From Gemmatimonadaceae bacterium (GTDB lineage Bacteria > Gemmatimonadota > Gemmatimonadetes > Gemmatimonadales > Gemmatimonadaceae), in the NCBI GenBank assembly GCA_036003045.1, contig DASYSS010000037.1, forward strand, positions 1-64,000: a DNA stretch of 64,000 bases, in the 5' to 3' direction. Shown here piece after piece: positions 1-64,000 of this stretch (positions are counted from its first letter, which is position 1; the number at the start of each line of letters is the position of its first letter). The translations under genes were made by a program, and so were the position numbers. The notes beneath the pieces were generated by a model, which was not told the DNA's origin, ran no database searches, and was given only the letters and a program-made list of their open reading frames with translations.

Positions 1-279
1 GTGGACCCGTCGGAGTCGTTCGATCTGGTGATCTCCGACGTGAAGATGCCCGAGGTCTCCGGAATCGAGCTGCACGCGGCCTTGCAGAGCGTCCGGCCCG
101 ACTTGCTCGACCGGCTGGTCTTCTGCACCGGCGAGGCCGAATCTCCGGCTGTGGCGTCGTTCGTGGCGGAAACCGGATGCAAGGTTCTGCTCAAACCGTT
201 CGACCTGAAGACGCTGGCCGCGGTCTCCGACGACGTCGCCGCACAGTGCGGCCAAACCCCCGCGTTCGCCGCGGGGTGA
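1..279 (+). CDS. Receiver-domain protein, C-terminal fragment (5' end outside window)
   Basis: The reading frame is open from the first base, so this is the end of a longer protein. What is visible is the second half of a CheY-like receiver domain: the phospho-acceptor Asp in LVISDVKMPE (about residue 13), the conserved Thr in FCTGE and the invariant Lys in LLKPFD. The protein stops soon after the receiver fold with a short Ala/Gly tail. A C-terminal receiver is typical of hybrid histidine kinases, which relay phosphate internally, but a stand-alone response regulator cut at the window edge cannot be excluded. No output domain follows. Confidence 0.75.
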   Translation: MDPSESFDLVISDVKMPEVSGIELHAALQSVRPDLLDRLVFCTGEAESPAVASFVAETGCKVLLKPFDLKTLAAVSDDVAAQCGQTPAFAAG

Positions 280-306
280 CCGCGAGGAGTGGGGCGAGCC
301 GGGCGG

Positions 307-321
307 CCAATTGTATATTGG
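307..321 (+). promoter_or_regulatory. CCAAT-N5-ATTGG inverted repeat overlapping a TATATT box
   Basis: Five-base arms CCAAT (307-311) and ATTGG (317-321) flank TGTAT and contain a TATATT hexamer at 314-319, directly before the ATG of the HD-domain gene. This could be a -10 element with an overlapping operator for a leaderless transcript. It is a sequence observation only; no matching -35 hexamer is obvious. Confidence 0.3.
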
Positions 322-972
322 ATGATGCCTTCCCCGTCACCATCTTTGCCGACGCGAGCGGATGCGCTCGCGTTGATGCATGAGTTCACGGCCAGCGAGT
401 CGCTCAGAAAACACATGCTCGCCGTAGAAGCCGCGATGCGCGCATACGCGGAACACTTTGGGGAGGATCCCGAGCGCTGGGGACTTGCCGGGCTGATCCA
501 TGATTTCGACTATGAGCGATTTCCAAACGCCGCGCACTCGGCCACGGAGGAGCATCCGGCGGAAGGCGTACGCATGTTGCGCGACCGCGGTTGGCCAGAG
601 GACATCCTCGAAGCGATCATGGGCCACGCCACGTACTGCAACGTGCCGCGCGAGAGCCGAATGGCGCGCGCGCTGTTCGCCGTCGACGAGCTGTCGGGAC
701 TGATCACGGCGACGGCGCTGGTGAAGCCCACCAAGAGCGTGCACGACGTCGACGCGTCGTCGGTCCTCAAGAAGATGAAAAAGAAGGAGTTCGCCCGCGG
801 AGTGAATCGCGACGACGTGATCCTCGGAACACAGGAGCTCGGATTGGAGCTCGAGCCGCATGTCCAATTTGTGATCGACGCCATGCGGCGTTCCGCCGAC
901 GCGATCGGACTCGCCGGGACCCCCGGTACCGCCAGTACCGCGGCGCCCGCCGCCGAGGAACCGGCCCGCTGA
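322..972 (+). CDS. HD-domain phosphohydrolase-like protein
   Basis: The protein is about 216 residues and carries an HD (metal-dependent phosphohydrolase) domain: His31 in RKHML, the His60-Asp61 pair in LIHDFDYE, a further His in GHATYC and an Asp in FAVDELSG. Cytoplasmic HD proteins of this size usually hydrolyse nucleotides or other phosphoesters; the substrate cannot be read here. The C-terminal 25 residues are Ala/Pro/Thr-rich and probably disordered. The frame extends to a GTG at 289, but that start has no usable spacing from a ribosome site. The tandem ATGs at 322/325 also lack a Shine-Dalgarno sequence and sit 2 to 5 bases after a TATATT box, so a leaderless message is possible. Confidence 0.75.
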   Translation: MMPSPSPSLPTRADALALMHEFTASESLRKHMLAVEAAMRAYAEHFGEDPERWGLAGLIHDFDYERFPNAAHSATEEHPAEGVRMLRDRGWPEDILEAIMGHATYCNVPRESRMARALFAVDELSGLITATALVKPTKSVHDVDASSVLKKMKKKEFARGVNRDDVILGTQELGLELEPHVQFVIDAMRRSADAIGLAGTPGTASTAAPAAEEPAR

Positions 973-1017
973 CTGCCAACGTTTGCATCGGGCCGTCCGT
1001 TATTGAGGGTGTACGGC

Positions 1018-1572
1018 ATGTCGTCGTCTAGCGACGCCAAGTCGGATGAACGGGCGCTCGTAATTGCGGCACAGCGCGGGAGCAGCGAGGCGTTCGCGCA
1101 GCTCGTGCGGCTGCACCAGCGGCGGGCGTATGCGGTTTCTCGCGCGATCGTGCTCACGCACGAAGACGCGGAGGACGCGGTCCAAGAAGGGTTTCTTCAC
1201 GCCTTCAAGGCATTGGACCGGTTTCTTCCAGACCAGCCGTTCGGCGCGTGGCTGTACCGCATCATGGCCAATGCGTCGCTAGACCTGGTGCGGCGGCGGA
1301 AAGTCCGCGACGCGGACGAGCTGCCGGAAGGGGTTCCCATGCCGTTCCGGGACCCCGGCGAGTCGGACGAACTACGGCGCCGTTTGAACGAGGCGCTCAC
1401 GAAACTGACTGACCGACAACGGTCGGTGATCGTATTACATGATGTCGAAGGTTTCACGCACGGCGAGATTGGCGAGATGTTGGGTATACCAGAAGGCACC
1501 GCACGGTCTGACCTGCATCACGCACGCGCATCACTGCGCCGCATTCTCGGGGACGTTCGGAGCGATCTATGA
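1018..1572 (+). CDS. ECF-type RNA polymerase sigma factor
   Basis: This 184-residue protein has the two-domain ECF (sigma-70 group 4) layout. Region 2 runs over roughly residues 15-90, including DAVQEGFLHAFKALDRF and WLYRIMAN. Region 4 runs over about 125-180, with LTDRQRSVIVLHDVEGFTHGEIGEMLGIP as the helix-turn-helix that reads the -35 element. ATG 1018 is preferred over TTG 1003 and GTG 1009 because GAGGG lies 8 bases upstream of it. The stop overlaps the next gene by four bases (ATGA), the classic arrangement for a sigma factor and its anti-sigma partner. The adjoining envelope and efflux genes suggest the regulon concerns the cell envelope or a toxic compound. Confidence 0.92.
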   Translation: MSSSSDAKSDERALVIAAQRGSSEAFAQLVRLHQRRAYAVSRAIVLTHEDAEDAVQEGFLHAFKALDRFLPDQPFGAWLYRIMANASLDLVRRRKVRDADELPEGVPMPFRDPGESDELRRRLNEALTKLTDRQRSVIVLHDVEGFTHGEIGEMLGIPEGTARSDLHHARASLRRILGDVRSDL

Positions 1573-1928
1573 GTGACCTCAGGCTGTTTCCAGACGACGA
1601 TGACGTGACGCGCGGACTCCGCGCGATCTACGCCGCGCCGATGGGCGAGTCCTACTGGAACGAGCTGCAGGCGCGCGTGATGGCGCGCGTCGCCGACGTG
1701 GAGTTGGGATGGTGGACCGAGCTGGATCGCTGGGCGCGTCCCGCGCTCGCGGCGGCGGCGGTCCTGCTCCTGTCGGCCGGCGTCGCCATGTTCCGCGCCC
1801 ACCAATCTGAGGCGGACATCGCCTCCGACGTCATGCTGTCTTCACCCGCCGTGCCCGTATCGACCGCGATCCGGCCGGCATACCAGGACGACCAGGGGGC
1901 GCGGCTGCGCTTCCTGTTCGGCCGCTAG
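1569..1928 (+). CDS. Single-TM protein, probable anti-sigma factor
   Basis: No family was recognised from sequence alone. The 119-residue protein has a hydrophilic N-terminal part of about 55 residues, one transmembrane segment (about residues 56-75, Ala/Leu/Val-rich) and a short exterior tail. That layout matches small membrane anti-sigma factors such as CnrY-type proteins, whose cytoplasmic N-terminus binds the sigma factor. No zinc-binding HxxxCxxC motif is present. Its start overlaps the ECF sigma stop (ATGA at 1569-1572), implying translational coupling. The anti-sigma role is inferred from topology and position. Confidence 0.7.
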   Translation: MSDLRLFPDDDDVTRGLRAIYAAPMGESYWNELQARVMARVADVELGWWTELDRWARPALAAAAVLLLSAGVAMFRAHQSEADIASDVMLSSPAVPVSTAIRPAYQDDQGARLRFLFGR

Positions 1929-1941
1929 CTCGGAGATCACC

Positions 1942-2334
1942 ATGCAGCGCTCAAAGCAACAGGCGCTGATGTTCCTGCTCGGGGCCGTCCTCGTCGGCGG
2001 CGCGCTCGGCTTCTCGGCCGACCGCTACCTGGGCCACGAAAAGTTCGCCGCGTCGTACGGCCCGCGGGCCAAGTTCTACGACGCGATCGGACTCTCCGAG
2101 CAGCAGCGCACCACGCTCGACTCCCTCGCGTTCTCGCAGGACTGCGCGATTCGCGCGCTCCTCAAGCCGGAGAAGCCGCAGCTCGATTCGATCCGCGCCA
2201 CCTTCAAGGCGCAGGTCCGGCGTGTGTTCACGCCCGAGCAGCTGCAGAAGTACGACGAGCGAGACGCCGAATTCAAAGCCCGCCGCGACGCGGAGATCCA
2301 GAAGGAGCCCAAGAGAACATGTTCCGCAAATTGA
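1942..2334 (+). CDS. Spy/CnrX-like periplasmic sensor or chaperone, membrane anchored
   Basis: The 130-residue protein begins with an uncleaved-looking signal anchor (about residues 8-26), followed by a highly charged all-helical domain. Segments such as GLSEQQRTTLDSL and VFTPEQLQKYDERDAEF match the LTxxQ-like repeats of the Spy/CpxP/ZraP/CnrX superfamily, often annotated as heavy-metal resistance proteins. A single internal Cys and a near-terminal Cys are visible, with few His, so metal binding is uncertain. GGAG lies six bases before the ATG. It follows the putative anti-sigma factor by 13 bases and overlaps the TolC-like gene by 16. That position is where CnrX, the periplasmic sensor, would be expected. 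Confidence 0.7.
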   Translation: MQRSKQQALMFLLGAVLVGGALGFSADRYLGHEKFAASYGPRAKFYDAIGLSEQQRTTLDSLAFSQDCAIRALLKPEKPQLDSIRATFKAQVRRVFTPEQLQKYDERDAEFKARRDAEIQKEPKRTCSAN

Positions 2335-3626
2335 TGGTGCTGCTCGCCGCGCCTCTGGCGCTCGGCGCTCAGCAAGTGACCGATACCACGCTGCACCCGA
2401 TTTCGCTCGGGGAAGCGATTCGGCTGGCGGGTGAGAAGAACGTCTCGAACATCGTTGCGTCCAACAGCATTCGGTCGGCGAACAACACCGTTCGCTCCGC
2501 GCGCGCGCAGTTGATTCCGCAGGTGACCGCCAGCGCGGGGCAGAGCAAGAGTTATGGCGATCGCGTCGGTCAGAGCAACCAGATCGTCAGCTTCGTTCCC
2601 GCCTGGAGTTACAACACCGGTCTGCAGACGTCGGTGACGCTGTTCGACGGCGGCGCAATGTTCGCCAATATCAGGACGGCCAACGCGAACGTTGCGGCGG
2701 CCGAGGCGGGCGAGGTCAACACGGAATTCGCGGTCGCCCTTCAGGTGAAGCAGACGTACAACCTGATCCTCGCGGCCAAGGAGTCTGAAGGCGCCGCAGT
2801 GGCGCAACTTGATGCCGCCAAGGTTCAGCTTCAGACGTCGATCGCCAAAGTGAACGCGGGCGCGGCCAACGTCTCCGACTCGCTGCGCAGCGTCGTGCAG
2901 GTCGGAAACGCGCAACTGGCGCTCCTCCAGGCGCAGAACTCGTATCGCACGTCGAGCGCCGCGCTCACGCGGCTCGTCGGCACGACTTACTTCGTAACGG
3001 CGCAGCTGGCGGATACCGTCGAGCGCCCGCCGACGCCGATCGACAGCGCGCAGGTGCTGGCACTGGCGCTCGACGGGCCCGGGATTCGCCAGCAGCAGGC
3101 GACGGTGACGGCCACGTCCGCCGCGCTTCGCTCGGCCAAAGCCTCGTATCTGCCAACGGTCACCGCCGGATTCAACTTCGGCGGCAGCGGCACAAACGCG
3201 GTGTACGGGTTCAACAGCAATCCCTACCCCTACACGCGTACGATCAATGTGAGCCTCAACTATCCGCTCTTCAATCGCTTCACGAGAGAGAACAACATCG
3301 CCACGCAGCAGATCAACCTCGAGAACGCACAGGCGAGCTTGAGGGATCAACAGTTGGGCGCTCAGCAGAACATCATCACGGCGATCGCCACGATTCGGAA
3401 TGCCGAAGAGACGATGCGCGTCCAACAGATCAACGTCGAGGCGAGCCAGGAAGACCTGCGCGTGCAGCAGCAGCGCTACAACCTCGGCGCGTCGGTGCTT
3501 CTGGACGTGCTGAACTCGGAATCGGCGCTCGTCGCGGCGCGGCAGCAGCTCATTCAGGCGCGTCTCAACTACCGGAACGCGCGCGCGCAGATCGAGGCGT
3601 ACATCGGGAAGGATTTGCCGCAGTAA
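2319..3626 (+). CDS. TolC-family outer-membrane efflux channel
   Basis: A 435-residue protein with a cleavable signal peptide (about residues 1-17, ending ALGA) and two long coiled-coil OEP repeats. The repeats are rich in Gln, Asn and Ala (ANANVAAAEAG, QINLENAQASL, AARQQLIQARLNYRNARAQIEAYIG), as in TolC/CusC/OprM proteins. Trimeric members form the outer-membrane barrel and periplasmic tunnel of tripartite pumps. The start overlaps the upstream Spy-like gene by 16 bases and has GGAG upstream, so it belongs to the sigma-factor operon. A strong terminator follows. The pump partners are probably the adaptor and permease encoded next. Confidence 0.9.
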   Translation: MFRKLMVLLAAPLALGAQQVTDTTLHPISLGEAIRLAGEKNVSNIVASNSIRSANNTVRSARAQLIPQVTASAGQSKSYGDRVGQSNQIVSFVPAWSYNTGLQTSVTLFDGGAMFANIRTANANVAAAEAGEVNTEFAVALQVKQTYNLILAAKESEGAAVAQLDAAKVQLQTSIAKVNAGAANVSDSLRSVVQVGNAQLALLQAQNSYRTSSAALTRLVGTTYFVTAQLADTVERPPTPIDSAQVLALALDGPGIRQQQATVTATSAALRSAKASYLPTVTAGFNFGGSGTNAVYGFNSNPYPYTRTINVSLNYPLFNRFTRENNIATQQINLENAQASLRDQQLGAQQNIITAIATIRNAEETMRVQQINVEASQEDLRVQQQRYNLGASVLLDVLNSESALVAARQQLIQARLNYRNARAQIEAYIGKDLPQ

Positions 3627-3652
3627 GAAACGACCACAGCCGAACAGGCCAG

Positions 3653-3687
3653 AGGGGGCGGAAGCCGACGGCTGCCGCCCCCTTTTT
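3653..3687 (+). terminator. Rho-independent terminator after the TolC-like gene
   Basis: Arms AGGGGGCGG (3653-3661) and CCGCCCCCT (3675-3683) pair perfectly, with an inner AGCC/GGCT pair, followed by TTTTT. It separates the sigma-to-TolC block from the adaptor gene and may set different expression levels for channel and inner-membrane parts. Confidence 0.85.
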
Positions 3688-3791
3688 CATGGCCCGGCGA
3701 CTTCAGCGATCTCGCCTTACGGCGCGTACTTCCAATAGGCAGATTGAACAGCTCGCGGCCAGTCCACCCGGCCGATAGGAGACTATTTCCA

Positions 3792-5801
3792 GTGAAACGA
3801 ATTGTCGGAGCGGCGTTGCTCGCCGTCGCCGCGGCTTGTGCCCGAAAGACGCAAGCCCCGACGGTGCAGACCGCTGTAGCCACCCGCCGCGACATCATCG
3901 TCGACGCGCAGGCGAACGGCACCATGGAGCCGATCGCCATCGTCGACGTCAAGTCCAAAGCATCCGGCGTCATCGACAAGATGACCGTCGAGACCGGCAC
4001 CAACGTCAAGCCGGGCGATCTGATCGTTCAGATCAACACGCGCGACGTGCAGAACAAGTTCGACCAGGCCAAGGCGATGCTCGACGCCGCCAACGCCAAG
4101 CTCCAAGTGTCCGAAGCGGACAAGAAGCGCAACGAGGAGATGTTCAAGGCGCGCGTCATCACGCCGCAGGAGTTCGAGAAGGTCGCCGTCGATTACGAGA
4201 ACGCTAAATCGGGCGTCGTGAACGCGCAGGCGAACCTCGACCTCGCCAAACAGAGCCTCGAGGACGCCACGGTCAAGGCGCCAAGCGAAGGCACGATCAT
4301 CACGAAGAACGTGTCCGAGGGCACGGTCATCGCCGGCGCGACGAGCTCCGTGAGCGGCGGCACGACGATCGTGCAGATGGCCGACCTGAGCGTCGTCCGC
4401 ATCCGCGCGTTCTTCAACGAATCGGACATCGGCAACGTGCATCCGGGCGAACCGGCCAACGTCACGGTCGACGCCTATCCCGACCGCCGCTTCAGCGGCG
4501 TCGTGCAGAAGATCGAGCCGCAAGCCGTCGTGCAGCAGAACGTGACGATGTTCCCTGTGCTCGTGAACCTCGACAACAAAGAGCGCCTCCTCCGCCCCGG
4601 CATGAACGGGGAGGTGTCGGTACTCATCGACGAGGTAGACAACGTCATCGCGGTTCCGAACGACGCGATCAAGAATCCGCGTGAGGCGGTGGCGACCGGC
4701 GCCATGCTGGGCCTCTCGGCCGATTCGGTGACGGCGTCGCTCCGCGCGCAGGGCTTCACCGGCGGCGGCAACCGCGGCGGGTTCGGGGGCGGTCGTCGTG
4801 GAGGCAATGGCGGTGGTGGTGGCGCCAACCGCGGTGGCAACGGCGGCGCGCCCGGTGGCGCGACGAATGGTGCGGCGGCTACCCCCGGAGCGACCGCATC
4901 GACGGGCACCGCGTTCGGCGACGTGCAGTTCGCCAGCAACCCGGTCTCGCCCGCGCAGGGCGGCCAGGGCGGCTTCGGCATGCAGGTCTCCGACGCCGAC
5001 TGCAAGAAAGTCGACGACGTTCTCAAGGCGCACCCGAAAGAGAAGAAACAGCTCGACGATCTTCGCGTGAAGCTGCAGGCGCTTCGTCCCGCCGGAAACA
5101 ACGGGGGCCGTGGTGGCTTCAACGGCGGCACCCGTCAGCGCGGCGATTCCGCCGGCGGCTTCCGCCAGCGTGGTGATTCGACCGGACAGCGTCGCCGTGG
5201 TGGCAATGGCGGCGCCGGCGCCAATGGTGGCGGTGGCAACGGCGGTGGATTCAACGGCGGCGGTGGTGGTGGTGGTGGTGGTGGATTCCGCGGCAGCCCG
5301 GAGATGCAGGCCATCAACGAGCAGATGCGCACGATTTACACAACGCTCAACATCGACGCTCGCACAGCCGGAGCATGCGCTCGTCGCGCCGCGGGTGCGT
5401 CGGCTGGAACGCAGGCCAACGCCGGCGGCGGTCGCACGCAGGGTGGCGGGGGTGGTGGCGGTCAGGGTGCGCTCACGCCGTCGCCTGAGGGAGCGTCGCG
5501 TCCCGTGCGCCAGCGCACCGGTCTCGTGTTCGTCTCCGACAGCGCGAAGACGCATTTCGCTCCGCGCATCGTGCAGCTCGGACAGGGCAATCTCGACTAC
5601 ACCGAGGTCGTGAGCGGTCTCAAAGAGGGTGAACGCGTCGTGATGCTCGGTGCACTCGCGCTTCAGGCGCAGCGACAGGCGCAGCAGGACCGTCTCCGCC
5701 AGAACGCGAGTCCGCTTGGCGGACAGCAGGGACCTGGCCCCGGGCCGGGCGGCGGTGGTCCGCGCGGCGGCGGCGGTGGTGGTGGTGGGCGCGGAGGCTG
5801 A
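3792..5801 (+). CDS. Periplasmic efflux adaptor (HlyD/MacA-like) lipoprotein with large Gly-rich insertion
   Basis: GTG 3792 is chosen because AGGAGA sits nine bases upstream and the resulting N-terminus is a lipoprotein signal ending in AAAC (Cys16). Residues about 30-310 form a standard membrane-fusion adaptor: biotinyl-lipoyl half-motifs, an alpha-hairpin and a beta-barrel (RIRAFFNESDIGNVHPGEP). From about residue 321 to 570 the domain is interrupted by long Gly/Asn/Arg-rich stretches. Between them are two helical segments, each with one Cys (DADCKKVDDVL and TAGACARR). The membrane-proximal domain resumes at about 575-622 (VVSGLKEGERVVMLGA), and a Gly-rich tail closes the protein. At 669 residues it is far longer than the usual 350-400. 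GGAGG just before its stop serves the permease gene five bases downstream. Confidence 0.9.
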   Translation: MKRIVGAALLAVAAACARKTQAPTVQTAVATRRDIIVDAQANGTMEPIAIVDVKSKASGVIDKMTVETGTNVKPGDLIVQINTRDVQNKFDQAKAMLDAANAKLQVSEADKKRNEEMFKARVITPQEFEKVAVDYENAKSGVVNAQANLDLAKQSLEDATVKAPSEGTIITKNVSEGTVIAGATSSVSGGTTIVQMADLSVVRIRAFFNESDIGNVHPGEPANVTVDAYPDRRFSGVVQKIEPQAVVQQNVTMFPVLVNLDNKERLLRPGMNGEVSVLIDEVDNVIAVPNDAIKNPREAVATGAMLGLSADSVTASLRAQGFTGGGNRGGFGGGRRGGNGGGGGANRGGNGGAPGGATNGAAATPGATASTGTAFGDVQFASNPVSPAQGGQGGFGMQVSDADCKKVDDVLKAHPKEKKQLDDLRVKLQALRPAGNNGGRGGFNGGTRQRGDSAGGFRQRGDSTGQRRRGGNGGAGANGGGGNGGGFNGGGGGGGGGGFRGSPEMQAINEQMRTIYTTLNIDARTAGACARRAAGASAGTQANAGGGRTQGGGGGGGQGALTPSPEGASRPVRQRTGLVFVSDSAKTHFAPRIVQLGQGNLDYTEVVSGLKEGERVVMLGALALQAQRQAQQDRLRQNASPLGGQQGPGPGPGGGGPRGGGGGGGGRGG

Positions 5802-5805
5802 TTAG

Positions 5806-7026
5806 ATGCTGATCGGCGAAATCATCAGTGTCGCGCTCGGCGCGCTGCGAGCCAACAAACTGCGTTCGCTTCTCACGATGCTGGGCATCGTGATCGGTGT
5901 CGGCGCGGTCATCGCGGTGGTCGCGCTGGGCACGGGCGCCCAGCAGGCCGTGAAAGACCGCATCGCGGCGCTCGGCACCACCCTGTTGACCGTGAACCCC
6001 GGCCAGCAGCGCGGACAAGGGGTCGCGATCGGCGGCGCGCAACAGCGGCTCACCGTCGAAGACGCGAAGGCGGTGGACGAGCACGCGATGCATCTGCTTG
6101 GAGTGCAACCCGAGATGCGCTCGATGCAGCAGATCGTGTTCGGCAACAAGAACGCGAGCACGCAGATCATCGGGACGACGCCCAACTATCTCGAGGTCCG
6201 TAAGTACACGATGGCGGTTGGAAGAATGTTCACCGCGGCGGACGACGAAGGCCGTCAGCGAGTCGCGGTCGTCGGCAACACCGTGGTCAACAACCTCGGC
6301 CTGACGTCCCCCGAAGCGATCGTCGGCGAGACGGTGCGCATTCGCGGCACGCAGTTCACGGTCCTCGGCGTGATGGCGCCGAAGGGACAGGCGAACGCGT
6401 TCCAGGATCCGGATGACGAAATTCTCGTTCCGATTCAGACGGCACGCTTCCGCGTGAACGGCTCCGACCGGCTCGCGTCGATCAGCGCTCTCGCCGAGTC
6501 GGAGGACGAGATTCCGGACGCGATGGCCGAGATCCAGCGCGTGCTGCGTCGCCAACACAAGATCCGTCAGGGTCTGCCCGACGATTTCCAGATCCGCAAC
6601 CAGGCCGACATCCTGCAGACGACGCAGGAGACGACGCAGGTGATGACGTATCTGCTCTCGGGCATCGCGGCGGTGTCGCTGCTCGTCGGCGGCATCGGCA
6701 TCATGAACATCATGCTCGTGTCGGTCACGGAGCGCACGCGCGAGATCGGCATCCGCAAAGCGCTCGGCGCGACGCGTGCGAACATTCTTCTTCAGTTCCT
6801 CATTGAAGCCGTCGTGCTCTGCTTGCTCGGCGGCATGATGGGGATCGCGCTCGGAGCCGGCGGCGCGACGGTCATGAGTCGTACCGCCGGGTGGTCTACG
6901 CAGGTATCGCCGGCGGCGATCGTCATGGCATTCGCCTTCTCGGCGTTCGTCGGTCTATCGTTCGGGGTGTGGCCCGCGCGCCGCGCGGCGGTGCTCGACC
7001 CGATCGTCGCGCTGCGTTACGAGTAG
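5806..7026 (+). CDS. MacB/FtsX-type ABC transporter permease
   Basis: A 406-residue permease with the MacB topology: one TM helix near the N-terminus (about 18-42), a large periplasmic domain (about 45-275), then three TM helices with the FtsX signature around VSVTERTREIGIRKALGA. There is no nucleotide-binding domain in the protein or nearby, so the ATPase must be encoded elsewhere or shared. GGAGG at 5793-5797 is eight bases before the ATG. Together with the adaptor and TolC-like channel it would form a tripartite mechanotransmission pump exporting peptides, lipids, macrolides or similar amphiphiles. The substrate is unknown. Confidence 0.9.
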   Translation: MLIGEIISVALGALRANKLRSLLTMLGIVIGVGAVIAVVALGTGAQQAVKDRIAALGTTLLTVNPGQQRGQGVAIGGAQQRLTVEDAKAVDEHAMHLLGVQPEMRSMQQIVFGNKNASTQIIGTTPNYLEVRKYTMAVGRMFTAADDEGRQRVAVVGNTVVNNLGLTSPEAIVGETVRIRGTQFTVLGVMAPKGQANAFQDPDDEILVPIQTARFRVNGSDRLASISALAESEDEIPDAMAEIQRVLRRQHKIRQGLPDDFQIRNQADILQTTQETTQVMTYLLSGIAAVSLLVGGIGIMNIMLVSVTERTREIGIRKALGATRANILLQFLIEAVVLCLLGGMMGIALGAGGATVMSRTAGWSTQVSPAAIVMAFAFSAFVGLSFGVWPARRAAVLDPIVALRYE

Positions 7027-7058
7027 CGACCCAGTTCACCGCGACTTCCGAACTCGAG

Positions 7059-7089
7059 ACGCGCCCGGATTCCGCTCCGGGCGCGTTTT
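7059..7089 (+). terminator. Rho-independent terminator after the permease gene
   Basis: An 11-bp perfect stem (ACGCGCCCGGA, 7059-7069, with TCCGGGCGCGT, 7076-7086) and a six-base loop are followed by TTTT. It ends the adaptor-permease transcript before padR. Confidence 0.85.
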
Positions 7090-7192
7090 GGGTGGGCGAC
7101 TAGGCAGGCGGCCGGCACCGCGGCCCCCCCCGGTCCCGCAGCCCGCGACCTAGCGGCCGCCAGCCCAGGAGCCCAGGAGCCCAGGCCTTGAC

Positions 7193-7238
7193 GCGATATA
7201 TCTCCCGTTATATCGTATCGATCATCTCGATATATCGC
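7193..7238 (+). promoter_or_regulatory. Probable PadR autoregulatory operator (repeated TATATCG elements)
   Basis: Three AT-rich elements in otherwise GC-rich DNA: GCGATATATC (7193-7202), TTATATCG (7208-7215) and TCGATATATCGC (7227-7238, near-palindromic). They end four bases before the AAGGAG ribosome site of the padR gene. PadR-family repressors bind AT-rich inverted repeats in their own promoters, so autoregulation is the natural reading. The direct evidence is the repeat structure and its location. Confidence 0.6.
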
Positions 7239-7255
7239 TCTAAGGAGAGTTTTGT

Positions 7256-7882
7256 ATGTGGGAGCCATTCATTTTTCGCGTTCAGACGGGCCATTGTGGT
7301 GAACGACGAGCCCGTTGGGGCTGGGATGCCTTTGGCGGCTGGGGCGGCGGCGGCGGGCCTCGTGGACGCCATTGGAAGGGGCGTGGGGGCCGTCTATTCG
7401 AGCAGGGCGACCTCAAGTACGTGATCCTGCGGCTCCTCGAGGAGAAGCCGCGCCACGGCTACGAGGTCATCAAAGAGCTCGAGGGGCGATTTGGCGGTTC
7501 TTACGTGCCCAGCCCGGGCACCGTCTACCCGACCCTCACCATGCTCGAGGACATGGGCTACGCCCGTGCCATCCCCGAGGAGGGTGGAAAGAAAGTTTAC
7601 GAGATCACGGACGAGGGGCGAAAATATCTCGCCGAGCATAGCACGACGGTCGACGACATCTTCGAGCGGATCGCGCGGTTCGTTGAGGGGTTCACCGACA
7701 CCCCGATGATGGAGCTCAACCAGGCATTTCAACGGCTTGCTCGCACCACCTACAAGACAGCTACGAGCCATCTTGGCGAAAAAGAGACGCTGGAGCGCCT
7801 CCGCGACATCATCCGACGGGCAGCCGACGAGGTCGAGGCCGCCACGAAACAGGCGCCGCCCGCTCCCCCACCCGCTGAGTAG
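7256..7882 (+). CDS. PadR-family transcriptional regulator
   Basis: The 208-residue protein has a PadR winged-helix domain at about residues 50-130 (GDLKYVILRLLEEKPRHGYEVIKEL, then SPGTVYPTLTMLEDMGY), with the family's HGYE motif. A helical C-terminal half for dimerisation follows. The first 48 residues are a Gly/Trp/Arg-rich extension of the kind often seen before this domain. GGAGAG lies six bases before the ATG. It sits directly downstream of the efflux adaptor/permease genes but has its own promoter region with operator-like repeats. It most likely represses itself and possibly the neighbouring exporter; the effector is unknown. Confidence 0.92.
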   Translation: MWEPFIFRVQTGHCGERRARWGWDAFGGWGGGGGPRGRHWKGRGGRLFEQGDLKYVILRLLEEKPRHGYEVIKELEGRFGGSYVPSPGTVYPTLTMLEDMGYARAIPEEGGKKVYEITDEGRKYLAEHSTTVDDIFERIARFVEGFTDTPMMELNQAFQRLARTTYKTATSHLGEKETLERLRDIIRRAADEVEAATKQAPPAPPPAE

Positions 7883-7937
7883 TTACAAGAGCGCCCCGAT
7901 CGCTGGAAACACCCGCGGCGAGCGCTAGATTCCCATG

Positions 7938-7972
7938 ATGGGTCGCGGATCCTCTTCCGCGACCCATTTTTG
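7938..7972 (+). terminator. Rho-independent terminator after padR
   Basis: A perfect 12-bp stem (ATGGGTCGCGGA, 7938-7949, with TCCGCGACCCAT, 7956-7967), a six-base loop and TTTTT. Its presence argues against translation of the KUP gene starting at the upstream in-frame ATG at 7935. Confidence 0.88.
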
Positions 7973-8039
7973 CGTAGTCTCAGACGGGTCGTCTCCGGTG
8001 CGACACTGGAACGACGCGTTCGTCGCTGAAGCACCCTTC

Positions 8040-10199
8040 ATGACCTCTCACCCTCGACCGGAAGGAAGTGCCGCGAGCGATCCTCCGCCCGCGCGCTCCG
8101 TGTCCGGTTCGCCAGCCAGCCCTCAACAAGCCGCTCCTTCGTCGGGCCAGGCCCCTACCTCCGTTCCCGGTGGTCAGGGCACGACGCCGCTACCGCTCCC
8201 CGGAAGCGCGCCGGCCGTCGCGGGCACGACTACGGGCTTTCACGCGACGCCGATTCCGCAGCGGCATCCGGTCGATCCGAATCCGCGCGGCAAGCGGCTC
8301 GCGCTGCTTTCGCTGACCGCGCTCGGCATCGTGTACGGCGACATCGGCACCAGCCCGCTGTACGCGCTTCAGCAGTGCTTCACGTCCAAGGAGCACACGA
8401 TTCCGCCGACGACGGCAAACGTGTACGGCGTGCTCTCGCTGATCGTGTGGCTGCTCGTGCTCGTCGTGGCTGTGAAGTACCTCGTGTTCATCATGCGCGC
8501 GGACAACCGCGGCGAAGGCGGTATCCTCGCCCTGCTCGCGCTGCTGCTGCAGCAGGAGCGACGCTCGATGTCGCGGCGACGGATCGTTCTCGTCGGGCTC
8601 GGGCTCTTCGGAGCGGCGCTGCTCTATGGCGACGGCATGATCACGCCTGTCATCTCAGTGCTCGGCGCGATCGAAGGCCTCAACGTCGTGACGCCGGCCT
8701 TCCAGAGCATGATCGTGCCGATCTCGGTGCTCGTGCTGCTCTTGTTGTTCCTGGTCCAGCGCTTTGGCACGGGGCGCGTGGGAACCGCGTTCGGCCCGAT
8801 CATGTGTCTGTGGTTCCTGACGATCGGCGGCTTGGGAATCTGGGAAGTCGCCAAGGAGCCGCGCATTCTCGCCGCGCTCAATCCGCTTCACGGGTTGAGC
8901 TTCTTCGTCGAAAACGGCCGAGTCGGATTCCTCACGCTCGGCGCGGTCGTGCTCGCGGTGACCGGAGCCGAAGCGCTGTACGCGGACATGGGCCACTTCG
9001 GCAAGCGACCGATCCGCCTCGCATGGTTCGCGCTCGTGATGCCGGCGCTGCTCCTCAACTATTTCGGCCAGGGCGCGGTCCTGCTGCGGAATCCGGCGGC
9101 GGTAGCGAATCCGTTCTACTTCCTCGCCCCGCGCTCGCTGCTCATCCCGCTGGTCGTGCTGGCGACGACGGCCGCGGTGATCGCGTCGCAGGCGTTGATC
9201 TCGGGTGCGTTTTCGCTCACGCGGCAGGCGGTGCAGCTCGGCTATTCGCCGCGCGTCACGATCCTGCACACGTCGCGCAGCGAAGCCGGCCAGATCTTCG
9301 TGCCGGAAATCAACAACATTCTCATGATCGGATGTATCGTCCTCGTCGTCGCGTTCGGATCTTCGCAGGCGATCGGCGCGGCGTACGGCATCGCGGTCAC
9401 CGGAACGATGGCGATCACGTCACTCCTCTTCGCGGTCGTCGCGCGATCGCGCTGGAACTGGTCGCTCGCCCACGTCCTGCCGATCATGCTCGCGTTCCTG
9501 ACGATCGACATTTCGCTGTTCGCGGCGAACGTCATCAAGATCTGGTACGGCGGGTGGGTGCCGATCGCGATCGCCATCGGCGTGTTCACGCTGATGAGCA
9601 CGTGGAAGACCGGCCGCTATCTGCTCACGAAGACGCTCAACGCCGGCGCGCTGCCGCTCGATCTCTTCCTCGGCGACGTCGCGCGGCGCAAGCCGCCGCG
9701 CGTGCCGGGAACCGCAGTGTTCATGACGTCGTCGAACGAGGCCGTGCCGGTCGTGCTGCTGCACCACCTCAAGCACAACAAAGTGCTGCACGAGCAGGTG
9801 ATCCTCATGTCGGTCGTGACGCACGAGGTTCCCGAAGTGCACGCCGCGGATCGCGTGTCGGTCGAGAAGCTGGATCACGGCTTCTATCGAGTGACCGCGG
9901 GCTACGGGTTCATGGAGTCGCCCAACGTACCGGAAATCCTCCAGCACGCGCGCGACTTCGGAATCAAGGCGAAGCGGAACGACACGACGTTTTATCTCGG
10001 GCGAGAGCGCGTGATCGTCGCCGACGGCAAATCGAGAACCGAGTCGCGTCGCCCGCCCGAAGGCATTCCGCTGCCGACGATGTCGCGCTGGCGAAAAAAG
10101 CTGTTCGTGATCATGTCGCGGAACGCGCGGTCGGCGACCGAATTCTTCGGCATTCCACCGAACCGCGTCGTCGAGCTTGGAGCGCAGGTCGAGTTCTGA
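8040..10199 (+). CDS. kup: KUP/HAK/KT-family potassium transporter
   Basis: This 719-residue membrane protein imports K+, probably with protons. The KUP signature GIVYGDIGTSPLYAL lies at about residues 95-110 and RADNRGEGGILALLAL follows TM2. About twelve hydrophobic helices precede a cytoplasmic C-terminal domain starting near LPLDLFLGDVARRKPPRVPGTAVF. The first 80 residues are a Pro/Ser/Gly/Thr-rich hydrophilic extension not needed for transport. ATG 8040 is used because the longer frame (ATG 7935) would begin inside the padR terminator. It is a single-gene unit, and no kdp or trk genes are nearby. Confidence 0.93.
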   Translation: MTSHPRPEGSAASDPPPARSVSGSPASPQQAAPSSGQAPTSVPGGQGTTPLPLPGSAPAVAGTTTGFHATPIPQRHPVDPNPRGKRLALLSLTALGIVYGDIGTSPLYALQQCFTSKEHTIPPTTANVYGVLSLIVWLLVLVVAVKYLVFIMRADNRGEGGILALLALLLQQERRSMSRRRIVLVGLGLFGAALLYGDGMITPVISVLGAIEGLNVVTPAFQSMIVPISVLVLLLLFLVQRFGTGRVGTAFGPIMCLWFLTIGGLGIWEVAKEPRILAALNPLHGLSFFVENGRVGFLTLGAVVLAVTGAEALYADMGHFGKRPIRLAWFALVMPALLLNYFGQGAVLLRNPAAVANPFYFLAPRSLLIPLVVLATTAAVIASQALISGAFSLTRQAVQLGYSPRVTILHTSRSEAGQIFVPEINNILMIGCIVLVVAFGSSQAIGAAYGIAVTGTMAITSLLFAVVARSRWNWSLAHVLPIMLAFLTIDISLFAANVIKIWYGGWVPIAIAIGVFTLMSTWKTGRYLLTKTLNAGALPLDLFLGDVARRKPPRVPGTAVFMTSSNEAVPVVLLHHLKHNKVLHEQVILMSVVTHEVPEVHAADRVSVEKLDHGFYRVTAGYGFMESPNVPEILQHARDFGIKAKRNDTTFYLGRERVIVADGKSRTESRRPPEGIPLPTMSRWRKKLFVIMSRNARSATEFFGIPPNRVVELGAQVEF

Positions 10200-10426
10200 C
10201 CGTTTCGCGAGAGTGGATGTACGCGGGCAGTCGCCGGAACAGAACCGCAAAACGGGTTGAACCGAAAGACAAAACGGTAAGCCATTTTGGGAACGGCCTC
10301 GATCGGCCAACGGCCAGCTGACCGAGGCCCCCAAAAGGTTCAGTTCCAGTTCTTTTTGTTTCAGTGCAACCGTTTTTGCTTTTCAGTATCCCGCGGCTCT
10401 TCCACCGCCCAGGAGTTGCGAAGGCC
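10200..10426. other. Convergent intergenic region with imperfect inverted repeats
   Basis: No gene was seen. The stretch is AT-richer than its surroundings. Arms around 10249-10283 (CAAAACGGGTTGAACC and following bases) and 10343-10380 (reverse complement AAAAACGGTTG and following bases) are imperfectly complementary. Between them GGCCTCGATC and GACCGAGGCC pair with one mismatch. This may be a bidirectional termination structure for kup and the opposing PDZ gene, although a clean T-run does not directly follow the stem. Confidence 0.35.
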
Positions 10427-11446
10427 TCACCACGAGACGCGGTTGCCGAACATGAACCCGCGTCCGAATCCGCTCAGCGCGCCGCTCACGGCCGCGTTGG
10501 TCGCGATCCGCGCCCCGTCGAGCGCGCGGCGAACTTTGTCGCCGACGTCTTCGCCGTTGATCTCGACGCGGCCGCCTGGGATTCTCGTCACCGAGGGGAG
10601 GACCATGTTGTCGCCGCCGATGATCGTCATCGAGTGACCGTGCCGCGACAGGTCGGAGGCCTTGATCGCCTTCACCGTGACGTTCTTGTATTGGCCGTTG
10701 TAGTAAACGCGCAGCGTGACGTCGTCGCCGGGCTTGAGCTTCGACACCTCGCGCTCGAGCCGCGACACGTTCGACGATCGGAAGAACGAATCGTCTTCGT
10801 CACCGGCGCGCGCGCGCACGTCGACGTTGTTGATCGACGCGATGCGGCTTCCCTCTTCGATTCCCGCCTTCGCCGCCGGCCCTGACTCGTCGACGCCGAT
10901 CACGAATACGCCGATCGTGTCGCGGCGGCTGCCGGTGCTCGCGAGCTGGAGACCGAGCGTCGCGCGCTCCTCGAAATTGCGACGCGTGAACGTTTCGTAG
11001 AGCGAATCGGACGACACCGTCTTCACCTTCACCGATTTGGTCTGTCCGCCGGTGTACACGCGCAGGTCGACGTCGTCACCCGGCTTGAGCTTGTCGATCT
11101 CTCGCGTGAGACGCCGGGTCATCACGCCGGCCATGTCTTCGTCGCCGACGTCCGCCGGGTTGAGCTTGAGGCTCACGCCGTTGATCGACGCGATCCGGTT
11201 CCCTTCCTCGATCCCGGCTTTGTCAGCGGGGCTGCCGGTGGTCACCGAGTTGACCAGTACGCCGAGCGTGTCGCGGTTGGAAGCGGCGCCGGAGGTCGTA
11301 ATCCCAATGACCGCCTGTGGCTGGCCGGTCCACATCATTCTGTACGGACCACCCGGCTCGATGCGCAAGGCACGCGGGGCAGGCGGATTTTGCGCGGCGA
11401 GCGTACCCGCGACGAGCAGCGCCGGGCTCAAAGCAATCAGTCGCAT
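10427..11446 (-). CDS. Exported protein with two PDZ domains
   Basis: A 339-residue protein with a signal peptide (about residues 1-18, ending TLAA). Two PDZ domains of about 95 residues each are near-duplicates of one another: both contain GIEEGxRIASIN after a GSPADKA/SGPAAKA turn, and both end with LKPGDDVxLRVY. No protease domain is present, so this is not a DegP/HtrA enzyme. It more likely binds C-termini or scaffolds other periplasmic proteins. The C-terminal 70 residues carry no recognised domain. It is divergent from the iron exporter gene and shares a short promoter region with it. Confidence 0.8.
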   Translation of the reverse strand: MRLIALSPALLVAGTLAAQNPPAPRALRIEPGGPYRMMWTGQPQAVIGITTSGAASNRDTLGVLVNSVTTGSPADKAGIEEGNRIASINGVSLKLNPADVGDEDMAGVMTRRLTREIDKLKPGDDVDLRVYTGGQTKSVKVKTVSSDSLYETFTRRNFEERATLGLQLASTGSRRDTIGVFVIGVDESGPAAKAGIEEGSRIASINNVDVRARAGDEDDSFFRSSNVSRLEREVSKLKPGDDVTLRVYYNGQYKNVTVKAIKASDLSRHGHSMTIIGGDNMVLPSVTRIPGGRVEINGEDVGDKVRRALDGARIATNAAVSGALSGFGRGFMFGNRVSW

Positions 11447-11508
11447 AAACCCTCGTGAAATCGTTGATGTGCGACCTGTGAGTCACCGCGATGGCCGAGG
11501 AGGGTTTA
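11446..11508. promoter_or_regulatory. Divergent promoter region with TAAACCCTC inverted repeat
   Basis: TAAACCCTC at 11446-11454 and its reverse complement GAGGGTTTA at 11500-11508 bracket the 79-base gap between the PDZ gene and the iron exporter gene, one arm near each start codon. This symmetric placement suggests a shared operator or paired binding sites; the binding protein is unknown. Confidence 0.4.
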
Positions 11509-11525
11509 CGAGCCTAGCTTGAGGC

Positions 11526-12668
11526 ATGGCTCGCACGCAGGACTCAGTCAGCCGGGCCGTCGACCTCCACACCTTCCATCACCATTGGCAGGACGAGGCC
11601 GACGCGGCCTACCTGTACCGGTTGCTCGCCGGCGCCGAAAAGGATCCGAAGAAGAGCGACTTGTATCGGCGGCTGGCCGAAGTCGAGGACCGACACGTCG
11701 AGATCTGGGCGCGGCTTCTGCGCGAGCACGGCGGCGACCCTGGGGCGTTCCGGCCCAGTGCGCGCACGAGACTTCTGGCCAGCCTCGGAAAGATGCTCGG
11801 CCCGGGGTTTCTGCTCCCGATGCTGCTGTCGGAGGAAGGACGCGAGGTCAAGAGCTACCTCGACATGCATCGACGGACGGCGCGCGGCGCCCCCGGCGCC
11901 TCCGAGTCGCTTCAGCTCGCGCGCGAATCCGCCGAGCACGCGACGACGCTCACTCAAATCGCCGGGCGGAGCGGCGAGCCGTGGCACCGCACGGAATCCG
12001 GCGGCTTTCTGCGGAACGTCGTCTACGGTTTCAACGACGGTCTGACGGCGAACTTCGGTCTGGTCGCGGGCGTGATCGGCGCGTCGGCGGCAGCCGCTCA
12101 TCACACGGTGATCGTCGCCGGGGTGGCGGGACTGATCGCCGACGCGTTGTCGATGGGCTCGAGCGGGTTCCTGGCCGCGAAGAGCGAACAGGAAGTGTAC
12201 GCGAACGAGATCGCGATGGAGCGCGACGAGATCGCGCTCATGCCCGAGGTGGAGCGCGACGAGCTCGCGTTGATCTACGAGACCAAGGGCATGTCGGCCG
12301 ACTCCGCGCTGGCGCTGGCGACCGAGGTGATGGCCGATCCGAAGCGGATGCTCGACGAGCAGGTGCAGGAGGAGCTCGGAATCGGCGAACCGCACATGTC
12401 GCCGTTGCGGGAAGGCTGGGTCACCGGCCTGGCGACCGCCGTCGGCGCGTTCATCCCGGTCTTTCCATTTCTCTTATGGTCCGGGACGACGGCCGTGGTG
12501 TTGGCCTTCGTGGTGTCGATGGCATCTCACTGGATCGTCGGCGCGGCACGCTCGGTATTTACCGGCCGCAGCGTCTTCCGCTCCGGCCTCGACATGTTCG
12601 TCGTCGGCCTCGGCGTCGCAGTCGTCGGCTACTTCGTGGGCGAGTGGCTCGCGAGGCTCGTGGCCTAG
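11526..12668 (+). CDS. Erythrin/VIT-family iron exporter (ferritin-like domain plus VIT1 domain, MbfA-like)
   Basis: The 380-residue protein joins two domains. Residues about 12-95 form a ferritin-like (erythrin) helical domain with Glu and ExxH-type ligands (DEADAAYLYRLL, EVEDRHVEIW). Residues about 165-380 form the five-helix VIT1/CCC1 transporter (GGFLRNVVYGFNDGLTANFGL, SMGSSGFLAAKSE). The same architecture is found in MbfA of alphaproteobacteria, which exports iron across the inner membrane and protects against iron and peroxide stress. The ferritin-like part probably senses or delivers Fe2+ on the cytoplasmic side. A ribosome site is weak, and the ATG follows GAGGC closely. Confidence 0.88.
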   Translation: MARTQDSVSRAVDLHTFHHHWQDEADAAYLYRLLAGAEKDPKKSDLYRRLAEVEDRHVEIWARLLREHGGDPGAFRPSARTRLLASLGKMLGPGFLLPMLLSEEGREVKSYLDMHRRTARGAPGASESLQLARESAEHATTLTQIAGRSGEPWHRTESGGFLRNVVYGFNDGLTANFGLVAGVIGASAAAAHHTVIVAGVAGLIADALSMGSSGFLAAKSEQEVYANEIAMERDEIALMPEVERDELALIYETKGMSADSALALATEVMADPKRMLDEQVQEELGIGEPHMSPLREGWVTGLATAVGAFIPVFPFLLWSGTTAVVLAFVVSMASHWIVGAARSVFTGRSVFRSGLDMFVVGLGVAVVGYFVGEWLARLVA

Positions 12669-12691
12669 TCCCGCGTTTCGCGACCGCCGAG

Positions 12692-12908
12692 ACTGCAACT
12701 GCTCGACGCAGAGAGCACGGAGAGAAACAGAGAGAGACGCAGAGGAAGAACAGACCGCGAAGGGACTCTTGGCTTACGACCTCGGGAGGCCACGATGTGG
12801 CACCGCGAGGTCGTTCTACAAAGGAGTTTCGCCGTTTCTCTGCGGCGCTCCGTGTCCTCTGCGTCTCTGCGTTGAGCAGTTTGCTTTTGCAGTTGTAGTT
12901 GCAGTTGC
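12692..12908. repeat. Long imperfect inverted repeat with CGCAGAG motifs
   Basis: The 248-base gap between the iron exporter and leuS is mostly one inverted repeat centred near 12800. The left arm starts AACTGCTCGACGCAGAGAG (from about 12697). The complement of the right arm starts AACTGCTCAACGCAGAGACG (from about 12884), and the arms share further CACGGAG, AGAGAAAC and ACGCAGAGG blocks. An inner pair ACGACCTCG (12777-12785) and CGAGGTCGT (12806-12814) sits at the centre. From memory, CGCAGAGACGCAGAG-type intergenic palindromes recur in genomes of soil phyla such as Gemmatimonadota and Acidobacteriota. No coding content is visible. Confidence 0.75.
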
Positions 12909-12916
12909 CGCAAAGC

Positions 12917-15427
12917 TCAAACGACGATGTTGAGCAACCGCCCCGGGACGAAGATGATTTTCTTTGGGGTGCTGGCGACGAACTTGGCAATGGCGGGATC
13001 GGCGAGCGCGGCGGATTGGGCGGCGTCCTGGCCGGAGCCGACCGGGATTTGCACCGTGCCGCGGGTCTTGCCGTTCACCTGAACGGCGATCGTCACGGAA
13101 TCTTCGGCGGCGATCGCGGGGTCGAACGACGGCCAGCCGGAATCGAAGACGCTCTCGGTGTGACCGAGGCGCTCCCAGAGCTCTTCGGCAATGTGCGGCG
13201 CGAAGGGTGAGACGAGCTGGACCAGCGGCTCGACCTCGGCGCGGTGCGGGGTCCGTTCGTCGCGGCGCACCACGTTGATGTATTCCATCATCGCGGCGAT
13301 CGCCGTGTTGTAGCTGAGCACCGGAATCTCGGACGATACTTTGCGGATCGTCTGATGAAGCTTTCGCATGACCAGCGGATCGGGGCTGCCGAGCGGAACC
13401 GCGCCCTCGACCGACGCCCAGAGGCGCTCGAGAAACCGCCGAACCCCGGCGATGCTCTGGTCGCGGAAGTCGCCGCCCTCTTCGTAGGGTCCGAGGAACA
13501 TCAGGTACGTGCGGAACGTGTCCGCGCCCCAGCGCTCGACGTAGTCGTCGGGGATCACCACGTTGCCGCGGCTCTTCGACATCTTGGCGCCGTCGCGCAC
13601 GATCGTCCCGTGCGCCCTGAACCGCTTGAACGGTTCCTCGAAGCGCAGCAGACCAGCGTCGTGCAGCACCATCGTGGTGAATCGCGAGTACAGCAGGTGC
13701 AACACCGCGTGCTCGTTGCCGCCGATGTACGACTCCACGGGGAGCCACTTCTCGGTGCGCGCGGCATCGAACGGAACGTCGTCGCGCTCGGTGCTCGGGT
13801 AGCGGAGGAAATACCACGCGCTGTCGAGGAACGTGTCCGACACGTCCGTCTCGCGGCGCGCGGACCCATGGCACTGCGGACACTTCACGCGATACCACGA
13901 TTCCACGCGCGCCAGCGGCGAGACGCCCGTGTCGTCGGGCTTGAAGTCCTCCACGAACGGCAGTTCCACCGGCAGGTCCTTCTCCGGCACCGGCACCGTG
14001 CCGCACTTGTCGCAGTAGATGATCGGGATCGGTGGACCCCAGTACCGCTGCCGAGAGATGCACCAGTCGTGCAGACGGTAGTTCACGACCGCGCGTGCGT
14101 GGCCTCTCACGTTCAGCCAATTCGTGATCTCGCGCTTCGCGTCCTCGATCGAGCTGCCCGAGAACTCGTCGGAGTTCACGAGCCGCGCGCCCGCCGTCTC
14201 CGTGTACGCCTGATCGAGCCGCCCGTGCGAAGCCTGCGGTCCGGGACCGGCGACCACGCGCACGATGGGTAGGTCGAAAGTGTTCGCGAACTCGAAGTCG
14301 CGCTCGTCGTGACCGGGCACGGCCATGATCGCGCCGGTGCCGTACTCCATCAGCACGTAGTCGGCGACCCAGACGGGGATCGGCCGCTGGGTCGCGGGGT
14401 TGAGGGCATACGAGCCCGTGAAGACGCCCGTCTTTTCCTTGCTCACCTTGCGCGAAACGATGTCTTGCTTCGCCGCGCGCGCGACGTAGCTCTCGACCGC
14501 GTCGCGCTGCTCGTCGGACGTAAGACTCTGGAGCAACGGATGCTCCGGCGCCACGACCAGATACGTCGCGCCGAAAATCGTGTCCGGCCGGGTGGTGAAG
14601 ACGCGAATATCGATCGGCCGAAGCACATACTCGCCGCTCAGCCCGATCTCGGTTGTCGCCGTGCCGGTGAGCTCCTCGAGATCCTGGACGCGAAACACGA
14701 CCTCGGCGCCGTCCGAGCGGCCTATCCAATTGCGCTGCGCCTGTTTGGTGGACTCGGACCAATCCAAATAATCGAGGTTGGCCAGAAGCCGCCCGGCGTA
14801 GTCGGTGATCCGGAAGAACCACTGCTCCAGGAACCGCTGTTCGACCCGCGCGCCGCACCGCTCACACTCGCCGGCGATGACCTGCTCGTTGGCGAGGACG
14901 GTCTTGTCGTTCGGGCACCAGTTGACGGCCGCGCGCTTCTTGTAGGCCAGCCCGCGTCGAAAAAGCTGCAAAAACAGCCACTGGGTCCACTTGTAGTACC
15001 GCGGGTCGGTCGTCGACAGCTCGCGGTCCCAGTCGATCATCAACCCGCCGCGCTTAAGCTGGCGCCGGAAGTTGTCGATGTTTCTAGGGATGAGTGTCGC
15101 GGGATGGGTCCCGACCTTGAGCGCGAAATTCTCGGAGTGAATGCCGAAAGCGTCGAACCCCAGCGGCTCCAGGACCGTGTGGCCCTGTAAACGCTGGAAT
15201 CGTCCATAGATGTCGTTGCCGGTGAACGCGAAGAGGTTGCCGACATGAAGTCCTTCGGCGGACGGATACGGGAACATCATGAGGGCGTAAAACGGCCGCA
15301 TGCCCCCGTCGATGTCCGTGCTGTTCGTCCCTCGAGCCTCCCAGCGTTCCTGCCACTTTCGCTCGATAGCGCCGGGGTCGTAGCCCCCCGGCTCGGTGGC
15401 CGAGGTTGGTTCCAGTGGTTCTGTCAT
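12917..15427 (-). CDS. leuS: Leucyl-tRNA synthetase
   Basis: This 836-residue class I synthetase charges tRNA-Leu. The HIGH element reads HVGN (residues 61-64) and the KMSKS loop is intact (AKMSKSRGN, about residue 613). Zinc-type Cys pairs (CERCGAR, CDKCGTV, CPQCHG) and the CP1 editing site (TTRPDTIFG and AIMAVPGHDERD) are present. ATG 15427 is used; the frame runs on to 15583 with no homology-like sequence and would overlap the divergent gene. Its promoter shares the short gap with the chemoreceptor-like gene. The GLHVGN and FGIHSEN wording departs from the common HVGH/GLPAEQ form. Confidence 0.95.
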   Translation of the reverse strand: MTEPLEPTSATEPGGYDPGAIERKWQERWEARGTNSTDIDGGMRPFYALMMFPYPSAEGLHVGNLFAFTGNDIYGRFQRLQGHTVLEPLGFDAFGIHSENFALKVGTHPATLIPRNIDNFRRQLKRGGLMIDWDRELSTTDPRYYKWTQWLFLQLFRRGLAYKKRAAVNWCPNDKTVLANEQVIAGECERCGARVEQRFLEQWFFRITDYAGRLLANLDYLDWSESTKQAQRNWIGRSDGAEVVFRVQDLEELTGTATTEIGLSGEYVLRPIDIRVFTTRPDTIFGATYLVVAPEHPLLQSLTSDEQRDAVESYVARAAKQDIVSRKVSKEKTGVFTGSYALNPATQRPIPVWVADYVLMEYGTGAIMAVPGHDERDFEFANTFDLPIVRVVAGPGPQASHGRLDQAYTETAGARLVNSDEFSGSSIEDAKREITNWLNVRGHARAVVNYRLHDWCISRQRYWGPPIPIIYCDKCGTVPVPEKDLPVELPFVEDFKPDDTGVSPLARVESWYRVKCPQCHGSARRETDVSDTFLDSAWYFLRYPSTERDDVPFDAARTEKWLPVESYIGGNEHAVLHLLYSRFTTMVLHDAGLLRFEEPFKRFRAHGTIVRDGAKMSKSRGNVVIPDDYVERWGADTFRTYLMFLGPYEEGGDFRDQSIAGVRRFLERLWASVEGAVPLGSPDPLVMRKLHQTIRKVSSEIPVLSYNTAIAAMMEYINVVRRDERTPHRAEVEPLVQLVSPFAPHIAEELWERLGHTESVFDSGWPSFDPAIAAEDSVTIAVQVNGKTRGTVQIPVGSGQDAAQSAALADPAIAKFVASTPKKIIFVPGRLLNIVV

Positions 15428-15461
15428 GATGTGCGGAGTTATAACGGAATCTAAGGCGTCG

Positions 15462-17723
15462 ATGAATCCCCGTCCCCGTCCCCGTACCCGTAACAGCAAG
15501 AGCGTGTTCGCGATCTCGGATTCGCGCGGAGCGACGCGCTCCGCGCGATCGCTCCGTTGGCGCTTCCTGAGCCTGGCCGGCACCGGGTCGGTCCTCGTGC
15601 TCGGTATCGTCGCCTACGCCGGTCTGCTCGTGCTCCAGAAGTCGATCGCCGGTGACGAGGACGCACGCATCGTGAACTCGGCGTCGCTCTCGGAGCAGCT
15701 CGTCCAGCGGCTTCTCTCGGAGCGGGTGCGCCAGGTCCAGCTCATCGCGTCCGAGCCGGGCGTCATCGCGGCCGCCAAGAAGGGCACCGAGTTGTCGCGG
15801 TCGAAGGGACTCGAGAAGCATTCGATCGACGAGCTCGAACAGATGTTCAAGGGCCCGCGGTCGCAGCAGGTGGACGACAACGCGCTGCATTACCTGAACG
15901 GCCTGCTTCCCAAGCTCGACATCGCCGAAGTCATGCTCACCGATGAATTCGGCTACAACGCGGTGACGACCTCCCTGTCCTCGGACTTCGTCCAGAGCGA
16001 CGAGGGCTGGTGGCAAGCGGCGTGGGGGAACGGCATGACCACGGCGCAGGCGACCGTCGACCCCGTGATGGGCCGGACGGTCGTCGAGCTCGCGGGTGTC
16101 GTCCGCGACGGCAACGCGCGGGTGGGCGTCGTGAAGGTCAAGTTCGGCCTCTCGATGCTCGACTCGGTCCTCGCCCAGGGGAGCAACGTCGGCAGCACGA
16201 TGCGTGTCGATCTCGTCGACTCCGCGGGCAAGGTCATCGCCAGCTCGGGACGGGCGGCGCGCTTCAAGCCACTCGCCGGTTTCTCGACCGTTACCACGCA
16301 GGACCCGGGCAGCGTCTTCAACTTCGCCGCGGATTCGGTCCGCCGGCGCGGTTCGGTGTTCGCTACCAACGCAGGGCGGTGGCGAGTGGTCGCGCACATG
16401 AGTCACGCCGACGCCACGCGCGCATACTCCGAAGCGCGGTGGGGACTCCTCATCGGCCTCGCCGTGATGTTGGGCCTGATCGTCACGTCGCTGTCGCTCG
16501 TCGGGAAGTTCATCGAACGGCGCATCACCGGGCCGGCGCGCGAGCTCGCGGTGGCGGCCGAGGCGGTCGCCGCGGGCGACCTGTCGAAGCAGATCACCGA
16601 CATGGGCGACGATGACGAGATCGGACGTCTCGCCAAGGCCATCGGCGCCATGATGCTCGAGCTGCGTCGTCTCGCGACGGCGCTCAACGAATCAGCCGCC
16701 GAAACGGGCAACATGACGGTCGAGATCACGTCGAGCTCCGAGGAGATGGCGGCGTCGGCCGGCCAGATCGCGCACACGGCGTCAGACCTCTCGCAGCAGT
16801 CGGCGCTCATGGCCGAAACGATCCAAGCTCTGGCGGCGTCGTCGGAGCATCTCGTCGGTGTGGCGTCGACGCTCGACGCCGGCGCGCACGAGGGCGTCGA
16901 GCGCAACGCGCGGCTCCGCGCGCTGGCGCTCGAGAATCGCGCGCGCCTCGACGATAGCTCGCGTTCACTCGCCACCCTGAGCGGCGACGTCGAAGCCAGC
17001 GCGGCGGCGATCGAGCAACTCGCGTCGGCGTCGGAAGAGGTCCGCACGTTCGTGACGCTCGTGCAGAAACTCGCGCGGCAATCCAAGCTTCTGGCGCTCA
17101 ACGCGGCGATGGAAGCCGCCCGCGCCGGCGAACACGGTCACGGCTTCGCGGTCGTCGCCGAAGAAGTCCGCCGCCTCGCGGCGATGTCGTCGGATGCCGC
17201 CGAACGGACCGAACGCGTCGTGGGTGAAGTGCTCCGCGGCGTCGCGCAGTCGCGATCGTCGAGCGGCCGCACGGTCGAGATGGTCCGCACCGTGCGCGAC
17301 GCAACCGAGCAGGGTTCGCGCTCGTTCGGCCAGATCGAGCAGGCGGTCGCCGAAGCCGACACGTGGACGGGATCGATCGAGAACGCGGTCAGCGCTGCCG
17401 GGAGCCTGGTTCGCGACATGCGCGGTAAGCTCGACACGCTCGCCGCCGGCACGGACTCGTTCGCAGCCGCCATGGAGGAAGTCGCCGCGTCGAGCGAGGA
17501 ACAGAGCGCGAGCACGCAAGAAATCGCCGCCGCGGCTGGCACGCTCTCCGGCGCCGCCGAGCGCCTCACGCTGCTCGTGTCGAACCTCCGCCTCGAGCAG
17601 GCGCCGCAAGACAACGACGGGTCGAACGGTCCGCCGGCGGGTGGAATGTCGCAGATGCCGGTCATGCGCCCCACGCCCCGCGGCGTCAGCGCCATTCGCG
17701 TCAACAAGCCCCTCGAAGCATAG
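15462..17723 (+). CDS. Methyl-accepting chemotaxis-type sensory transducer
   Basis: A 753-residue membrane protein: TM1 at about residues 35-58, a periplasmic sensor domain of about 265 residues (Cache-like by size and position), TM2 at about 326-350, a HAMP linker, and a long coiled-coil signalling domain. The signalling tip is clear near residues 540-575 (LLALNAAMEAARAGEHGHGF followed by AVVAEEVRRLA), the site that contacts CheA/CheW. ATG 15462 is preceded by AAGG; just inside it the Arg/Pro-rich N-terminus is written by CCCCGT repeats. No che genes are nearby, so it may feed a pathway encoded elsewhere. The ligand is unknown. Confidence 0.88.
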   Translation: MNPRPRPRTRNSKSVFAISDSRGATRSARSLRWRFLSLAGTGSVLVLGIVAYAGLLVLQKSIAGDEDARIVNSASLSEQLVQRLLSERVRQVQLIASEPGVIAAAKKGTELSRSKGLEKHSIDELEQMFKGPRSQQVDDNALHYLNGLLPKLDIAEVMLTDEFGYNAVTTSLSSDFVQSDEGWWQAAWGNGMTTAQATVDPVMGRTVVELAGVVRDGNARVGVVKVKFGLSMLDSVLAQGSNVGSTMRVDLVDSAGKVIASSGRAARFKPLAGFSTVTTQDPGSVFNFAADSVRRRGSVFATNAGRWRVVAHMSHADATRAYSEARWGLLIGLAVMLGLIVTSLSLVGKFIERRITGPARELAVAAEAVAAGDLSKQITDMGDDDEIGRLAKAIGAMMLELRRLATALNESAAETGNMTVEITSSSEEMAASAGQIAHTASDLSQQSALMAETIQALAASSEHLVGVASTLDAGAHEGVERNARLRALALENRARLDDSSRSLATLSGDVEASAAAIEQLASASEEVRTFVTLVQKLARQSKLLALNAAMEAARAGEHGHGFAVVAEEVRRLAAMSSDAAERTERVVGEVLRGVAQSRSSSGRTVEMVRTVRDATEQGSRSFGQIEQAVAEADTWTGSIENAVSAAGSLVRDMRGKLDTLAAGTDSFAAAMEEVAASSEEQSASTQEIAAAAGTLSGAAERLTLLVSNLRLEQAPQDNDGSNGPPAGGMSQMPVMRPTPRGVSAIRVNKPLEA

Positions 17724-17855
17724 TCCGCGGGATCGCGCGACGGCTTCTCCGCGCAATCCGCTTCTTCCGCGAGATCTGCCGCCGTATCGTTTCGTAGATG
17801 CCGGCTCATCGTACCAGCCCGAGTCCGGCCGCGATTACGGTGCGGAACGCAAAGA

Positions 17856-19808
17856 TCAACGAGGCGCGACGAGAGGGCGGATCCAGCCGCGATAGCGGAC
17901 GGGAGTCCAGCTGCTGTCGGGCGGCGGCAGAGTGGAATCGGGGCCGACCGATGCGATCGCGACTTGCGCGCCTGCGGCGGCGAAGGCGAACAGCAGAGAA
18001 TCTTGGCCGGCACGCGACAGGCGCCAGAACTTCGGGGCCACCGGCCGCGGGACGCTGGCGACGATCTTGAGGCGGCCGGTCCGCGCCCAGTACGAGTCGG
18101 CGTGCGGGCCGATCACGGCGATGCGCGTTCCGGGACCGATGCCACGCGTGGCGAGGTCGGCGGCGATGTTCGCCGAGAGATTCCCCCAACGCGGAGACGC
18201 GGCCCGATCGAGAGCGGCGCGGTCGTCGCCGAGGCGGCCGGCGAAACGCAGTAGGAGCAGCGTCGAGATCACCAGCGCAAGCGCTGCGCTGGCTCCGCGG
18301 GCGAACCGCACGGTGTGGCAGGTCCGGACCGCCGCGCGAGACATTGCCCAGAGCACGGCGGTGAGGGCGGCGCCGCCGAGCATGAGAACGCCGGGGAAGG
18401 CGGCGGGAAGAATCACGTGCGTAAGGCCGGCGGCGAGGAGCACCCCGAGCGCCCATACGAGTTTGCGTCCGCCGGTCCATCGATCCAGGGGTCCGAGCGC
18501 GCCGCCGGCGACCATCGCTCCGACGATGGACACGACGAGGGCGAGAGCGACCGCGCTGCGGTCGTCGATCGACTCGAGCGCGATCGGAATCGCGAGTCCG
18601 ATGAACAGCGCGAGCGGATGCACGCGTCGCGGCACGGGGAGCGTGGCCAGAAGCACGAGCGTTCCCACGAGAACGAACGGCATGAAGTAGCGCGCCGTCA
18701 CGAGCACCATCGCATAGCCGAACATTCCCGCCGCCGCCGGGACGAGCACGATCCATCCAAGGCGCCATGCATCGCGCCGCGACCGGGCAGGAGCGACGGC
18801 GATTAACAGAATTAAAAAGAGAAAAGGCGCGAGATTCTCGACGTAGAACCGACCGGACGTCAGCAGCGACGCCACTTGATCATGCACGTCGAATTGCGCC
18901 TTGAGGCCACCGCTCCACCGTTCGGGATCGAACCACATCGGGTCGGTCCCCGGCGCGTCGCCGGTGACTCCCGTTTGCGGGAGGATCGCCTCGGTTCTTG
19001 CCGTGCGCGCACCCATCGGCACGCCGCCCAGCGATGGCGTGTCGCGGTTGTTCACGAACCATGCGTACGTGAGCCGCCCGGTGTCTCCGAAGGTGACCCG
19101 CCCCGCGGCGCGCGAAAGCAGCGCCATCCATGGGCCGACGAACACGAGCCAGACGACGCCTGCGCTCACGAGCGCCTTGAATCCTTTTCCACGGAGCGCG
19201 ACCGCGAGGACGACGAAGCACACGATCGCCCACGGAATCAGGAACGACTTCGCGAGTCCGCCGAGTCCGAGGCCGCCGCCCAAGACCAAGGCTGCGACGG
19301 CGTCATTCGGCGAGGTTCGCAACCGAAGCAGCGCGCCGAACGCGGTAAAAATGCTGGCGGCGGCGAGCAGGTCGGGTGTCGTGAGCTCGATCGGCGTCAA
19401 CGTGAACGCGACGCAGATGAACAAACCGTAGGCGACCGGGCACCCCCATCGACCGCCCAACAAAGAATGGCGCGTCCCGGCGGCGAGGCGCAGAATCGGC
19501 GACAGGAAGTACTCGTAGGCGGCGAACGTCGCGAGAAACGCCGCGGCGTTCACGGCGTGCATCAGCGCCACCTCGCCGGCGGGCGACGCGCGCGTGACGA
19601 GCCGAGCCAACCCGACGAGGAGCGGGTAGAGCGGACTCCAATAGAGATTCACGAGGCCGGACCAATGTCCGGCGACCACGGCGTCGCTCAGGTCGAGGTA
19701 GGCGACGCCGTCCGGTCCGACGACGTATCGTTGCGCGTACGCTTGGAAGAGGGCGATGGAGACGACGACCAGCCACGCGAGACCGCGAATCCCGCGGATC
19801 TCGCGCAT
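17856..19808 (-). CDS. GT39-like multi-pass membrane glycosyltransferase
   Basis: The 650-residue protein is almost entirely hydrophobic helices. It begins with a TM helix and a first extracytoplasmic loop containing GPDGVAYLDLSDAVVAGHW and LYWSPLYPLLVGL. This acidic loop followed by a proline-rich W/YSPLYP turn is typical of the dolichyl-phosphate-mannose/ArnT (GT39/GT83, GT-C fold) group, which transfers sugars from polyprenyl-phosphate carriers to proteins, lipids or glycans. ATG 19808 is chosen because residues upstream are Arg-rich out-of-frame-like sequence overlapping the asparaginase gene. The acceptor is unknown. It lies 23 bases downstream of the glycosylasparaginase gene on the same strand. 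Confidence 0.78.
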   Translation of the reverse strand: MREIRGIRGLAWLVVVSIALFQAYAQRYVVGPDGVAYLDLSDAVVAGHWSGLVNLYWSPLYPLLVGLARLVTRASPAGEVALMHAVNAAAFLATFAAYEYFLSPILRLAAGTRHSLLGGRWGCPVAYGLFICVAFTLTPIELTTPDLLAAASIFTAFGALLRLRTSPNDAVAALVLGGGLGLGGLAKSFLIPWAIVCFVVLAVALRGKGFKALVSAGVVWLVFVGPWMALLSRAAGRVTFGDTGRLTYAWFVNNRDTPSLGGVPMGARTARTEAILPQTGVTGDAPGTDPMWFDPERWSGGLKAQFDVHDQVASLLTSGRFYVENLAPFLFLILLIAVAPARSRRDAWRLGWIVLVPAAAGMFGYAMVLVTARYFMPFVLVGTLVLLATLPVPRRVHPLALFIGLAIPIALESIDDRSAVALALVVSIVGAMVAGGALGPLDRWTGGRKLVWALGVLLAAGLTHVILPAAFPGVLMLGGAALTAVLWAMSRAAVRTCHTVRFARGASAALALVISTLLLLRFAGRLGDDRAALDRAASPRWGNLSANIAADLATRGIGPGTRIAVIGPHADSYWARTGRLKIVASVPRPVAPKFWRLSRAGQDSLLFAFAAAGAQVAIASVGPDSTLPPPDSSWTPVRYRGWIRPLVAPR

Positions 19809-19831
19809 TTCGCCCCCCGCCGCCGAAGGCG

Positions 19832-21016
19832 TTACGGCTTGATCATCACGCCGCTGAGCGCCGGTGTAGGCTGCTCCGACTTCTTGTACATGTAGGCGCA
19901 CTCTTCGAGACGAGCGCCGTTCGCGTCGGCAACGGCGAACTTGGAGCCCTCGTAGCAGCAGGCGCCCGCGTACTCGCCCTTCTTGTTTACCGCGTAGTAC
20001 TGAAGTTGGAAGAAGGGCTTGCCGTTGTCGGCGAGGAGCCGCTTCTCGGTCATCGCGATCACGCGCTCCATGACCTTCATGAGCGCCTGCTGGGGCGACA
20101 TCCCCTGCCGCATGAATTCCACGGCCAGGAACGCGCCGCACACCTTGATGTTCGCTTCACCGCGGCCCGTCGAGCCGGCGGCGCCGACTTCGTTGTCGCA
20201 GTACTGCCCCGCCCCGATGATCGGCGAATCGCCGACGCGCCCCGGGATCTTCCACGACAGCCCGCTGGTCGTCGTGCACGACGCAATGTCTCCGCCCGCC
20301 GTGACGGCGTTCATGTTGATCGTGCCATACGTGTGCGGAATGCCGTATCGGTCGTACTCGATGTGCGCATTGCTCGCGTGCTCGTCATCCTGCCGCGCCG
20401 GCCGGATGGGCGGCTTCGTGCCTTGATCGAGCCACGCATCGTTCGGGTTGAGGCGCGACTTCCAGCGGAGCCAGTCCTGTCTGCTCTGCTCGGTGAGGAG
20501 GTTGCGCTCCTTGAACCCCAACTCGAGCGCGAACTTCTTGGCGCCGGCGCCGACGAGGAAGATGTGGTCCGTGTTGTCCAGGACCGCCTTCGCGACCGCG
20601 GCCGCCTCGGCGACGTCCTCGAGACAACCGACGGCACCGGCGCGCTTCGTCGGCCCGTGCATGCAACTGGCGTCGAGCTGCACGACGCCTTCTTCGTTCG
20701 GAAGACCGCCGAGTCCGACGGATTGGTCGTTCGGATTGAGCTCGACGATCTGCACGCCGGCCACGATCGAGTCGAGGGGGTCGGCGCCGCCCGTCATCAT
20801 GTCGTACGCGACCTTGATTCCCTGCTTGCCGCTCGGGTCTTTGTCGAACCCGTTTGCGGCGGAGATGATGACGGGTCGACCCGCGAAGGGTTCCGTGGGC
20901 AGGGCCGCTCGGTCGCGCACGACGATGCGCGGCATCGCCTCGGCGAGGTTGGGAAGCGCAAGGCCGGCGGCAGCCGCGGCACCGGCACCGAGAAAGTCAC
21001 GACGCGAGACGGTCAT
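19832..21016 (-). CDS. Tat-exported N4-(beta-N-acetylglucosaminyl)-L-asparaginase-like hydrolase
   Basis: This 394-residue Ntn hydrolase starts with a twin-arginine signal (SRRDFLGAG, then an Ala-rich stretch to LAEA). The probable autocleavage/nucleophile Thr is in HTYGTINM. The downstream blocks TTTSGLSWKIPGRVGDSPI, GAGQYCDNEVGAAGSTGRGE and NKKGEYAGACC match bacterial glycosylasparaginases closely. The enzyme would cleave the GlcNAc-Asn bond of glycopeptides, or act on related Asn/isoAsp compounds, in the periplasm. ATG 21016 has GGAG seven bases upstream; ATG 21019 is an alternative. The neighbouring membrane glycosyltransferase makes a glycan-related role plausible but unproven. Confidence 0.88.
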   Translation of the reverse strand: MTVSRRDFLGAGAAAAAGLALPNLAEAMPRIVVRDRAALPTEPFAGRPVIISAANGFDKDPSGKQGIKVAYDMMTGGADPLDSIVAGVQIVELNPNDQSVGLGGLPNEEGVVQLDASCMHGPTKRAGAVGCLEDVAEAAAVAKAVLDNTDHIFLVGAGAKKFALELGFKERNLLTEQSRQDWLRWKSRLNPNDAWLDQGTKPPIRPARQDDEHASNAHIEYDRYGIPHTYGTINMNAVTAGGDIASCTTTSGLSWKIPGRVGDSPIIGAGQYCDNEVGAAGSTGRGEANIKVCGAFLAVEFMRQGMSPQQALMKVMERVIAMTEKRLLADNGKPFFQLQYYAVNKKGEYAGACCYEGSKFAVADANGARLEECAYMYKKSEQPTPALSGVMIKP

Positions 21017-21177
21017 CATCGGTCTCCGACGAGGAGTCAGTGGCAAGCGCTTCAATGATACGCTCGCGCAGGCACGCGGGCCAACCGCGCGACGCTCTGG
21101 TTGCGCCGGACCGAGGCGGAGTCGTGCGCGTGAGACTCGCTTGGTCGCGCTCAACTGAGCTCGCGCGGACGAAAACG

Positions 21178-21475
21178 ATGACACGCTTCGACCGGATGGC
21201 GAGCCAGCGTTTCCTCGTGAAGCATGCAGACCCGATCCCGGCCCTGAAGCAGCACGCGGCGCGCGCGCTCGTTCCCATCCGCGCTCGTTCCCATCATCGA
21301 ACGATGGAGCACCCGCGAGGCCGCGGCTCTCATCGGCGTGGAACGCGAGCGGATCCGCGAGCTGCGTCGCGGCCCGCTCGATCGATTCTCGCTCGAGCGG
21401 CTGATCCGACTCCTCGTTCGCGCCGGCGCCAGCGTGGAGTTACGTGCCACGCCGCCGCGCGAGCGCGGGCGGTGA
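21178..21475 (+). pseudogene. XRE/HTH_37-like regulator broken by a 16-bp tandem duplication
   Basis: Two frames together spell a small helix-turn-helix protein of the kind that acts as antitoxin in HigA/RelB-like modules. The first frame gives ALKQHAARALVPI (to about 21279). The second gives IIERWSTREAAALIGVERER, then RFSLERLIRLLVRAGASVEL, ending at the TGA at 21473-21475. They are out of register because CGCGCTCGTTCCCATC occurs twice in tandem (21264-21279 and 21280-21295). Removing one copy restores a single continuous frame of about 94 codons from ATG 21178, or 88 from ATG 21196. The family match is by eye (TQREAAELLG...FSLERL pattern). I see no toxin partner on either side. Confidence 0.65.
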
Positions 21476-21585
21476 TGGGGTGCGGTCGTCAATGCGACGG
21501 CGCTTGGAGCGCGGAGGCGTCAGCCAGAACGTCGTTGCGTCTTTTGCGACGCGGCGGTCACAGCGGTGAGTTATCTTGACCGACA

Positions 21586-23448
21586 ATGTCAGCCACCGTC
21601 CGCGACCGACTGCGCCAGACCCAGTTCCTCGAGGGGCTCACCGACTCGGCGATCCATCAGCTCGCCAAGGTCGTCGCGCCCGTCACATATGAAGCCGACG
21701 CGGTGCTCTTTCATGAAGGGTCGGCGCGCGACTTCATGTCGATCCTCGTCTCGGGCGCCGTGGCGATCGAGAAGGGGATGAATGGAAAGCCGGTGCGGCT
21801 CGTGACGCTCGGAGCCGGCCAGGCGCTCGGCGAAGGGCTGTTGCTCGACGATCTGCCGCACGGGACGAGCGCGCGGACGTTGCAGCGGACGGAGGCGTAT
21901 CAACTCACCATCGCGCAGGTACAGGAGATGGTGAAGGAGCAGCCCGCGCTGTATGCCGCGCTCGTGGGGCGCGCGGCGAGATCGATCTCGCAGCGGCTCG
22001 CGGCGACCGATGCGACGCTCGTCGGGCACAAGCGCACGCTGGGTTTCACCGGATCGCGGACGCGCAAGGAGCACGACCTGCTCGGCGAGCGCGAGGTGCC
22101 CGAGGACGCGCTCTACGGCGTTCAGACCCTGCGCGCGCTCGAGAACTTTCCGATCACCGGGATCGCCCTGCGAGAATTCCCGGCGCTGATCCAGGCGCTG
22201 GCGGCGGTCAAAGAGGCGGCGGCGGGGGCGAACGCGGAGCTCGGGCTGCTCGACGCGTCGATCGCCGATCCGATCAAGCGTGCCGCGCAGGAGATTCGCG
22301 CGGGGCGGCATCACGAGCATTTCGTCGTCGACATGATCCAAGGCGGCGCGGGGACGTCGACGAACATGAACGCGAACGAAGTCATCGCCAATCGCGCGCT
22401 CGAGCTGATGGGCAAGGAGCGCGGCAACTACGCGAGCGTACACCCGAACACCCACGTCAACCTCAGCCAGTCGACGAACGACGTCTACCCGACCGCCGTC
22501 AAGCTGGCGCTGCACGACGCGATCGAAGAACTGCGCGAGTCGATGCGGAAATTGGTCGACGCGTTCCTCGCCAAAGGCAGCGAATTCTCGGCTTTCGTGA
22601 AAATGGGACGCACGCAGCTGCAGGACGCCGTCCCCATGACGCTCGGTCAGGAATTCGCCGCGTTCGGTCACACGATGCAGGAGGACGTGGACCGGCTGGG
22701 TGAAGCGCAGGCGCTGATCCGCGAGATCAACATGGGCGCGACGGCGATCGGTACGGGAATCACGACGCCGCCGCGCTACGCGGAAACGATTCGCCGAGAG
22801 TTGTCGCGGATCACAGGACTGGCGCTGATCACGGCGCCCGATCTCGTGGAAGCGACGTCGGACACGGGCGCGTTCGTACAAATGTCGGGGGTGCTCAAGC
22901 GCTGCGCCGTGAAGCTTTCGAAAATCTGCAATGATCTTCGCCTCTTGAGCTCGGGCCCGCGTGCGGGACTCGGCGAGATCAACTTGCCGCCGATGCAGCC
23001 GGGATCGTCGATCATGCCGGGAAAAGTGAACCCGGTGATCCCCGAGGTCGTGAACCAAGTGTGCTTCGACGTGATCGGCGGCGACGTCACCGTGACGCTC
23101 GCGGCTGAGGCCGGACAACTGCAACTCAACGTATTCGAGCCGGTGATCGCGTATCGCCTGCTGCGCAGCATCGAGACGATGAAGAACGCGTGCACGGTTC
23201 TGCGCGAGCGTTGCGTCACGGGGATCACGGCGAATCCGGCGCGCATGCGCCAGTTCGTCGAGCATTCCATAGGAATCGTGACGGCGCTCCTGCCGGCGAT
23301 CGGCTACGAGCAGGCGTCGGCCGTCGCCAAAGAGGCTTTGGAGTCCGGCCGAGGGGTGTACGACGTCGTCATGTCGCGCGGCCTGCTCACCCGCGAGCAA
23401 CTCGACCGGGTGCTCGACCCCGAGTCGATGACCGGCGGCCGTCTCTAG
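21586..23448 (+). CDS. Aspartate ammonia-lyase with N-terminal cyclic-nucleotide-binding-like domain
   Basis: A 620-residue fusion. Residues about 12-130 resemble a cNMP-binding domain of Crp type (FLEGLTDSAIHQLAK, ADAVLFHEGSARDFMSILVSG, LGEGLLLDDLP). Residues about 150-620 are a full aspartase/fumarase-superfamily enzyme with GTSTNMNANEV, STNDVYPTA and the signature GSSIMPGKVNPVIPE. The ExxLLGxxxVP entry motif of aspartases is present (EHDLLGEREVP), favouring aspartate to fumarate plus ammonia. The phosphate-binding cassette lacks the usual Arg-Ser/Thr-Ala after the Pro (it reads PHGTSAR), so cyclic nucleotide binding is uncertain. No DNA-binding domain is present. The gene stands after the broken regulator. 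Confidence 0.9.
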   Translation: MSATVRDRLRQTQFLEGLTDSAIHQLAKVVAPVTYEADAVLFHEGSARDFMSILVSGAVAIEKGMNGKPVRLVTLGAGQALGEGLLLDDLPHGTSARTLQRTEAYQLTIAQVQEMVKEQPALYAALVGRAARSISQRLAATDATLVGHKRTLGFTGSRTRKEHDLLGEREVPEDALYGVQTLRALENFPITGIALREFPALIQALAAVKEAAAGANAELGLLDASIADPIKRAAQEIRAGRHHEHFVVDMIQGGAGTSTNMNANEVIANRALELMGKERGNYASVHPNTHVNLSQSTNDVYPTAVKLALHDAIEELRESMRKLVDAFLAKGSEFSAFVKMGRTQLQDAVPMTLGQEFAAFGHTMQEDVDRLGEAQALIREINMGATAIGTGITTPPRYAETIRRELSRITGLALITAPDLVEATSDTGAFVQMSGVLKRCAVKLSKICNDLRLLSSGPRAGLGEINLPPMQPGSSIMPGKVNPVIPEVVNQVCFDVIGGDVTVTLAAEAGQLQLNVFEPVIAYRLLRSIETMKNACTVLRERCVTGITANPARMRQFVEHSIGIVTALLPAIGYEQASAVAKEALESGRGVYDVVMSRGLLTREQLDRVLDPESMTGGRL

Positions 23449-23465
23449 CCGAGCGAGAGTATCGG

Positions 23466-23864
23466 ATGGCCGGCCTTCGCCTCGACTCCGCTGGGCTCAT
23501 CAAGATGAAAACGCTCGACGAAGCGCTGCTGCACGTGCAGCGGATCCACGGCATCGTCGAGCAGTACGCGATCGCGGTGAAGCGCAATCAGCCGGCATCG
23601 GTCTTTTCGATGAACATTCGGCGTCAGCTGCCGACGCTCGCCGCGAACTTGAAGGCCCAGTTCGGCATGGTGTCGGAGCAAGTGACGTCGCTGAATTTGG
23701 CGGCGAGCCGCGGATCCAGCGAGAACCAGCGCGTGCGCGCGCTGCGCGAAGGCGTGGCGCAGATCAAACAAGCGCTCGAGATCGCCATGACGCAGACGAA
23801 GGAACGGCATCAGGTGAAGGACGGCGACAAGCCTGACGACGCGGGGCCGGAGAGGGCGCACTAG
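23466..23864 (+). CDS. Small helical protein of unknown function
   Basis: I do not recognise a family. The 132-residue protein is soluble, without Cys, signal peptide or TM segment. It is predicted mostly helical by eye, with heptad-like stretches (LDEALLHVQRIHGIVEQYA, VRALREGVAQIKQALEIAM) and a charged tail (KDGDKPDDAG). ATG 23466 follows GAGAG with suitable spacing and begins 17 bases after the aspartase stop, so the two are probably cotranscribed. A coiled-coil adaptor or accessory role is possible but unsupported. Confidence 0.6.
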   Translation: MAGLRLDSAGLIKMKTLDEALLHVQRIHGIVEQYAIAVKRNQPASVFSMNIRRQLPTLAANLKAQFGMVSEQVTSLNLAASRGSSENQRVRALREGVAQIKQALEIAMTQTKERHQVKDGDKPDDAGPERAH

Positions 23865-23923
23865 AGCGCGCGCGCGACGCGTAACCTGCTGTGCAATCAG
23901 CGTCTAGTCGGGCATTTACTCGC

Positions 23924-23952
23924 TTGATTTGACCCCTGCGAGCCGGTAGGTT
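23924..23952 (+). promoter_or_regulatory. Candidate sigma-70 promoter for the cytochrome oxidase operon
   Basis: TTGATT (23924-23929) and TAGGTT (23947-23952) are separated by 17 bases and lie about 90 bases before the subunit II start. The hexamers match consensus only partly, but the layout equals the candidate gyrA promoter (TTGATT-17-TAGCTT). Confidence 0.4.
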
Positions 23953-24038
23953 CCCGCTTGCTCCACCCAAACAATTTCGATCGAGCGCGTTGCCGCTGGT
24001 CGGGCGGCGAGCTCAGAACGCCGGTACAAGGACACGAC

Positions 24039-25391
24039 ATGCCTTTTCTTGCCCGCCTGCGCCGGCCGGGCATCCGCAAAGCGGGTGCGGCCGCGCTGAC
24101 GGTCGGCCTCGTGGCGTTGTTCGCCGCGTGTGGCCAGAACCATCCCGATTCGATCTTTCATCAGCGGACGGACGTCAATCGGGACGTCGATTTCCTTTTC
24201 AGAATTCTGATCTGGGCCGGGAGCATCGTCTTCGTCCTCGTCGAAGCGATTCTCGTCTACACCCTCGTCAAGTATCGCAAGCGTCCGGGTCAGGCCGAGC
24301 CGGAACACGTGCACGGCAACACGGCGCTGGAAATCACCTGGACCGTCGTCCCGCTCCTGATCCTGGTGATCATCGGCATTCCGACGATAACGACGATCTT
24401 CAAGACGCAGGCGCCGGCTCGGTCCGACGCGCTCCAGGTCGAGGTCATCGGCCACCAGTGGTGGTGGGAGTTCCGGTATCCGCAGTACAACGTCGTCACG
24501 GCGAACGAGGTGTATCTGCCGCTCGGGCGGACGGTCAATTTCAGCCTGCGATCCGCGGACGTCATCCACTCGTTCTGGGTGCCGGCGCTCTCCGGAAAGC
24601 GCGACGTGATGCCGGTCGTGGCGCACGCGGTCACCGATCACACGAACTACCTGTGGTACACGCCCGATTCGACGGCCGCCGCCGCGTTCAACGGCGCGTG
24701 CGTCGAGTATTGCGGCGCGAGCCACGCGAACATGCGGTTCAAGGCGTTCGTGGTGAACCCTGCCGATTTCGACAGCTGGGCGAAGCATCAAGCGGAGCCG
24801 GCAGCCGGCTCGCAGCCTCCCGCTCCGACGATTCCGGCCACGCCGGCGCCGGGCGCGACTCCGCCAGCGACCAAGGCAGCCGCCGGCGCGCCCTCCGCGA
24901 ATGCGGCAACGGCCAATGCCGCCGCCCCGCAGCCCACGGCGCCGACGCAAGTGCTCCAGGCGGGGTTCATCTCGTTCCCGCGCGAGCAGATTCCGCCGGA
25001 GGGGGTGCCGCAGACGCCGATCCCCGCCGGTCTCACGTTCGACGACAATCTGCTCGGCAAAGGTGACGCGGCGAACGGCGCGAAGCTGATGGTCGGCGCC
25101 GGCACGTGCCTCGGTTGCCACATGATCAATGGCGTGCCGTCGATGGTCGGCGTGATCGGTCCGAACCTCACTCACATCGCGACTCGGACGACGATCGCCG
25201 CGGGACTCTATCCGAACGACCCGCAGCACCTCGCGCGGTGGATCAAGAACGCCGAAGCGATGAAGCCGGGCTCGATCATGCCGGTGCTCGGGGCGGGCCA
25301 GTATGACCCGCGGATGAAGACGATGTCGCTGGTCAAGCTGAGCGACCAGCAGATCGCCGACATCGTCGCGTATCTCCAAACTCTGAAATAA
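24039..25391 (+). CDS. ctaC: Cytochrome c oxidase subunit II with fused cytochrome c (caa3 type)
   Basis: The 450-residue protein starts with a lipoprotein signal (LFAAC, Cys31) and has two TM helices (about 55-80 and 95-118). The CuA cupredoxin domain has HQWWWEFRYP, HSFWVP and the CuA ligand motif CVEYCGASHANM. A Pro/Ala-rich linker (about residues 255-320) leads to a cytochrome c domain with haem motif CLGCH and a Met-rich C-terminal part. Such fusion marks caa3 oxidases, where the attached cytochrome delivers electrons to CuA. ATG 24039 is used; the longer frame would add non-homologous residues. It is the first gene of the operon. Confidence 0.95.
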   Translation: MPFLARLRRPGIRKAGAAALTVGLVALFAACGQNHPDSIFHQRTDVNRDVDFLFRILIWAGSIVFVLVEAILVYTLVKYRKRPGQAEPEHVHGNTALEITWTVVPLLILVIIGIPTITTIFKTQAPARSDALQVEVIGHQWWWEFRYPQYNVVTANEVYLPLGRTVNFSLRSADVIHSFWVPALSGKRDVMPVVAHAVTDHTNYLWYTPDSTAAAAFNGACVEYCGASHANMRFKAFVVNPADFDSWAKHQAEPAAGSQPPAPTIPATPAPGATPPATKAAAGAPSANAATANAAAPQPTAPTQVLQAGFISFPREQIPPEGVPQTPIPAGLTFDDNLLGKGDAANGAKLMVGAGTCLGCHMINGVPSMVGVIGPNLTHIATRTTIAAGLYPNDPQHLARWIKNAEAMKPGSIMPVLGAGQYDPRMKTMSLVKLSDQQIADIVAYLQTLK

Positions 25392-25420
25392 CGAACGCGG
25401 AACTCGGAGGCATAGAGGAA

Positions 25421-27418
25421 ATGGCAACCGCCGCCGTCAGCCCAGCCTACGCTCACGCCGGAGAGGCGTCGAAGAGCGGTCTCTGGAGCTGGCTCACCAC
25501 CGTCGATCACAAGCGGATCGGCGCGCTTTACATGTACACCGCGCTCGCCTGGTTCGGCGTCGGCGGCCTCGAAGCGTTGATCATGCGCTGGCAGCTGAAG
25601 GGACCGAACGGCACGGCGGTGTCGGCCGAGACGTTCAACCAGCTGTTCACGATGCACGGCACGACGATGATCTTCCTCGTCGTCATGCCGCTGTCGGCGG
25701 CGTTCTTCAACTTCCTGATCCCGCTGCAGATCGGCGCGCGCGACGTCGCGTTTCCGCGGCTCAACGCGTTCAGCTACTGGGTGTACCTGTTCGGCTCGTT
25801 GTTCATGAATTCGTCGTGGCTGTTCGGCATGGCGCCGAACGGCGGCTGGTTCGGCTACGCGCCGCTCACGACGATGGCGTACTCGCCCGGCCTGAACATC
25901 GACTTCTGGATGCTCGGCCTCCAGATCCTCGGCGTGTCGTCGCTCGCCGCGGCGTTCAACTTCATCACGACGATCATCAACATGCGCGCGCCGGGAATGA
26001 ACCTGATGCGCATGCCGATGTTCACGTGGATGGCGTTCGTCGTGCAGTTCCTGCTCGTGCTGGCGTTCCCCGTCATCACGATCGCGCTCGTCTTCCTGCA
26101 GTTCGACCGGTTCTTCGGGACGAACTTCTACACGATGCAGGCGGGCGCCGACCCGCTCCTCTGGCAGCACCTGTTCTGGATCTTCGGGCATCCGGAGGTC
26201 TACATCCTGATCCTGCCGGCGTTCGGTCTGGTGTCCGAGATCCTGCCGACGTTCAGCCGCAAGCCGATCTTTGGGTATCCGGTCATGGTGTATTCCGGAA
26301 TCCTGATCGCGTTCCTCGGCTTCGGCGTGTGGGCGCACCATATGTTCGCGGTCGGCATGGGTCCGATCCCGGATTCCGTGTTCGCGATTACGACCATGCT
26401 GATCGCCATTCCGACGGGCGTGAAGATCTTCAACTGGATCTTCACGATGTGGGGCGGCAACCTGCGCTTCACGGTGGCGATGAAGTACGCGATCTCGCTG
26501 GTCGGCTTGTTCGTGATCGGCGGGATCTCGGGCGTGATGCACGCGTCGCCGCCGGCCGACCTGCAGCAGACCGACACCTACTTCATCGTCGCGCACTTCC
26601 ACTACGTGCTCGTCGCCGGTTCGATGATGGGTCTCTCGGGCGGGATCTACTACTACTTCCCGAAGATCACCGGCCGGATGATGAGCGAGAAGATCGGCAA
26701 CTGGCAGTTCTGGCTGACGTTCATCGGCGTCAACCTGACGTTCATGCCAATGCACTGGTCGGGTCTGTACGGGATGCCGCGGCGCATCTATCGCTACGAC
26801 GCCGGACAGGGTTGGGAAATTTTCAACCTGTTGGCCACGATCGGCGCGTTCATCCAGCTGGCCGCGGCGCTCATCGGCGTTTATAACATCCTCAAGAGCC
26901 GCAAGAGCGGCGAGCTCGCCGGGAACGATCCGTGGGGCGGTGGCACGCTCGAGTGGTCGATCCCGTCGCCGCCGCCGGAATACAACTTCGCCACGATCCC
27001 GACCGTGACGTCGCGCTATCCGCTGTGGGACGTCAAGGCGCCCGGGCTCGTCGCCGAGGTGCCGCACAGCCGGCACGGCGACGAACGCAGCGACATCGAG
27101 GTGGCCGGCCGACGTGTGGGGTCGATGCACGACCACATGAGCGCCGGAACGCCGGAAGGCGGCGTCAATCCGAACGCCAAGCAGGCGTCGACGAAGGTCT
27201 CGCTCAAGACGGCCGAAGAGCTGGGGATTCCGATTCCCTACCCGACGATCAAGCCGCTCTTCGTCGCGCTCTTCATGACGTTGATGTTCGGCAGCCTCGT
27301 GCTGATCCACGAGAACATGACGCGGGAAGCGATCATCGGCGTGATCGTGTGCGCCTCCACGATGACCGCGTTCCTCTACTCGTGGCTGACCGCTCCCCTC
27401 GAACCCCATCACGCGTGA
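25421..27418 (+). CDS. ctaD: Cytochrome c oxidase subunit I
   Basis: The catalytic haem-copper subunit, 665 residues. Visible ligands and channel residues include TMHGTTM (low-spin haem His), GHPEVYILILP (CuB His, cross-linked Tyr and the D-channel Glu of A1-type oxidases), WAHHMF (CuB His pair) and DTYFIVAHFHYVL (haem a3 and haem a His). After the 12 core helices (to about residue 500) comes a roughly 90-residue hydrophilic stretch and then two further TM helices (about 605-655). Such an extension is known from Bacillus-type CtaD, where the two helices correspond to the first helices of subunit III. AGG precedes the ATG at proper spacing. Confidence 0.96.
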   Translation: MATAAVSPAYAHAGEASKSGLWSWLTTVDHKRIGALYMYTALAWFGVGGLEALIMRWQLKGPNGTAVSAETFNQLFTMHGTTMIFLVVMPLSAAFFNFLIPLQIGARDVAFPRLNAFSYWVYLFGSLFMNSSWLFGMAPNGGWFGYAPLTTMAYSPGLNIDFWMLGLQILGVSSLAAAFNFITTIINMRAPGMNLMRMPMFTWMAFVVQFLLVLAFPVITIALVFLQFDRFFGTNFYTMQAGADPLLWQHLFWIFGHPEVYILILPAFGLVSEILPTFSRKPIFGYPVMVYSGILIAFLGFGVWAHHMFAVGMGPIPDSVFAITTMLIAIPTGVKIFNWIFTMWGGNLRFTVAMKYAISLVGLFVIGGISGVMHASPPADLQQTDTYFIVAHFHYVLVAGSMMGLSGGIYYYFPKITGRMMSEKIGNWQFWLTFIGVNLTFMPMHWSGLYGMPRRIYRYDAGQGWEIFNLLATIGAFIQLAAALIGVYNILKSRKSGELAGNDPWGGGTLEWSIPSPPPEYNFATIPTVTSRYPLWDVKAPGLVAEVPHSRHGDERSDIEVAGRRVGSMHDHMSAGTPEGGVNPNAKQASTKVSLKTAEELGIPIPYPTIKPLFVALFMTLMFGSLVLIHENMTREAIIGVIVCASTMTAFLYSWLTAPLEPHHA

Positions 27419-27458
27419 CGCGCTTCCGCCGCGCCGCCGATTCGACCTGAACTCACAC

Positions 27459-28112
27459 ATGGCCACTGCCGTCGCTACTCACGCGCATCCGCCGACCAGC
27501 ACCGGGCTCGATCACCGCAAGATCGCGATCTGGGCGTTCATCGGATCCGAGTGCATGCTGTTCGCGTCGCTCATCTCGACGTACCTGATCTACAAGGGCC
27601 GCAGCATCGTCGGGCCGTTCCCGCACGAGGCGTGCGATCCGCCGCGCTGCGCGACGCATCTGAACGCGATCCTCAACATCCCGGTGACCTCGCAGTCGAC
27701 GTTCGTGCTGCTCATGTCGTCGCTGTTCATGGTGCTCGCGCTCGAGGCCGTGGAGAACAAGGGCAAACCGGGCTACTCGGGCATCCGCGGATCGTCCAAG
27801 TTCTGGCTGATGGCCACCGCCATCGCCGGCGCCACGTTCCTCGGCTACCAGGCGTTCGAGTTCACGTCGTTCGTGCACGAAGGGCTGACGATCCGCACCA
27901 ACTTGTTCGGCTCGTCGTTCTTCACGCTCACCGGTTTCCACGGCGCGCACGTGACGGCCGGCGTGCTGTGGCTGCTCACGCTGTTCGCGATCGACGTCAG
28001 GCGCGGGCTCGGACCGAAGGACGCGCTCCTCGTCGACATCTCGGCGCTGTATTGGCACTTCGTCGACGTCGTCTGGATCGCGATCTTCACTCTCGTCTAT
28101 CTCATCAAATAG
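27459..28112 (+). CDS. ctaE: Cytochrome c oxidase subunit III
   Basis: A 217-residue membrane protein with about five TM helices and subunit III signatures (GSECMLFASLISTYLIYKG, LTGFHGAHVTAGVLWLL, YWHFVDVVWIAIF). It stabilises subunit I and its oxygen and proton pathways. The length and five helices match the short form that pairs with an extended CtaD, rather than the seven-helix mitochondrial form. It starts 40 bases after ctaD and is followed by the subunit IV gene 18 bases later. Confidence 0.94.
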   Translation: MATAVATHAHPPTSTGLDHRKIAIWAFIGSECMLFASLISTYLIYKGRSIVGPFPHEACDPPRCATHLNAILNIPVTSQSTFVLLMSSLFMVLALEAVENKGKPGYSGIRGSSKFWLMATAIAGATFLGYQAFEFTSFVHEGLTIRTNLFGSSFFTLTGFHGAHVTAGVLWLLTLFAIDVRRGLGPKDALLVDISALYWHFVDVVWIAIFTLVYLIK

Positions 28113-28130
28113 GGCGCGCCGGAGATTCAC

Positions 28131-28481
28131 ATGTCCAACGACGACACGTTCACCCACACCAACGCCGACGTCGACGTCCACGCGATGGGCGAGGTGCACG
28201 AGCACCCGACGTGGAAGGAATACAAGTGGGTAGCGCTCATCCTCACGGTCATCACGATCGCCGAGGTGTGGGTCTACTACACGCCGTTCTCGAAGACGCC
28301 GCTGTTCGTCCCCACGCTGCTCATCATGTCGGTCGCCAAGTTCACGATCGTCGTGATGTTCTACATGCACCTCAAGTACGACCACAAGATTTTCCGCGCG
28401 CTGTTCACCGGCCCGCTGACGATCGCGATGGCCACGCTCATTTCGCTGCTCTTCCTCTTCGCGAAGTTCTCGGGCAAGTAA
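28131..28481 (+). CDS. ctaF: Cytochrome c oxidase subunit IV (CtaF-like)
   Basis: The 116-residue protein has a His/Asp-rich N-terminal segment (about 25 residues, including several HxH-like pairs) and three TM helices, the last two flanking FYMHLKYDHKIFR. This matches the bacterial COX4 (prokaryotic subunit IV) family that completes caa3 and bo3 oxidases. It is not itself catalytic; it helps assembly and stability of the CuB site. It lies in the middle of the oxidase operon, with a C9 run in the short gap after it. Confidence 0.88.
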   Translation: MSNDDTFTHTNADVDVHAMGEVHEHPTWKEYKWVALILTVITIAEVWVYYTPFSKTPLFVPTLLIMSVAKFTIVVMFYMHLKYDHKIFRALFTGPLTIAMATLISLLFLFAKFSGK

Positions 28482-28510
28482 GCCCCCCCCCGAGGCAGGA
28501 CGATGGTCGG

Positions 28511-29359
28511 ATGACGATGTCTTTCCCGATAGCCGCGCTCCTTCACGTCGGGGCGCGGCTTTCTCTCAAGAGCTTCTCGGTGCACCCGAGCACGGTCGTC
28601 GGCATCGCCGGGTTGGCGATCGTCTACGAATGGGCCGCGCGCCGCTACGTATCGCCCGGCTCCATGCAGCAGCCGCGCCGACTGGCTTTTCACGGCGCGC
28701 TCGCCGTGATGTTCTTTTCGCTGAACGGCTGGCTGCACGACCTGAGCGATTCGTATCTGTTCAGCGCGCACATGGTGCAGCATCTGATGCTCGCGCTGGT
28801 CGTCGCGCCGTTGATGCTGATGGGCGTGACCGGCGAGATGCTCCGCCCGGCCCTCGGAGTCCGCGGCGTCGGCGCCGCGGCGCGATGGCTCACCAAACCC
28901 ACCCGCTGCTTCGCGCTCTTCAACGTCGTCCTCGCCGGATGGCACCTGCCACCGCTCTACAACTACGCGCTGGCGCACCACCCGGTGCACATCTTCCAGC
29001 ATTTGATGTTTCTGGCGGCGTCCGTGATAATGTGGTGGCCGGTTCTCAGCCCGCTACCGGAGCTGCCGCGGCTCAGTTACCCCGGCCAGATGCTCTACCT
29101 GTTCCTGATGAGCATCCCAATGGCGATCGTGTCGGTGTACATCGCCTACGCCGATTCGGTGCTGTATCCGCTCTACGCGTCCGCGCCGCGCGTCTGGGGG
29201 ATCACACCGATGAGCGACCAAATGATCGGCGGGCTCATCATGTGGATCCCAGGGGGACTCTTCTTCTACTCCGTCATCTCGGTGGTGTTTTTCCGCTGGC
29301 AGCAGCGAGATGGTGTGGAGAGTCGGGCGGGAGCGCAGGTCGACTGGCACACGGCCTGA
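28511..29359 (+). CDS. ctaG: CtaG-like (caa3-type) oxidase assembly membrane protein
   Basis: A 282-residue protein with about seven TM helices. His-rich motifs near helix ends (SAHMVQHLMLALVVAPLML, HHPVHIFQHLMF) match the caa3_CtaG family. Bacillus CtaG is needed to form active caa3 oxidase, probably through copper delivery or CuB assembly. The start ATG 28511 is preceded by AGGA and lies 30 bases after the subunit IV stop. The position at the end of the oxidase operon supports the assignment. Confidence 0.88.
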   Translation: MTMSFPIAALLHVGARLSLKSFSVHPSTVVGIAGLAIVYEWAARRYVSPGSMQQPRRLAFHGALAVMFFSLNGWLHDLSDSYLFSAHMVQHLMLALVVAPLMLMGVTGEMLRPALGVRGVGAAARWLTKPTRCFALFNVVLAGWHLPPLYNYALAHHPVHIFQHLMFLAASVIMWWPVLSPLPELPRLSYPGQMLYLFLMSIPMAIVSVYIAYADSVLYPLYASAPRVWGITPMSDQMIGGLIMWIPGGLFFYSVISVVFFRWQQRDGVESRAGAQVDWHTA

Positions 29360-29492
29360 TTCGCTAGAATCCGAGGCTATGAAGGGCTCTTTCCCGATAC
29401 CTCGGTGGTAGGATACTAGTCTGTAGTGATGGGTCTCACGCGCTCACGCGCCTGGCGGCTCGCTTCGCATTCCTTCCAACAGGACGGTGCAC

Positions 29493-30821
29493 GTGGCCAC
29501 GACCGTTCAGCCGCCCCCATCCACAAAAACCACGTCCGAGCGCGATAACCGTCCGGCTTCCCAAGAGCCGCCCGGAGGGCAGAGCGCGCGCGCACCCGAG
29601 AAGTCCCGGACGGCGAAGGCGGCTCGCGAGCGGCTGCTGTCGCTCGACGTGTTCCGCGGTCTTACCATCGCGGGGATGCTCCTCGTGAACGACCCCGGCA
29701 CGTGGAGCGCGATCTATCCGCCGCTCGAGCATGCGGCGTGGAACGGCTGGACGCCGACCGATCTCATCTTCCCGTTCTTCCTGTTCATCGTCGGCGTCAC
29801 GACGCACCTCTCGCTGACATCGCGACGGGTGCGCGGCGACGACGATGCGGCGATCCGCCGCCAAATCATTCGGCGCGGCCTACTCATCTTTCTGATCGGC
29901 TTCCTGATCAACGGTTCCCCGTTCTTTACGTGGGGTCAGGTCGACGGCATCGCCGACCCGACGTTCCTGCAGCGCGTCGTCGACCGCCTGTACCACTGGC
30001 GAATCATGGGCGTGCTGCAGCGCATCGGGTTGGCGTACATGGTGGGCGCGCTGCTCACGCAGAACCGAACGGTGAAGCGGCAGATCATCACGATCGGCGT
30101 GCTCCTGTTCGGTTACTGGGCGGTGATGACTCTCATCCCGGTACCGGACAGCGGCGTGATGGGCTATCTCACGCTCAACGACGGGCCGCGGACGATGGCG
30201 GCGTGGTGGGACCGCTTCTTCCTCGACTGGTCTCGATTCGGGCTCGGCAATCACACGTGGGTGAACAGCCTGACCTGGGACCCGGAGGGAATTCTCTCCA
30301 CTCTCCCGGCGATCGCGACCGCGATGCTCGGCAACCTGGCGGGACAGTGGATCGGGACGAAGCGGCCGCTAGTGGACCGGCTCAACGGACTCTTCGGCGC
30401 CGGCGCGCTCGGGATGATGGTCGGGCTCGTCTGGAACTGGGTCTTCGCGATCAATAAGAGCATCTGGACCAGTTCCTACGTAGTGTTCACCGCCGGCATG
30501 GCCTGCGTTTCGCTCGCCACGATCATGTGGCTCGTCGATGTGAATGGCCTGAAGCGATGGACGAAACCGTTCGTCATATACGGCATGAATCCGATGGTGG
30601 CGTTCGCCGGGTCCGCCCTGGTGGCACGCTTCATCTATTCAGTGATCTACGTGAACTACCAGGGCAAGTCGGTGCCGCTCGAGACGGCGATCTACCAAGT
30701 GGCGTTCGCCTCTTGGCTCTCGCCGGTGAATGCGTCGTTGGCTTTCGCGATCACGTTCGTCCTGATGTTTTACGCGCTGCTCTACGTGCTCTACCGAAAG
30801 CAAATCTTCTTCAAGGTCTAA
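29493..30821 (+). CDS. DUF5009/NagX-like heparan-alpha-glucosaminide N-acetyltransferase-type membrane protein
   Basis: The protein has about 442 residues. After a hydrophilic Pro/Ser/Arg-rich N-terminus (about 45 residues) comes [21 protein letters not shown], the signature of this acyltransferase-like family. Then come about ten TM helices, including [17 protein letters not shown] and [19 protein letters not shown]. Family members resemble lysosomal HGSNAT, which moves acetyl groups across a membrane onto amino sugars; in bacteria they are linked to GlcNAc or peptidoglycan sugar use. GTG 29493 is preferred (AGGA eight bases upstream); GTG 29487 is the alternative. The downstream D,D-carboxypeptidase gene fits a wall-recycling context. 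Confidence 0.82.
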
Positions 30822-30852
30822 TGCCCGACTCTCGATCTCCGGCGGCGTGTCG

Positions 30853-32412
30853 ATGCAATTGGTGAAGCGAATCGTGCTCGCGGCTGCCGTAGTCGCCGCG
30901 GGCCTGCCGTACGCCGCGGAAGCGCAGACCGGATCGGTGGGATCGTCGTCGTTCGCCGCCATCACGGCGGCGCCGTCGACCAAGAAGTCGAAGCGAGCGG
31001 CGAAGCCATCCGCGAAAAAGCCCTCGAAGCCGGCGTGGACGGCGACCGTCGGCAGCGACCAGTTGGCCTCCGCCGTCGCCAATTCGCTGGCCAGCCACAC
31101 TCGCGGCGGCACGTGGGGAGCGATCATCGTGTCGCTCACGAAAGGCGACACGCTCTTCTCGCAGAACGCCGATGCGATGCTTCAGCCGGCGTCGACGCTC
31201 AAGATGTACACGTCGGCGGTCGCGCTCGACCGGTTCGGACCCGACTTCCGCTTCAAGACGCCGGTGCTTCGCGACGCGCCCGTCGAGAGCGATGGCTCGG
31301 TCGGCGGAAACCTGTACCTGCGCGGCGTCGGCGATCCGTCGCTCAGCACACGCTTCTGGCACGACCAGAATCCGATGGACGCGCTCGCGGCCGAGATCGC
31401 GTCGGCCGGCATCAAGCACATCCGCGGCGATCTCGTCGGCGACGCGACCGCGTTCGACGACAAACTCGTTCCCGAAGGATGGAAGACCAGTTACCTCGGC
31501 GCGTCGTACGCTGCGCGCGTGTCGGCGCTTTCGCTGAACGAGAATCTCGTGTGGGTCGCCGTGGAACCGAGCGGCGGCAAGGCCGTCGTGACCCTCGAGC
31601 CGGCGACCACGACGATCCCCGTCGAGAACAACGTTCGCGTGGTGGGCGGCAGCGGCGGACGGATCAGCGCCGTGCGGCAGAACGACGGATCGATCAGCGT
31701 GCGCGGAACGATCGGCTCGCGTTCCGGCCCGCTCAAATACTCGCTCGTCGTGGACAATCCGCCGCTCTTCGTGGTCGGCGCGCTGCGCGCGTCGCTTCGG
31801 AAGCAGGGAATCACCGTCGACGGACAGACTCGGTTGGGCGCCACGCCCGACGGCGCCGTCGAGGTCGCGGCGATCGCCTCTCCGCCGCTCGGCCAGATCA
31901 TCGGCGAGATGGACCGCGAGAGCATCAACGTGGTCGCCGAGCTTCTTTTCCGCGCCGCGGCGCACTCGGCGACGAATCAGCCCGGCTCAGCCGAGACGGG
32001 GCTCACGAATCTTCGCGAGTTCATGACGCGAAAGGTCGGGATCAACGGATCGGTGGTGGACGTGTCGGACGGCAGCGGCCTCTCGCTACTCGACCACGTC
32101 ACGCCGCGCTCGATGGTCGACCTTCTCTCGTACGCGCACCGCGCGGATTGGGGCCCCGTGTTCCACGCGGCGCTGCCCGTCGACGGCGAGTCGGGCACGC
32201 TCAAGCGGCGCGCGCGCGGGACGCCGGCGCGAGGAAACCTCCACGCGAAAACCGGCACGACGAACACCGTCGCCGCGCTTGGCGGTTTCGTGACGGCCAA
32301 GAACGGCGAGGTGCTGGCCTTCTCGCTGATCTACAACGGCGCCGATCGCTGGAACGCGAAGACGGCGATGGACCAGATCGGCGCGACGATGGCGGAGTTC
32401 GTGAGGAAGTAG
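30853..32412 (+). CDS. dacB: D-alanyl-D-alanine carboxypeptidase/endopeptidase (PBP4, S13 family)
   Basis: The 519-residue periplasmic enzyme has a signal peptide (ending AEA) and a Lys/Pro-rich linker. All three penicillin-binding motifs are present: SxxK in PASTLKMYTS (about Ser114), SxN in ESINVVAELL (about 357) and KTG in HAKTGTTN (about 466). The large insertion between the first and second motifs is typical of S13/PBP4 proteins, which remove terminal D-Ala and cut peptide cross-links. ATG 30853 follows GGCGG by seven bases; GTG 30847 is possible. It sits 31 bases downstream of the acyltransferase-like gene. Confidence 0.92.
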   Translation: MQLVKRIVLAAAVVAAGLPYAAEAQTGSVGSSSFAAITAAPSTKKSKRAAKPSAKKPSKPAWTATVGSDQLASAVANSLASHTRGGTWGAIIVSLTKGDTLFSQNADAMLQPASTLKMYTSAVALDRFGPDFRFKTPVLRDAPVESDGSVGGNLYLRGVGDPSLSTRFWHDQNPMDALAAEIASAGIKHIRGDLVGDATAFDDKLVPEGWKTSYLGASYAARVSALSLNENLVWVAVEPSGGKAVVTLEPATTTIPVENNVRVVGGSGGRISAVRQNDGSISVRGTIGSRSGPLKYSLVVDNPPLFVVGALRASLRKQGITVDGQTRLGATPDGAVEVAAIASPPLGQIIGEMDRESINVVAELLFRAAAHSATNQPGSAETGLTNLREFMTRKVGINGSVVDVSDGSGLSLLDHVTPRSMVDLLSYAHRADWGPVFHAALPVDGESGTLKRRARGTPARGNLHAKTGTTNTVAALGGFVTAKNGEVLAFSLIYNGADRWNAKTAMDQIGATMAEFVRK

Positions 32413-32448
32413 GCCGGTGGGCCGCTTGGCCGGTACACCCGTGACCGG

Positions 32449-33588
32449 TCAGGACTCCTTGATCTCGACTCCGCGCTTTCGTAGCTCGCTGATGTAGGTC
32501 GTCGCGGGGACGCATTCGTCGGGCGTGCACACGCCGGGAGGCGTGATCTGTCCGCGCACCTGCATCAATCCCGTGATCGACAGCGAGTAGCCCGTGGTGC
32601 GCATCATCGCGCTCACGCCGCGCTTCTCGTCGTAGCGATCGACGAGCTCGAACGACTTGCTCGCCTTCGTGCCATTGTTGGAGCCGCTCACCACGACTCG
32701 TAATGCGACGAGGTCGTGCCCCTTCGGCTTGGTGAGCTTCGGCTGGACGACGGCGATAAACGCATCGCGCGGGGAGATCCGTACGCCTTTCACCTCCACC
32801 GGCTCGGTGTCGAGCAGCCCGAGCGAGCGGATGTTCTCCATGATCTGCGCGTGTCCGGGGTAGCGGAGCGTCTTGTACTCCATCGCGGGGATCTTCCCCT
32901 CGTACCGGAAGGCCATCGTCGACAGTCCGCCGGCCGTGTGAAAGGCCTCGAGCTCGCCGACCTGATCGAACCTCACCGGCTCGCGCTCCGAGAGCGCCTT
33001 CACCTGCGTGCGCTTGCCGTTCCGCAGCACCCAGGAGAGCGTCGTGTAGTAGTCGAGCGCTCCCTCGAGGGAGTACACGAGCATGTAGTTGAGCGGCGGC
33101 TCCGGATGCTGGGGAAGCCCGCCGACGAAGATCTTCACCGAGTCCACGTGGTCGAGCTGCTCGATGCCGTGCTGCGCCAGGATGTTCACCATCCCCGGGG
33201 CGAGACCGCAGTCGGGGACGACGGTGACGCGCTTTTCCTTGGCGTAGGTGTCGAGCTCTTTTTGCTTGAACACGATCTCGGTGTTGCCGCCCAGATCGCA
33301 GAAATGCACACCGGCCTCGACCGCGAGGCGCGCCATGTCGTAGTTGAAGTAGTAGGGAATCGCGCTCATTACCGCGTCGCACTGTCGCATCGCGCCGATA
33401 ACGGCTGCGTGGTCACGTACGTCGAGCGTCGTCGGGAGAAGCCGCGGTCCCGAAAAGGGCGCGAGAAACTCAGGCAAATGCCCGGTGTGGTGGTCTGCGA
33501 GGCGAACCTCTTTGACGTCGGGATCCTGAAGCAGGTCGTACGCGCAGGCCGAACCCTGTAGCCCTGCGCCCAGCACGAGCATTCGCAT
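32449..33588 (-). CDS. Saccharopine dehydrogenase-family oxidoreductase (lysine 6-dehydrogenase-like)
   Basis: A 379-residue soluble protein with an N-terminal Rossmann fold (VLGAGLQGSACAYDLL, a GxGxxG dinucleotide site) and the saccharopine-dehydrogenase C-terminal region (CDLGGNTEIV, PDCGLAPGMVNILA, TLRYPGHAQIMENIRSLG). This arrangement fits lysine 6-dehydrogenase or related amino-acid dehydrogenases rather than the larger saccharopine reductase; substrate specificity cannot be settled by eye. It faces the dacB gene tail to tail with a 36-base gap rich in GGCCGG repeats. Confidence 0.82.
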   Translation of the reverse strand: MRMLVLGAGLQGSACAYDLLQDPDVKEVRLADHHTGHLPEFLAPFSGPRLLPTTLDVRDHAAVIGAMRQCDAVMSAIPYYFNYDMARLAVEAGVHFCDLGGNTEIVFKQKELDTYAKEKRVTVVPDCGLAPGMVNILAQHGIEQLDHVDSVKIFVGGLPQHPEPPLNYMLVYSLEGALDYYTTLSWVLRNGKRTQVKALSEREPVRFDQVGELEAFHTAGGLSTMAFRYEGKIPAMEYKTLRYPGHAQIMENIRSLGLLDTEPVEVKGVRISPRDAFIAVVQPKLTKPKGHDLVALRVVVSGSNNGTKASKSFELVDRYDEKRGVSAMMRTTGYSLSITGLMQVRGQITPPGVCTPDECVPATTYISELRKRGVEIKES

Positions 33589-33650
33589 CGTCGAGGAAAG
33601 CTCCGTTTGAATCGGGATTGGGGGGGGAGGGACAGAAAGCTAACGCGCCC

Positions 33651-34619
33651 CTACCGCTCGACGATCAGCGTTCCCCGCTTGGCGTCGAACACCCAACCTC
33701 GATTTCGCAGCAGCCGCGCCACGTCGACCGGCGAGCCGATCCAGGCGCCCGCAACCAGCACCGATACGCCGATCGGCTGGTCGAGGGTCGGCAACCGTTC
33801 GCCGGGCGAATCTCCTCGCGCAGTACCGTCTGCCCGGAGCGAGAGAACCGCTGTCTTGGCGTCCAGCGCCGCCGCGAAACGGCCGAGCGCCGACAGTCCG
33901 ATCAAACCCTGGGCTCCCGGCGGCAGGGTCGCCAGCGTGACCGGCTGATTGAGCATCGTCAGGCGGCCGATGCTCACGCTGTCCGCCACGGCGAGCAGGT
34001 CCGCATTGACGGTGGAGTCGGCCCCGCCCGCGAACGTTCGAAGGCGTCGATCTCCCATGGCCGCGCGCGACACGACGATCCCCTGCGCCTGGGAACTGAG
34101 CGACAGGACGAGCGCAACGCCGTTGACGCGCGCCGCGATGCCGCCGAGCGTGGTCGAGTCGTCGCTACGCGCGAGCGGCATCGCGATGACCGAGTCCGGC
34201 GCGATGATCCGAGGCTCGTGCGCGGTCAACCAGCGCGCACGCTCACGCTGGGCAGGCGAGGCGGCCGGCAGCGCGGCGAGCGGCGCGAACTCGCCGGCCG
34301 TCAGATAGGCGCGCGCGAGCTCTCGGCCGACGAGGACCGGGTCGCCGCCGAATTGCAGCGACTCTTCGAGCAGCGTCGCTCCGACTCTCGTCGCGCCGCG
34401 CTGGACGAGAAAGCGACCGAGTGCCCAACGGGCGACCGGATCGCGCGGCCGCGCTCGCGTGGCGGCATAGTATGCCGATTCAGCCCGAGCCAAGTTGCCC
34501 GCCGCGAGCAGCGAATCGGGCACGCGCAGCACCTGCGCGCCGAGCGGCGGCGCCGCGCAGAGCGGCAGGAAGAGCGACGCGATCGCGCGCGCTTGACGCG
34601 CTCGTGCGACGTCGATCAG
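33651..34619 (-). CDS. Retropepsin-like exported protein with degenerate active site
   Basis: About 322 residues. The N-terminus carries a signal peptide (SLFLPLCAAPPLGAQ), then TPR-like helices (AAGNLARAESAYYAATRARP, PVARWALGRFLVQRG) and a pepsin/retropepsin-like beta domain (GGIAARVNGVALVLSLSSQA, then GLIGLSALGRF). The catalytic Asp-Thr/Ser-Gly of true aspartic proteases is not visible: the expected site reads LSLSSQ. No ATG, GTG or TTG lies at the right place. The frame enters from inside the M1 peptidase gene, and CTG at 34619-34617, overlapping that gene's TGA as CTGA, is the best start; the alternative is a start at 34913. This makes translation coupled and unusual. Confidence 0.7.
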   Translation of the reverse strand: MIDVARARQARAIASLFLPLCAAPPLGAQVLRVPDSLLAAGNLARAESAYYAATRARPRDPVARWALGRFLVQRGATRVGATLLEESLQFGGDPVLVGRELARAYLTAGEFAPLAALPAASPAQRERARWLTAHEPRIIAPDSVIAMPLARSDDSTTLGGIAARVNGVALVLSLSSQAQGIVVSRAAMGDRRLRTFAGGADSTVNADLLAVADSVSIGRLTMLNQPVTLATLPPGAQGLIGLSALGRFAAALDAKTAVLSLRADGTARGDSPGERLPTLDQPIGVSVLVAGAWIGSPVDVARLLRNRGWVFDAKRGTLIVER

Positions 34620-36274
34620 CGCTGCGAGGATGGGGTGACTCGCATGGAGGCGAGGAGCGTGACGTTCGGATCCAGCAGCACCGCCGACGGCGTCGTCGGT
34701 GAGCCGATGCGGATCGAATGTACCTCGGTATCCGCCGGAAGTGGGAGCATTGCCCGGTGCTCGCCGCCCAGGGAGTCCACGACGCCGATGAGGAGCGGCA
34801 CCCGGTACGCGCCGAAGCGAGACGCTTGCCGCACGTCGATCACGGCTTCGTGCGTCTGCGTGTCGTATCGCCAGCGCGCGTCGATCTCCGGGTAGCCTGG
34901 GCGGCGCAGCCACTGGTCGAAGAACCAGTCGAGCTTCTGCCCCGACGCGGTCTCCATCGCCGCCTGCAAGTCGGCCGTAAGCGCCGTCGAGTTTCGATGG
35001 TCGGCGTAATAAGCGCGCAGCGCACGGAAGAACGCCGAGTCGCCGAGCTGCGAGCGAAGCATGTGCAGGACGAAGCCGCCCTTTTCGTAGCTGTTGCGAT
35101 TCAGCAGCTGAATGAGCGCGGTCTCGATCGTGTCGATCACGGGGCGTCGCGTCACGGACACCGAATCCCGCAGCACGGTGGTCCGAATGGCGCGCATGCG
35201 CGTGCGGAACGCCGAGTCGCCGCGCGCTTCACGCACCCAGAGCGCCGAGAAGTAGGTCGCGAATCCTTCGGAGAGCCAAACGTCCGGCCACCGTCGTTCG
35301 GTCACGGCGTCGCCGAACCACTGGTGCGCGGTCTCGTGCGCGATGAGCTCGTCGTTCATCGTGCCGCGGCGAAAGGCACCGTCCGCGTAGAAGATCTCGC
35401 TCGCGTTCTCCATGCCGCCGTAGCGCGTCGACGATTGCAAGTGGGCGAGCTTCTCGTACGGGAACGGACCGACGAGCCGCGAGAACAACGCGACGATGTC
35501 GCCGGCGCGCGCGAACGGGCCTGGCATCGTCTTGCTCTGCTCGGGCGCGGTGTACACGAACTGTGGAACGCACTTTTTGTCGAAACCCAATCCACACGCC
35601 GTCTGGCCCAAGTCGTACCGATCGAGCGGCGCCGCGGCGATCACCATCAGGTAGACCGGAATGGGCTGCGACTCGCGCCATACCCACTCCGTGCGCTGGC
35701 CGTCACGAGCGTCGGCCAGCGGCCGCGTCGACACCAACGCGCCGTTCGCGACGACGTTCTGGCGGGGAGAAACGCGCACGCGCCACGTGACGGTGGCTTT
35801 GTCGCTCGGATGATCGAGGCTCGGAATCCAATGCCGCGCGCGGTTCGGCCAGTTGTCGCCGAAATACGTCCACCGTCCCGCGCTGTCGTGCCGCGCGATG
35901 AGTCCGTCGGTCACGGCCCCGCCGTACTCGACCTCGACGAGCGTCGTGTCTCCGACTTTCGCGTTCGGCAACACGACGACGACTGACTCCGCCGTCTGGC
36001 GAAAGACCGCGCCGCGGCCATTCACGACGACGCGAGCGACGGTGAGATCGAGCAGGTCCAAGACGAGCGTGTCGCGCGGCGCCGTGCGCTCAATGGTGAG
36101 CGTAGCATCCGCGTGGATCTTCGCGCCCGAATCGGGGACGTCGAGCGTGATGTCGTAGTGGCGAACGTGAAATCCTGGGCGGTACGCGGCGGTTTGCGCA
36201 GACGCCGCTCGCGTGGCGGCGCCGCCGCAGATCGCCGCGGCGAACGCGCCCACGAGCTTCGCCCGAGTCATCAT
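34616..36274 (-). CDS. M1-family zinc metallopeptidase (exported)
   Basis: The 552-residue protein has a signal peptide ending ASA. The M1 set is complete: GGMEN exopeptidase-type motif, zinc site HETAHQ (about residue 312) and the downstream Glu in WLSEGFATYF. An N-terminal beta-saddle domain precedes the catalytic fold; the large C-terminal helical domain of PepN is missing, as in shorter exported M1 enzymes. It probably trims peptides in the periplasm or outside. Tandem ATGs at 36274/36271. It starts 14 bases downstream of the Ser/Thr kinase gene and overlaps the retropepsin-like gene at its stop. Confidence 0.92.
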   Translation of the reverse strand: MMTRAKLVGAFAAAICGGAATRAASAQTAAYRPGFHVRHYDITLDVPDSGAKIHADATLTIERTAPRDTLVLDLLDLTVARVVVNGRGAVFRQTAESVVVVLPNAKVGDTTLVEVEYGGAVTDGLIARHDSAGRWTYFGDNWPNRARHWIPSLDHPSDKATVTWRVRVSPRQNVVANGALVSTRPLADARDGQRTEWVWRESQPIPVYLMVIAAAPLDRYDLGQTACGLGFDKKCVPQFVYTAPEQSKTMPGPFARAGDIVALFSRLVGPFPYEKLAHLQSSTRYGGMENASEIFYADGAFRRGTMNDELIAHETAHQWFGDAVTERRWPDVWLSEGFATYFSALWVREARGDSAFRTRMRAIRTTVLRDSVSVTRRPVIDTIETALIQLLNRNSYEKGGFVLHMLRSQLGDSAFFRALRAYYADHRNSTALTADLQAAMETASGQKLDWFFDQWLRRPGYPEIDARWRYDTQTHEAVIDVRQASRFGAYRVPLLIGVVDSLGGEHRAMLPLPADTEVHSIRIGSPTTPSAVLLDPNVTLLASMRVTPSSQR

Positions 36275-36287
36275 TCGCCGGCGCGCC

Positions 36288-37243
<956 letters not shown>

Positions 37244-37247
<4 letters not shown>

Positions 37248-38755
37248 GTTCTGACTTGGTTCCTCCCGCCTGATTTCGCGCGATAGAGCGCTTCGTCGGC
37301 CCGCGCGAACAGGTCGTCGGTCGACGCCACTCCGGACGAGGGAAACGTAGCCAGCCCGATGCTCACCGTGAGCCGCACCGACCGCTGCCCCCCGATGTCG
37401 AACACCTGGGCCGCGATTCGTTCCCGCAAACGCTCGGCGAACACGGCCGCGCCGTCCATCGACGTCTCCGGAAGCATCGCCACGAACTCCTCACCGCCGT
37501 ACCGGGCGAGCACGTCGACCTTGCGCATCGCGTCGGCGAGCAGCGCGCCCAACTGGCGCAGCACGCTGTCGCCGGCGAGGTGCCCCGCGGTGTCGTTGAT
37601 TTCCTTGAAGTGGTCGATGTCGACCAGCAAGAGCGCGAGCGACGAATCATAGCGGCGGGCGCGGTCGCATTCGGCGGTGAGGCGATCGAGGAGCGCACGT
37701 CGGTTGAGCATGCGCGTCAGCGGATCCGTCGTCGCGAGCGCCTCGAGCCGACGATTCTCGGCCCGTGTAGTCTCGAGCGCCTGCGCGCGGCGGATGACCG
37801 CGACGGCGGCGCGGATGACCGCCTCGACGAACGAAACGTCTTCCGCGTTGAGCGCGCGCTCTTCGCGCAGCGTCCGCAGAAGCAGTGCGCCCGAACGCCA
37901 GCGGTCAATCGCGAACGGAACGGCGGCCGACGACCGGATCTCGGCGCGCGTGCCTTCACGGCTGGCGCCCGGCACGCCGGCGAGCTTTTGGAAGAGCGGG
38001 TGGCCGCGTCCATCCTCGATCAGCAGCGATCTTCCCGAGGAGATCGCGGTCGCCACCTCCGGGTAGAGCTCGAGCCGAACCTCGGGACCTTGAACCGTTT
38101 CGCCCTGCGCCGCGGCGAGCATCCCGGTCGCTTCATTCGGACGCGCCAGGAGAATCACGCAACGGGGCAGTCCGAGCGCGCGCGCGATGCGGCGCGCGAG
38201 GACGCGGTAGATCTCCGACGCCGCGAGCTCGCCGGTGATCTCGTGGAGGATCTCGACGAGACGGCGATTGTTGGCCGCGTCTTCACGGACACGCTCCAAC
38301 TCGATGGTCGTGTCCTGTAGCGCCGAGCGCGCCGCGCGAAGCTGGTCGCTTGCTCGCAGCTGCGTCCGAACGCGGCCGAGCAATTCGGGGACGCGGAGCG
38401 GCTTGCTCACCCAATCGTCGGCGCCGAGCGGAAGTCCTTCGTCGGCGTTGGCGGCGGGCCATGGCGTCGTGACGACGACACGCACGTCGTTGCATCGTTC
38501 GTCGGCGCGGAGGTCGGACAACACGCCGACGTCGCGCTGCGCCACGCTCCCGTCGAGAACGATGAGATCGGGCGCGGCGTCTTCGATCAGCTTGAACAGT
38601 TCGGCGCGATCGGTGGCCGTCGAGACGGAGAACCCATGCTCGCGAAGCAGCCACGAGATCGTGCCGGCAACGACCGGATCACGCTCGGCGACGACGACGC
38701 GCGAGCCTTTCGGCGTGGCGTGAACGGGGGGGGGCGTATCACCCGAGGAGCTCAC
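37244..38755 (-). CDS. Response regulator with GAF and GGDEF domains (diguanylate cyclase)
   Basis: A 503-residue three-domain protein: receiver (about 18-130, Asp in LIVLDGS, Lys in VSKPL), GAF-like domain (about 175-320) and GGDEF (about 345-500). The active-site motif is GGEEF, preceded by the product-inhibition I-site RKVD at the standard five-residue distance. The enzyme should make cyclic di-GMP when phosphorylated or ligand-bound. GTG 38755 has AGGA upstream and the gene overlaps the threonine dehydratase gene by 17 bases. Codons 8-10 are nine consecutive C (38726-38734), a potential slippage tract. Downstream it overlaps the kinase gene by four bases. Confidence 0.92.
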
Positions 38756-39707
38756 GCAGTCCTTCCCACTCGATGTTGCCGCCGCTCAAGACGGCGACCG
38801 TCGCGCCACCGCCTCGCGGCTTGACCTTTCCCTCGAGCAGTGCCGCCACCGTGATGGCGCCGCTCGGCTCGACGACGAGCTTCAATCGGTCGATCAGCAG
38901 CCGCATCGCGCCGCGCAGCGCCGAGTCGTCGATCGTGACGACGTCGTCGAGAAAGCGCTCATGGTGCGCGAACGTCAGCGTGCCGATCTGGATCGAGAGC
39001 AGTCCGTCAGCGAGGCCGCCGGTGTGCTCGATGCGCACCGGGTGGCCGGCTTCACGCGCGCGCGTGAGCTTCGGCGCGCTCGTCGGCTCGACGCCGATCA
39101 CGCGCGCGTTCGGCAGCGTGAGCTTGATCGCGGCACTGACGCCGGCGCTGAATCCGCCCCCGCCGACGGGAACGAGCACCGTGTCCACGTCGTGGAGATC
39201 CTCGGCGATCTCGAGGCCGACCGTGCCCTGCCCCGCGATGATCCACGGATGGTCGTACGGCGGCACGAGCGTGATCCCTTCCTCCGCGACGAGCTCTTTG
39301 GCCCGCTCGAGCCGATCCGTCGTCGTCTTTCCCGCGAGTACGACGCGCGCGCCGAGTCGCTCGGCGCCGGCGCGTTTCGCGGGTGTGACGGTCGTCGGCA
39401 TGACGACGGTCGCCGGCACGCCGTAGATCTTCGCCGCCAGCGCGACCGCTTGCGCGTGGTTGCCCGACGACGGCGCGACGACGCCGCGCTCGCGTGCGTG
39501 CGGATCGAGCTGCGACAGGAAATTGAACGCGCCGCGGAACTTGAACGCGCCGCCGCGCTGCAGCATTTCGGGTTTGACCCACACCGGCGCGCCGGTTTTT
39601 TCTGCGACTGCTTCGGCACGAAGCAGCGGCGTGCGCACGATCGCCGGCGCGAGGACTCGCGCGGCTTCCTGGATCTCGTCGAGACCGACCAACTGCGTTG
39701 TGATCAC
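38739..39707 (-). CDS. Threonine ammonia-lyase (PLP-dependent, short form)
   Basis: The 322-residue enzyme is a fold-type II PLP protein. The lysine that binds PLP is in GAFKFRGAFN, the phosphate loop is VPVGGGGFSAG, and SSGNHAQAVA is the substrate-Ser/Thr motif. It lacks the C-terminal ACT-like regulatory domain of biosynthetic IlvA, so it fits the catabolic/short threonine or serine/threonine dehydratase group (2-oxobutyrate plus ammonia); a serine racemase activity cannot be excluded. The start is GTG 39707. It is first in a tight minus-strand run with the GGDEF, kinase and peptidase genes. Confidence 0.88.
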   Translation of the reverse strand: MITTQLVGLDEIQEAARVLAPAIVRTPLLRAEAVAEKTGAPVWVKPEMLQRGGAFKFRGAFNFLSQLDPHARERGVVAPSSGNHAQAVALAAKIYGVPATVVMPTTVTPAKRAGAERLGARVVLAGKTTTDRLERAKELVAEEGITLVPPYDHPWIIAGQGTVGLEIAEDLHDVDTVLVPVGGGGFSAGVSAAIKLTLPNARVIGVEPTSAPKLTRAREAGHPVRIEHTGGLADGLLSIQIGTLTFAHHERFLDDVVTIDDSALRGAMRLLIDRLKLVVEPSGAITVAALLEGKVKPRGGGATVAVLSGGNIEWEGLRELLG

Positions 39708-39760
39708 GGATTCGTCGCCGGGTCGTGTAAGCTACGGATGAGGTTGTATCGGGGAAAGCT

Positions 39761-39794
39761 AAAGTGCGTGGAACGAGTTGTTCCACGCACTTTT
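39761..39794. terminator. Bidirectional rho-independent terminator after gyrA
   Basis: A perfect 14-bp stem (AAAGTGCGTGGAAC, 39761-39774, with GTTCCACGCACTTT, 39780-39793) and a five-base loop, with T-rich sequence beyond the stem on both strands. It lies 36 bases past the gyrA stop and upstream of the threonine dehydratase gene, isolating the two units. Confidence 0.88.
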
Positions 39795-39829
39795 CGCGCT
39801 GTCATGCGCGCGCTTCTCGCGGGCCGGGG

Positions 39830-42340
39830 TTATTCGGCGTCCGAGCCGCCGATGATCGCGGTCTCGGCGTCCTCGCCGGCTTCCTCGTCGTCGTCCGGGA
39901 CGACGCGCGCGACGTCCATCACCAGATCGTCGGCATCCAGATTGACCAGCCGAACGCCCTGCGTGTTGCGTCCCGCGACCCGGATGCCCTTGACCGGCAT
40001 GCGGATGGCGATTCCCTGCTTGGTGATGAGCATCAATTCGTCGTCCGGCAAAACTTCTTTGATCGAGACGGCGTCGCCGGTCTTGTCGGTGCGGTGGACG
40101 GTGATAATTCCTTTGCCACCGCGTTTCTGGACGCGGTACTCGTCAATGGGCGAACATTTGCCCATCCCTCGCTCGGTGACGACCAGCAGGTTCGCCTCGC
40201 GCTTGATGACGACCATACCGATGAGCCGGTCGTCCTTGGCCAGCTCGATGCCTTTCACTCCGGTCGTATCGCGTCCCATCTCACGGGCGTCCTGCTCGTG
40301 GAACCGGATCGACAGGCCATGCTGGGTGGCGAGGACGATGTCGTTCGTCCCGCTGGTCACCTGGACGTCGATCAGCTCGTCGCCGGCGTCGATCTTGATC
40401 GCCTTGATGCCGGTGGCACGGGGATTCGAGTATTGCGCCAGCGACGTCTTCTTCACCGTTCCGAGCTTGGTGGCGAAGAGCAGGAACTGATCTTCGGGGA
40501 AGTCGCGCACGGTCACGAGGGCCGAGACCGTCGTGTCGGGGGACACGTTGATCATGTTGACGATCGGCTTGCCCTTGGCGGCGCGTCCCGCCTGCGGGAT
40601 CTCGTGAACCTTGAGCCAGAAACAGCGCCCGTCGTCGGTGAAGATCAGCACGTAGTCGTGCGTCGACGCGATGAACAGGTGCTCGATGAAGTCCTCGTCC
40701 TTGAGCGTCGCGCCGTTGTTGCCGCGTCCGCCCCGCCGCTGGCGCTTGTAGGTCGAGACCGAGGTGCGCTTGATGTAGCCGGAGTGCGAGATGGTGACGA
40801 CCATCTCCTCTTCGGCGATGAGATCTTCGATCGTGAATTCACCTTCGTCGCTCGTAATTTCGGTGCGTCGCTCGTCGCCGAATTTCTTGGCGATCTCCGT
40901 GAGCTCGTCCTTGAGCACCCTCATCCGCTTGTCGCGCGAGTCGAGCAGCGCGCGCAGGTCCTTGATGACGGCGCGCACTTCCTTCAGCTCCTCGTCCAGC
41001 TTCTCGATCTCGAGACCGGTGAGCTTGGCGAGGCGCATGTTGAGGATCGCCTCGGCCTGACGCTCGGTGAGCTTGAAGCGCTTCTGGAGCTGCGTGTTGG
41101 CGACCGGCGTGTCCGACGCGCCGCGAATGACCTTGATGACCGCGTCGATACTGTCGACGGCGATCTTGAGCCCCTCGAGGATGTGCTCGCGCTCGAGTGC
41201 CTTGTCGAGGTCGAACTGCGTTCGGCGAACGATGACTTCGTGGCGGTGCGTGATGTAATGCTCGAGGCATTCCTTGACCGGCATCACCTTCGGCACGAGG
41301 CTGCCCGTCTGCGCGTCGGGAACCAGCGCGAGCATGATCACGCCGAACGTCGACTGCATCGCGGTGTGCTTGTACAACTGGTTCAGCACCACGCGCGGAA
41401 TCGCGTCGCGCTTCAGCTCGATGACGATGCGCATCCCTTCCTTGTTCGACTCGTTCCGAAGGTCGGAGATGCCCTCGAGCTTTTTGTCGCGCACCAGCTC
41501 GGCGATGTTCTCGACGAGCTTCGCGCTGTTCACCTGATACGGGATTTCGGTGACGACGATCTGCGATTTGTTCGAGGATTCCTTCTCCTCGATCACCGCG
41601 CGGGCGCGCATGACGATGCGTCCGCGTCCGGTATCGAAGTAGTCCTTGACGCCCGCGCGGCCGTAGATGTAGGCGCCGGTCGGGAAGTCGGGACCCTTGA
41701 TGAACTTGCGAAGGTCGGCCGGCGTCGCCTCGGGGTTGTCGATGAGATGGATGATCGCGGTGACGATCTCGCGCAGGTTGTGCGGCGGAATGTTCGTCGC
41801 CATGCCGACCGCGATCCCCGACGACCCGTTCACGATCAGGTTCGGCATTCCCGCGGGGAGCACGCTCGGCTCGGTGTCCGAGTCGTCGAACGTCGGTCCG
41901 AAGTTGACCGTGTTCTTGTCGATGTCGGCGACGAGCTCCAACGCCAGCGCCATCAGGCGCGACTCGGTGTAGCGGTACGCCGCCGCGCCGTCGCCTTCGA
42001 CCGAGCCGAAGTTGCCCTGGCCGTCGATCAGCGGATAGCGCAGCGAGAAATCCTGCACCATCCGAACGAGCGCGTCGTACACCGACGAGTCGCCGTGCGG
42101 GTGATACTTGCCCAACACGTCGCCGACGACCGTCGCGCACTTCTTGTACGGACGTCCGGGTACGAGCCCGTTCTCCCACATCGAGTACAACACGCGCCGA
42201 TGCACCGGCTTGAGACCGTCGCGCACGTCGGGGAGCGCGCGCGATACAATGACGCTCATCGAGTAGTTGATGAACGACTCTTTGATCTCGTCGTCGATCA
42301 GGCGCGGAAGAATGCGTTCGCGATTGTTCGGAGCGGTCAT
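39830..42340 (-). CDS. gyrA: DNA gyrase subunit A
   Basis: 836 residues with the full type IIA cleavage core. Tyr124 in RYTESRL is the DNA-linking tyrosine. The C-terminal wrapping domain has the GyrA box QRRGGRG, which distinguishes gyrase from ParC, and an acidic Glu/Asp tail follows. The quinolone-determining region reads GDSSVYDAL, keeping the Ser (residue 85) and Asp (residue 89) associated with drug sensitivity. The gene is monocistronic, with its own promoter region and a strong terminator; gyrB is not in the window. Confidence 0.97.
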
Positions 42341-42426
42341 GGAAAACCGTGCGGGCCGGTAGGCGGTTTCGACCGTCGAAACGAACAGCGACGGCGCGAT
42401 GTCAGGGGCTTTTCGGGAGACTCTGA

Positions 42427-42455
42427 AAGCTACCCGAACACCCTGCGAAAATCAA
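42427..42455 (-). promoter_or_regulatory. Candidate gyrA promoter
   Basis: On the minus strand TTGATT (42455-42450) and TAGCTT (42432-42427) are 17 bases apart, about 87 bases before the gyrA ATG. The hexamers are partial consensus matches. The same spacing and similar hexamers precede the cytochrome oxidase operon. Confidence 0.4.
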
Positions 42456-42561
42456 CGCGCCGCGTGTCCCATAAGCCGTTCGAGCACAACGACTTACTCG
42501 GATGGACCGTCGCTCGGTTTTGCGGGTCGAGAGAGGGGCGCCAGCGACGGACCGCCGAGCG

Positions 42562-43383
42562 TCAGCTCTTCGGTTCGTTCGGCGGCACGGCCTGATTCAC
42601 CTGCGGCGTCTTCCGGGCCCGTTCCGCCGCCTCTTCGGCGCGAATTTCCGCCTCGCCTTCCGCGTTCTCCTCGCGCTCGCGCGCCATCGCCTCGGCCCGC
42701 TCGCGACGATAGCGCTCGTACCATTCGCGCGTGATCTCGGCGGCGAGGTCGCGGTTGCCAAGCCCGAACGCCAAAGCGAGCGCGAACGCGATCGCGCCGA
42801 ACAGAATCGCGAACGCAGTCGTGACGATGTCGGTGGCGATGCCGAGCTGCTGCAGCGCCATGAAGATCGCGAGGACGATGACGCCCCCGCGTCCGAGCCG
42901 GGCGAGCGCGCGGCCGCCGTGCACGGCGCCGGCCGACGCCGCGATCAAACCGCCGACGAATCCGCCGAGCACGATGCCGACGAGGATGATCACGATCGCC
43001 GCGATCACGCTCGGGATGTAGCTCACGAGCGTCGAGACGACGTTGGCCAGCGAGTCGAGCCCGAGCGCCTTCGCCGCGAGCAGGATCACCGTGAACATCA
43101 CGAGCCAGAAAACGAGATTCGCCAGCACACGCACGGGATTCACGTGCGTGCCCGAGCGCTCGACGGCCTGGATCACCCCGCCGCGCACGAGCAGCTGGTT
43201 CAACCGAATCTTGCGCAGCCCTTTTTCGACGGCCTTCTCGAGCAGCTTCGCCAGGAGATAGCCGGCGAAGAGAATCACCAGCGCGCCGAACATCGCGGGC
43301 ACGGTTTGACCGAGAAGGTCGCTCACCGCGCCGTGGAGTCGGTCGCTGAGGTTCGAGGTGTCCGGTTGCTGGGGTTGTGGCAT
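42562..43383 (-). CDS. Small mechanosensitive channel-like membrane protein (TM-helix repeats)
   Basis: The 273-residue protein has about four to five hydrophobic helices with the TM_helix/CmpX-like pattern ([86 protein letters not shown]). This is the part shared with MscS-like proteins, but the beta domain of MscS is missing. A charged Glu/Arg-rich C-terminal tail follows. Family members are linked to osmotic or envelope sensing. ATG 43383 is preferred over 43422; ribosome sites are weak for both. Confidence 0.75.
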
Positions 43384-43499
43384 TGGCGCTACCAATCTAC
43401 CGGGAGCCGACTCGGCCGTCACGAAAGGGTGGACGGGGAGACCGTCGGACCGGTGGACCGGTCACGGCGAGAGAGCGGCCTTTTGCGCGCGCCGACGCC

Positions 43500-43727
43500 T
43501 CAGTTTCGCGTGCCGCGTTTTACGTCGAAGAGGACGCTCCGGCGGCACTCAGGACAGATCAGCCATTCGCGGCTTCGGGCGTAGCCGAGTCCGAACGACC
43601 CACCGCCGATTTTGCGGGCCGTCATCGTGGCGCCGTCGCGTGGGCAGACGAGAGGTTCGCCGGCCGCGAACCGCGCGCGAAGGACGCGCTCTTCTTCCGG
43701 GTCAAAGCGGGCCGACTGGTCGGTCAC
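43500..43727 (-). CDS. 75-residue zinc-ribbon protein
   Basis: This small protein starts at GTG 43727, overlapping the stop of the dehydrogenase gene as GTGA. Two CPxx-type knuckles ([10 protein letters not shown] and [11 protein letters not shown]) are set about 30 residues apart, enough for one zinc site. A Gly-rich loop lies between them. No family name is offered. Translational coupling with the zinc-binding dehydrogenase argues that it is a real gene. It could serve in metal handling or nucleic-acid contact. Confidence 0.65.
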
Positions 43728-44761
43728 GAGACGTGCACCACGACCTTTCCGAAGCGCGCCGGGGCGCCCAGACGCTCGAACGCCGCGCGCCCGTCGTCGA
43801 GAGAGAACTCGCTGTCGATGACCGGCGGCAGCCGGCCGGCGCGAAACTCCGCGACCACCGCGTCGAACTCGTCGTCGTTGCCCATCGTCGACCCGAGGAT
43901 CGACCACTGATTCCAGAAGAGGCGCCGCACGTCGGTCTCGACGATCGGCCCCGACGTAGCTCCGCAGGTCACGAGACGCCCGCGGCGCCCGAGAGCGAAC
44001 AGCGACTGCGACCACGTGTCCTTTCCGACATTGTCGATGACGACGTCGATGCCGCGCTTGCCGGTGCGCTCGCGAACGGTGCGTCCCACCTCGGCGTGCT
44101 CGCGATTCAGCAGCTCGTCGGCCCCGAGCGTCGCGGCGCGTTCGAGCTTCTCGTCGCTCGACGAGACGGCCCACACGCGCGCCCCGATTTGCTTGCAGAT
44201 CTGCAACGCCGCCAGCGCGACGCCGCCGCCGATGCCCCAGATCAACACGTTCTCCCCACGCTGCACCCTCGCCCGAGTCACGACCATGCGCCACGCGGTG
44301 AGCGCGGCCAGCGTGAACGCGCCCGCCTCGGCCGGCGCGCTTGTCGGCGGAATCGATCGAACGTTCGTGTCGGGCACCACCAGCAGCTCGGCGAGCGTCC
44401 CGGGATGATGTTCGCCGAGCAACCCAAAGCGCGGACACAGCGGCTGCTCGCCGGCGCGACAGTACTCGCATGTGCGATCGCTCAAGCCCGCGTTCACGAC
44501 CACGTGATCGCCAGGCACGACCGACTTCACCGCGTCGCCGACCGACTCGACGACGCCGTAGGCGTCGCCACCGAGAATCCAGGGCGGTTTGATCGTCACG
44601 CCCGGCAGGCCCTCGACGACGAAGAGATCGAGGTGGTTGAGCCCAACCGATCGGACGCGAATGCGCACGTCGGCCGGCCGCTGGATCTCCGGCGGCGCGA
44701 GATCGCTGCGCACCTCGATGCGATCGAGTCCGCCGTGTGCCGAGATCGTCAGCGCGCGCAT
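43724..44761 (-). CDS. Zinc-binding medium-chain dehydrogenase (alcohol dehydrogenase/quinone reductase type)
   Basis: The 345-residue protein has the MDR fold: a GroES-like N-terminal domain and a Rossmann domain with [16 protein letters not shown] and [10 protein letters not shown]. The structural-zinc Cys cluster ([12 protein letters not shown], about residues 98-109) is present. The catalytic zinc Cys common in alcohol dehydrogenases is not seen; the region reads [10 protein letters not shown], as in quinone-reductase-like members. It probably reduces an enone, quinone or acryloyl-type compound with NADPH. It is divergent from sucB with a 75-base shared promoter gap containing TATATT (44788-44793). 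Confidence 0.85.
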
Positions 44762-44836
44762 GCAGAAGGGTCGGTAATAGACGGCGTTATATTGAAGCCG
44801 TCCGTCAAGTTAGTTCCACCGTCCCGTGTCCACCGC

Positions 44837-46168
44837 ATGACCGCCATCAAAGTTCCTCCGCTGGGTGAATCGATCACTGAGGCAACGGTATCGCGCTGGT
44901 TGAAGAACGAGGGCGATCCGGTCGCGGTCGGTGAGACGTTGGTCGAGCTCGACACGGACAAAATCACGGTCGAAGTCCCCGCGATGATGGCCGGCGTGCT
45001 GACGAAACGCGCGCACGCGGAGGGGGACGTGGTCAAGGTTGACGATTTTCTGGCCGAGATCGATGAGAACGCCGTGCCCACAACGGCCGCGGCGGCGGCC
45101 CCCTCTCCGCAGGCGAAGGCGGCCCCCGCAGCGGCTCCCGCAGCGGCTTCCGCCGCGTCGGCGAGCCCGCCAAAGGCAGCACCTCCGCCCGCGGCTCCCG
45201 CTCCACCCAAGGCACCCGCGGCGCAGGACGTCAGGGTGTCGCCCGCGGCCCAACGCGTGGCCGCCGAGCGAGGCATCGACGTCTCAACAGTTCAGGGGAC
45301 GGGACGTGGTGGAGTCGTCAGCAAGCCCGACGTGATCGAGCGCGCGGAGCAACCGCCGCCGCCCGCGCCGCGCCCGCAGCCGATGCAACAGCCGCAGGTG
45401 GACGTCGTTCGGCCGACCGCGCCGAGCGCGGTGTTACCGGGAGTGGGCGACGGACGCGCGACCGGAGGGGGACAGCGCGAAACGCGCGAGAAGATGACGA
45501 CGCGCCGCAAGCGCATCGCGGAAAATCTTCTCCAGTCGCAGCAGGCCACCGCACACCTGACGACGTTCAACGAGATCGACATGTCGACCGTCGTCTCGCT
45601 CCGTGAACGGCTGAAGGAACGCGTCGAGAAGGAACACGGCGTGAAGCTCTCGTTCATGCCGTTCTTCGTGAAGGCGGCGTGCATCGCGCTCGAGCAATTC
45701 CCAACCGTGAACGCGCTCGTCGACGGCGACACCATCGTCTACCGTCACTACGTGAACATGGGGATCGCCGTGGCGGTCGACGCGGGGCTCGTCGTGCCGA
45801 ACATCAAGGACGCCGACCGGAAGGGCATGGTCGAAGTGTCGCGCGAGATCGGAGAACTGGCGAAGCGCGCGCGTGACACGAAGCTGACGATGGAAGACCT
45901 GACCGGCGGCACGTTCACGATCACCAACGGCGGTGTGTTCGGCTCACTCATCTCGACGCCGATCATCAACTACCCCCAGGTGGCAATCCTCGGCCTGCAC
46001 AAGACGCAGGATCGCCCGGTGGCGATCAACGGCAAGGTCGAGATTCGCCCGATGATGTATGTCGCGCTCTCGTACGACCACCGGATCATCGAGGGCCAGC
46101 ACGCGGTGCAGTTCCTCGTGCGTGTGAAGGAGCTGATGGAAGATCCGGCATCGATGCTGGTGAGTTGA
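44837..46168 (+). CDS. sucB: Dihydrolipoyllysine succinyltransferase-type E2 subunit
   Basis: 443 residues. The lipoyl domain (residues about 1-78) has the lipoylated Lys42 in [11 protein letters not shown]. An Ala/Pro linker and a peripheral-subunit-binding domain ([22 protein letters not shown]) follow, then a second linker. The catalytic acyltransferase domain has the terminal motif [17 protein letters not shown]2 passes the acyl group from decarboxylated 2-oxoacid to CoA; sequence flavour ([15 protein letters not shown]) favours the 2-oxoglutarate complex. The usual DHRxxDG reads DHRIIEG. The E1 gene is not nearby. lpdA follows after five bases. Confidence 0.92.
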
Positions 46169-46173
46169 TCGAC

Positions 46174-47631
46174 ATGGGCACGTCATCGAATGCGACCGCG
46201 GCCGGACCGACGCCCGCGGATGTGGTGATCATCGGCGGTGGACCGGGCGGATACACCGCCGCGATCCGGGCCGCGCAGCTCGGGCTTTCCACCGTGTGCG
46301 TCGAGATGGACAAGACGCTTGGTGGTACATGCGTGAACGTCGGGTGCATTCCGTCCAAGGCGCTGCTGACGTCGACGGAGCACTTCGATTTCATGAAGCA
46401 CGCGGCGGCCGCCCACGGGATCGGGGTCGGCGACCTGACGCTGGACCTCGCGACGATGCTGAGCCGCAAGGACGAGGTGGTGCGGCAAAACACGCGCGGC
46501 GTCGAGTTCCTGTTTCGCAAGAACAAGATCACGTGGGCGAAGGGGCGCGGAGTGTTGCGGGCGGGGAATGTCGTTGAGGTGGAGTCGGCCGGCGCGGGGG
46601 CGGCGGGGGGCCCCCCCGCTGAAAAAATCGCCACGTACCAGGCAAAGAACGTCATCATTGCCACCGGCTCCGTACCGATCGAGCTCCCCTTCCTCAAATT
46701 CGACGAAACGCGGATCCTCTCGAACGTCGGCGCCCTCACGATCCCGAAAGTCCCCGACCACCTCGTCGTCGTCGGCGGCGGCGTGATCGGCCTCGAGCTG
46801 GGCTCCGTCTGGAACCGCCTCGGCGCGAAGGTCACCATCGTCGAGCTCATGCCGACCATCCTCCCCGGCATGGACGACGACGTCATCAAAGAATCCGAGC
46901 GCGTCTTCCGGAAGCAGGGGCTCGACATTCGGACCAACACGAAAGTCGTGAACGGCGGCGCGACGGAAAACGGCGCCTTCATCGAAGTCGAGCGCGACGG
47001 AAAGCGTGAACGGATCGAGGGCGATCACGTCCTCGTCTCCGTCGGACGCCGGCCGTCGACGAACGGAATCGACGTCAAAACGCTGGGGCTCGACGTCGGC
47101 AAGCGCGGCGAAATCCTGGTCGACGATCAGCTGCACACGAACCTTCCCAACGTCTACGCGATCGGTGACTGCGTCCCCGGTCTCATGCTCGCCCACAAAG
47201 CCGAGCACGAAGGCGTCGTCGCGGCGGAAGTCATCGCGGGGCAGCCGTCGCACATGCATTACAAGGCGATCCCGAACGTCGTCTACACCTGGCCCGAGAT
47301 CGCCGCCGTCGGCCTTACAGAACGGCAAGTCAAAGAGAGCGGCCGCGACTACCGGACCGGCAAGTTCCCATTCTCGGCCAACGGACGCGCGCGTTCGATG
47401 GGCGAAACGGCTGGCTTCGTGAAGTTCGTCGCCGACGCCAAGACCGACGAGCTGCTCGGCGCCCACATGGTGGGACCAAGCGCATCGGAACTCATCGCCG
47501 AGGTCGTGCTCGGGTTCGAGTACCGGGCGTCGTCGGAGGACATCGGGGTCACGATCCACGCGCACCCCACCCTGTCCGAGGTAACGAAGGAAGCGGCGCT
47601 TGCGACGCTCGGGCGCGCGTTGCAGATCTGA
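46174..47631 (+). CDS. lpdA: Dihydrolipoamide dehydrogenase (E3)
   Basis: 486 residues with the FAD site IIGGGPGGYTAAIRAAQLG, the redox disulfide GGTCVNVGCIPSK, the NAD site VVGGGVIGLELG, the second FAD motif YAIGD and the dimer-interface active-site base HAHPTLSE. It reoxidises lipoyl groups of E2 for 2-oxoacid dehydrogenase complexes. ATG 46174 has GGTGAG nine bases upstream. Around residue 145-150 a G6C7 tract (46605-46617) encodes a small Gly-Gly-Pro-Pro insertion not typical of the family. It directly follows sucB. Confidence 0.95.
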   Translation: MGTSSNATAAGPTPADVVIIGGGPGGYTAAIRAAQLGLSTVCVEMDKTLGGTCVNVGCIPSKALLTSTEHFDFMKHAAAAHGIGVGDLTLDLATMLSRKDEVVRQNTRGVEFLFRKNKITWAKGRGVLRAGNVVEVESAGAGAAGGPPAEKIATYQAKNVIIATGSVPIELPFLKFDETRILSNVGALTIPKVPDHLVVVGGGVIGLELGSVWNRLGAKVTIVELMPTILPGMDDDVIKESERVFRKQGLDIRTNTKVVNGGATENGAFIEVERDGKRERIEGDHVLVSVGRRPSTNGIDVKTLGLDVGKRGEILVDDQLHTNLPNVYAIGDCVPGLMLAHKAEHEGVVAAEVIAGQPSHMHYKAIPNVVYTWPEIAAVGLTERQVKESGRDYRTGKFPFSANGRARSMGETAGFVKFVADAKTDELLGAHMVGPSASELIAEVVLGFEYRASSEDIGVTIHAHPTLSEVTKEAALATLGRALQI

Positions 47632-47635
47632 GGTC

Positions 47636-48118
47636 GTGACCGGCTACTTCGCGCTCGCGCCGCGCCCGCTGCTTCCCGAGGACTCGCAGGGAACACGCAC
47701 CCTTCTCATGGGTGCGTTGGGCGTCACGCCATACATCGATCGCGCGATCGAAGTGCTCGCACTCGCCGAGCGCGGTCATGATCCTGAGCACAAAGCGCTC
47801 GTCATCGCGCGCGACGGAACGGTTGCCGGACTCGCGCTGTTCGGTCCGATCGCCGGCACCGCGCACGGCATGCGGCTGCACGTCGCCGTGTTGGCGCCGG
47901 GCGTCGATTCCGAGGACGTGGGCGACCGGCTGCTGAAGGCCGTCGCCGACGCCGCCCGCGCCGACGGGGCGACCTATCTCCTGGCCGAGCTCCCCGACGA
48001 TCCCGCGCTCGGCACCGTCGTGGCGCTGCTCAGGCATCACGGCTTCAAGCAGGAAGCGCGCATCCCCGATTTCTACCGCGACGGCGTCGCGCTCACGTTG
48101 TCTCGCCTGCCGCTCTGA
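47636..48118 (+). CDS. GNAT-family acetyltransferase-like protein
   Basis: A 160-residue protein whose middle matches the GNAT acetyl-CoA fold: KALVIARDGTVAGLALFGPIAG, then RLHVAVLAPGV and DRLLKAVADAARADGATYLLAELPDD, and a late LLRHHGFKQEARIPDFYRDGVA typical of GNAT motif B. The acceptor amine is unknown. GTG 47636 begins four bases after the lpdA stop, so it is likely cotranscribed with sucB-lpdA. The GAGG just ahead is closer than ideal. Confidence 0.78.
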   Translation: MTGYFALAPRPLLPEDSQGTRTLLMGALGVTPYIDRAIEVLALAERGHDPEHKALVIARDGTVAGLALFGPIAGTAHGMRLHVAVLAPGVDSEDVGDRLLKAVADAARADGATYLLAELPDDPALGTVVALLRHHGFKQEARIPDFYRDGVALTLSRLPL

Positions 48119-48137
48119 CGCGGCCCCAGCCCTCTCG

Positions 48138-49841
48138 ATGAAAATGAAAGCGATCGCTCTCTCCGCAGCCGCGACGCTGGCTCTCTCGGCGTGCACACAT
48201 CCGACGACGAATCCAACCCCGGTGCCGGGCGAGCGGTTCGACGTCATCATCGAGAACGGACGCGTCGTCGACGGAACAGGCGCCGCGTGGTTCTACGGCG
48301 ACGTGGGAATTCGCGGCGACCGGATCGCCGCGGTCATGCCGCGCGGACTCCTGCACAACGCGTCCGCTGCGACACGCGTCGACGCGCGGAACATGATCGT
48401 GGCCCCGGGCTTCATCGACATTCAGGATCAATCGGGCGGCCAACTGCTGCTCGGCGACGGCCGCCAACTCGGCAAGATCACGCAGGGCGTCACGACGGGA
48501 ATCCTCGGCGAGGGCTCGACCCCCGCCCCATTGAATCCAGCGAATCTTCCGCCCGACGCGAGCGAGCTTCAGCGGCGTTTCGCGCAGCCGCACGGGTTCG
48601 ACGCATGGCTGAGCGCGATGCAGGCGCACGGCATCTCGCAGAACGTCGGGTCGTTCGTCGGCGCCGGCACGATTCGGCAATACGGGATGGCGGAGCGCAT
48701 GGGCGCGGCGACGGGCGCCACGCTCGACTCGATGCGCGCGGCGGTGCGGCGCGCGATGGAAGACGGCGCGTTCGGCATGGCGAGCGCGCTGATCTATCCG
48801 CCCAACACGTTCGCGACGACCGAGGAGCTGGTCGAAGAATCGAAGGCGATGTCGCCGTACGGCGGTGTCTACATCTCGCACATGCGGTCCGAGGCCGACC
48901 ATCTCCTCGAGGCGGTCGACGAGGTCATTCGTATTTCGCGCGACGGCGGCGTGCCGGGCGAGATCTACCATCTCAAGGCGGCCGGCACCCGCAACTGGAG
49001 CAAGGAAGCGCCGATGATCGCCAAGATCGATTCGGCGCGCGCCGCGGGGATCGACGTGCAAGCGAACATGTACCCGTACACTGCCGGCGCGACGGGTCTC
49101 TCGTCGTGCCTGCCGCCGTCGTATTCGGCCGAGGGCAAGCTGTTCGACAACCTCGCGAGCGCCGAGATCCGCGCGAAGATCCACGAAGAAGTGGCGCATC
49201 CGACGAGCGAGTGGGAGAACCTCTGCGAGCTCGCGTCGCCGAGCGGCGTGTTGATCACCAATCTGCGCAAGCCGGAGAACCAGCAGTACATCGGCAAGCG
49301 GCTCGATGAAATCGCGCGACTGAAGAACGAGGACTATCTCGACGCGGCGATGGATCTCATCCTCAGTGAGCACAGTCGCGTGGAGACGACGTACTTTCTG
49401 ATGAGCGAAGACAACGTCAAGCTCCAGCTGCGGCAGCCGTGGATGAAGATCGGAACGGATGCCGGCGGCCCCGACCCGGATAGCGTTCGCGCGCTCGTGC
49501 ACCCGCGCACGTTCGGCAACTACCCGCGCATCCTCGGCAAGTACGTGCGCGACGAGAAGGTGATTCCGCTCGAGGACGCCGTGCGAAAAATGACGTCAGC
49601 CGTCGCGACGCGGCTGTCGATCAACGACCGCGGATTGCTGAAGCCCGGCATGTACGCCGACGTCGTCGTGTTCGATCCGGCGACGATCGCCGACCGCGCG
49701 ACCTACGAGCAGCCGAAGCAGCTGTCGGTCGGCGTGCGCGACGTGTGGGTCAACGGCGTCCAGGTGCTGCGCGACGGCAAGCACACCGGCGCCACGCCCG
49801 GCCGTGCGCTGCGCGGCCCGGGCTATCGAACGTCGCGCTAA
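48138..49841 (+). CDS. D-aminoacylase-like amidohydrolase lipoprotein
   Basis: The 567-residue protein has a lipoprotein signal (LALSAC, Cys19) and an N-acyl-D-amino-acid deacylase-like TIM barrel: FDVIIENGRVVDGTGAAWFYGDVGIRG in pieces, HMRSEADHLLEAV, EIYHLKAAG, KIGTDAGGPDPDS and a C-terminal beta-sandwich return (GLLKPGMYADVVVFDP). The strand-1 metal motif HxH is missing; the expected PGFIDxHxH reads PGFIDIQDQSGG. Activity may rely on a single metal site or differ from canonical enzymes. It follows the GNAT gene by 19 bases and overlaps the convergent lipoprotein gene by four bases. Confidence 0.82.
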   Translation: MKMKAIALSAAATLALSACTHPTTNPTPVPGERFDVIIENGRVVDGTGAAWFYGDVGIRGDRIAAVMPRGLLHNASAATRVDARNMIVAPGFIDIQDQSGGQLLLGDGRQLGKITQGVTTGILGEGSTPAPLNPANLPPDASELQRRFAQPHGFDAWLSAMQAHGISQNVGSFVGAGTIRQYGMAERMGAATGATLDSMRAAVRRAMEDGAFGMASALIYPPNTFATTEELVEESKAMSPYGGVYISHMRSEADHLLEAVDEVIRISRDGGVPGEIYHLKAAGTRNWSKEAPMIAKIDSARAAGIDVQANMYPYTAGATGLSSCLPPSYSAEGKLFDNLASAEIRAKIHEEVAHPTSEWENLCELASPSGVLITNLRKPENQQYIGKRLDEIARLKNEDYLDAAMDLILSEHSRVETTYFLMSEDNVKLQLRQPWMKIGTDAGGPDPDSVRALVHPRTFGNYPRILGKYVRDEKVIPLEDAVRKMTSAVATRLSINDRGLLKPGMYADVVVFDPATIADRATYEQPKQLSVGVRDVWVNGVQVLRDGKHTGATPGRALRGPGYRTSR

Positions 49842-50380
49842 CGAAGCGCCACTCCCGCTTTGGTCTTGTCGAGCACGAGCTGCTCGAGGTGGCCGGTTGA
49901 ACCGCACGGGATGCGGTCGGTGCTTCCTTCCGTCACGTCCTGCCCCAGCGCGCTGAACGTGACCTGTACGGTGGTGCCGCCCTTTCCGTCGCCCGAGACG
50001 TTGGTGATGAGCGACATGTAGATGCGGTAGCTCGCCGCCTTGGCGCCGGTCATTCCCTGGCCGCAGTCGACGAAGAGCGTCATCGACTCGCCGGCCAAGG
50101 TGCGGGACTTATAGAAATTCTGATTGCCGAGCGTATGGGCGGTCGGATTCTCGATGCCCAGGGGAATCTCGAGCGAGGCGTACGCCTGCTTGGCGGCCGC
50201 CCACACGATGGCGGGATCGGCCGCGATGGTCACCGTCGACGGATGGGGCCTCTCGGCCTCCAGCCGCGCGTTCGATTGATCGCCGGCGTAGATGACCGCC
50301 GGTTTTGGATTGTACCCTTCGGGAGTGCTGCCGGAGCTCGCGCACCCGCCGAGCAGAATCAACAGCGCCACGCGCCGCAT
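49838..50380 (-). CDS. Lipoprotein of unknown function
   Basis: A 180-residue protein with a short lipoprotein signal (LLILLGGC, Cys13). I do not recognise the mature domain. It looks like a compact alpha/beta fold with TVTIAADPAIVWAAAKQAYASL, similar in pattern to START/Bet v 1-like N-termini, and later beta strands such as RIYMSLITNV and TTVQVTFSALGQ. Two Cys in the mature region (VDCGQG and IPCGST) could form a disulfide. The 3' end overlaps the convergent aminoacylase-like gene. Confidence 0.65.
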   Translation of the reverse strand: MRRVALLILLGGCASSGSTPEGYNPKPAVIYAGDQSNARLEAERPHPSTVTIAADPAIVWAAAKQAYASLEIPLGIENPTAHTLGNQNFYKSRTLAGESMTLFVDCGQGMTGAKAASYRIYMSLITNVSGDGKGGTTVQVTFSALGQDVTEGSTDRIPCGSTGHLEQLVLDKTKAGVALR

Positions 50381-50438
50381 GTGTCCGCCAATTCGAAGTT
50401 GTTAACAACATGCGCGCCGGCGCGGCGGATGAAAAGAC

Positions 50439-51128
50439 TCAGCGCTGGGGCGGGGCCGCCGGCGGGGGCGGCGGGGGGGGGGTGTCCCGGTGGCTGAGAA
50501 TCTCCACGGCCAGCGGAAAAATGGCGTGGGCCCACTGCACGTACATCGCGGCCGAGGGGTGGAGTCCGTCCGCGGCGACCAGACCCCGATTCGCGCCCGC
50601 GAGACGAGACAGCGCGGTGATGTCGGCGTAGTGCGTTCCGGCGGCCAAGGCTTCGTCGTGGTTGACGGCGTTGAACGCGTCGATTTCCATAGCGATTTTG
50701 CGCCGGTCTCGACCCTGGGCGTAGGGAGTGACGCCCCAATCGGGGATCGAGATGACGATGACCGATTCGGGGCGTTTTCCGGCTTGGGTCATCGCGCGGC
50801 TCAGCACCAGCCGAAACTGCGGCCGGTATTCCTCGGGAGAGCGTCCGCGGTACTGGTCGTTCACGCCGATGAGCAGCGTGACCAGGTCGAACGGCCCGCG
50901 CGGGCGCGCTTCGTCGATCGCCGCTCCCAGATCGCGTGTCGTCCACGCGGTGCGCGCGATGATCTGCGGATCGGCGACATCGGTGCCGTGCGCGCGAAGG
51001 ATCGACGCGAGGACGACGGGCCACCGGTCGTCCGACGACACCGACTCTCCGATCGTGTACGAATCCCCCAACGACAGAATTCTCGCGCTCGCGTCCCCAC
51101 CCCCGCCGGACGGTGTCGGGTGCGTCAT
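50439..51128 (-). CDS. SGNH/GDSL-family hydrolase
   Basis: The 229-residue protein has SGNH block I (ILSLGDSYTIGE, nucleophile Ser), block III (IGVNDQYRG, Asn) and block V (AADGLHPSAAMY, Asp-His). It is therefore a serine esterase/lipase or acyl-removing enzyme; the substrate is unknown. No signal peptide is visible. The C-terminus is Pro-rich, written by a G10 run on the plus strand (50473-50482). It overlaps the upstream exported-protein gene by four bases (ATGA), indicating coupled translation. Confidence 0.88.
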   Translation of the reverse strand: MTHPTPSGGGGDASARILSLGDSYTIGESVSSDDRWPVVLASILRAHGTDVADPQIIARTAWTTRDLGAAIDEARPRGPFDLVTLLIGVNDQYRGRSPEEYRPQFRLVLSRAMTQAGKRPESVIVISIPDWGVTPYAQGRDRRKIAMEIDAFNAVNHDEALAAGTHYADITALSRLAGANRGLVAADGLHPSAAMYVQWAHAIFPLAVEILSHRDTPPPPPPPAAPPQR

Positions 51129-52279
51129 GGCTTCACGTAGCCGCCGAACACCAGATCCGCGTAGCCGCGCACCTCGCCGCCGGCGTAGCGCTTGGCGAAC
51201 GAGTCGATCGTCTCGATCATCGACGTGCTGATGTTTCCGGGGCCGGGCACGTACAGGGGATGGACCATGCCGAGTCGCCCGAAATAGCTGCGAATGATCA
51301 CGCTGGCGCTGTCTCGCGGCAGCGCCACGACGTTCCGGGCCCAGTCCTCGAAGCCGCCGTCACGGCCCAAGAGGTATTGCTCGACGTTCGAGAGGTAGAA
51401 CGCGGAGATGGTGAGATGGTGTTCGGTGGCGTACTGGCCGATCGCCTTGATTGCCCTGTCGCCGGCGACGTTGCCCACGACGGGCACGATCAGATCGCGC
51501 GCTTCCATCGATCGCACGAAGTGAAACGGCTCTTCCTCGGCGAGGTAGCTCGCCGCGCGGCCGGTGCGGTCGGTGGCGAGCATGAGCTGCCGGAACGTCG
51601 GATAGTCCATCCGATTGTTGCGGCCGATGCTCGAGTAGCGCGTGTCGAGACCGTCGGCGATGAATTCGCTGCGATAGCGGTCGATCATCGCGCGGTCGTG
51701 CGAGTCGAGCGGGACGGCGTAGCTCGTGATCCGCTCGTTGCTCAGCCGGCGCGTCTCGGCGACGGCGGCGGAATCGGTCCCGGCGCGGTCCAGGTACGCG
51801 ACGATGGAGCCGATCTGGCGGCCCGTCCATTTGTCGACGTCGGACGGAACGGGCTTCCCGAACAGGCGGCAGAGGAACTCCATTCGATTACGCGAAAGCG
51901 CGAACAGCGACTTGAAGAGCAGATGCTCGAGCAGGTTGTCGCGCCGGATGTCGAGCATGAACGCGATCGACGGCCGGATCAGCGCGACGTACGAAAAGTT
52001 CTGATCGGGTCCGACGCCGACGTAGACGCCGCCGTGCGTGCCGACTTTCGCGAGCTGAGTCGTGATTTGGAGATACGACTCCTCGTTCGAGATGATGTTG
52101 TCCGAATCGAAGTAGCCGGCGCTCTCGGACAGCCGCGCGACGAGCGCGGCGAAGCTGGAATCGGGCGCGCGCTGGGCGCGCGCCGTGGCGATTGCGGGTG
52201 TCGCCAGCACGAGCGCGTGCGCCAAAACGCTCGCGACCAGCCACGCGCGTGTCGCGGCTCGACGGGTGATCGACCTCAC
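51125..52279 (-). CDS. Exported protein of unknown function with Rossmann-like motif
   Basis: 384 residues, with a long signal peptide (about 1-36, ending ARA). The mature part has conserved-looking blocks: SESAGYFDSDNIISNEES, then GGVYVGVGPDQNFSYVALI, RPSIAFMLDIRRDNLLEHLL, and later YPTFRQLMLATDRTG and VGNVAGDRAIKAIG. The GVGPD turn followed by an acidic strand end (FMLDIRRD) looks like the start of a methyltransferase-type Rossmann fold, odd for an exported protein. I recall similar uncharacterised proteins in soil phyla but cannot name a function. GTG start; coupled to the SGNH hydrolase. Confidence 0.7.
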   Translation of the reverse strand: MRSITRRAATRAWLVASVLAHALVLATPAIATARAQRAPDSSFAALVARLSESAGYFDSDNIISNEESYLQITTQLAKVGTHGGVYVGVGPDQNFSYVALIRPSIAFMLDIRRDNLLEHLLFKSLFALSRNRMEFLCRLFGKPVPSDVDKWTGRQIGSIVAYLDRAGTDSAAVAETRRLSNERITSYAVPLDSHDRAMIDRYRSEFIADGLDTRYSSIGRNNRMDYPTFRQLMLATDRTGRAASYLAEEEPFHFVRSMEARDLIVPVVGNVAGDRAIKAIGQYATEHHLTISAFYLSNVEQYLLGRDGGFEDWARNVVALPRDSASVIIRSYFGRLGMVHPLYVPGPGNISTSMIETIDSFAKRYAGGEVRGYADLVFGGYVKP

Positions 52280-52289
52280 GTCGGAGAAT

Positions 52290-52487
52290 CTATTGCTTGG
52301 AGGCTTGCGTCATGACGACGCGAAGGCGGTGAAGAAATGCCGTCGGTCCCGCACCGTCCGGCAGCGCCGCCAGCACTTGGCGGACGTCGTTCTCGCTGAC
52401 GGCGAGCCCGGCACTGAGCGCGTTCGGATCGACGCCGACGCGCTGAAATTCGCGAAGCAACTGCTCGAATCGCTCTTCCTGGGACAT
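52290..52487 (-). CDS. 65-residue helical protein
   Basis: A small acidic-to-basic helical protein (MSQEERFEQLLREFQRVGV at the start) with no recognised domain. It reads like a compact three-helix unit, possibly HTH-like in the middle (PNALSAGLAVSENDVRQVLAAL). The ATG follows GGGGGCTGA. It ends ten bases before the exported unknown protein, so it may be the first gene of that operon. Coding status is moderate given its size. Confidence 0.5.
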   Translation of the reverse strand: MSQEERFEQLLREFQRVGVDPNALSAGLAVSENDVRQVLAALPDGAGPTAFLHRLRVVMTQASKQ

Positions 52488-52608
52488 TCAGCCCCCGCGA
52501 AACCCGGACGAAAAGCCGCCATTCGGGCGAGCATGCTACATGAGCCCGCCGAGCAAACTGCATACCTGGACGCGGGTTCGGTAGTCCGAGGTCGGCCCTT
52601 ACAAAAGA

Positions 52609-52638
52609 GAAAGGCCGGCCCGAGTGGGCCGGCCTTTC
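52609..52638 (-). terminator. Rho-independent terminator after the second sigma/anti-sigma pair
   Basis: A 13-bp perfect stem (GAAAGGCCGGCCC, 52609-52621, with GGGCCGGCCTTTC, 52626-52638) and a four-base loop, followed on the minus strand by TCTCTTTTG. It lies 22 bases past the anti-sigma-like gene. Confidence 0.82.
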
Positions 52639-52659
52639 GTTCGGGAACGGATTGGACCG

Positions 52660-53115
52660 TCAGCGCGCGATCATCATTACGGTGATCGTCACCGCGGCGG
52701 CAACCACGACGATGGCGGTCGCGGTCGTGAGCGCGAACTTGGGCGTCACGACGAACTCGCGGCGGTACCATGGCGTGATCACGACCGGGGCCGTCTGGGG
52801 CAGCGCATCCATGATGCGCGCTTCGACGTACGCCGGGGTGCGCATGCGGCGACGGCGCTCGACCTCGACGTTGATCTGCTTCCAGAACTCGACGTCGCGA
52901 CCGGTTTCGCCCTTCCGCACGCTTGCTTCGGGCAATTCTCCATCTAGCCACGCGTGCACGGCCGGAGCGAGCACACGAGCATCGGTTTCCTGATGACCCA
53001 GCGGCACCTCTCTATCGGCGAGTGGACGCTCCTCTTCGGTGCGTCGCCGCGCGCGATCGTGAAAGTGTCCGTCGAACCCGCTGAGGCCGTCGTCGGAGCG
53101 GAGATCGTCAATCAT
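52660..53115 (-). CDS. Probable anti-sigma factor with C-terminal TM helix
   Basis: The 151-residue protein has a long charged N-terminal part (His/Arg/Glu-rich), a middle block HAWLDGELPEASV that resembles the start of anti-sigma domains, then one TM helix at the extreme C-terminus (about 128-148). No HxxxCxxC zinc motif is present. It begins at the stop of the ECF sigma gene (one-base overlap, TAATG). A tail-anchored anti-sigma or an accessory subunit is the likely role. Confidence 0.65.
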   Translation of the reverse strand: MIDDLRSDDGLSGFDGHFHDRARRRTEEERPLADREVPLGHQETDARVLAPAVHAWLDGELPEASVRKGETGRDVEFWKQINVEVERRRRMRTPAYVEARIMDALPQTAPVVITPWYRREFVVTPKFALTTATAIVVVAAAVTITVMMIAR

Positions 53116-53696
53116 TAAGCGTACTTCTCCTCTAAGAGTGCCTGGAGTGCCTCGCGCGCACGATGAACGCGCATCTTAAGCGCTCCAACTGTGGTACCGA
53201 GTAGGTCGGCCATCTCCTCGTAGGAGCGGCCTTCGACGTGCTTCATCACGAATGCCTCGCGAAGCGACGCGGGAAGCGTCGTCAACGCGCGGTCCAGATC
53301 ACTGCGCAGCTCCGTCCGATCCAACTCTTCATCGGGCGTCGCATAGGCAGAAGGCTGGTCGTCTTCGTCGTAGCTCAGGTGAGACCGACGAATGTTTTTG
53401 AGCCAATCCTTGCAGCCGTTCGCGACTATCCTGAATACCCAAGCATCGAAACGTCCGCGCACCTCCGCGAGGTGTTGGTACGCTTTGATGAAGCTGAGCT
53501 GCAGGATGTCTTCGGCAACGTCGGGGCTTCCCGTCATGCAAAGCGCATGTCGGTACAGCGGATCGCTGTATCGCGTGATCAGGATCTTGAACGCGTCCCG
53601 GTTGCCGGCCAGAACACGCTGGATCACGAGTTGATCAGTGTTTTCCTGATCAACGACGGTTTGATCAGCCCGCAGAACCGCCTCCGTCGTCTTCAC
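53115..53696 (-). CDS. ECF-type RNA polymerase sigma factor
   Basis: About 193 residues from GTG 53696. Region 2 (about 25-95: RVLAGNRDAFKILITRYSD, EDILQLSFIKAYQHL, WVFRIVANGCKDWL) and region 4 (about 135-190: LPASLREAFVMKHVEGRSYE, LLGTTVGALKMRVHRAREAL) are clear. The frame runs on to TTG 53855; those extra residues resemble no sigma region, but a longer form cannot be ruled out. The 5' coding end has three TGATCA palindromes exactly 15 bases apart (DQxxx repeat in protein). Paired with the downstream TM protein. Confidence 0.88.
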   Translation of the reverse strand: MKTTEAVLRADQTVVDQENTDQLVIQRVLAGNRDAFKILITRYSDPLYRHALCMTGSPDVAEDILQLSFIKAYQHLAEVRGRFDAWVFRIVANGCKDWLKNIRRSHLSYDEDDQPSAYATPDEELDRTELRSDLDRALTTLPASLREAFVMKHVEGRSYEEMADLLGTTVGALKMRVHRAREALQALLEEKYA

Positions 53697-53867
53697 GACA
53701 ACAGAGTAATTCGGTTGCCGCGCTTCGGACAGTGCGCGAGCTCCGCTTCGCTGCTCCAGAAGGGTCGCCACGTGATCAAGACGAAGCACCTCGGCAAGGG
53801 TAACAAAGGGTTGCAACGAATTCTCGCGGGTAAAGTCGCGAGACTCTGTAATCAAGCTTCGGCTGTA

Positions 53868-54986
53868 TCACGACGATGCGCCGTCGGCCGGCAAGGGTGT
53901 AACGTTTTTGAACACATCCCAGCCGAAGCGCCGAATAATACCGGAATGTTCACCAAGAGCGGGAGGAGGGTATCTCACTCGCCCCGGCACGCTCGGCGAC
54001 ACGCCGGTGAGCGCCGAAGCGTTTGTGTCGCGCAGCGACTCGAGAACCGTTCGAACGACTCCGTTCGGCACGCCCGCGCGGTCCAGACGCCTGCCCCAAT
54101 GCGCCGCGGGCTGCGTCGCCAACTGCTCGGCGAATGCGGCGACGATCCGTTCCCGCTGCCGGAGTCGACCCGCGTTGGTCGACATCGAAGGATCGTCGGC
54201 AAAACGATCGAGCCCCAGCGCGCGCGCGCACCCGACCCACTGGGCGTCGCTGCCCACCGCGATGACAATCGGCCGGTCCGCCGCCCGAAACATCTGATAA
54301 GGAACCAAATTCGCGTGCGCGTTTCCCCAGCGCCGAGCCTCGTGACCCGTGACGAGTGAGTTCTGGGCGACGTTCACCAGCGCGGCGCGCGCTGAATCGA
54401 TGAGAGAGATCGAGAGCCGAGCGCCCTTCCCCGTCATTCCGCGGCGGACCAGCGCCGCGAGGACGGCGATCGTCGCGTCCTTTCCCGCAAGCACGTCGGC
54501 CAGGGCGACGCCCGCTTTCATCGGGTCGCCGTCCGGTTCTCCCGTGATCGCCATCCACCCGCTTTCGGCTTGCGCCACGAAATCGTAGCCCGGCCGGCGA
54601 GTACCCGGACCGAACCCTGTCACCGTGCACCAAATGAGCTCCGGCCTCCGCTCACACCACTCGGCCGCCCCCAGCCCGCGCCGGTCGAGGACACCCGGGA
54701 GGAAGTTGTCTACCACGACGTCGGCTTCCGCGAGCAACCGCTCGACGTCTTCGCGCCCAGCGTCTTGGTTGAGGTCGGCGGCCAGTCCGAGCTTGTTTCT
54801 ATTGATACTGAGGTAGTAGGCGCTTCGGCCTTCGGCGTCGAACGGGGGGCCCCAGGTCCGCGACTCATCGCCTGATCCAGGCTTTTCGACCTTGATGACG
54901 TCGGCCCCAAGATCCCCGAGCAGCATGGTGCAAAGCGGGCCGGCGAGGACACGCGTAAGGTCCAGAACTTTGATTCCGGAGAGCAT
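53868..54986 (-). CDS. CaiB/BaiF-family CoA transferase (class III)
   Basis: The 372-residue protein has the family hallmarks: GIKVLDLTRVLAGPLCTMLLGDLGADVIKVE at the N-terminus (in two parts), NRNKLGLAADL, GFGPGTRRPGYDF and the catalytic-Asp region ALADVLAGKDA. These enzymes transfer CoA between carboxylates through an aspartyl-CoA intermediate and act as interlaced dimers. The substrate is unknown; formyl/oxalyl, carnitine and methylmalonyl-type acids are known for relatives. The length is typical of the family. Promoter unclear; the next gene upstream is divergent. Confidence 0.9.
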   Translation of the reverse strand: MLSGIKVLDLTRVLAGPLCTMLLGDLGADVIKVEKPGSGDESRTWGPPFDAEGRSAYYLSINRNKLGLAADLNQDAGREDVERLLAEADVVVDNFLPGVLDRRGLGAAEWCERRPELIWCTVTGFGPGTRRPGYDFVAQAESGWMAITGEPDGDPMKAGVALADVLAGKDATIAVLAALVRRGMTGKGARLSISLIDSARAALVNVAQNSLVTGHEARRWGNAHANLVPYQMFRAADRPIVIAVGSDAQWVGCARALGLDRFADDPSMSTNAGRLRQRERIVAAFAEQLATQPAAHWGRRLDRAGVPNGVVRTVLESLRDTNASALTGVSPSVPGRVRYPPPALGEHSGIIRRFGWDVFKNVTPLPADGASS

Positions 54987-55086
54987 TACTGTCGCGTGAG
55001 TGTCGTGTTACTAGCTATAAGATGGTTCAATCGAACAGGAAGTGCTGGCGGACGATGGCCCAGCTTTCAGTACGGTCGAACCTGTC

Positions 55087-55114
55087 TTGCATAGCTAACG
55101 CAAAATCATATACT
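55087..55114 (+). promoter_or_regulatory. Candidate sigma-70 promoter
   Basis: TTGCAT (55087-55092) and TATACT (55109-55114) with a 16-base spacer in a locally AT-rich stretch, about 118 bases before the next plus-strand ATG. It is one of the better consensus matches in the window. Confidence 0.5.
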
Positions 55115-55231
55115 TCCGCCGTTCTAAGCCCCGGCTGCCGAAGTTAGCGCGCCTAACCGCGCGCGACAACGAGCAGTCTCGCGGATCATCGACTCGCCCG
55201 CCTGCTCGATCCTCACGGACACGTCACTGTT

Positions 55232-55879
55232 ATGGCGGAAAAACCGCATCCATCGCAGCCGGGCGAACCCTCCGATCCGAACGCGCCTTTCCCCGCGGTT
55301 CGTCGCGCGCCCGGACATCGCATGGACGTCCGCGATACGGTGGCGGAGCTGGCGGAACGAGCTCAGGCGATCAGCCAGGAAGCAGGGACGAAAGTCTCCG
55401 CGGCGATGAAGGGCGTCATTGGCGGCGCCGCCGGAATCGCGGGATTCGCCATCGAAAGCGCGCGCGACCTCGTTCAATACATGGTACGTCGCGGGCAGAT
55501 GACTCCCGAAGAAGGCGAGCGGCTGATCCGTGAAGCCGAAGCCGCCCACGAAAAGAAATCGCCGGGCGAAAAGGGAAAGGCAACGGCGACCAAGCTCGCG
55601 GCCGAACGCGCCGCCGTCGCCAAAGCGGAAGCCGCCGCGCGATCAGCGGCGGCGCACGCGGCTCCCTACGCGAGACCGATTAGCAAAACGCCGGCGGTCT
55701 CTCACCCGAGCGTGGCGAAGCCTGGCGCACCGAGCGGGACGAACAAATCGGCCGCACCGCCGCCCGCGAGGACCGCGGCGCCCAAGGCCGCCGTTCCGGT
55801 CGCGAAGCCGAAAGCGGTCAAGCCGGTGAAAGCCGAGAAGCCGGCCAAAGCGGCGAAGCCGGTGAAAAAGAAGAAGTAG
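55232..55879 (+). CDS. Protein with helical core and Lys/Ala/Pro-rich histone H1-like tail
   Basis: 215 residues. The core (about 30-110) is amphipathic helix with VAELAERAQAISQEAGTKVS, a Gly/Ala hydrophobic stretch (VIGGAAGIAGFAIESARDL) and LVQYMVRRGQMTPEEGERLI. That last motif recalls phasin/PhaF-like and DUF1640-type coiled coils. From about residue 115 the protein is low-complexity Ala/Lys/Pro with repeated KPVKAEKPAKAAKP units, like bacterial histone H1-type tails. It may bind DNA or polymer granules; no phb genes are nearby. Tail to tail with otsB, with no gap. Confidence 0.65.
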   Translation: MAEKPHPSQPGEPSDPNAPFPAVRRAPGHRMDVRDTVAELAERAQAISQEAGTKVSAAMKGVIGGAAGIAGFAIESARDLVQYMVRRGQMTPEEGERLIREAEAAHEKKSPGEKGKATATKLAAERAAVAKAEAAARSAAAHAAPYARPISKTPAVSHPSVAKPGAPSGTNKSAAPPPARTAAPKAAVPVAKPKAVKPVKAEKPAKAAKPVKKKK

Positions 55880-56698
55880 TCAGGCGCGACGAGCGGCGGC
55901 GGTGCGCAACGCAAGCACGGCGTCCAGCAACTCCAACATCTCCTTCGGCGATCCGACGAAAAACTCGGCGGACGTCGGCCGGGCGTGCAGCACCGGTTCG
56001 ACGGCGACCGTCACGGACGTGGGCGCGCGCCCACGCACGGCGCGGAGCATGTCTTCGTCCGTCTCATCGTCGCCGGCGCACAGTATGGATGCGCCGTGGT
56101 TCAGCGCGCCCAGTCGCATGGCCAACGCGACAGCGGCGGTGCCCTTGTTGATCCGAACGGGCGGGCGGAGCTCGAAAACCTCTTTGCCGCCGGTGACATC
56201 GAGCTCGAGCTCGCGCGCGATCTTCCGCACGCGGTGTCCGAGCTCAGGGAGCGCGTCGCGCTCGGCCAGCCGGTAATGGACGCTGAGCGTCCACCTCTTG
56301 TTTTCGAGGATCGTTCCGGGGACGCCGCGAATCAGTTGGGCGAGACGTGCCGCCGCGACCTCCACCGGATGACGAAACTGGGCGACTTCGCCCGGGACGT
56401 TTGGTTCTTCACCGGGTGCCGCGGCCTCGATGCCATGATTCCCGATGTACCACGCGCCCGTCACGCCCACGAGTCGTCGCGCGTCCTCGACGGAACGGCC
56501 GGTGACGATGGCGACGTGCACGCCGCCCGCGACTGTCAGCTCATCGAGTGAGTCGCGTGCGTGCTCTGACACGACTGCCGCGGCCGGCGTCGCGGCAATC
56601 GGCGTGAGCGTGCCATCGATGTCGAGCAACAACAGCAGCGGAGTTCCAACTAGGCGCGCCGCGAGATCCATGGGAACGGGCAGCGCGGGGGTTGTCAT
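55880..56698 (-). CDS. otsB: Trehalose-6-phosphate phosphatase
   Basis: The 272-residue HAD-type phosphatase has the nucleophile motif LLDIDGTLTPI, VTGRSVEDAR (motif II), a Lys in RINKGTA and the acidic motif GDDETDEDML. NHGIEAAA and ELRPP are OtsB-specific blocks. It removes phosphate from trehalose 6-phosphate to give trehalose, an osmo- and desiccation protectant. It starts three bases downstream of otsA, so the pair is cotranscribed as otsA-otsB. Confidence 0.94.
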   Translation of the reverse strand: MTTPALPVPMDLAARLVGTPLLLLLDIDGTLTPIAATPAAAVVSEHARDSLDELTVAGGVHVAIVTGRSVEDARRLVGVTGAWYIGNHGIEAAAPGEEPNVPGEVAQFRHPVEVAAARLAQLIRGVPGTILENKRWTLSVHYRLAERDALPELGHRVRKIARELELDVTGGKEVFELRPPVRINKGTAAVALAMRLGALNHGASILCAGDDETDEDMLRAVRGRAPTSVTVAVEPVLHARPTSAEFFVGSPKEMLELLDAVLALRTAAARRA

Positions 56699-56701
56699 CG
56701 T

Positions 56702-58216
56702 TTACGCGGGTTCGGGCTGGGGCCAGAGCCCCATGATCTGGGCGGAACGCTCGAGAATCGACTCGAGCCAATCAAAGATGGTCGAGTTGTGAAGCTGTCG
56801 CCGCATGCGATGCATACGTCGCCGCCTCTCCTCGGGGGACATGGACAGCGCCGACCGGATCGCCGCGACGAAACCGTCGATGTTGAACGGATTGATCAGC
56901 ACGGCGCCGTCGATCTCTTCCGCTGAACCGGTGAACCGGCTCAACAAGAGGACGCCGCGCTCGTCGAGCTGGCAGGCTACGAACTCCTTCGCGACGAGAT
57001 TCATGCCGTCCTGTAGCGAGGAGACGATGCACATGTCGCCGGCGCGATATACGGCGGCGAGAAGGTCCGCGTCGACGTTTTCGCTGATCAGCACGATCGG
57101 CGTCCAGTGCGGATTGCCGAAGCGGGCGTTGATCGACGTCACCGCGTCGACGACGTCGCGCTCGAGCGTCGTGTACGCCGGGACGTCGCTGCGCGACGGC
57201 GTACACACGAAGATGAACGTGAACTGTTCGCGCAGCTCGGCCGACTCGGTCCACAGCGTGTCGAGCGCGCGGATGCGTTCGAGAATTCCCTTCGTGTAGT
57301 CGATCCGGTCGACGCAGACACCCAGCTGGCGCGTCGGCGCGTGGCGCGCGCGCAGCGTCTTGCTGAGCGCGCGGCTCGCCGGCGAGCCGGCCATTTCCTC
57401 GAAATGGGCGACGTCGATGCTGATTGGAAACGCGCCGATGTGCACCGCGCGATCGCGAAAGTGCACGACCTGGGTCGCGCGGTCGATGCGCGCCTCGGGC
57501 ACGAAGCGGGCGACGCAATCGATGAAGTTCGCGACGTAGCGCTCGATCTGAAATTCGACGAGATCGTTGCCGAGCATCCCGCGCAGCACCGCCTCGTTCG
57601 TCCTCGACGGCAACAGTTGTAGGATGTCCGGCGGCGGAAAGGGAATGTGCCAGAACTGGTGGATGAACAACTGCGGGCGCATCGCGCGAAGCAGCGCGGG
57701 AACGAGCGAGAAGTGGTAGTCCTGAATCCAGACGGCGACTTTTCCCGGAGCCCGCTCCGCCTCGTCGGCGACGGCGTGCGCGAAGCGGAGGTTCACGTCG
57801 CGATAGCGGTTCCAGTACTCCGCGCGATACTCGAAGTGCTGGATGAGCATGTGGCACAGCGGCCAGAGCGCGCGGTTGGCGAATCCATGGTAGTAGCCTT
57901 CGACGTCCGCCTCGTCGAGCCACACTCGCCGCAGCGTGTACGAATCTTCGCCCGGTGGAACCGCCAGTCGCCCCATTTCGTCGGCGGCTTCGCGGTCGGC
58001 GGAGCCGGACCCCCAGGCGACCCAGGTGCCGTGCGTGCGGCGCATCGTGGGATCGAGCGCGCTCACCAAACCGCCGGCGGGTTGCTTTACTTCGGGCGTG
58101 CCCTCGACGCCTTCCACGTGCTCGTACGGCTCGCGGTTCGAAACAAGAATGAACTTGCAGTCGGCGAGATAGTTCGTGAAATCGAGCATTAGAGGCGAAA
58201 GGGTTGCAACAGCCAT
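56702..58216 (-). CDS. otsA: Trehalose-6-phosphate synthase (GT20)
   Basis: 504 residues of GT20: FILVSNREPYEHV at the N-terminus, GGLVSALDP, VWIQDYHFSLVPALLR, WHIPFPPPDIL, GVCVDRIDYTKGI and FVACQLDERGVLLLSRFTGSAEEIDGA in pieces. It condenses a nucleotide-glucose (UDP, GDP or ADP) with glucose 6-phosphate. The N-terminal loop reads differently from E. coli OtsA (REPYEH), as in trehalose synthases of other phyla. Start ATG 58216; ATG 58189 (MLDFTN) is an alternative. The divergent sugar-kinase gene starts about 84 bases away. Confidence 0.93.
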   Translation of the reverse strand: MAVATLSPLMLDFTNYLADCKFILVSNREPYEHVEGVEGTPEVKQPAGGLVSALDPTMRRTHGTWVAWGSGSADREAADEMGRLAVPPGEDSYTLRRVWLDEADVEGYYHGFANRALWPLCHMLIQHFEYRAEYWNRYRDVNLRFAHAVADEAERAPGKVAVWIQDYHFSLVPALLRAMRPQLFIHQFWHIPFPPPDILQLLPSRTNEAVLRGMLGNDLVEFQIERYVANFIDCVARFVPEARIDRATQVVHFRDRAVHIGAFPISIDVAHFEEMAGSPASRALSKTLRARHAPTRQLGVCVDRIDYTKGILERIRALDTLWTESAELREQFTFIFVCTPSRSDVPAYTTLERDVVDAVTSINARFGNPHWTPIVLISENVDADLLAAVYRAGDMCIVSSLQDGMNLVAKEFVACQLDERGVLLLSRFTGSAEEIDGAVLINPFNIDGFVAAIRSALSMSPEERRRRMHRMRRQLHNSTIFDWLESILERSAQIMGLWPQPEPA

Positions 58217-58299
58217 GCCCGATTCAACCTACGGCGACCGCGGTTTCGCGGGTCGCGGAACTGGCGCGCGGCGGCGGGCCGAACGATCATTTGTCCCCG

Positions 58300-59268
58300 G
58301 TGAGTGAAACGATCATCACGCGCGCACCCACGCGCATCGACTTCGGCGGCGGTTGGACCGACGTGCCACCGTACTCGGACGAAGTCGGGGGCTTCGTGTG
58401 CAACGTCGCGATCAGCCGCTACGCCACCGTGGAGGTGACGAAACGCGACGCGTCGGACGGCGGCGGCGGACCGGCGAGCGCATCGACGTCAGCCGGCGAC
58501 CAATCGATCGCGCTCGCCGCGGCGCGCCGATTTCGATTGTCCGACGCGCACATCGACGTACAGAGCGATTTTCCGGCAGGCGCTGGACTGGGCGGCTCCT
58601 CGGCGGTCGGCGTCGCTATCGTGTCCGCGCTCGCCGCTGCGAGTGGCGAGTCGATGGATCGCACCGCGCTCGCCGAACTCAGCCGATCCATCGAAATCGG
58701 CGACCTCGGCATCCCCGGCGGACGGCAGGATCACTACGCGGCCGCCTATGGTGGCGCACTCGGGCTTCGGTTTTCGCGCGACGGCGTCGACGTGCGCGAC
58801 ATTCCGCTCAGCTCACAAACGCGCGCCGAGCTCGAGCGACGGTGCATCGTGATCTACACGGGGCAGAGCCGCATCTCGGGCGAGACGATCGACGCGGTGC
58901 TCGGCGCCTACGCCCGCCACGAGCCGCGCGTCATGTCCGCGCTCGCCGGTATGCGCGAAACCGCCGAACGAATGGCCGATTCGCTGGCGGCGGGAGACGT
59001 CGACGCACTCGCGGCGCTCGTCGCCGAACAGTGGATGCACCAGCGCTCGCTGCATCCGGCGATTCCGACGCCGTTGATCGACGAGATTATAGAAAGGGGC
59101 ACTAACGCCGGGGCGACCGGAGCGAAAGCGCTCGGGGCGTCGGGCGGAGGATGCGTGCTGCTCATCGCGCGCGATGGACGCGCCGACGAAGTGAAAAGCG
59201 TGGTCGCCCCGCTGGGTGAGATCCTGCCGTTCGCCATCGACGAACAGGGAGTCCAGCTTTGTCGATAG
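58300..59268 (+). CDS. GHMP-family sugar kinase (heptose kinase HddA-like)
   Basis: 322 residues. Motif 1 RAPTRIDFGGGWTDVPPY, the ATP loop PAGAGLGGSSAVGVAIVSALA (in parts) and the late GASGGGCVLLIA identify a GHMP kinase. The FGGGWTD/PGGRQDHYAAAYGG wording is that of D-glycero-D-manno-heptose 7-phosphate/1-phosphate kinases and fucokinase-like enzymes. It phosphorylates a sugar for activation, probably for cell-surface glycans. GTG 58300 is chosen because the family begins here; the frame runs back to 58204. It overlaps the next gene by ten bases. Confidence 0.85.
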   Translation: MSETIITRAPTRIDFGGGWTDVPPYSDEVGGFVCNVAISRYATVEVTKRDASDGGGGPASASTSAGDQSIALAAARRFRLSDAHIDVQSDFPAGAGLGGSSAVGVAIVSALAAASGESMDRTALAELSRSIEIGDLGIPGGRQDHYAAAYGGALGLRFSRDGVDVRDIPLSSQTRAELERRCIVIYTGQSRISGETIDAVLGAYARHEPRVMSALAGMRETAERMADSLAAGDVDALAALVAEQWMHQRSLHPAIPTPLIDEIIERGTNAGATGAKALGASGGGCVLLIARDGRADEVKSVVAPLGEILPFAIDEQGVQLCR

Positions 59269-60416
59269 CCCGCGGAGACGCGGTCGCGCTGACGCGAGAA
59301 CTCGTGCGCGTGGACTCGAGGAATCCGTCGCTCGTCGCCGGGGGACCGGGCGAGAATGCGGTGGCGAAAGCGCTGGCGACGGTGCTGCAAGACTGGGGGA
59401 TGCGCGTCGACTTGCAGCACGCCGCTCCGCAGCGGCCGAACGTCATCGCGCGCGCCGGAAAATCCGGCGGGCGAACGCTGATGTTCAACGGACACCTCGA
59501 CGTCGTCGGCGTGGAAGGAATGTCCCACGCGCCATGGGATGCGTTTCAGCGCGAGGGACGCATCTATGGACGCGGATCCGCGGACATGAAGGCCGGCGTC
59601 GCCGCCATGTGCGCGGCGGCCGCGCGCGCCGCGGACGAGCTCGAGGGACAAGTCGTGATCACCGCGGTCGTCGACGAAGAATTCGAGAGCATCGGCACGC
59701 GCGCGCTCGTCGCGGCGGGGGTTCGCGCCGACGCCGCGGTCGTCACCGAGCCGACCGGGCTCGCCGTCATGCCGGCGCACCTGGGGTTCGTGTGGGCCGA
59801 CGTGACGGTGTTCGGCCGCGCCGCGCACGGGAGCCGTTGGGAGCTCGGCGTCGACGCGATTCGTCACGCGGGCTTCTTCCTCACCGAGCTCGATCGCATC
59901 GACGCGGAGGAGTTGACCCAGAAGGCGCACCCGCTGCTCGGACGTCCGTCGGTGCACGCGTCGCTGATCGAAGGTGGAACCGGGATGTCCACCTACCCCG
60001 ATCGGTGCACGATCCGCATCGAGCGCCGTACGATTCCCGGCGAGAGGCCGGCGGACGTAGAGCGCGAGCTGCGCGAAGCGTGCGCGCGAGTCGTCGAGTA
60101 CCGGCCCGGTTTCCAAGCCGGCGTTCGCGTCACGTTTTCGCAGGAGCCGTCGGACGTAGCGGTCGAGGCGCCGATCGTGCGCGCGCTTTCACAAGCCATT
60201 TGCGACGACGACGACGAGCCGCGCATCGCCGGAATGTCGGCGTGGACCGATGCCGCGATCCTCAACGCCGCCGGCATTCCCGCGATCTGCTTCGGTCCGG
60301 GCGACATCGCGCTGGCGCATTCGGCGGAGGAGTACGTTCCGATCTTCGAGATCGAGCGCGCGACGACGATTCTCGCGTCGCTCGCCAAACGGTGGTGCTC
60401 GGCACGTATCTCGTGA
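59259..60416 (+). CDS. M20-family metallo-deacylase (ArgE/DapE/ACY1-like)
   Basis: The 385-residue enzyme has all M20 zinc ligands: FNGHLDVV, GRGSADMKAG, DEEFES (catalytic Glu and ligand), TEPTG and the C-terminal ALAHSAEEYV. A dimerisation domain (about 170-290, starting GRAAHGSRWELG) is inserted in the middle. It hydrolyses an N-acyl amino acid, small peptide or similar amide. TTG 59259 has AGGGA seven bases before and overlaps the kinase gene. The pairing with a sugar kinase suggests an amino sugar or acylated sugar substrate, but this is inference. Confidence 0.88.
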   Translation: MSIARGDAVALTRELVRVDSRNPSLVAGGPGENAVAKALATVLQDWGMRVDLQHAAPQRPNVIARAGKSGGRTLMFNGHLDVVGVEGMSHAPWDAFQREGRIYGRGSADMKAGVAAMCAAAARAADELEGQVVITAVVDEEFESIGTRALVAAGVRADAAVVTEPTGLAVMPAHLGFVWADVTVFGRAAHGSRWELGVDAIRHAGFFLTELDRIDAEELTQKAHPLLGRPSVHASLIEGGTGMSTYPDRCTIRIERRTIPGERPADVERELREACARVVEYRPGFQAGVRVTFSQEPSDVAVEAPIVRALSQAICDDDDEPRIAGMSAWTDAAILNAAGIPAICFGPGDIALAHSAEEYVPIFEIERATTILASLAKRWCSARIS

Positions 60417-60634
60417 CTCAGCTGACCCACCGCGAGTACGACACGCTCGAGCGGGCAGTGTCGCGAGGGACGCGCGTCGCGATCAGCCGACCCGGCCGGC
60501 GCGAGATCGTGCTGGTCCCGCTTTCGCTTTCGGTGAATGACGGCCGAGAGGTCATCAAAGCTCGCAACCCCACCACCGGCGACGAGCTGACCATCTACCT
60601 GGACGAAGTGGAACGAATCGAGGCAGTTACGTGA
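60413..60634 (+). CDS. 73-residue protein coupled to the M20 deacylase
   Basis: Starts at GTG 60413 within the stop of the deacylase gene (GTGA), so the two are translationally coupled. It has no Cys, TM or signal peptide. The fold looks beta-rich, with REYDTLERAVSRGTRVAISR and GREIVLVPLSLSVNDGRE-type strand/turn patterns (Arg rather than Gly at the first position). The ribosome-coupled start and even charge pattern support a real gene. Function unknown; a small binding or regulatory partner is possible. Confidence 0.6.
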   Translation: MTQLTHREYDTLERAVSRGTRVAISRPGRREIVLVPLSLSVNDGREVIKARNPTTGDELTIYLDEVERIEAVT

Positions 60635-60668
60635 GTCACTCGAGGGACGTGAGCGGCGGGCGGGGTCG

Positions 60669-61235
60669 ATGACCCACGACGGGTCCGGAAGCCCGCTACG
60701 GCCGATCGCCATCTTCGCGGACGAATCGTGCCTGGGAAACGGCCGCGAAGGGAGTAACCCGGGCGGGGCGGCGGGCGTCATCGAGTATGTGAGCCCCTCG
60801 GGGCGGCTCTCGCGCCACGACTACTGGGTGTCGGAGCCGGCCACCACGAACAACCGAATGGCGCTGCGCAGTGCGACCGAGGCGCTGCGCGGCATTTCTC
60901 GGAAGGGCGTGCGGTTCCGCGTCTCGTTCACGAGCGACTCACAGTACTTGGTGAAAGGGATGAGCGAGTGGGTTCGCGGCTGGGAAGCGCGCGGGTGGCG
61001 GAAGAAGGACGGGCCGATCCTCAACCTGGAGTTGTGGCAGGAGCTCGTCGAGGAGGCGCGCCGGCATCAGGTGTCGTGGCATTGGGTGCGCGGCCACGAG
61101 GGACACCCGCAGAACGAGTACGCGAACGATCTCGCCGTACGCGCCGCCAAGGAACAGTCATCGTCGAAGGGCATCGTCGATTCGCATTTCGATGAATGGC
61201 TGGCGGCAGAACGCGAAAAGGGACGGGTCAAATGA
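60669..61235 (+). CDS. RNase H-fold protein with substituted catalytic residues
   Basis: The 188-residue protein follows RNase HI: Asp18 (FADESCLGN), Asp90 (TSDSQYLVKG), TTNNRMAL, WVRGHEGHPQNEYANDLA. The second catalytic acid (Glu48 of E. coli) is Ala65 in TTNNRMAL, and the fourth (Asp134) aligns with Asn153 followed by Asp154 in NEYANDLA. Residues 23-33 form a longer loop than usual after the first strand. Hydrolysis of RNA in RNA-DNA hybrids is therefore doubtful; binding or altered chemistry is possible. ATG 60669 is 35 bases after the 73-residue gene and its stop overlaps the next gene (ATGA). Confidence 0.82.
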   Translation: MTHDGSGSPLRPIAIFADESCLGNGREGSNPGGAAGVIEYVSPSGRLSRHDYWVSEPATTNNRMALRSATEALRGISRKGVRFRVSFTSDSQYLVKGMSEWVRGWEARGWRKKDGPILNLELWQELVEEARRHQVSWHWVRGHEGHPQNEYANDLAVRAAKEQSSSKGIVDSHFDEWLAAEREKGRVK

Positions 61236-61414
61236 AGAAAGCAATCGTGGCGTTGATCGTCGGGCTCGCGATGGGGTATCACTGGGGGTACGGTGAAGGG
61301 AGCGACGGCAAGCCCTCGGTCGCGCTTCGCGTACTCGATAAATTCGGTGCGACCAATCTGAAGAACGCGCAGGCCGCGCAGGACAAACGCATCGAAGACG
61401 CCAGCAAGCCGTAA
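61232..61414 (+). CDS. 60-residue exported or membrane-anchored protein
   Basis: A short protein: N-terminal hydrophobic segment (residues about 4-15, AIVALIVGLAMG), then GYHWGYGEG and a charged helix (NLKNAQAAQDKRIEDASK). Overlap of ATG with the RNase H stop (ATGA) supports translation. Either a signal anchor with a periplasmic tail or a small cleaved peptide. Unknown function. Confidence 0.6.
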   Translation: MKKAIVALIVGLAMGYHWGYGEGSDGKPSVALRVLDKFGATNLKNAQAAQDKRIEDASKP

Positions 61415-61443
61415 CGACCCGACCCCCACCCCCGCCCCGCCTC

Positions 61444-62268
61444 ATGGACAACCTCGATCGGATGTACCGACATCTGGTGAGGGTCATTCGTTCGCGGTTC
61501 CCACAACATCTCGCCCAACCGTTTTCCGTCGCCGATCTCAATCAGACGATCCTTCCGTATCGTCTGCACCGTCGCGAGCTCGGCCTCGAGACGAACGACG
61601 ACTATGAGATCACGCTCACGGAGCTCGTCTCGGGTTCGCGCGACTACCTGATCGTCGACGACAGGCTGCGCGACACACTGGGCGCGGCGCTGGCGAATGT
61701 GAATCCGGATCCGTCGGCGTTCAAACAGTTCGCGCAGGCGATGGTCGCCCTCTCGCCGAGCGCGCTGCGCAGTCTCGACATCGGGCTGGATGAAAGCGCG
61801 AACCCTGCGCCGGCCAACGGACCGGCTCCGCCTTCGTCGACTCCGCCTCCGCCCCCGCCCCCGCCCTCTGCTCAGCCCCCGCGAGCCGCGGCGCCGGCTG
61901 AACGACCGAAACAGAGGCCTGCCGCACCGCCCGCGGCGCCGCCTGCCCCGCCGCCAGCTCCGCCGGCGGCAGCCGCTGCTTCACCGCCCGCCTCCCGCGC
62001 GCCGGCAGTTACGCCAAAGGCGACGCCGGCATCGATGCCCACGCCCACAACGACAACAAAAACGAGCGGCGGGGTAAGAGTCGTTGTTCCCCAGGCGGGC
62101 GATCGGTGTCGTTCATGCAGTGAACCGCTGCCGACCGGTCGTCCTATTACGTTCTGTCCACACTGCGGCCAGAACGTCACGACCTTGAACTGCCCGGCGT
62201 GCGGCGCGGAGCTGGAGCTAGGATGGAAGTTTTGTCCTTCATGCGGACGGCCCGCCGCGGCGAAGTAG
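61444..62268 (+). CDS. Helical protein with Pro-rich linker and two C-terminal zinc ribbons
   Basis: 274 residues. The first 115 are a helical domain (MDNLDRMYRHLVRVIRSRF, LTELVSGSRDYLIVDD) of no recognised family. A Pro/Ala-rich linker with an 8-Pro run spans about 120-215. The C-terminus holds a double zinc ribbon: CRSCSEPL...FCPHCGQN and CPACGAEL...FCPSCGRP. Such ribbons mediate protein or nucleic-acid contacts; a similar single ribbon heads the Ser/Thr kinase at 36.3-37.2 kb. It precedes a lipoprotein-like gene, which starts 29 bases later. Confidence 0.75.
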   Translation: MDNLDRMYRHLVRVIRSRFPQHLAQPFSVADLNQTILPYRLHRRELGLETNDDYEITLTELVSGSRDYLIVDDRLRDTLGAALANVNPDPSAFKQFAQAMVALSPSALRSLDIGLDESANPAPANGPAPPSSTPPPPPPPPSAQPPRAAAPAERPKQRPAAPPAAPPAPPPAPPAAAAASPPASRAPAVTPKATPASMPTPTTTTKTSGGVRVVVPQAGDRCRSCSEPLPTGRPITFCPHCGQNVTTLNCPACGAELELGWKFCPSCGRPAAAK

Positions 62269-62297
62269 AATCGCCGCGGAACCCGCGGTTTGCGCAA

Positions 62298-63419
62298 ATG
62301 CGCGCCGCCGGGCGTATTGCGCTCCTGCTTGCCGCCACGGCGTGCGTCGCTACCGCCGGGGGTGGGAGTCGCAACGCGCGCCGCGCCGCGCCGCGGAGAA
62401 ATCGCGCGGCCACTCAGACGGCGCAGCTGACGCAACAGCGCGGATGGCGGGTAACCACCGCGGAGCAGGTCGATTTGTGGCTGCACGGCTTCGCGCTGCT
62501 CACGAGCGACACGGGTCGGGTGCCGTTCTTCGCGCGCGGATACAAGCAGCAGATCACCGCCCTCAAGCAGCAGCGCAACGTGTTCTCGCTGCTCGACGCG
62601 AATCGGGCGGAGCTCTCGGCGCGCTTCGCGACAAACCCGGAGCTCGCCAACGCGCAATTCCTCGCGATGTACTTCTCGTCGTTCCAGGAGATCGTGAGCG
62701 CGACGGACTATTTCATCCGTTCGGGCGGCAATCCGCGCGCGTCCGCGGTCCCGGCGATCCAGCAGCAGATCGCGCTCTTGGCCGCGAATTTTCGTACGGA
62801 CGCCGATCGCAAATGGCTCCGTCTCTTCGTGCAGAGCCTCGACGACGAGGACAAAAAATTCTATCACGAGTACTGGACCGCGGAGCAGCAGACGCGAGGC
62901 GCCGCGTTCGCGCAGGCCGTGTCGCAGTGGAACAGCACGTGGTACCCGAAGCTGACGCGTTTTCTCAACAATACGCAGCAAGGATCCGGCGAAGTCTTCT
63001 TGTCGCTCCCGTTGGGCGGCGAGGGGCGGACCGTGAATAACGGCAAACAGTCGAACATCATCGCGGTCGAATTCCCGAAAACCGTCGATGCCGCGTCCAC
63101 GGTTCTCTTCGCGGTCGCCCATGAGGCGGTCGCCAGCGTCGTGGATGACGCGATCCACGACAACACGACGCCTGCCGAACAGCGATCCGGCGCGACCGGC
63201 GGCTATGTCGGCAACGGAGCCGTGCGGGGCGGCGCCATCCTGATACAGCGCATCGCGCCGGAGCTCGTCCCGGCGTACATGCGCTACTACCTCGCCACGG
63301 CCGGTGTCGCGGGCATCGCCGGCGAACCGTCGGCCACCTTCGCGAGCACGTTCCCGCTGCCGCAGTCGATCGTCGACGCGATCGCCCGTCAGATCGACGT
63401 CGTGCTCGGCGGTATCTGA
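62298..63419 (+). CDS. Lipoprotein-like exported protein of unknown function
   Basis: 373 residues. ATG 62298 gives a signal ending AATAC (Cys14), then Gly/Arg-rich residues and a mainly helical domain: LHGFALLTSDTGRVPFFARGYK, RFATNPELANAQFLAMYFSS, KFYHEYWTAEQQTRG. A late segment, VLFAVAHEAVASVVDDAIHD, has an HEA..(12).D/H pattern that could be metal-like but is not a clear HEXXH. The frame also opens at ATG 62223 within the zinc-ribbon gene, which is rejected because the lipobox would be lost. I do not know the family. Confidence 0.68.
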   Translation: MRAAGRIALLLAATACVATAGGGSRNARRAAPRRNRAATQTAQLTQQRGWRVTTAEQVDLWLHGFALLTSDTGRVPFFARGYKQQITALKQQRNVFSLLDANRAELSARFATNPELANAQFLAMYFSSFQEIVSATDYFIRSGGNPRASAVPAIQQQIALLAANFRTDADRKWLRLFVQSLDDEDKKFYHEYWTAEQQTRGAAFAQAVSQWNSTWYPKLTRFLNNTQQGSGEVFLSLPLGGEGRTVNNGKQSNIIAVEFPKTVDAASTVLFAVAHEAVASVVDDAIHDNTTPAEQRSGATGGYVGNGAVRGGAILIQRIAPELVPAYMRYYLATAGVAGIAGEPSATFASTFPLPQSIVDAIARQIDVVLGGI

Positions 63420-63606
63420 CTGGTCGCGGTACTCAGGGTGAGACTGTCCTCCGCGGAAGACGTCGGGCGGCTCGGCGCGTGATCGCTCGACCGCCACAAG
63501 ACCTCGCGTCGCTTGGCCGGTGGTCAGTCGAGCGCGGGCTTGAAACAGGGAGACAGGCGGGGCGGTAAAGCTGTATCATCGTTTCGAACCGAAGGTAACT
63601 TTCGGT

Positions 63607-64000
63607 ATGTCCGACGTACCGGCACCCCGCCCGTCTTCCTCCTCGCGCATCGATCGTAGCGCGCTCGAGCGCGTGCTGGCGCGCGCCGCCGAGCTTCAAG
63701 GCAAGTCGGCGGACGCCGATCCCAGCGAAGAGTTCACCGAAGAACAGCTGATCGAGCTCGGGAAAGAGGTGGGGCTTTCGGCGCAGAATCTTCGTCAGGC
63801 ACTCGCCGAGGAGCGGACGCGGTCGGTGCTGCCGGAGGAGGAGGAGGGCGGCGTTTTCGCTCGGATCATCGGCGCGACGCGCGTCGCCGCGGCGCGGACG
63901 GTGGACGGTAAACCAGCGGACGTGCTGCAGGCGATCGACGCGTGGATGCAACGGCAGGAGCTGCTGATCGTGAAGCGGCATCACGGCGACCGAATCGTCT
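63607..64000 (+). CDS. Partial gene, N-terminal part of a helical protein (runs off window end)
   Basis: The frame is open from ATG 63607 to the last base (131 codons). A Pro/Ser-rich start (SDVPAPRPSSSSRIDR) leads to an amphipathic region, ALERVLARAAELQGKSADAD, then DPSEEFTEEQLIELGKEVGL and NLRQALAEERTR. The last is a helix-turn-helix-like pattern I associate with conserved hypothetical proteins of Gemmatimonadota. No domain can be assigned from the visible part. A CCGAA/TTCGG inverted repeat sits just before the ATG (63587-63605 region). Confidence 0.7.
   Translation, partial: MSDVPAPRPSSSSRIDRSALERVLARAAELQGKSADADPSEEFTEEQLIELGKEVGLSAQNLRQALAEERTRSVLPEEEEGGVFARIIGATRVAAARTVDGKPADVLQAIDAWMQRQELLIVKRHHGDRIV

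Follow-up and report, generated by a model that had tools for sequence, protein, structure and literature searches.

The locus lies on contig DASYSS010000037.1 (C37, 107 kb) of assembly GCA_036003045.1 from a Gemmatimonadaceae bacterium, a soil bacterium of the phylum Gemmatimonadota, and the window analysed is the 64,000-nt stretch at positions 1–64,000 of this contig. Six forward-strand genes spanning positions 1018–7026, which had been called in an earlier note on this DNA, were all confirmed at the same coordinates. The first encodes a 184-aa ECF sigma factor (1018–1572), in which sigma-70 regions 2 and 4 were matched with Pfam/NCBIfam (Sigma70_r2, 3e-17; r4_2, 7e-16), and overlaps by 4 nt (ATGA) the gene of a 119-aa protein with a single transmembrane (TM) helix (1569–1928), a candidate class II (CnrY-like) anti-sigma factor. 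After a gap of 13 nt follows the gene of a 130-aa protein (1942–2334), described by profile comparison and predicted structure as a membrane-anchored helical hairpin of the Spy/CpxP/CnrX type, which overlaps by 16 nt that of a 435-aa TolC-family outer-membrane channel (2319–3626; OEP, 5e-54). A 165-nt gap separates the channel gene from that of a 669-aa MacA/HlyD-type adaptor with a Gly/Arg-rich insert (3792–5801), and 4 nt further on begins the gene of a 406-aa MacB-type permease without an ATPase domain (5806–7026). On the same strand, an ECF-type promoter (977–1000, CAACG TTTGCATCGGGCCGTC CGT) precedes the sigma gene, and an intrinsic terminator (3652–3688, GGGGGCGG...CCGCCCCCTTTTT) and a second promoter-like element (3704–3728) lie between the TolC and adaptor genes.

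The earlier note had named the lack of this gene order in related genomes as the finding that would count against it; the comparison was run, and the order is kept in dozens of genomes, so it is not a chance juxtaposition. In the window's own family, the order is HD protein, sigma factor, anti-sigma candidate, and Spy-like protein, usually followed by TolC, adaptor, and permease and often by PadR and Kup; the trio of sigma factor, single-TM protein, and Spy-like protein is adjacent in every informative locus and is accompanied by TolC, adaptor, and permease in most. The same order was found in an independent collection of 80 named loci, nearly all from Gemmatimonadota. Among the sister-family (f2) loci, all 18 for which the sigma region was retrieved read sigma, anti-sigma, Spy, TolC, ABC ATPase, adaptor, and permease (L278 and L282 are uninformative for this count); the HD gene lies upstream of sigma wherever the retrieved region reached that far, and one further locus (L060) has the full order including the ATPase. 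Similarly, sigma, Spy, TolC, ATPase, adaptor, and permease genes were present in all five loci with a complete region from family f5 of the same class, with no TolC match in a sixth (L304), and family f7 has the order without an ATPase in two loci. By this distribution the cluster is old, and a dedicated ATPase belongs to its full form; the operon ATPase is absent from every own-family locus examined. In L032, L033, L035, and L036, the gap between permease and PadR is 1.3–1.6 kb, compared with 229 nt in the window, and contains a minus-strand protein with similarity to a TonB C-terminal domain, along with a small CsbD-like protein (names given by eye). A typical Gemmatimonadota copy of the cluster is also found under the title Candidatus Kuenenia stuttgartiensis (L165), probably a mis-binned contig.

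The sigma factors share 66–95% identity in an alignment of family members, and each of the 98 loci compared has the bipartite ECF-type element CAAC-N17-CGT ahead of its sigma gene, where 1.1 would be expected; ahead of the remaining cluster genes the element occurs at or near chance. The same element precedes sigma in 17 of 18 sister-family loci, and a variant, CAAC-N17-TGTC, was read by eye upstream of sigma in family f5. Autoregulated ECF operons are typically recognised by a conserved ECF-type promoter before the sigma gene, and from its constancy over these loci the trio is almost certainly autoregulated through CAAC-N17-CGT, presumably by its own sigma factor. Genome scans with the promoter motif returned 23, 24, and 21 sites in three genomes versus 14, 9, and 10 in controls, and beyond the trio promoters the motif recurred at few loci, those inspected lying in or across coding frames. 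A larger sigma regulon was rejected on this small excess, which suggests a mainly local regulon.

The 119-aa protein matched no Pfam or NCBIfam family, no sequence match to CnrY was found, and Foldseek returned no match in the PDB for its predicted model. It is present in 33 of 59 relatives, mainly in the own family, and adjoins sigma in all informative loci. The predicted helices at residues 11–21, 27–43, and 47–90 (a long one including the TM segment), together with a conserved C-terminal tail helix at 108–117, give a predicted shape of two short cytoplasmic helices, one TM helix, and a short periplasmic tail; the tail has a conserved motif (R-x-A-T-L-R-x-L). In the Cnr system, two helices of CnrY wrap around CnrH (PMC4598750, PMC7406223). 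The 4-nt overlap with sigma, the constant sigma neighbour, and the predicted two-helix/TM shape make the protein a candidate CnrY-like class II anti-sigma factor that would bind the sigma factor. An RseA-like release of the anti-sigma factor by regulated proteolysis, with the Spy-like protein being a mere chaperone made by the response, is rather unlikely: the conserved tail motif could serve as a protease handle and Spy and CpxP are chaperone and adaptor proteins, but the cluster contains no protease gene and the putative sensor is membrane-anchored and always encoded beside the anti-sigma factor, as CnrX is beside CnrY. The simplest reading of the 130-aa/119-aa pair would be wiring in the style of CnrX to CnrY.

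The earlier note had called the 130-aa protein a Spy/CnrX-like anchored periplasmic protein, and the predicted structure, an N-terminal TM helix followed by a long periplasmic hairpin, agrees with this description. Its profile finds Spy as the best match in the PDB (E 0.005), with CpxP also found; 22 of 29 relatives match Pfam LTXXQ at E 0.1 or better (best 2.8e-8), and no match in the PDB was returned by Foldseek for the predicted model. The protein shares the helical hairpin and LTxxQ-like motifs of the Spy/CpxP/ZraP (LTXXQ) proteins, but it is smaller, carries an N-terminal TM anchor, is encoded with an ECF sigma and an anti-sigma factor, and in the window's own sequence scores 16.5 bits against LTXXQ, under the cut-off of 24.3.

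The metal site of CnrX is not shared. CnrX relays metal binding to CnrY through the membrane, and its signalling requires a Met ligand (PMC7689651). In the 130-aa family, no column of His, Met, or Cys is shared by at least half of 49 relatives, start Met aside, and the only His of the window's protein is residue 32, in the linker, and its periplasmic part contains no Met. Nickel or cobalt sensing is therefore unlikely, and a CnrX-type metal site as the main reading was rejected for want of conserved ligands among the 49 relatives. Cys68 and Cys127 are both present in 16 relatives, window included, and both absent in 33, with neither found singly; occurring together or not at all, they probably form a disulfide across the hairpin. 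A true metal-sensing CnrYXH relative, in which the third protein binds nickel, cobalt, or zinc and the exported substrate is a metal or metal complex, could draw on the 15 of 29 relatives that match Metal_resist, on CnrH among the PDB relatives of the window's sigma factor (2e-23), and on an anti-sigma factor of CnrY's two-helix size, but the missing ligands, the absence of an RND pump, and the higher scores of SigE, SigW, and RpoE than of CnrH as sigma relatives make it highly improbable. Since no His or Met is conserved and the pattern of the Cys pair fits a disulfide, sensing of envelope damage, by analogy with Spy and CpxP, is favoured over sensing of metals.

The proposal that sigma through TolC form one transcript is upheld by the 4-nt overlap, 13-nt gap, and 16-nt overlap that join these genes in the window, and the Spy and TolC genes overlap or are separated by a very short gap in most own-family loci. 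Downstream of TolC, the window contains a hairpin of −36 kcal/mol (z −5.4); such a terminator was found after TolC in 7 of 10 loci from the window's genus and the genera closest to it, versus 1 of 61 other loci. The second promoter-like element, CAGC-N17-CGTA, lies upstream of the adaptor in all 10 loci of the same genera (0.3 expected in the 71 loci), and both features are confined to this one clade. With a terminator after TolC and a second element downstream, adaptor and permease form a second unit in the window's clade. The −35 part of this element, CAGC in place of CAAC, differs at a position that is invariant before sigma, and the final bases of the element are similar to a sigma-70 −10 box as well, so that the trio's sigma factor may or may not serve it and another sigma factor may use it; a genome scan for a CAGC-N17-CGTA regulon gave no excess over control. 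Most own-family loci have a short TolC–adaptor gap in which the terminator was not found, and the shortness of this gap makes read-through from TolC into the adaptor likely elsewhere in the family.

The trio stands without an adjoining exporter in 14 own-family loci, which belong to several lineages and genera and are spread over the sigma tree in a way that requires at least four changes, and the sensing module is thus independent of the exporter. No close permease was found anywhere in four genomes (G008, G011, G016, and G021), and in three others (G009, G020, and G034) a TolC–adaptor–permease set without an ATPase is located elsewhere, in one case with CAGC-N17-CGTA upstream; these displaced sets could be either moved orthologues or paralogues. 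The trio might accordingly be a stand-alone envelope-stress module with the exporter as a syntenic neighbour and the control by the sigma factor reaching no further than TolC, or even ending with the trio, a reading that the exporterless loci, the clade-specific terminator, and the differing −35 of the adaptor element would suit. It is considered unlikely, however, since trio and exporter also stay together in the sister family and in a further family of the class, Spy and TolC genes are so closely joined, and the TolC–adaptor gap is mostly short and free of a detectable terminator in the own family. The earlier note's picture of an envelope-sensing sigma circuit wired to an ABC-type tripartite exporter thus holds as a class-wide genetic link and has to be qualified by the separate adaptor–permease unit here and by the trios that have no exporter.

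The exporter genes of the window combine an OEP/TolC channel, a HlyD-type (MacA-type) adaptor, and a permease with MacB_PCD and FtsX domains (Pfam/NCBIfam). The permease aligns to MacB residues 256–646 only and so is without the ATPase half. This composition marks the exporter as a MacAB-TolC relative in split form; the resemblance covers all three components, but the ATPase is unfused, encoded by a separate gene in the sister-family operons and gone from that of the window, the adaptor bears a large Gly-rich insert, and the whole is apparently placed under an ECF switch. The FtsX/MacB permease that had been proposed to fill the pump slot is thus present, although it is not a drop-in replacement. 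The adaptor insert (residues about 320–600) surrounds a small conserved two-Cys domain (DADC...AGACRRR) in own-family adaptors; it gave nothing above the Pfam cut-off, and the sister-family adaptor of L060 shows no sign of it. The window's own 5.4-Mb genome has at least 150 MacB periplasmic-core matches, many in frames of 800–1100 aa that resemble duplicated permeases.

Judged from gene content, the operon ATPase gene is lost in the window's family. An ATPase hidden in the window or its contig was ruled out, as none of the genome's 64 ABC ATPase matches lies on C37. The nearest own-genome relative of the sister-family operon ATPase (G000:C57:1690-2376, 67% identical) sits in a separate exporter locus, next to four permeases and an adaptor other than the window's, and the layout of this locus (TolC–adaptor–ATPase–permease) is kept in relatives. 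In an ATPase tree with weak deep forks, the own-family homologues form one clade apart from the sister-family operon ATPases and are joined, weakly, by the sister family's copy of the C57-type locus; an ATPase that had moved yet been kept as a distinct lineage was rejected, since the own-family homologues do not group with the sister-family operon ATPases. If the window's exporter is functional, its ATPase is probably supplied in trans, and the C57-type enzyme would be a candidate to serve the permease. A broader proposal, that in the Gemmatimonadaceae an entire family of ECF-controlled type VII exporters lost its dedicated ATPase and borrows that of a separate conserved exporter, the switch supplying channel, adaptor, and permease and so re-targeting an existing motor, is advanced only tentatively. 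The family-wide loss of the gene makes ATPase sharing among type VII exporters a testable question.

The locus is probably best read as an autoregulated, CnrYXH-like switch that responds to envelope stress and not to nickel or cobalt and that governs a MacAB-TolC-type exporter of split form. The 119-aa protein would hold the ECF sigma factor through its two-helix cytoplasmic domain, and the anchored Spy-like hairpin would watch the periplasm and act on the short periplasmic tail of the anti-sigma factor. The sigma factor would be released on a signal from the envelope, more probably misfolded protein or a membrane-active compound than a metal ion, and would then transcribe its own operon from the conserved CAAC-N17-CGT promoter. 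The operon would yield the sensor and TolC, to which its ancestral form would add the remainder of a split type VII (MacAB-like) ABC exporter, namely ATPase, adaptor, and permease. An ATPase from elsewhere in the genome would probably serve the exporter in the window's family, and in the window's clade adaptor and permease would be transcribed from their own promoter element after the terminator. The layout resembles CnrYXH-CnrCBA of Cupriavidus metallidurans, as the earlier note had proposed, in its conserved unit of adjacent genes for a sigma factor, a short anti-sigma factor with one TM helix and, by prediction, two cytoplasmic helices, and an anchored helical periplasmic sensor, in its apparent logic, and in the TolC-type channel, adaptor, and inner-membrane pump encoded in the same locus as the regulators. 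It differs in the order sigma–anti-sigma–sensor instead of Y-X-H, in a sensor family without a conserved His or Met ligand, in an ABC-type permease with the ATPase separate or absent in place of the RND pump, and in an anti-sigma factor without a detectable sequence match. Lacking the metal site and the RND pump, two defining features, the locus is not filed as a CnrYXH member. With this circuit, CnrYXH-style signalling through a short anti-sigma factor and a periplasmic hairpin sensor encoded apart from it would reach beyond metal resistance, both to a sensor that has no conserved metal ligands and to ABC-type export, and its near-invariant sigma promoter provides a direct reporter. A literature search, with subscription journals mostly outside its coverage, returned no paper on this circuit and none on such a circuit in Gemmatimonadota.

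Additional copies of parts of the cluster were observed in several genomes. In the window's own assembly, a second set of HD, sigma, and anti-sigma genes (G000:C48:1-1802; L002/L061), about 74, 92, and 80% identical, ends at the contig end and has its own CAAC-N17-CGT promoter; as genomes of the same genus carry one copy of each, it is either a co-binned relative or a duplication. Similarly, L139, L149, L150, L151, and L157 contain, some 6 kb upstream of the main sigma gene, a more distant second sigma–Spy set (scores 176–179) without an exporter, so that the trio looks like a multi-copy module.

Follow-up and report, generated by a model that had tools for sequence, protein, structure and literature searches.

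Genetic context of rnhA

The window, meaning the whole 64,000-nucleotide stretch of Gemmatimonadaceae bacterium DNA analysed here (contig DASYSS010000037.1), was found to carry an rnhA gene close to its end, in a run of genes on the same strand. The rnhA gene follows genes for an M20 peptidase and a mini-protein, and precedes a short membrane-type ORF and a gene for a zinc-ribbon protein. The features of the region and the codons discussed below are listed in Table 1.

Table 1. Features in and around rnhA in the 64,000-nucleotide window
Feature	Coordinates	Strand	Basis or remark
Mini-protein, 73 residues, predicted WYL-like/Sm-like small barrel	60413–60634	+	GTG start overlaps the M20 stop; a neighbour, not part of the enzyme
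rnhA, LC9-type (DEDN) RNase H1, 188 aa	60669–61235	+	ATG start; PF00075; 4ibn match
Asp18 codon (first acid) and Glu19 codon (putative relocated second acid)	60720–60725	+	Sequence; 124/124; predicted strand 1 (residues 11–21)
Ala65 codon (GCG), E. coli Glu48 position, helix A	60861–60863	+	E. coli alignment; 124-sequence alignment
Asp90 codon, E. coli Asp70 counterpart	60936–60938	+	Alignment
His143 codon, E. coli His124 counterpart	61095–61097	+	Alignment
Asn153 codon (AAC), E. coli Asp134 position	61125–61127	+	Asn in 112/124, Asp in 12/124
Membrane-type ORF, 60 aa, lineage-specific neighbour	61232–61414	+	4-base overlap with the rnhA stop
Zinc-ribbon protein, conserved downstream neighbour	61444–62268	+	76/80 loci

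In 80 named loci, genes on the strand of rnhA were found to encode an M20 peptidase in 68, the mini-protein in 77 and the zinc-ribbon protein in 76, these counts being lower bounds as contig ends truncate some of the loci. The mini-protein had no match above the cut-off in Pfam, and a weak WYL match was seen in one of 44 members. An AlphaFold model of the mini-protein (pLDDT 95.2) gave its best fold matches to the WYL-domain proteins CapW, BrxR and PafBC, the best having an E-value of 5e-4 and being the only match below 0.001, and weaker matches to Hfq/Sm barrels. In seven other families (two of the same order and five more of the class), a mini-protein gene with the orientation of rnhA was found in 4 of 30 loci, which extend only ~1500 bases upstream, and two of these four were 768 and 783 bases away. 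A mini-WYL protein as a universal partner of rnhA was thus ruled out.

The overlap with a membrane-type gene, described in the preliminary description as an odd partnership for an RNase H, is real and consists of 4 bases (ATGA, 61232–61235). However, the 60-residue ORF was found in 14 of the 80 loci, on the strand of rnhA, a count that is likewise a lower bound, and it is therefore not a conserved partner. In those 14 loci there is no overlap, and the ORF starts 24–45 bases past the rnhA stop. The protein encoded at 60669–61235 has 11 residues beyond the conserved Trp177, whereas most relatives have 27–44 residues there, the Trp having been located by a simple pattern that gave no or an unusable value for 11 of the 80 rows. 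The tail of most relatives (about EP..FP.GR.F) is missing from this copy of rnhA (61200–61235), so the overlap looks like the local loss of a C-terminal tail, which could affect stability or binding.

Active-site residues and closest structure

The product of rnhA matched PF00075 (RNase_H) with 104.9 bits (E 5e-30) and shares 38% identity over 152 columns with E. coli RNase HI in a pairwise alignment for which the reference sequence was entered by hand. In this alignment D10, E48, D70, H124 and D134 of the E. coli enzyme are paired with D18, A65, D90, H143 and N153, respectively. The fold, the counterparts of Asp10, Asp70 and His124 and the TTNNRM motif are common to the two proteins, whereas the rnhA product lacks both the helix A Glu and the fourth acid of the canonical DEDD set. 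Ala at the Glu48 site, Asn at the Asp134 site and retention of the other two acids and of TTNNRM had all been recognised from the sequence, and each is borne out by the alignment. The preliminary description overlooked Glu19 (codon GAA, 60723–60725), which directly follows the first catalytic Asp, D18, at the column of E. coli Gly11. Against the NCBIfam equivalog model for canonical RNase HI (NF001236), the protein scored 135.8 bits, below the 160-bit cut-off.

Among 47 PDB sequences, the best match was 4ibn_A (234 bits, E 1e-68), and the runner-up was an E. coli RNase HI E48A/D134N mutant (113 bits). With the family profile, 4ibn scored 292 bits and the next entry 127 bits. An AlphaFold model of the rnhA product, made with 35 sequences (pLDDT 91.2), placed D18 and E19 in strand 1 (residues 11–21) and A65 in the first helix (residues 61–77). 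This model also had 4ibn as its first-ranked match in Foldseek (57% identity, TM-score 0.89, rmsd 2.2) and in VIA-align, where the Z-score was 25.6 with an rmsd of 2.1 over 182 residues and the next entry had a Z-score of 20.9. In the sequence alignment the residues ADES, TTNNRMA, DS and NEYAN are common to the rnhA product and 4ibn. The two proteins are alike in the Asp-Glu pair after the start of strand 1, in Ala for Glu48 and in Asn for Asp134, and 4ibn, the structure of LC9-RNase H1, has a tree position within the Gemmatimonadota sequences. However, the 4ibn chain, at 220 residues, has a longer C-terminus than the protein studied here.

In LC9-RNase H1, the glutamate is reportedly shifted from helix A to strand 1 beside the first Asp, comparable to the arrangement in RNase H2, and the properties of the enzyme are said to resemble those of an ordinary RNase H1. 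To our knowledge, the atypical motif is known so far from one metagenome-derived structure. The 4ibn record is entitled 'Crystal structure of LC9-RNase H1, a type 1 RNase H with the type 2 active-site motif', and the title of the corresponding paper (Nguyen et al., FEBS Lett 2013; cited in PMC4423430) includes the words 'atypical DEDN active site motif'.

The resemblance to RNase HII/H2 lies in a neighbouring Asp-Glu pair that provides the first and second acids, as described for RNase H2 in PMC3025331 and as seen in the RNase HII of the same genome, which has this pair in its motif AGVDEVGRG. However, the rnhA product is not close to RNase HII in sequence, having no match to PF01351 up to E 0.1, and its solved neighbours are type 1 enzymes.

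A search for a second rnhA or rnhB, which had been suggested as a check, identified this one RNase HII and no second RNase HI in the genome. The gene at 60669–61235 was the single PF00075 match and there was no match to PF13456, so that a second RNase HI covering for rnhA is not indicated, although this absence is not absolute as the genome is in 106 contigs and 98.5% complete.

Conservation and distribution in the Gemmatimonadota

A total of 184 loci were read, and no match was present in L002 (an RNase HII), L150 or L152 (an RNase H of another type). After sequences shorter than 150 aa or contained in others had been dropped, the set used for the alignment and tree comprised 133 sequences, namely 124 with Glu19 (the protein encoded at 60669–61235 and LC9 counted in), 8 canonical sequences and a single fragment, L146, in which the first two sites are missing. 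All 124 of these distinct full-length sequences have Asp18, Glu19, Ala65, Asp90 and His143, and at position 153 there are 112 with Asn and 12 with Asp. Inspection of homologues at the two variant positions had also been proposed, and Glu was retained at the Glu48 site in 0 of the 124 and Asp at the Asp134 site in 12, so that the departure from the canonical residues is complete at the first position and holds at the second in all except these 12. Asp154 does adjoin Asn153, as had been pointed out, but is not conserved, and it was ruled out as a substitute for Asp134 because Asp is found there in just 38 of the 124 sequences.

On the tree, changes between Asn and Asp at position 153 numbered ~10, compared with a mean of 11.6 for shuffled labels, indicating that the two states are hardly clustered; as this is a quick FastTree tree of a short protein, the exact count is soft. 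In fragments among the 184 loci, the readable sites fit the same pattern, and the sole departures were the canonical sequences in L137–L139. In these three loci (L137, L138 and L139, from genomes G257, G297 and G319), the only PF00075 match is a canonical DEDD RNase HI that bears a Cys-rich extension at its N-terminus, and the Asp-Glu type was not found there. The other RNase H type in L150 and L152, loci from one genome each and from families further away within the class, has the motif RTNNQAEYEAL and lies near two ORFs that were named by eye as recJ-like and as coiled-coil/zinc-ribbon.

A match to the family was found in 140 of 148 genomes of the own family and in 367 of 395 genomes of a phylum sample, assigned to the Gemmatimonadota by the titles of relatives, the site residues having been read in the retrieved loci and not in all 367 matching genomes. 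Among the phylum rows listed, nearly all genomes had a single match and seven (G348, G162, G174, G219, G238, G326 and G312) had two, several of these involving fragments at contig ends. The best 80 of 300 relatives were titled Gemmatimonadetes, Gemmatimonadota, a lower rank (Gemmatimonadales, Gemmatimonadaceae or Gemmatimonas) or simply 'bacterium'.

Glu39 (60783–60785) and Arg49 (60813–60815) of the rnhA product are also present in all 124 sequences with Glu19, whereas Arg and Glu occupy these positions in E. coli RNase HI and in two phage outgroups, and the exchange may possibly represent a swapped salt bridge.

Mobile elements and viral contigs

No relative of the rnhA product was found in viral contigs, and matches in 770 plasmid records and 1396 phage records were all below 60% identity. 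Four mobile outgroups that were read (from a Thermus phage, an unnamed phage, a Vibrio phage and a Klebsiella plasmid) have the canonical pattern. A search with the TTNNRMA pattern identified 31 viral contigs, and the Asp-Glu type was absent from those of their ORFs that matched the family profile or carried the motif in an open frame. Seven of the viral contigs (L186, L193, L199, L200, L202, L208 and L209) encode an RNase H-like domain with TTNNRMA which, judged by eye, has no counterparts of Asp70 and Asp134 and has Glu for Asp10. In L208, this domain comes after a phrog_1017 domain. These seven domains are better candidates for non-catalytic RNase H proteins than the rnhA product is.

Interpretation of the active site

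Given the match to 4ibn and the conservation of the sites, the gene at 60669–61235 most likely encodes an active RNase H1 of the LC9 (DEDN) kind, in which the catalytic Glu would have been relocated from helix A to strand 1 and not lost. The protein very probably has RNase H activity; from 4ibn and RNase H2 we infer both this activity and the role of Glu19 as a metal ligand. In the proposed arrangement, metal ion B would be held by Asp18, Glu19 and Asp90, with Glu19 on strand 1 taking over the role that Glu48 in helix A has in the E. coli enzyme, comparable to Glu19 of Thermotoga maritima RNase H2. Metal A would lie at Asp18 and at Asn153, a residue that is Asp in some relatives, and His143 would be the usual auxiliary histidine. 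In T. maritima RNase H2, as described in PMC3025331, Glu19 beside Asp18 binds metal B and is placed like the second carboxylate of type 1 enzymes, though it comes from a different part of the fold. The combination of a fixed shifted Glu and a loose fourth position is in accord with the account in PMC4032109 that replacement of D134 in the E. coli enzyme by N or H reduces activity but does not abolish it.

An enzyme that is active but has a strongly different use of metals, preferring Mn2+ or effectively relying on one tightly held metal because its fourth carboxylate is Asn, would be compatible with the relocation of Glu19, and the repeated switching between Asn and Asp at position 153 is consistent with it, as is the statement in PMC4032109 that E48 and D134 of E. 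coli RNase HI are both dispensable for Mn2+-dependent activity. However, the invariance of Glu19 points to a normal metal B, and such a difference in metal use is considered unlikely. LC9-RNase H1, too, reportedly resembles an ordinary RNase H1 in its properties.

Of the two possibilities raised in the preliminary description, a shifted metal site is therefore supported by Glu19, which follows the first Asp as in 4ibn and RNase H2, whereas a hybrid-binding protein without nuclease activity does not hold up. The latter supposes that the losses at Glu48 and Asp134 ended catalysis while binding was retained, and two canonical acids are indeed missing. However, none of the 124 sequences departs from Asp18, Glu19, Asp90 or His143, binding alone would give no reason to expect an additional Glu next to Asp18, the genome search turned up no RNase HI gene other than rnhA, and 4ibn, the nearest solved relative, bears a title that calls it an RNase H with a type 2 motif. 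A dead enzyme was rejected on the conservation and the 4ibn match, and this possibility is very improbable. Sequencing or assembly errors in a canonical RNase HI can be dismissed with near certainty, as can chance, because the same pattern is fixed across relatives, every one of 30 aligned family members having these residues and all 124 sequences agreeing at five of the six sites.

The relocated Glu is a real finding that is largely accounted for by the published work on LC9 (DEDN). No paper on the Asn/Asp variation or on the spread across the phylum was found in a search that covered the literature without most subscription journals. Modest additions to published work are that the shifted Glu is fixed phylum-wide, that Asn and Asp alternate repeatedly at the fourth position and that a WYL-like mini-protein is encoded next to rnhA, on its upstream side, in the own family.

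Tentatively, and with considerable doubt, it can be suggested that the move of the second acid to strand 1 freed the fourth position, so that in this phylum the metal A ligand switches back and forth between Asn and Asp while the shifted Glu is fixed, perhaps with altered use of metals, and that the WYL-like mini-protein may be a working partner of the enzyme in the own family. If the fourth position was freed in this way, the lineage would be a natural experiment on the carboxylates that an RNase H requires. The natural Asn/Asp pairs at that position provide material for probing the role of this ligand. Across the sampled genomes of one phylum, the atypical motif is the rule, and a catalytic residue that is absent from an alignment can be relocated, which matters when enzymes are called 'dead' from their sequence.
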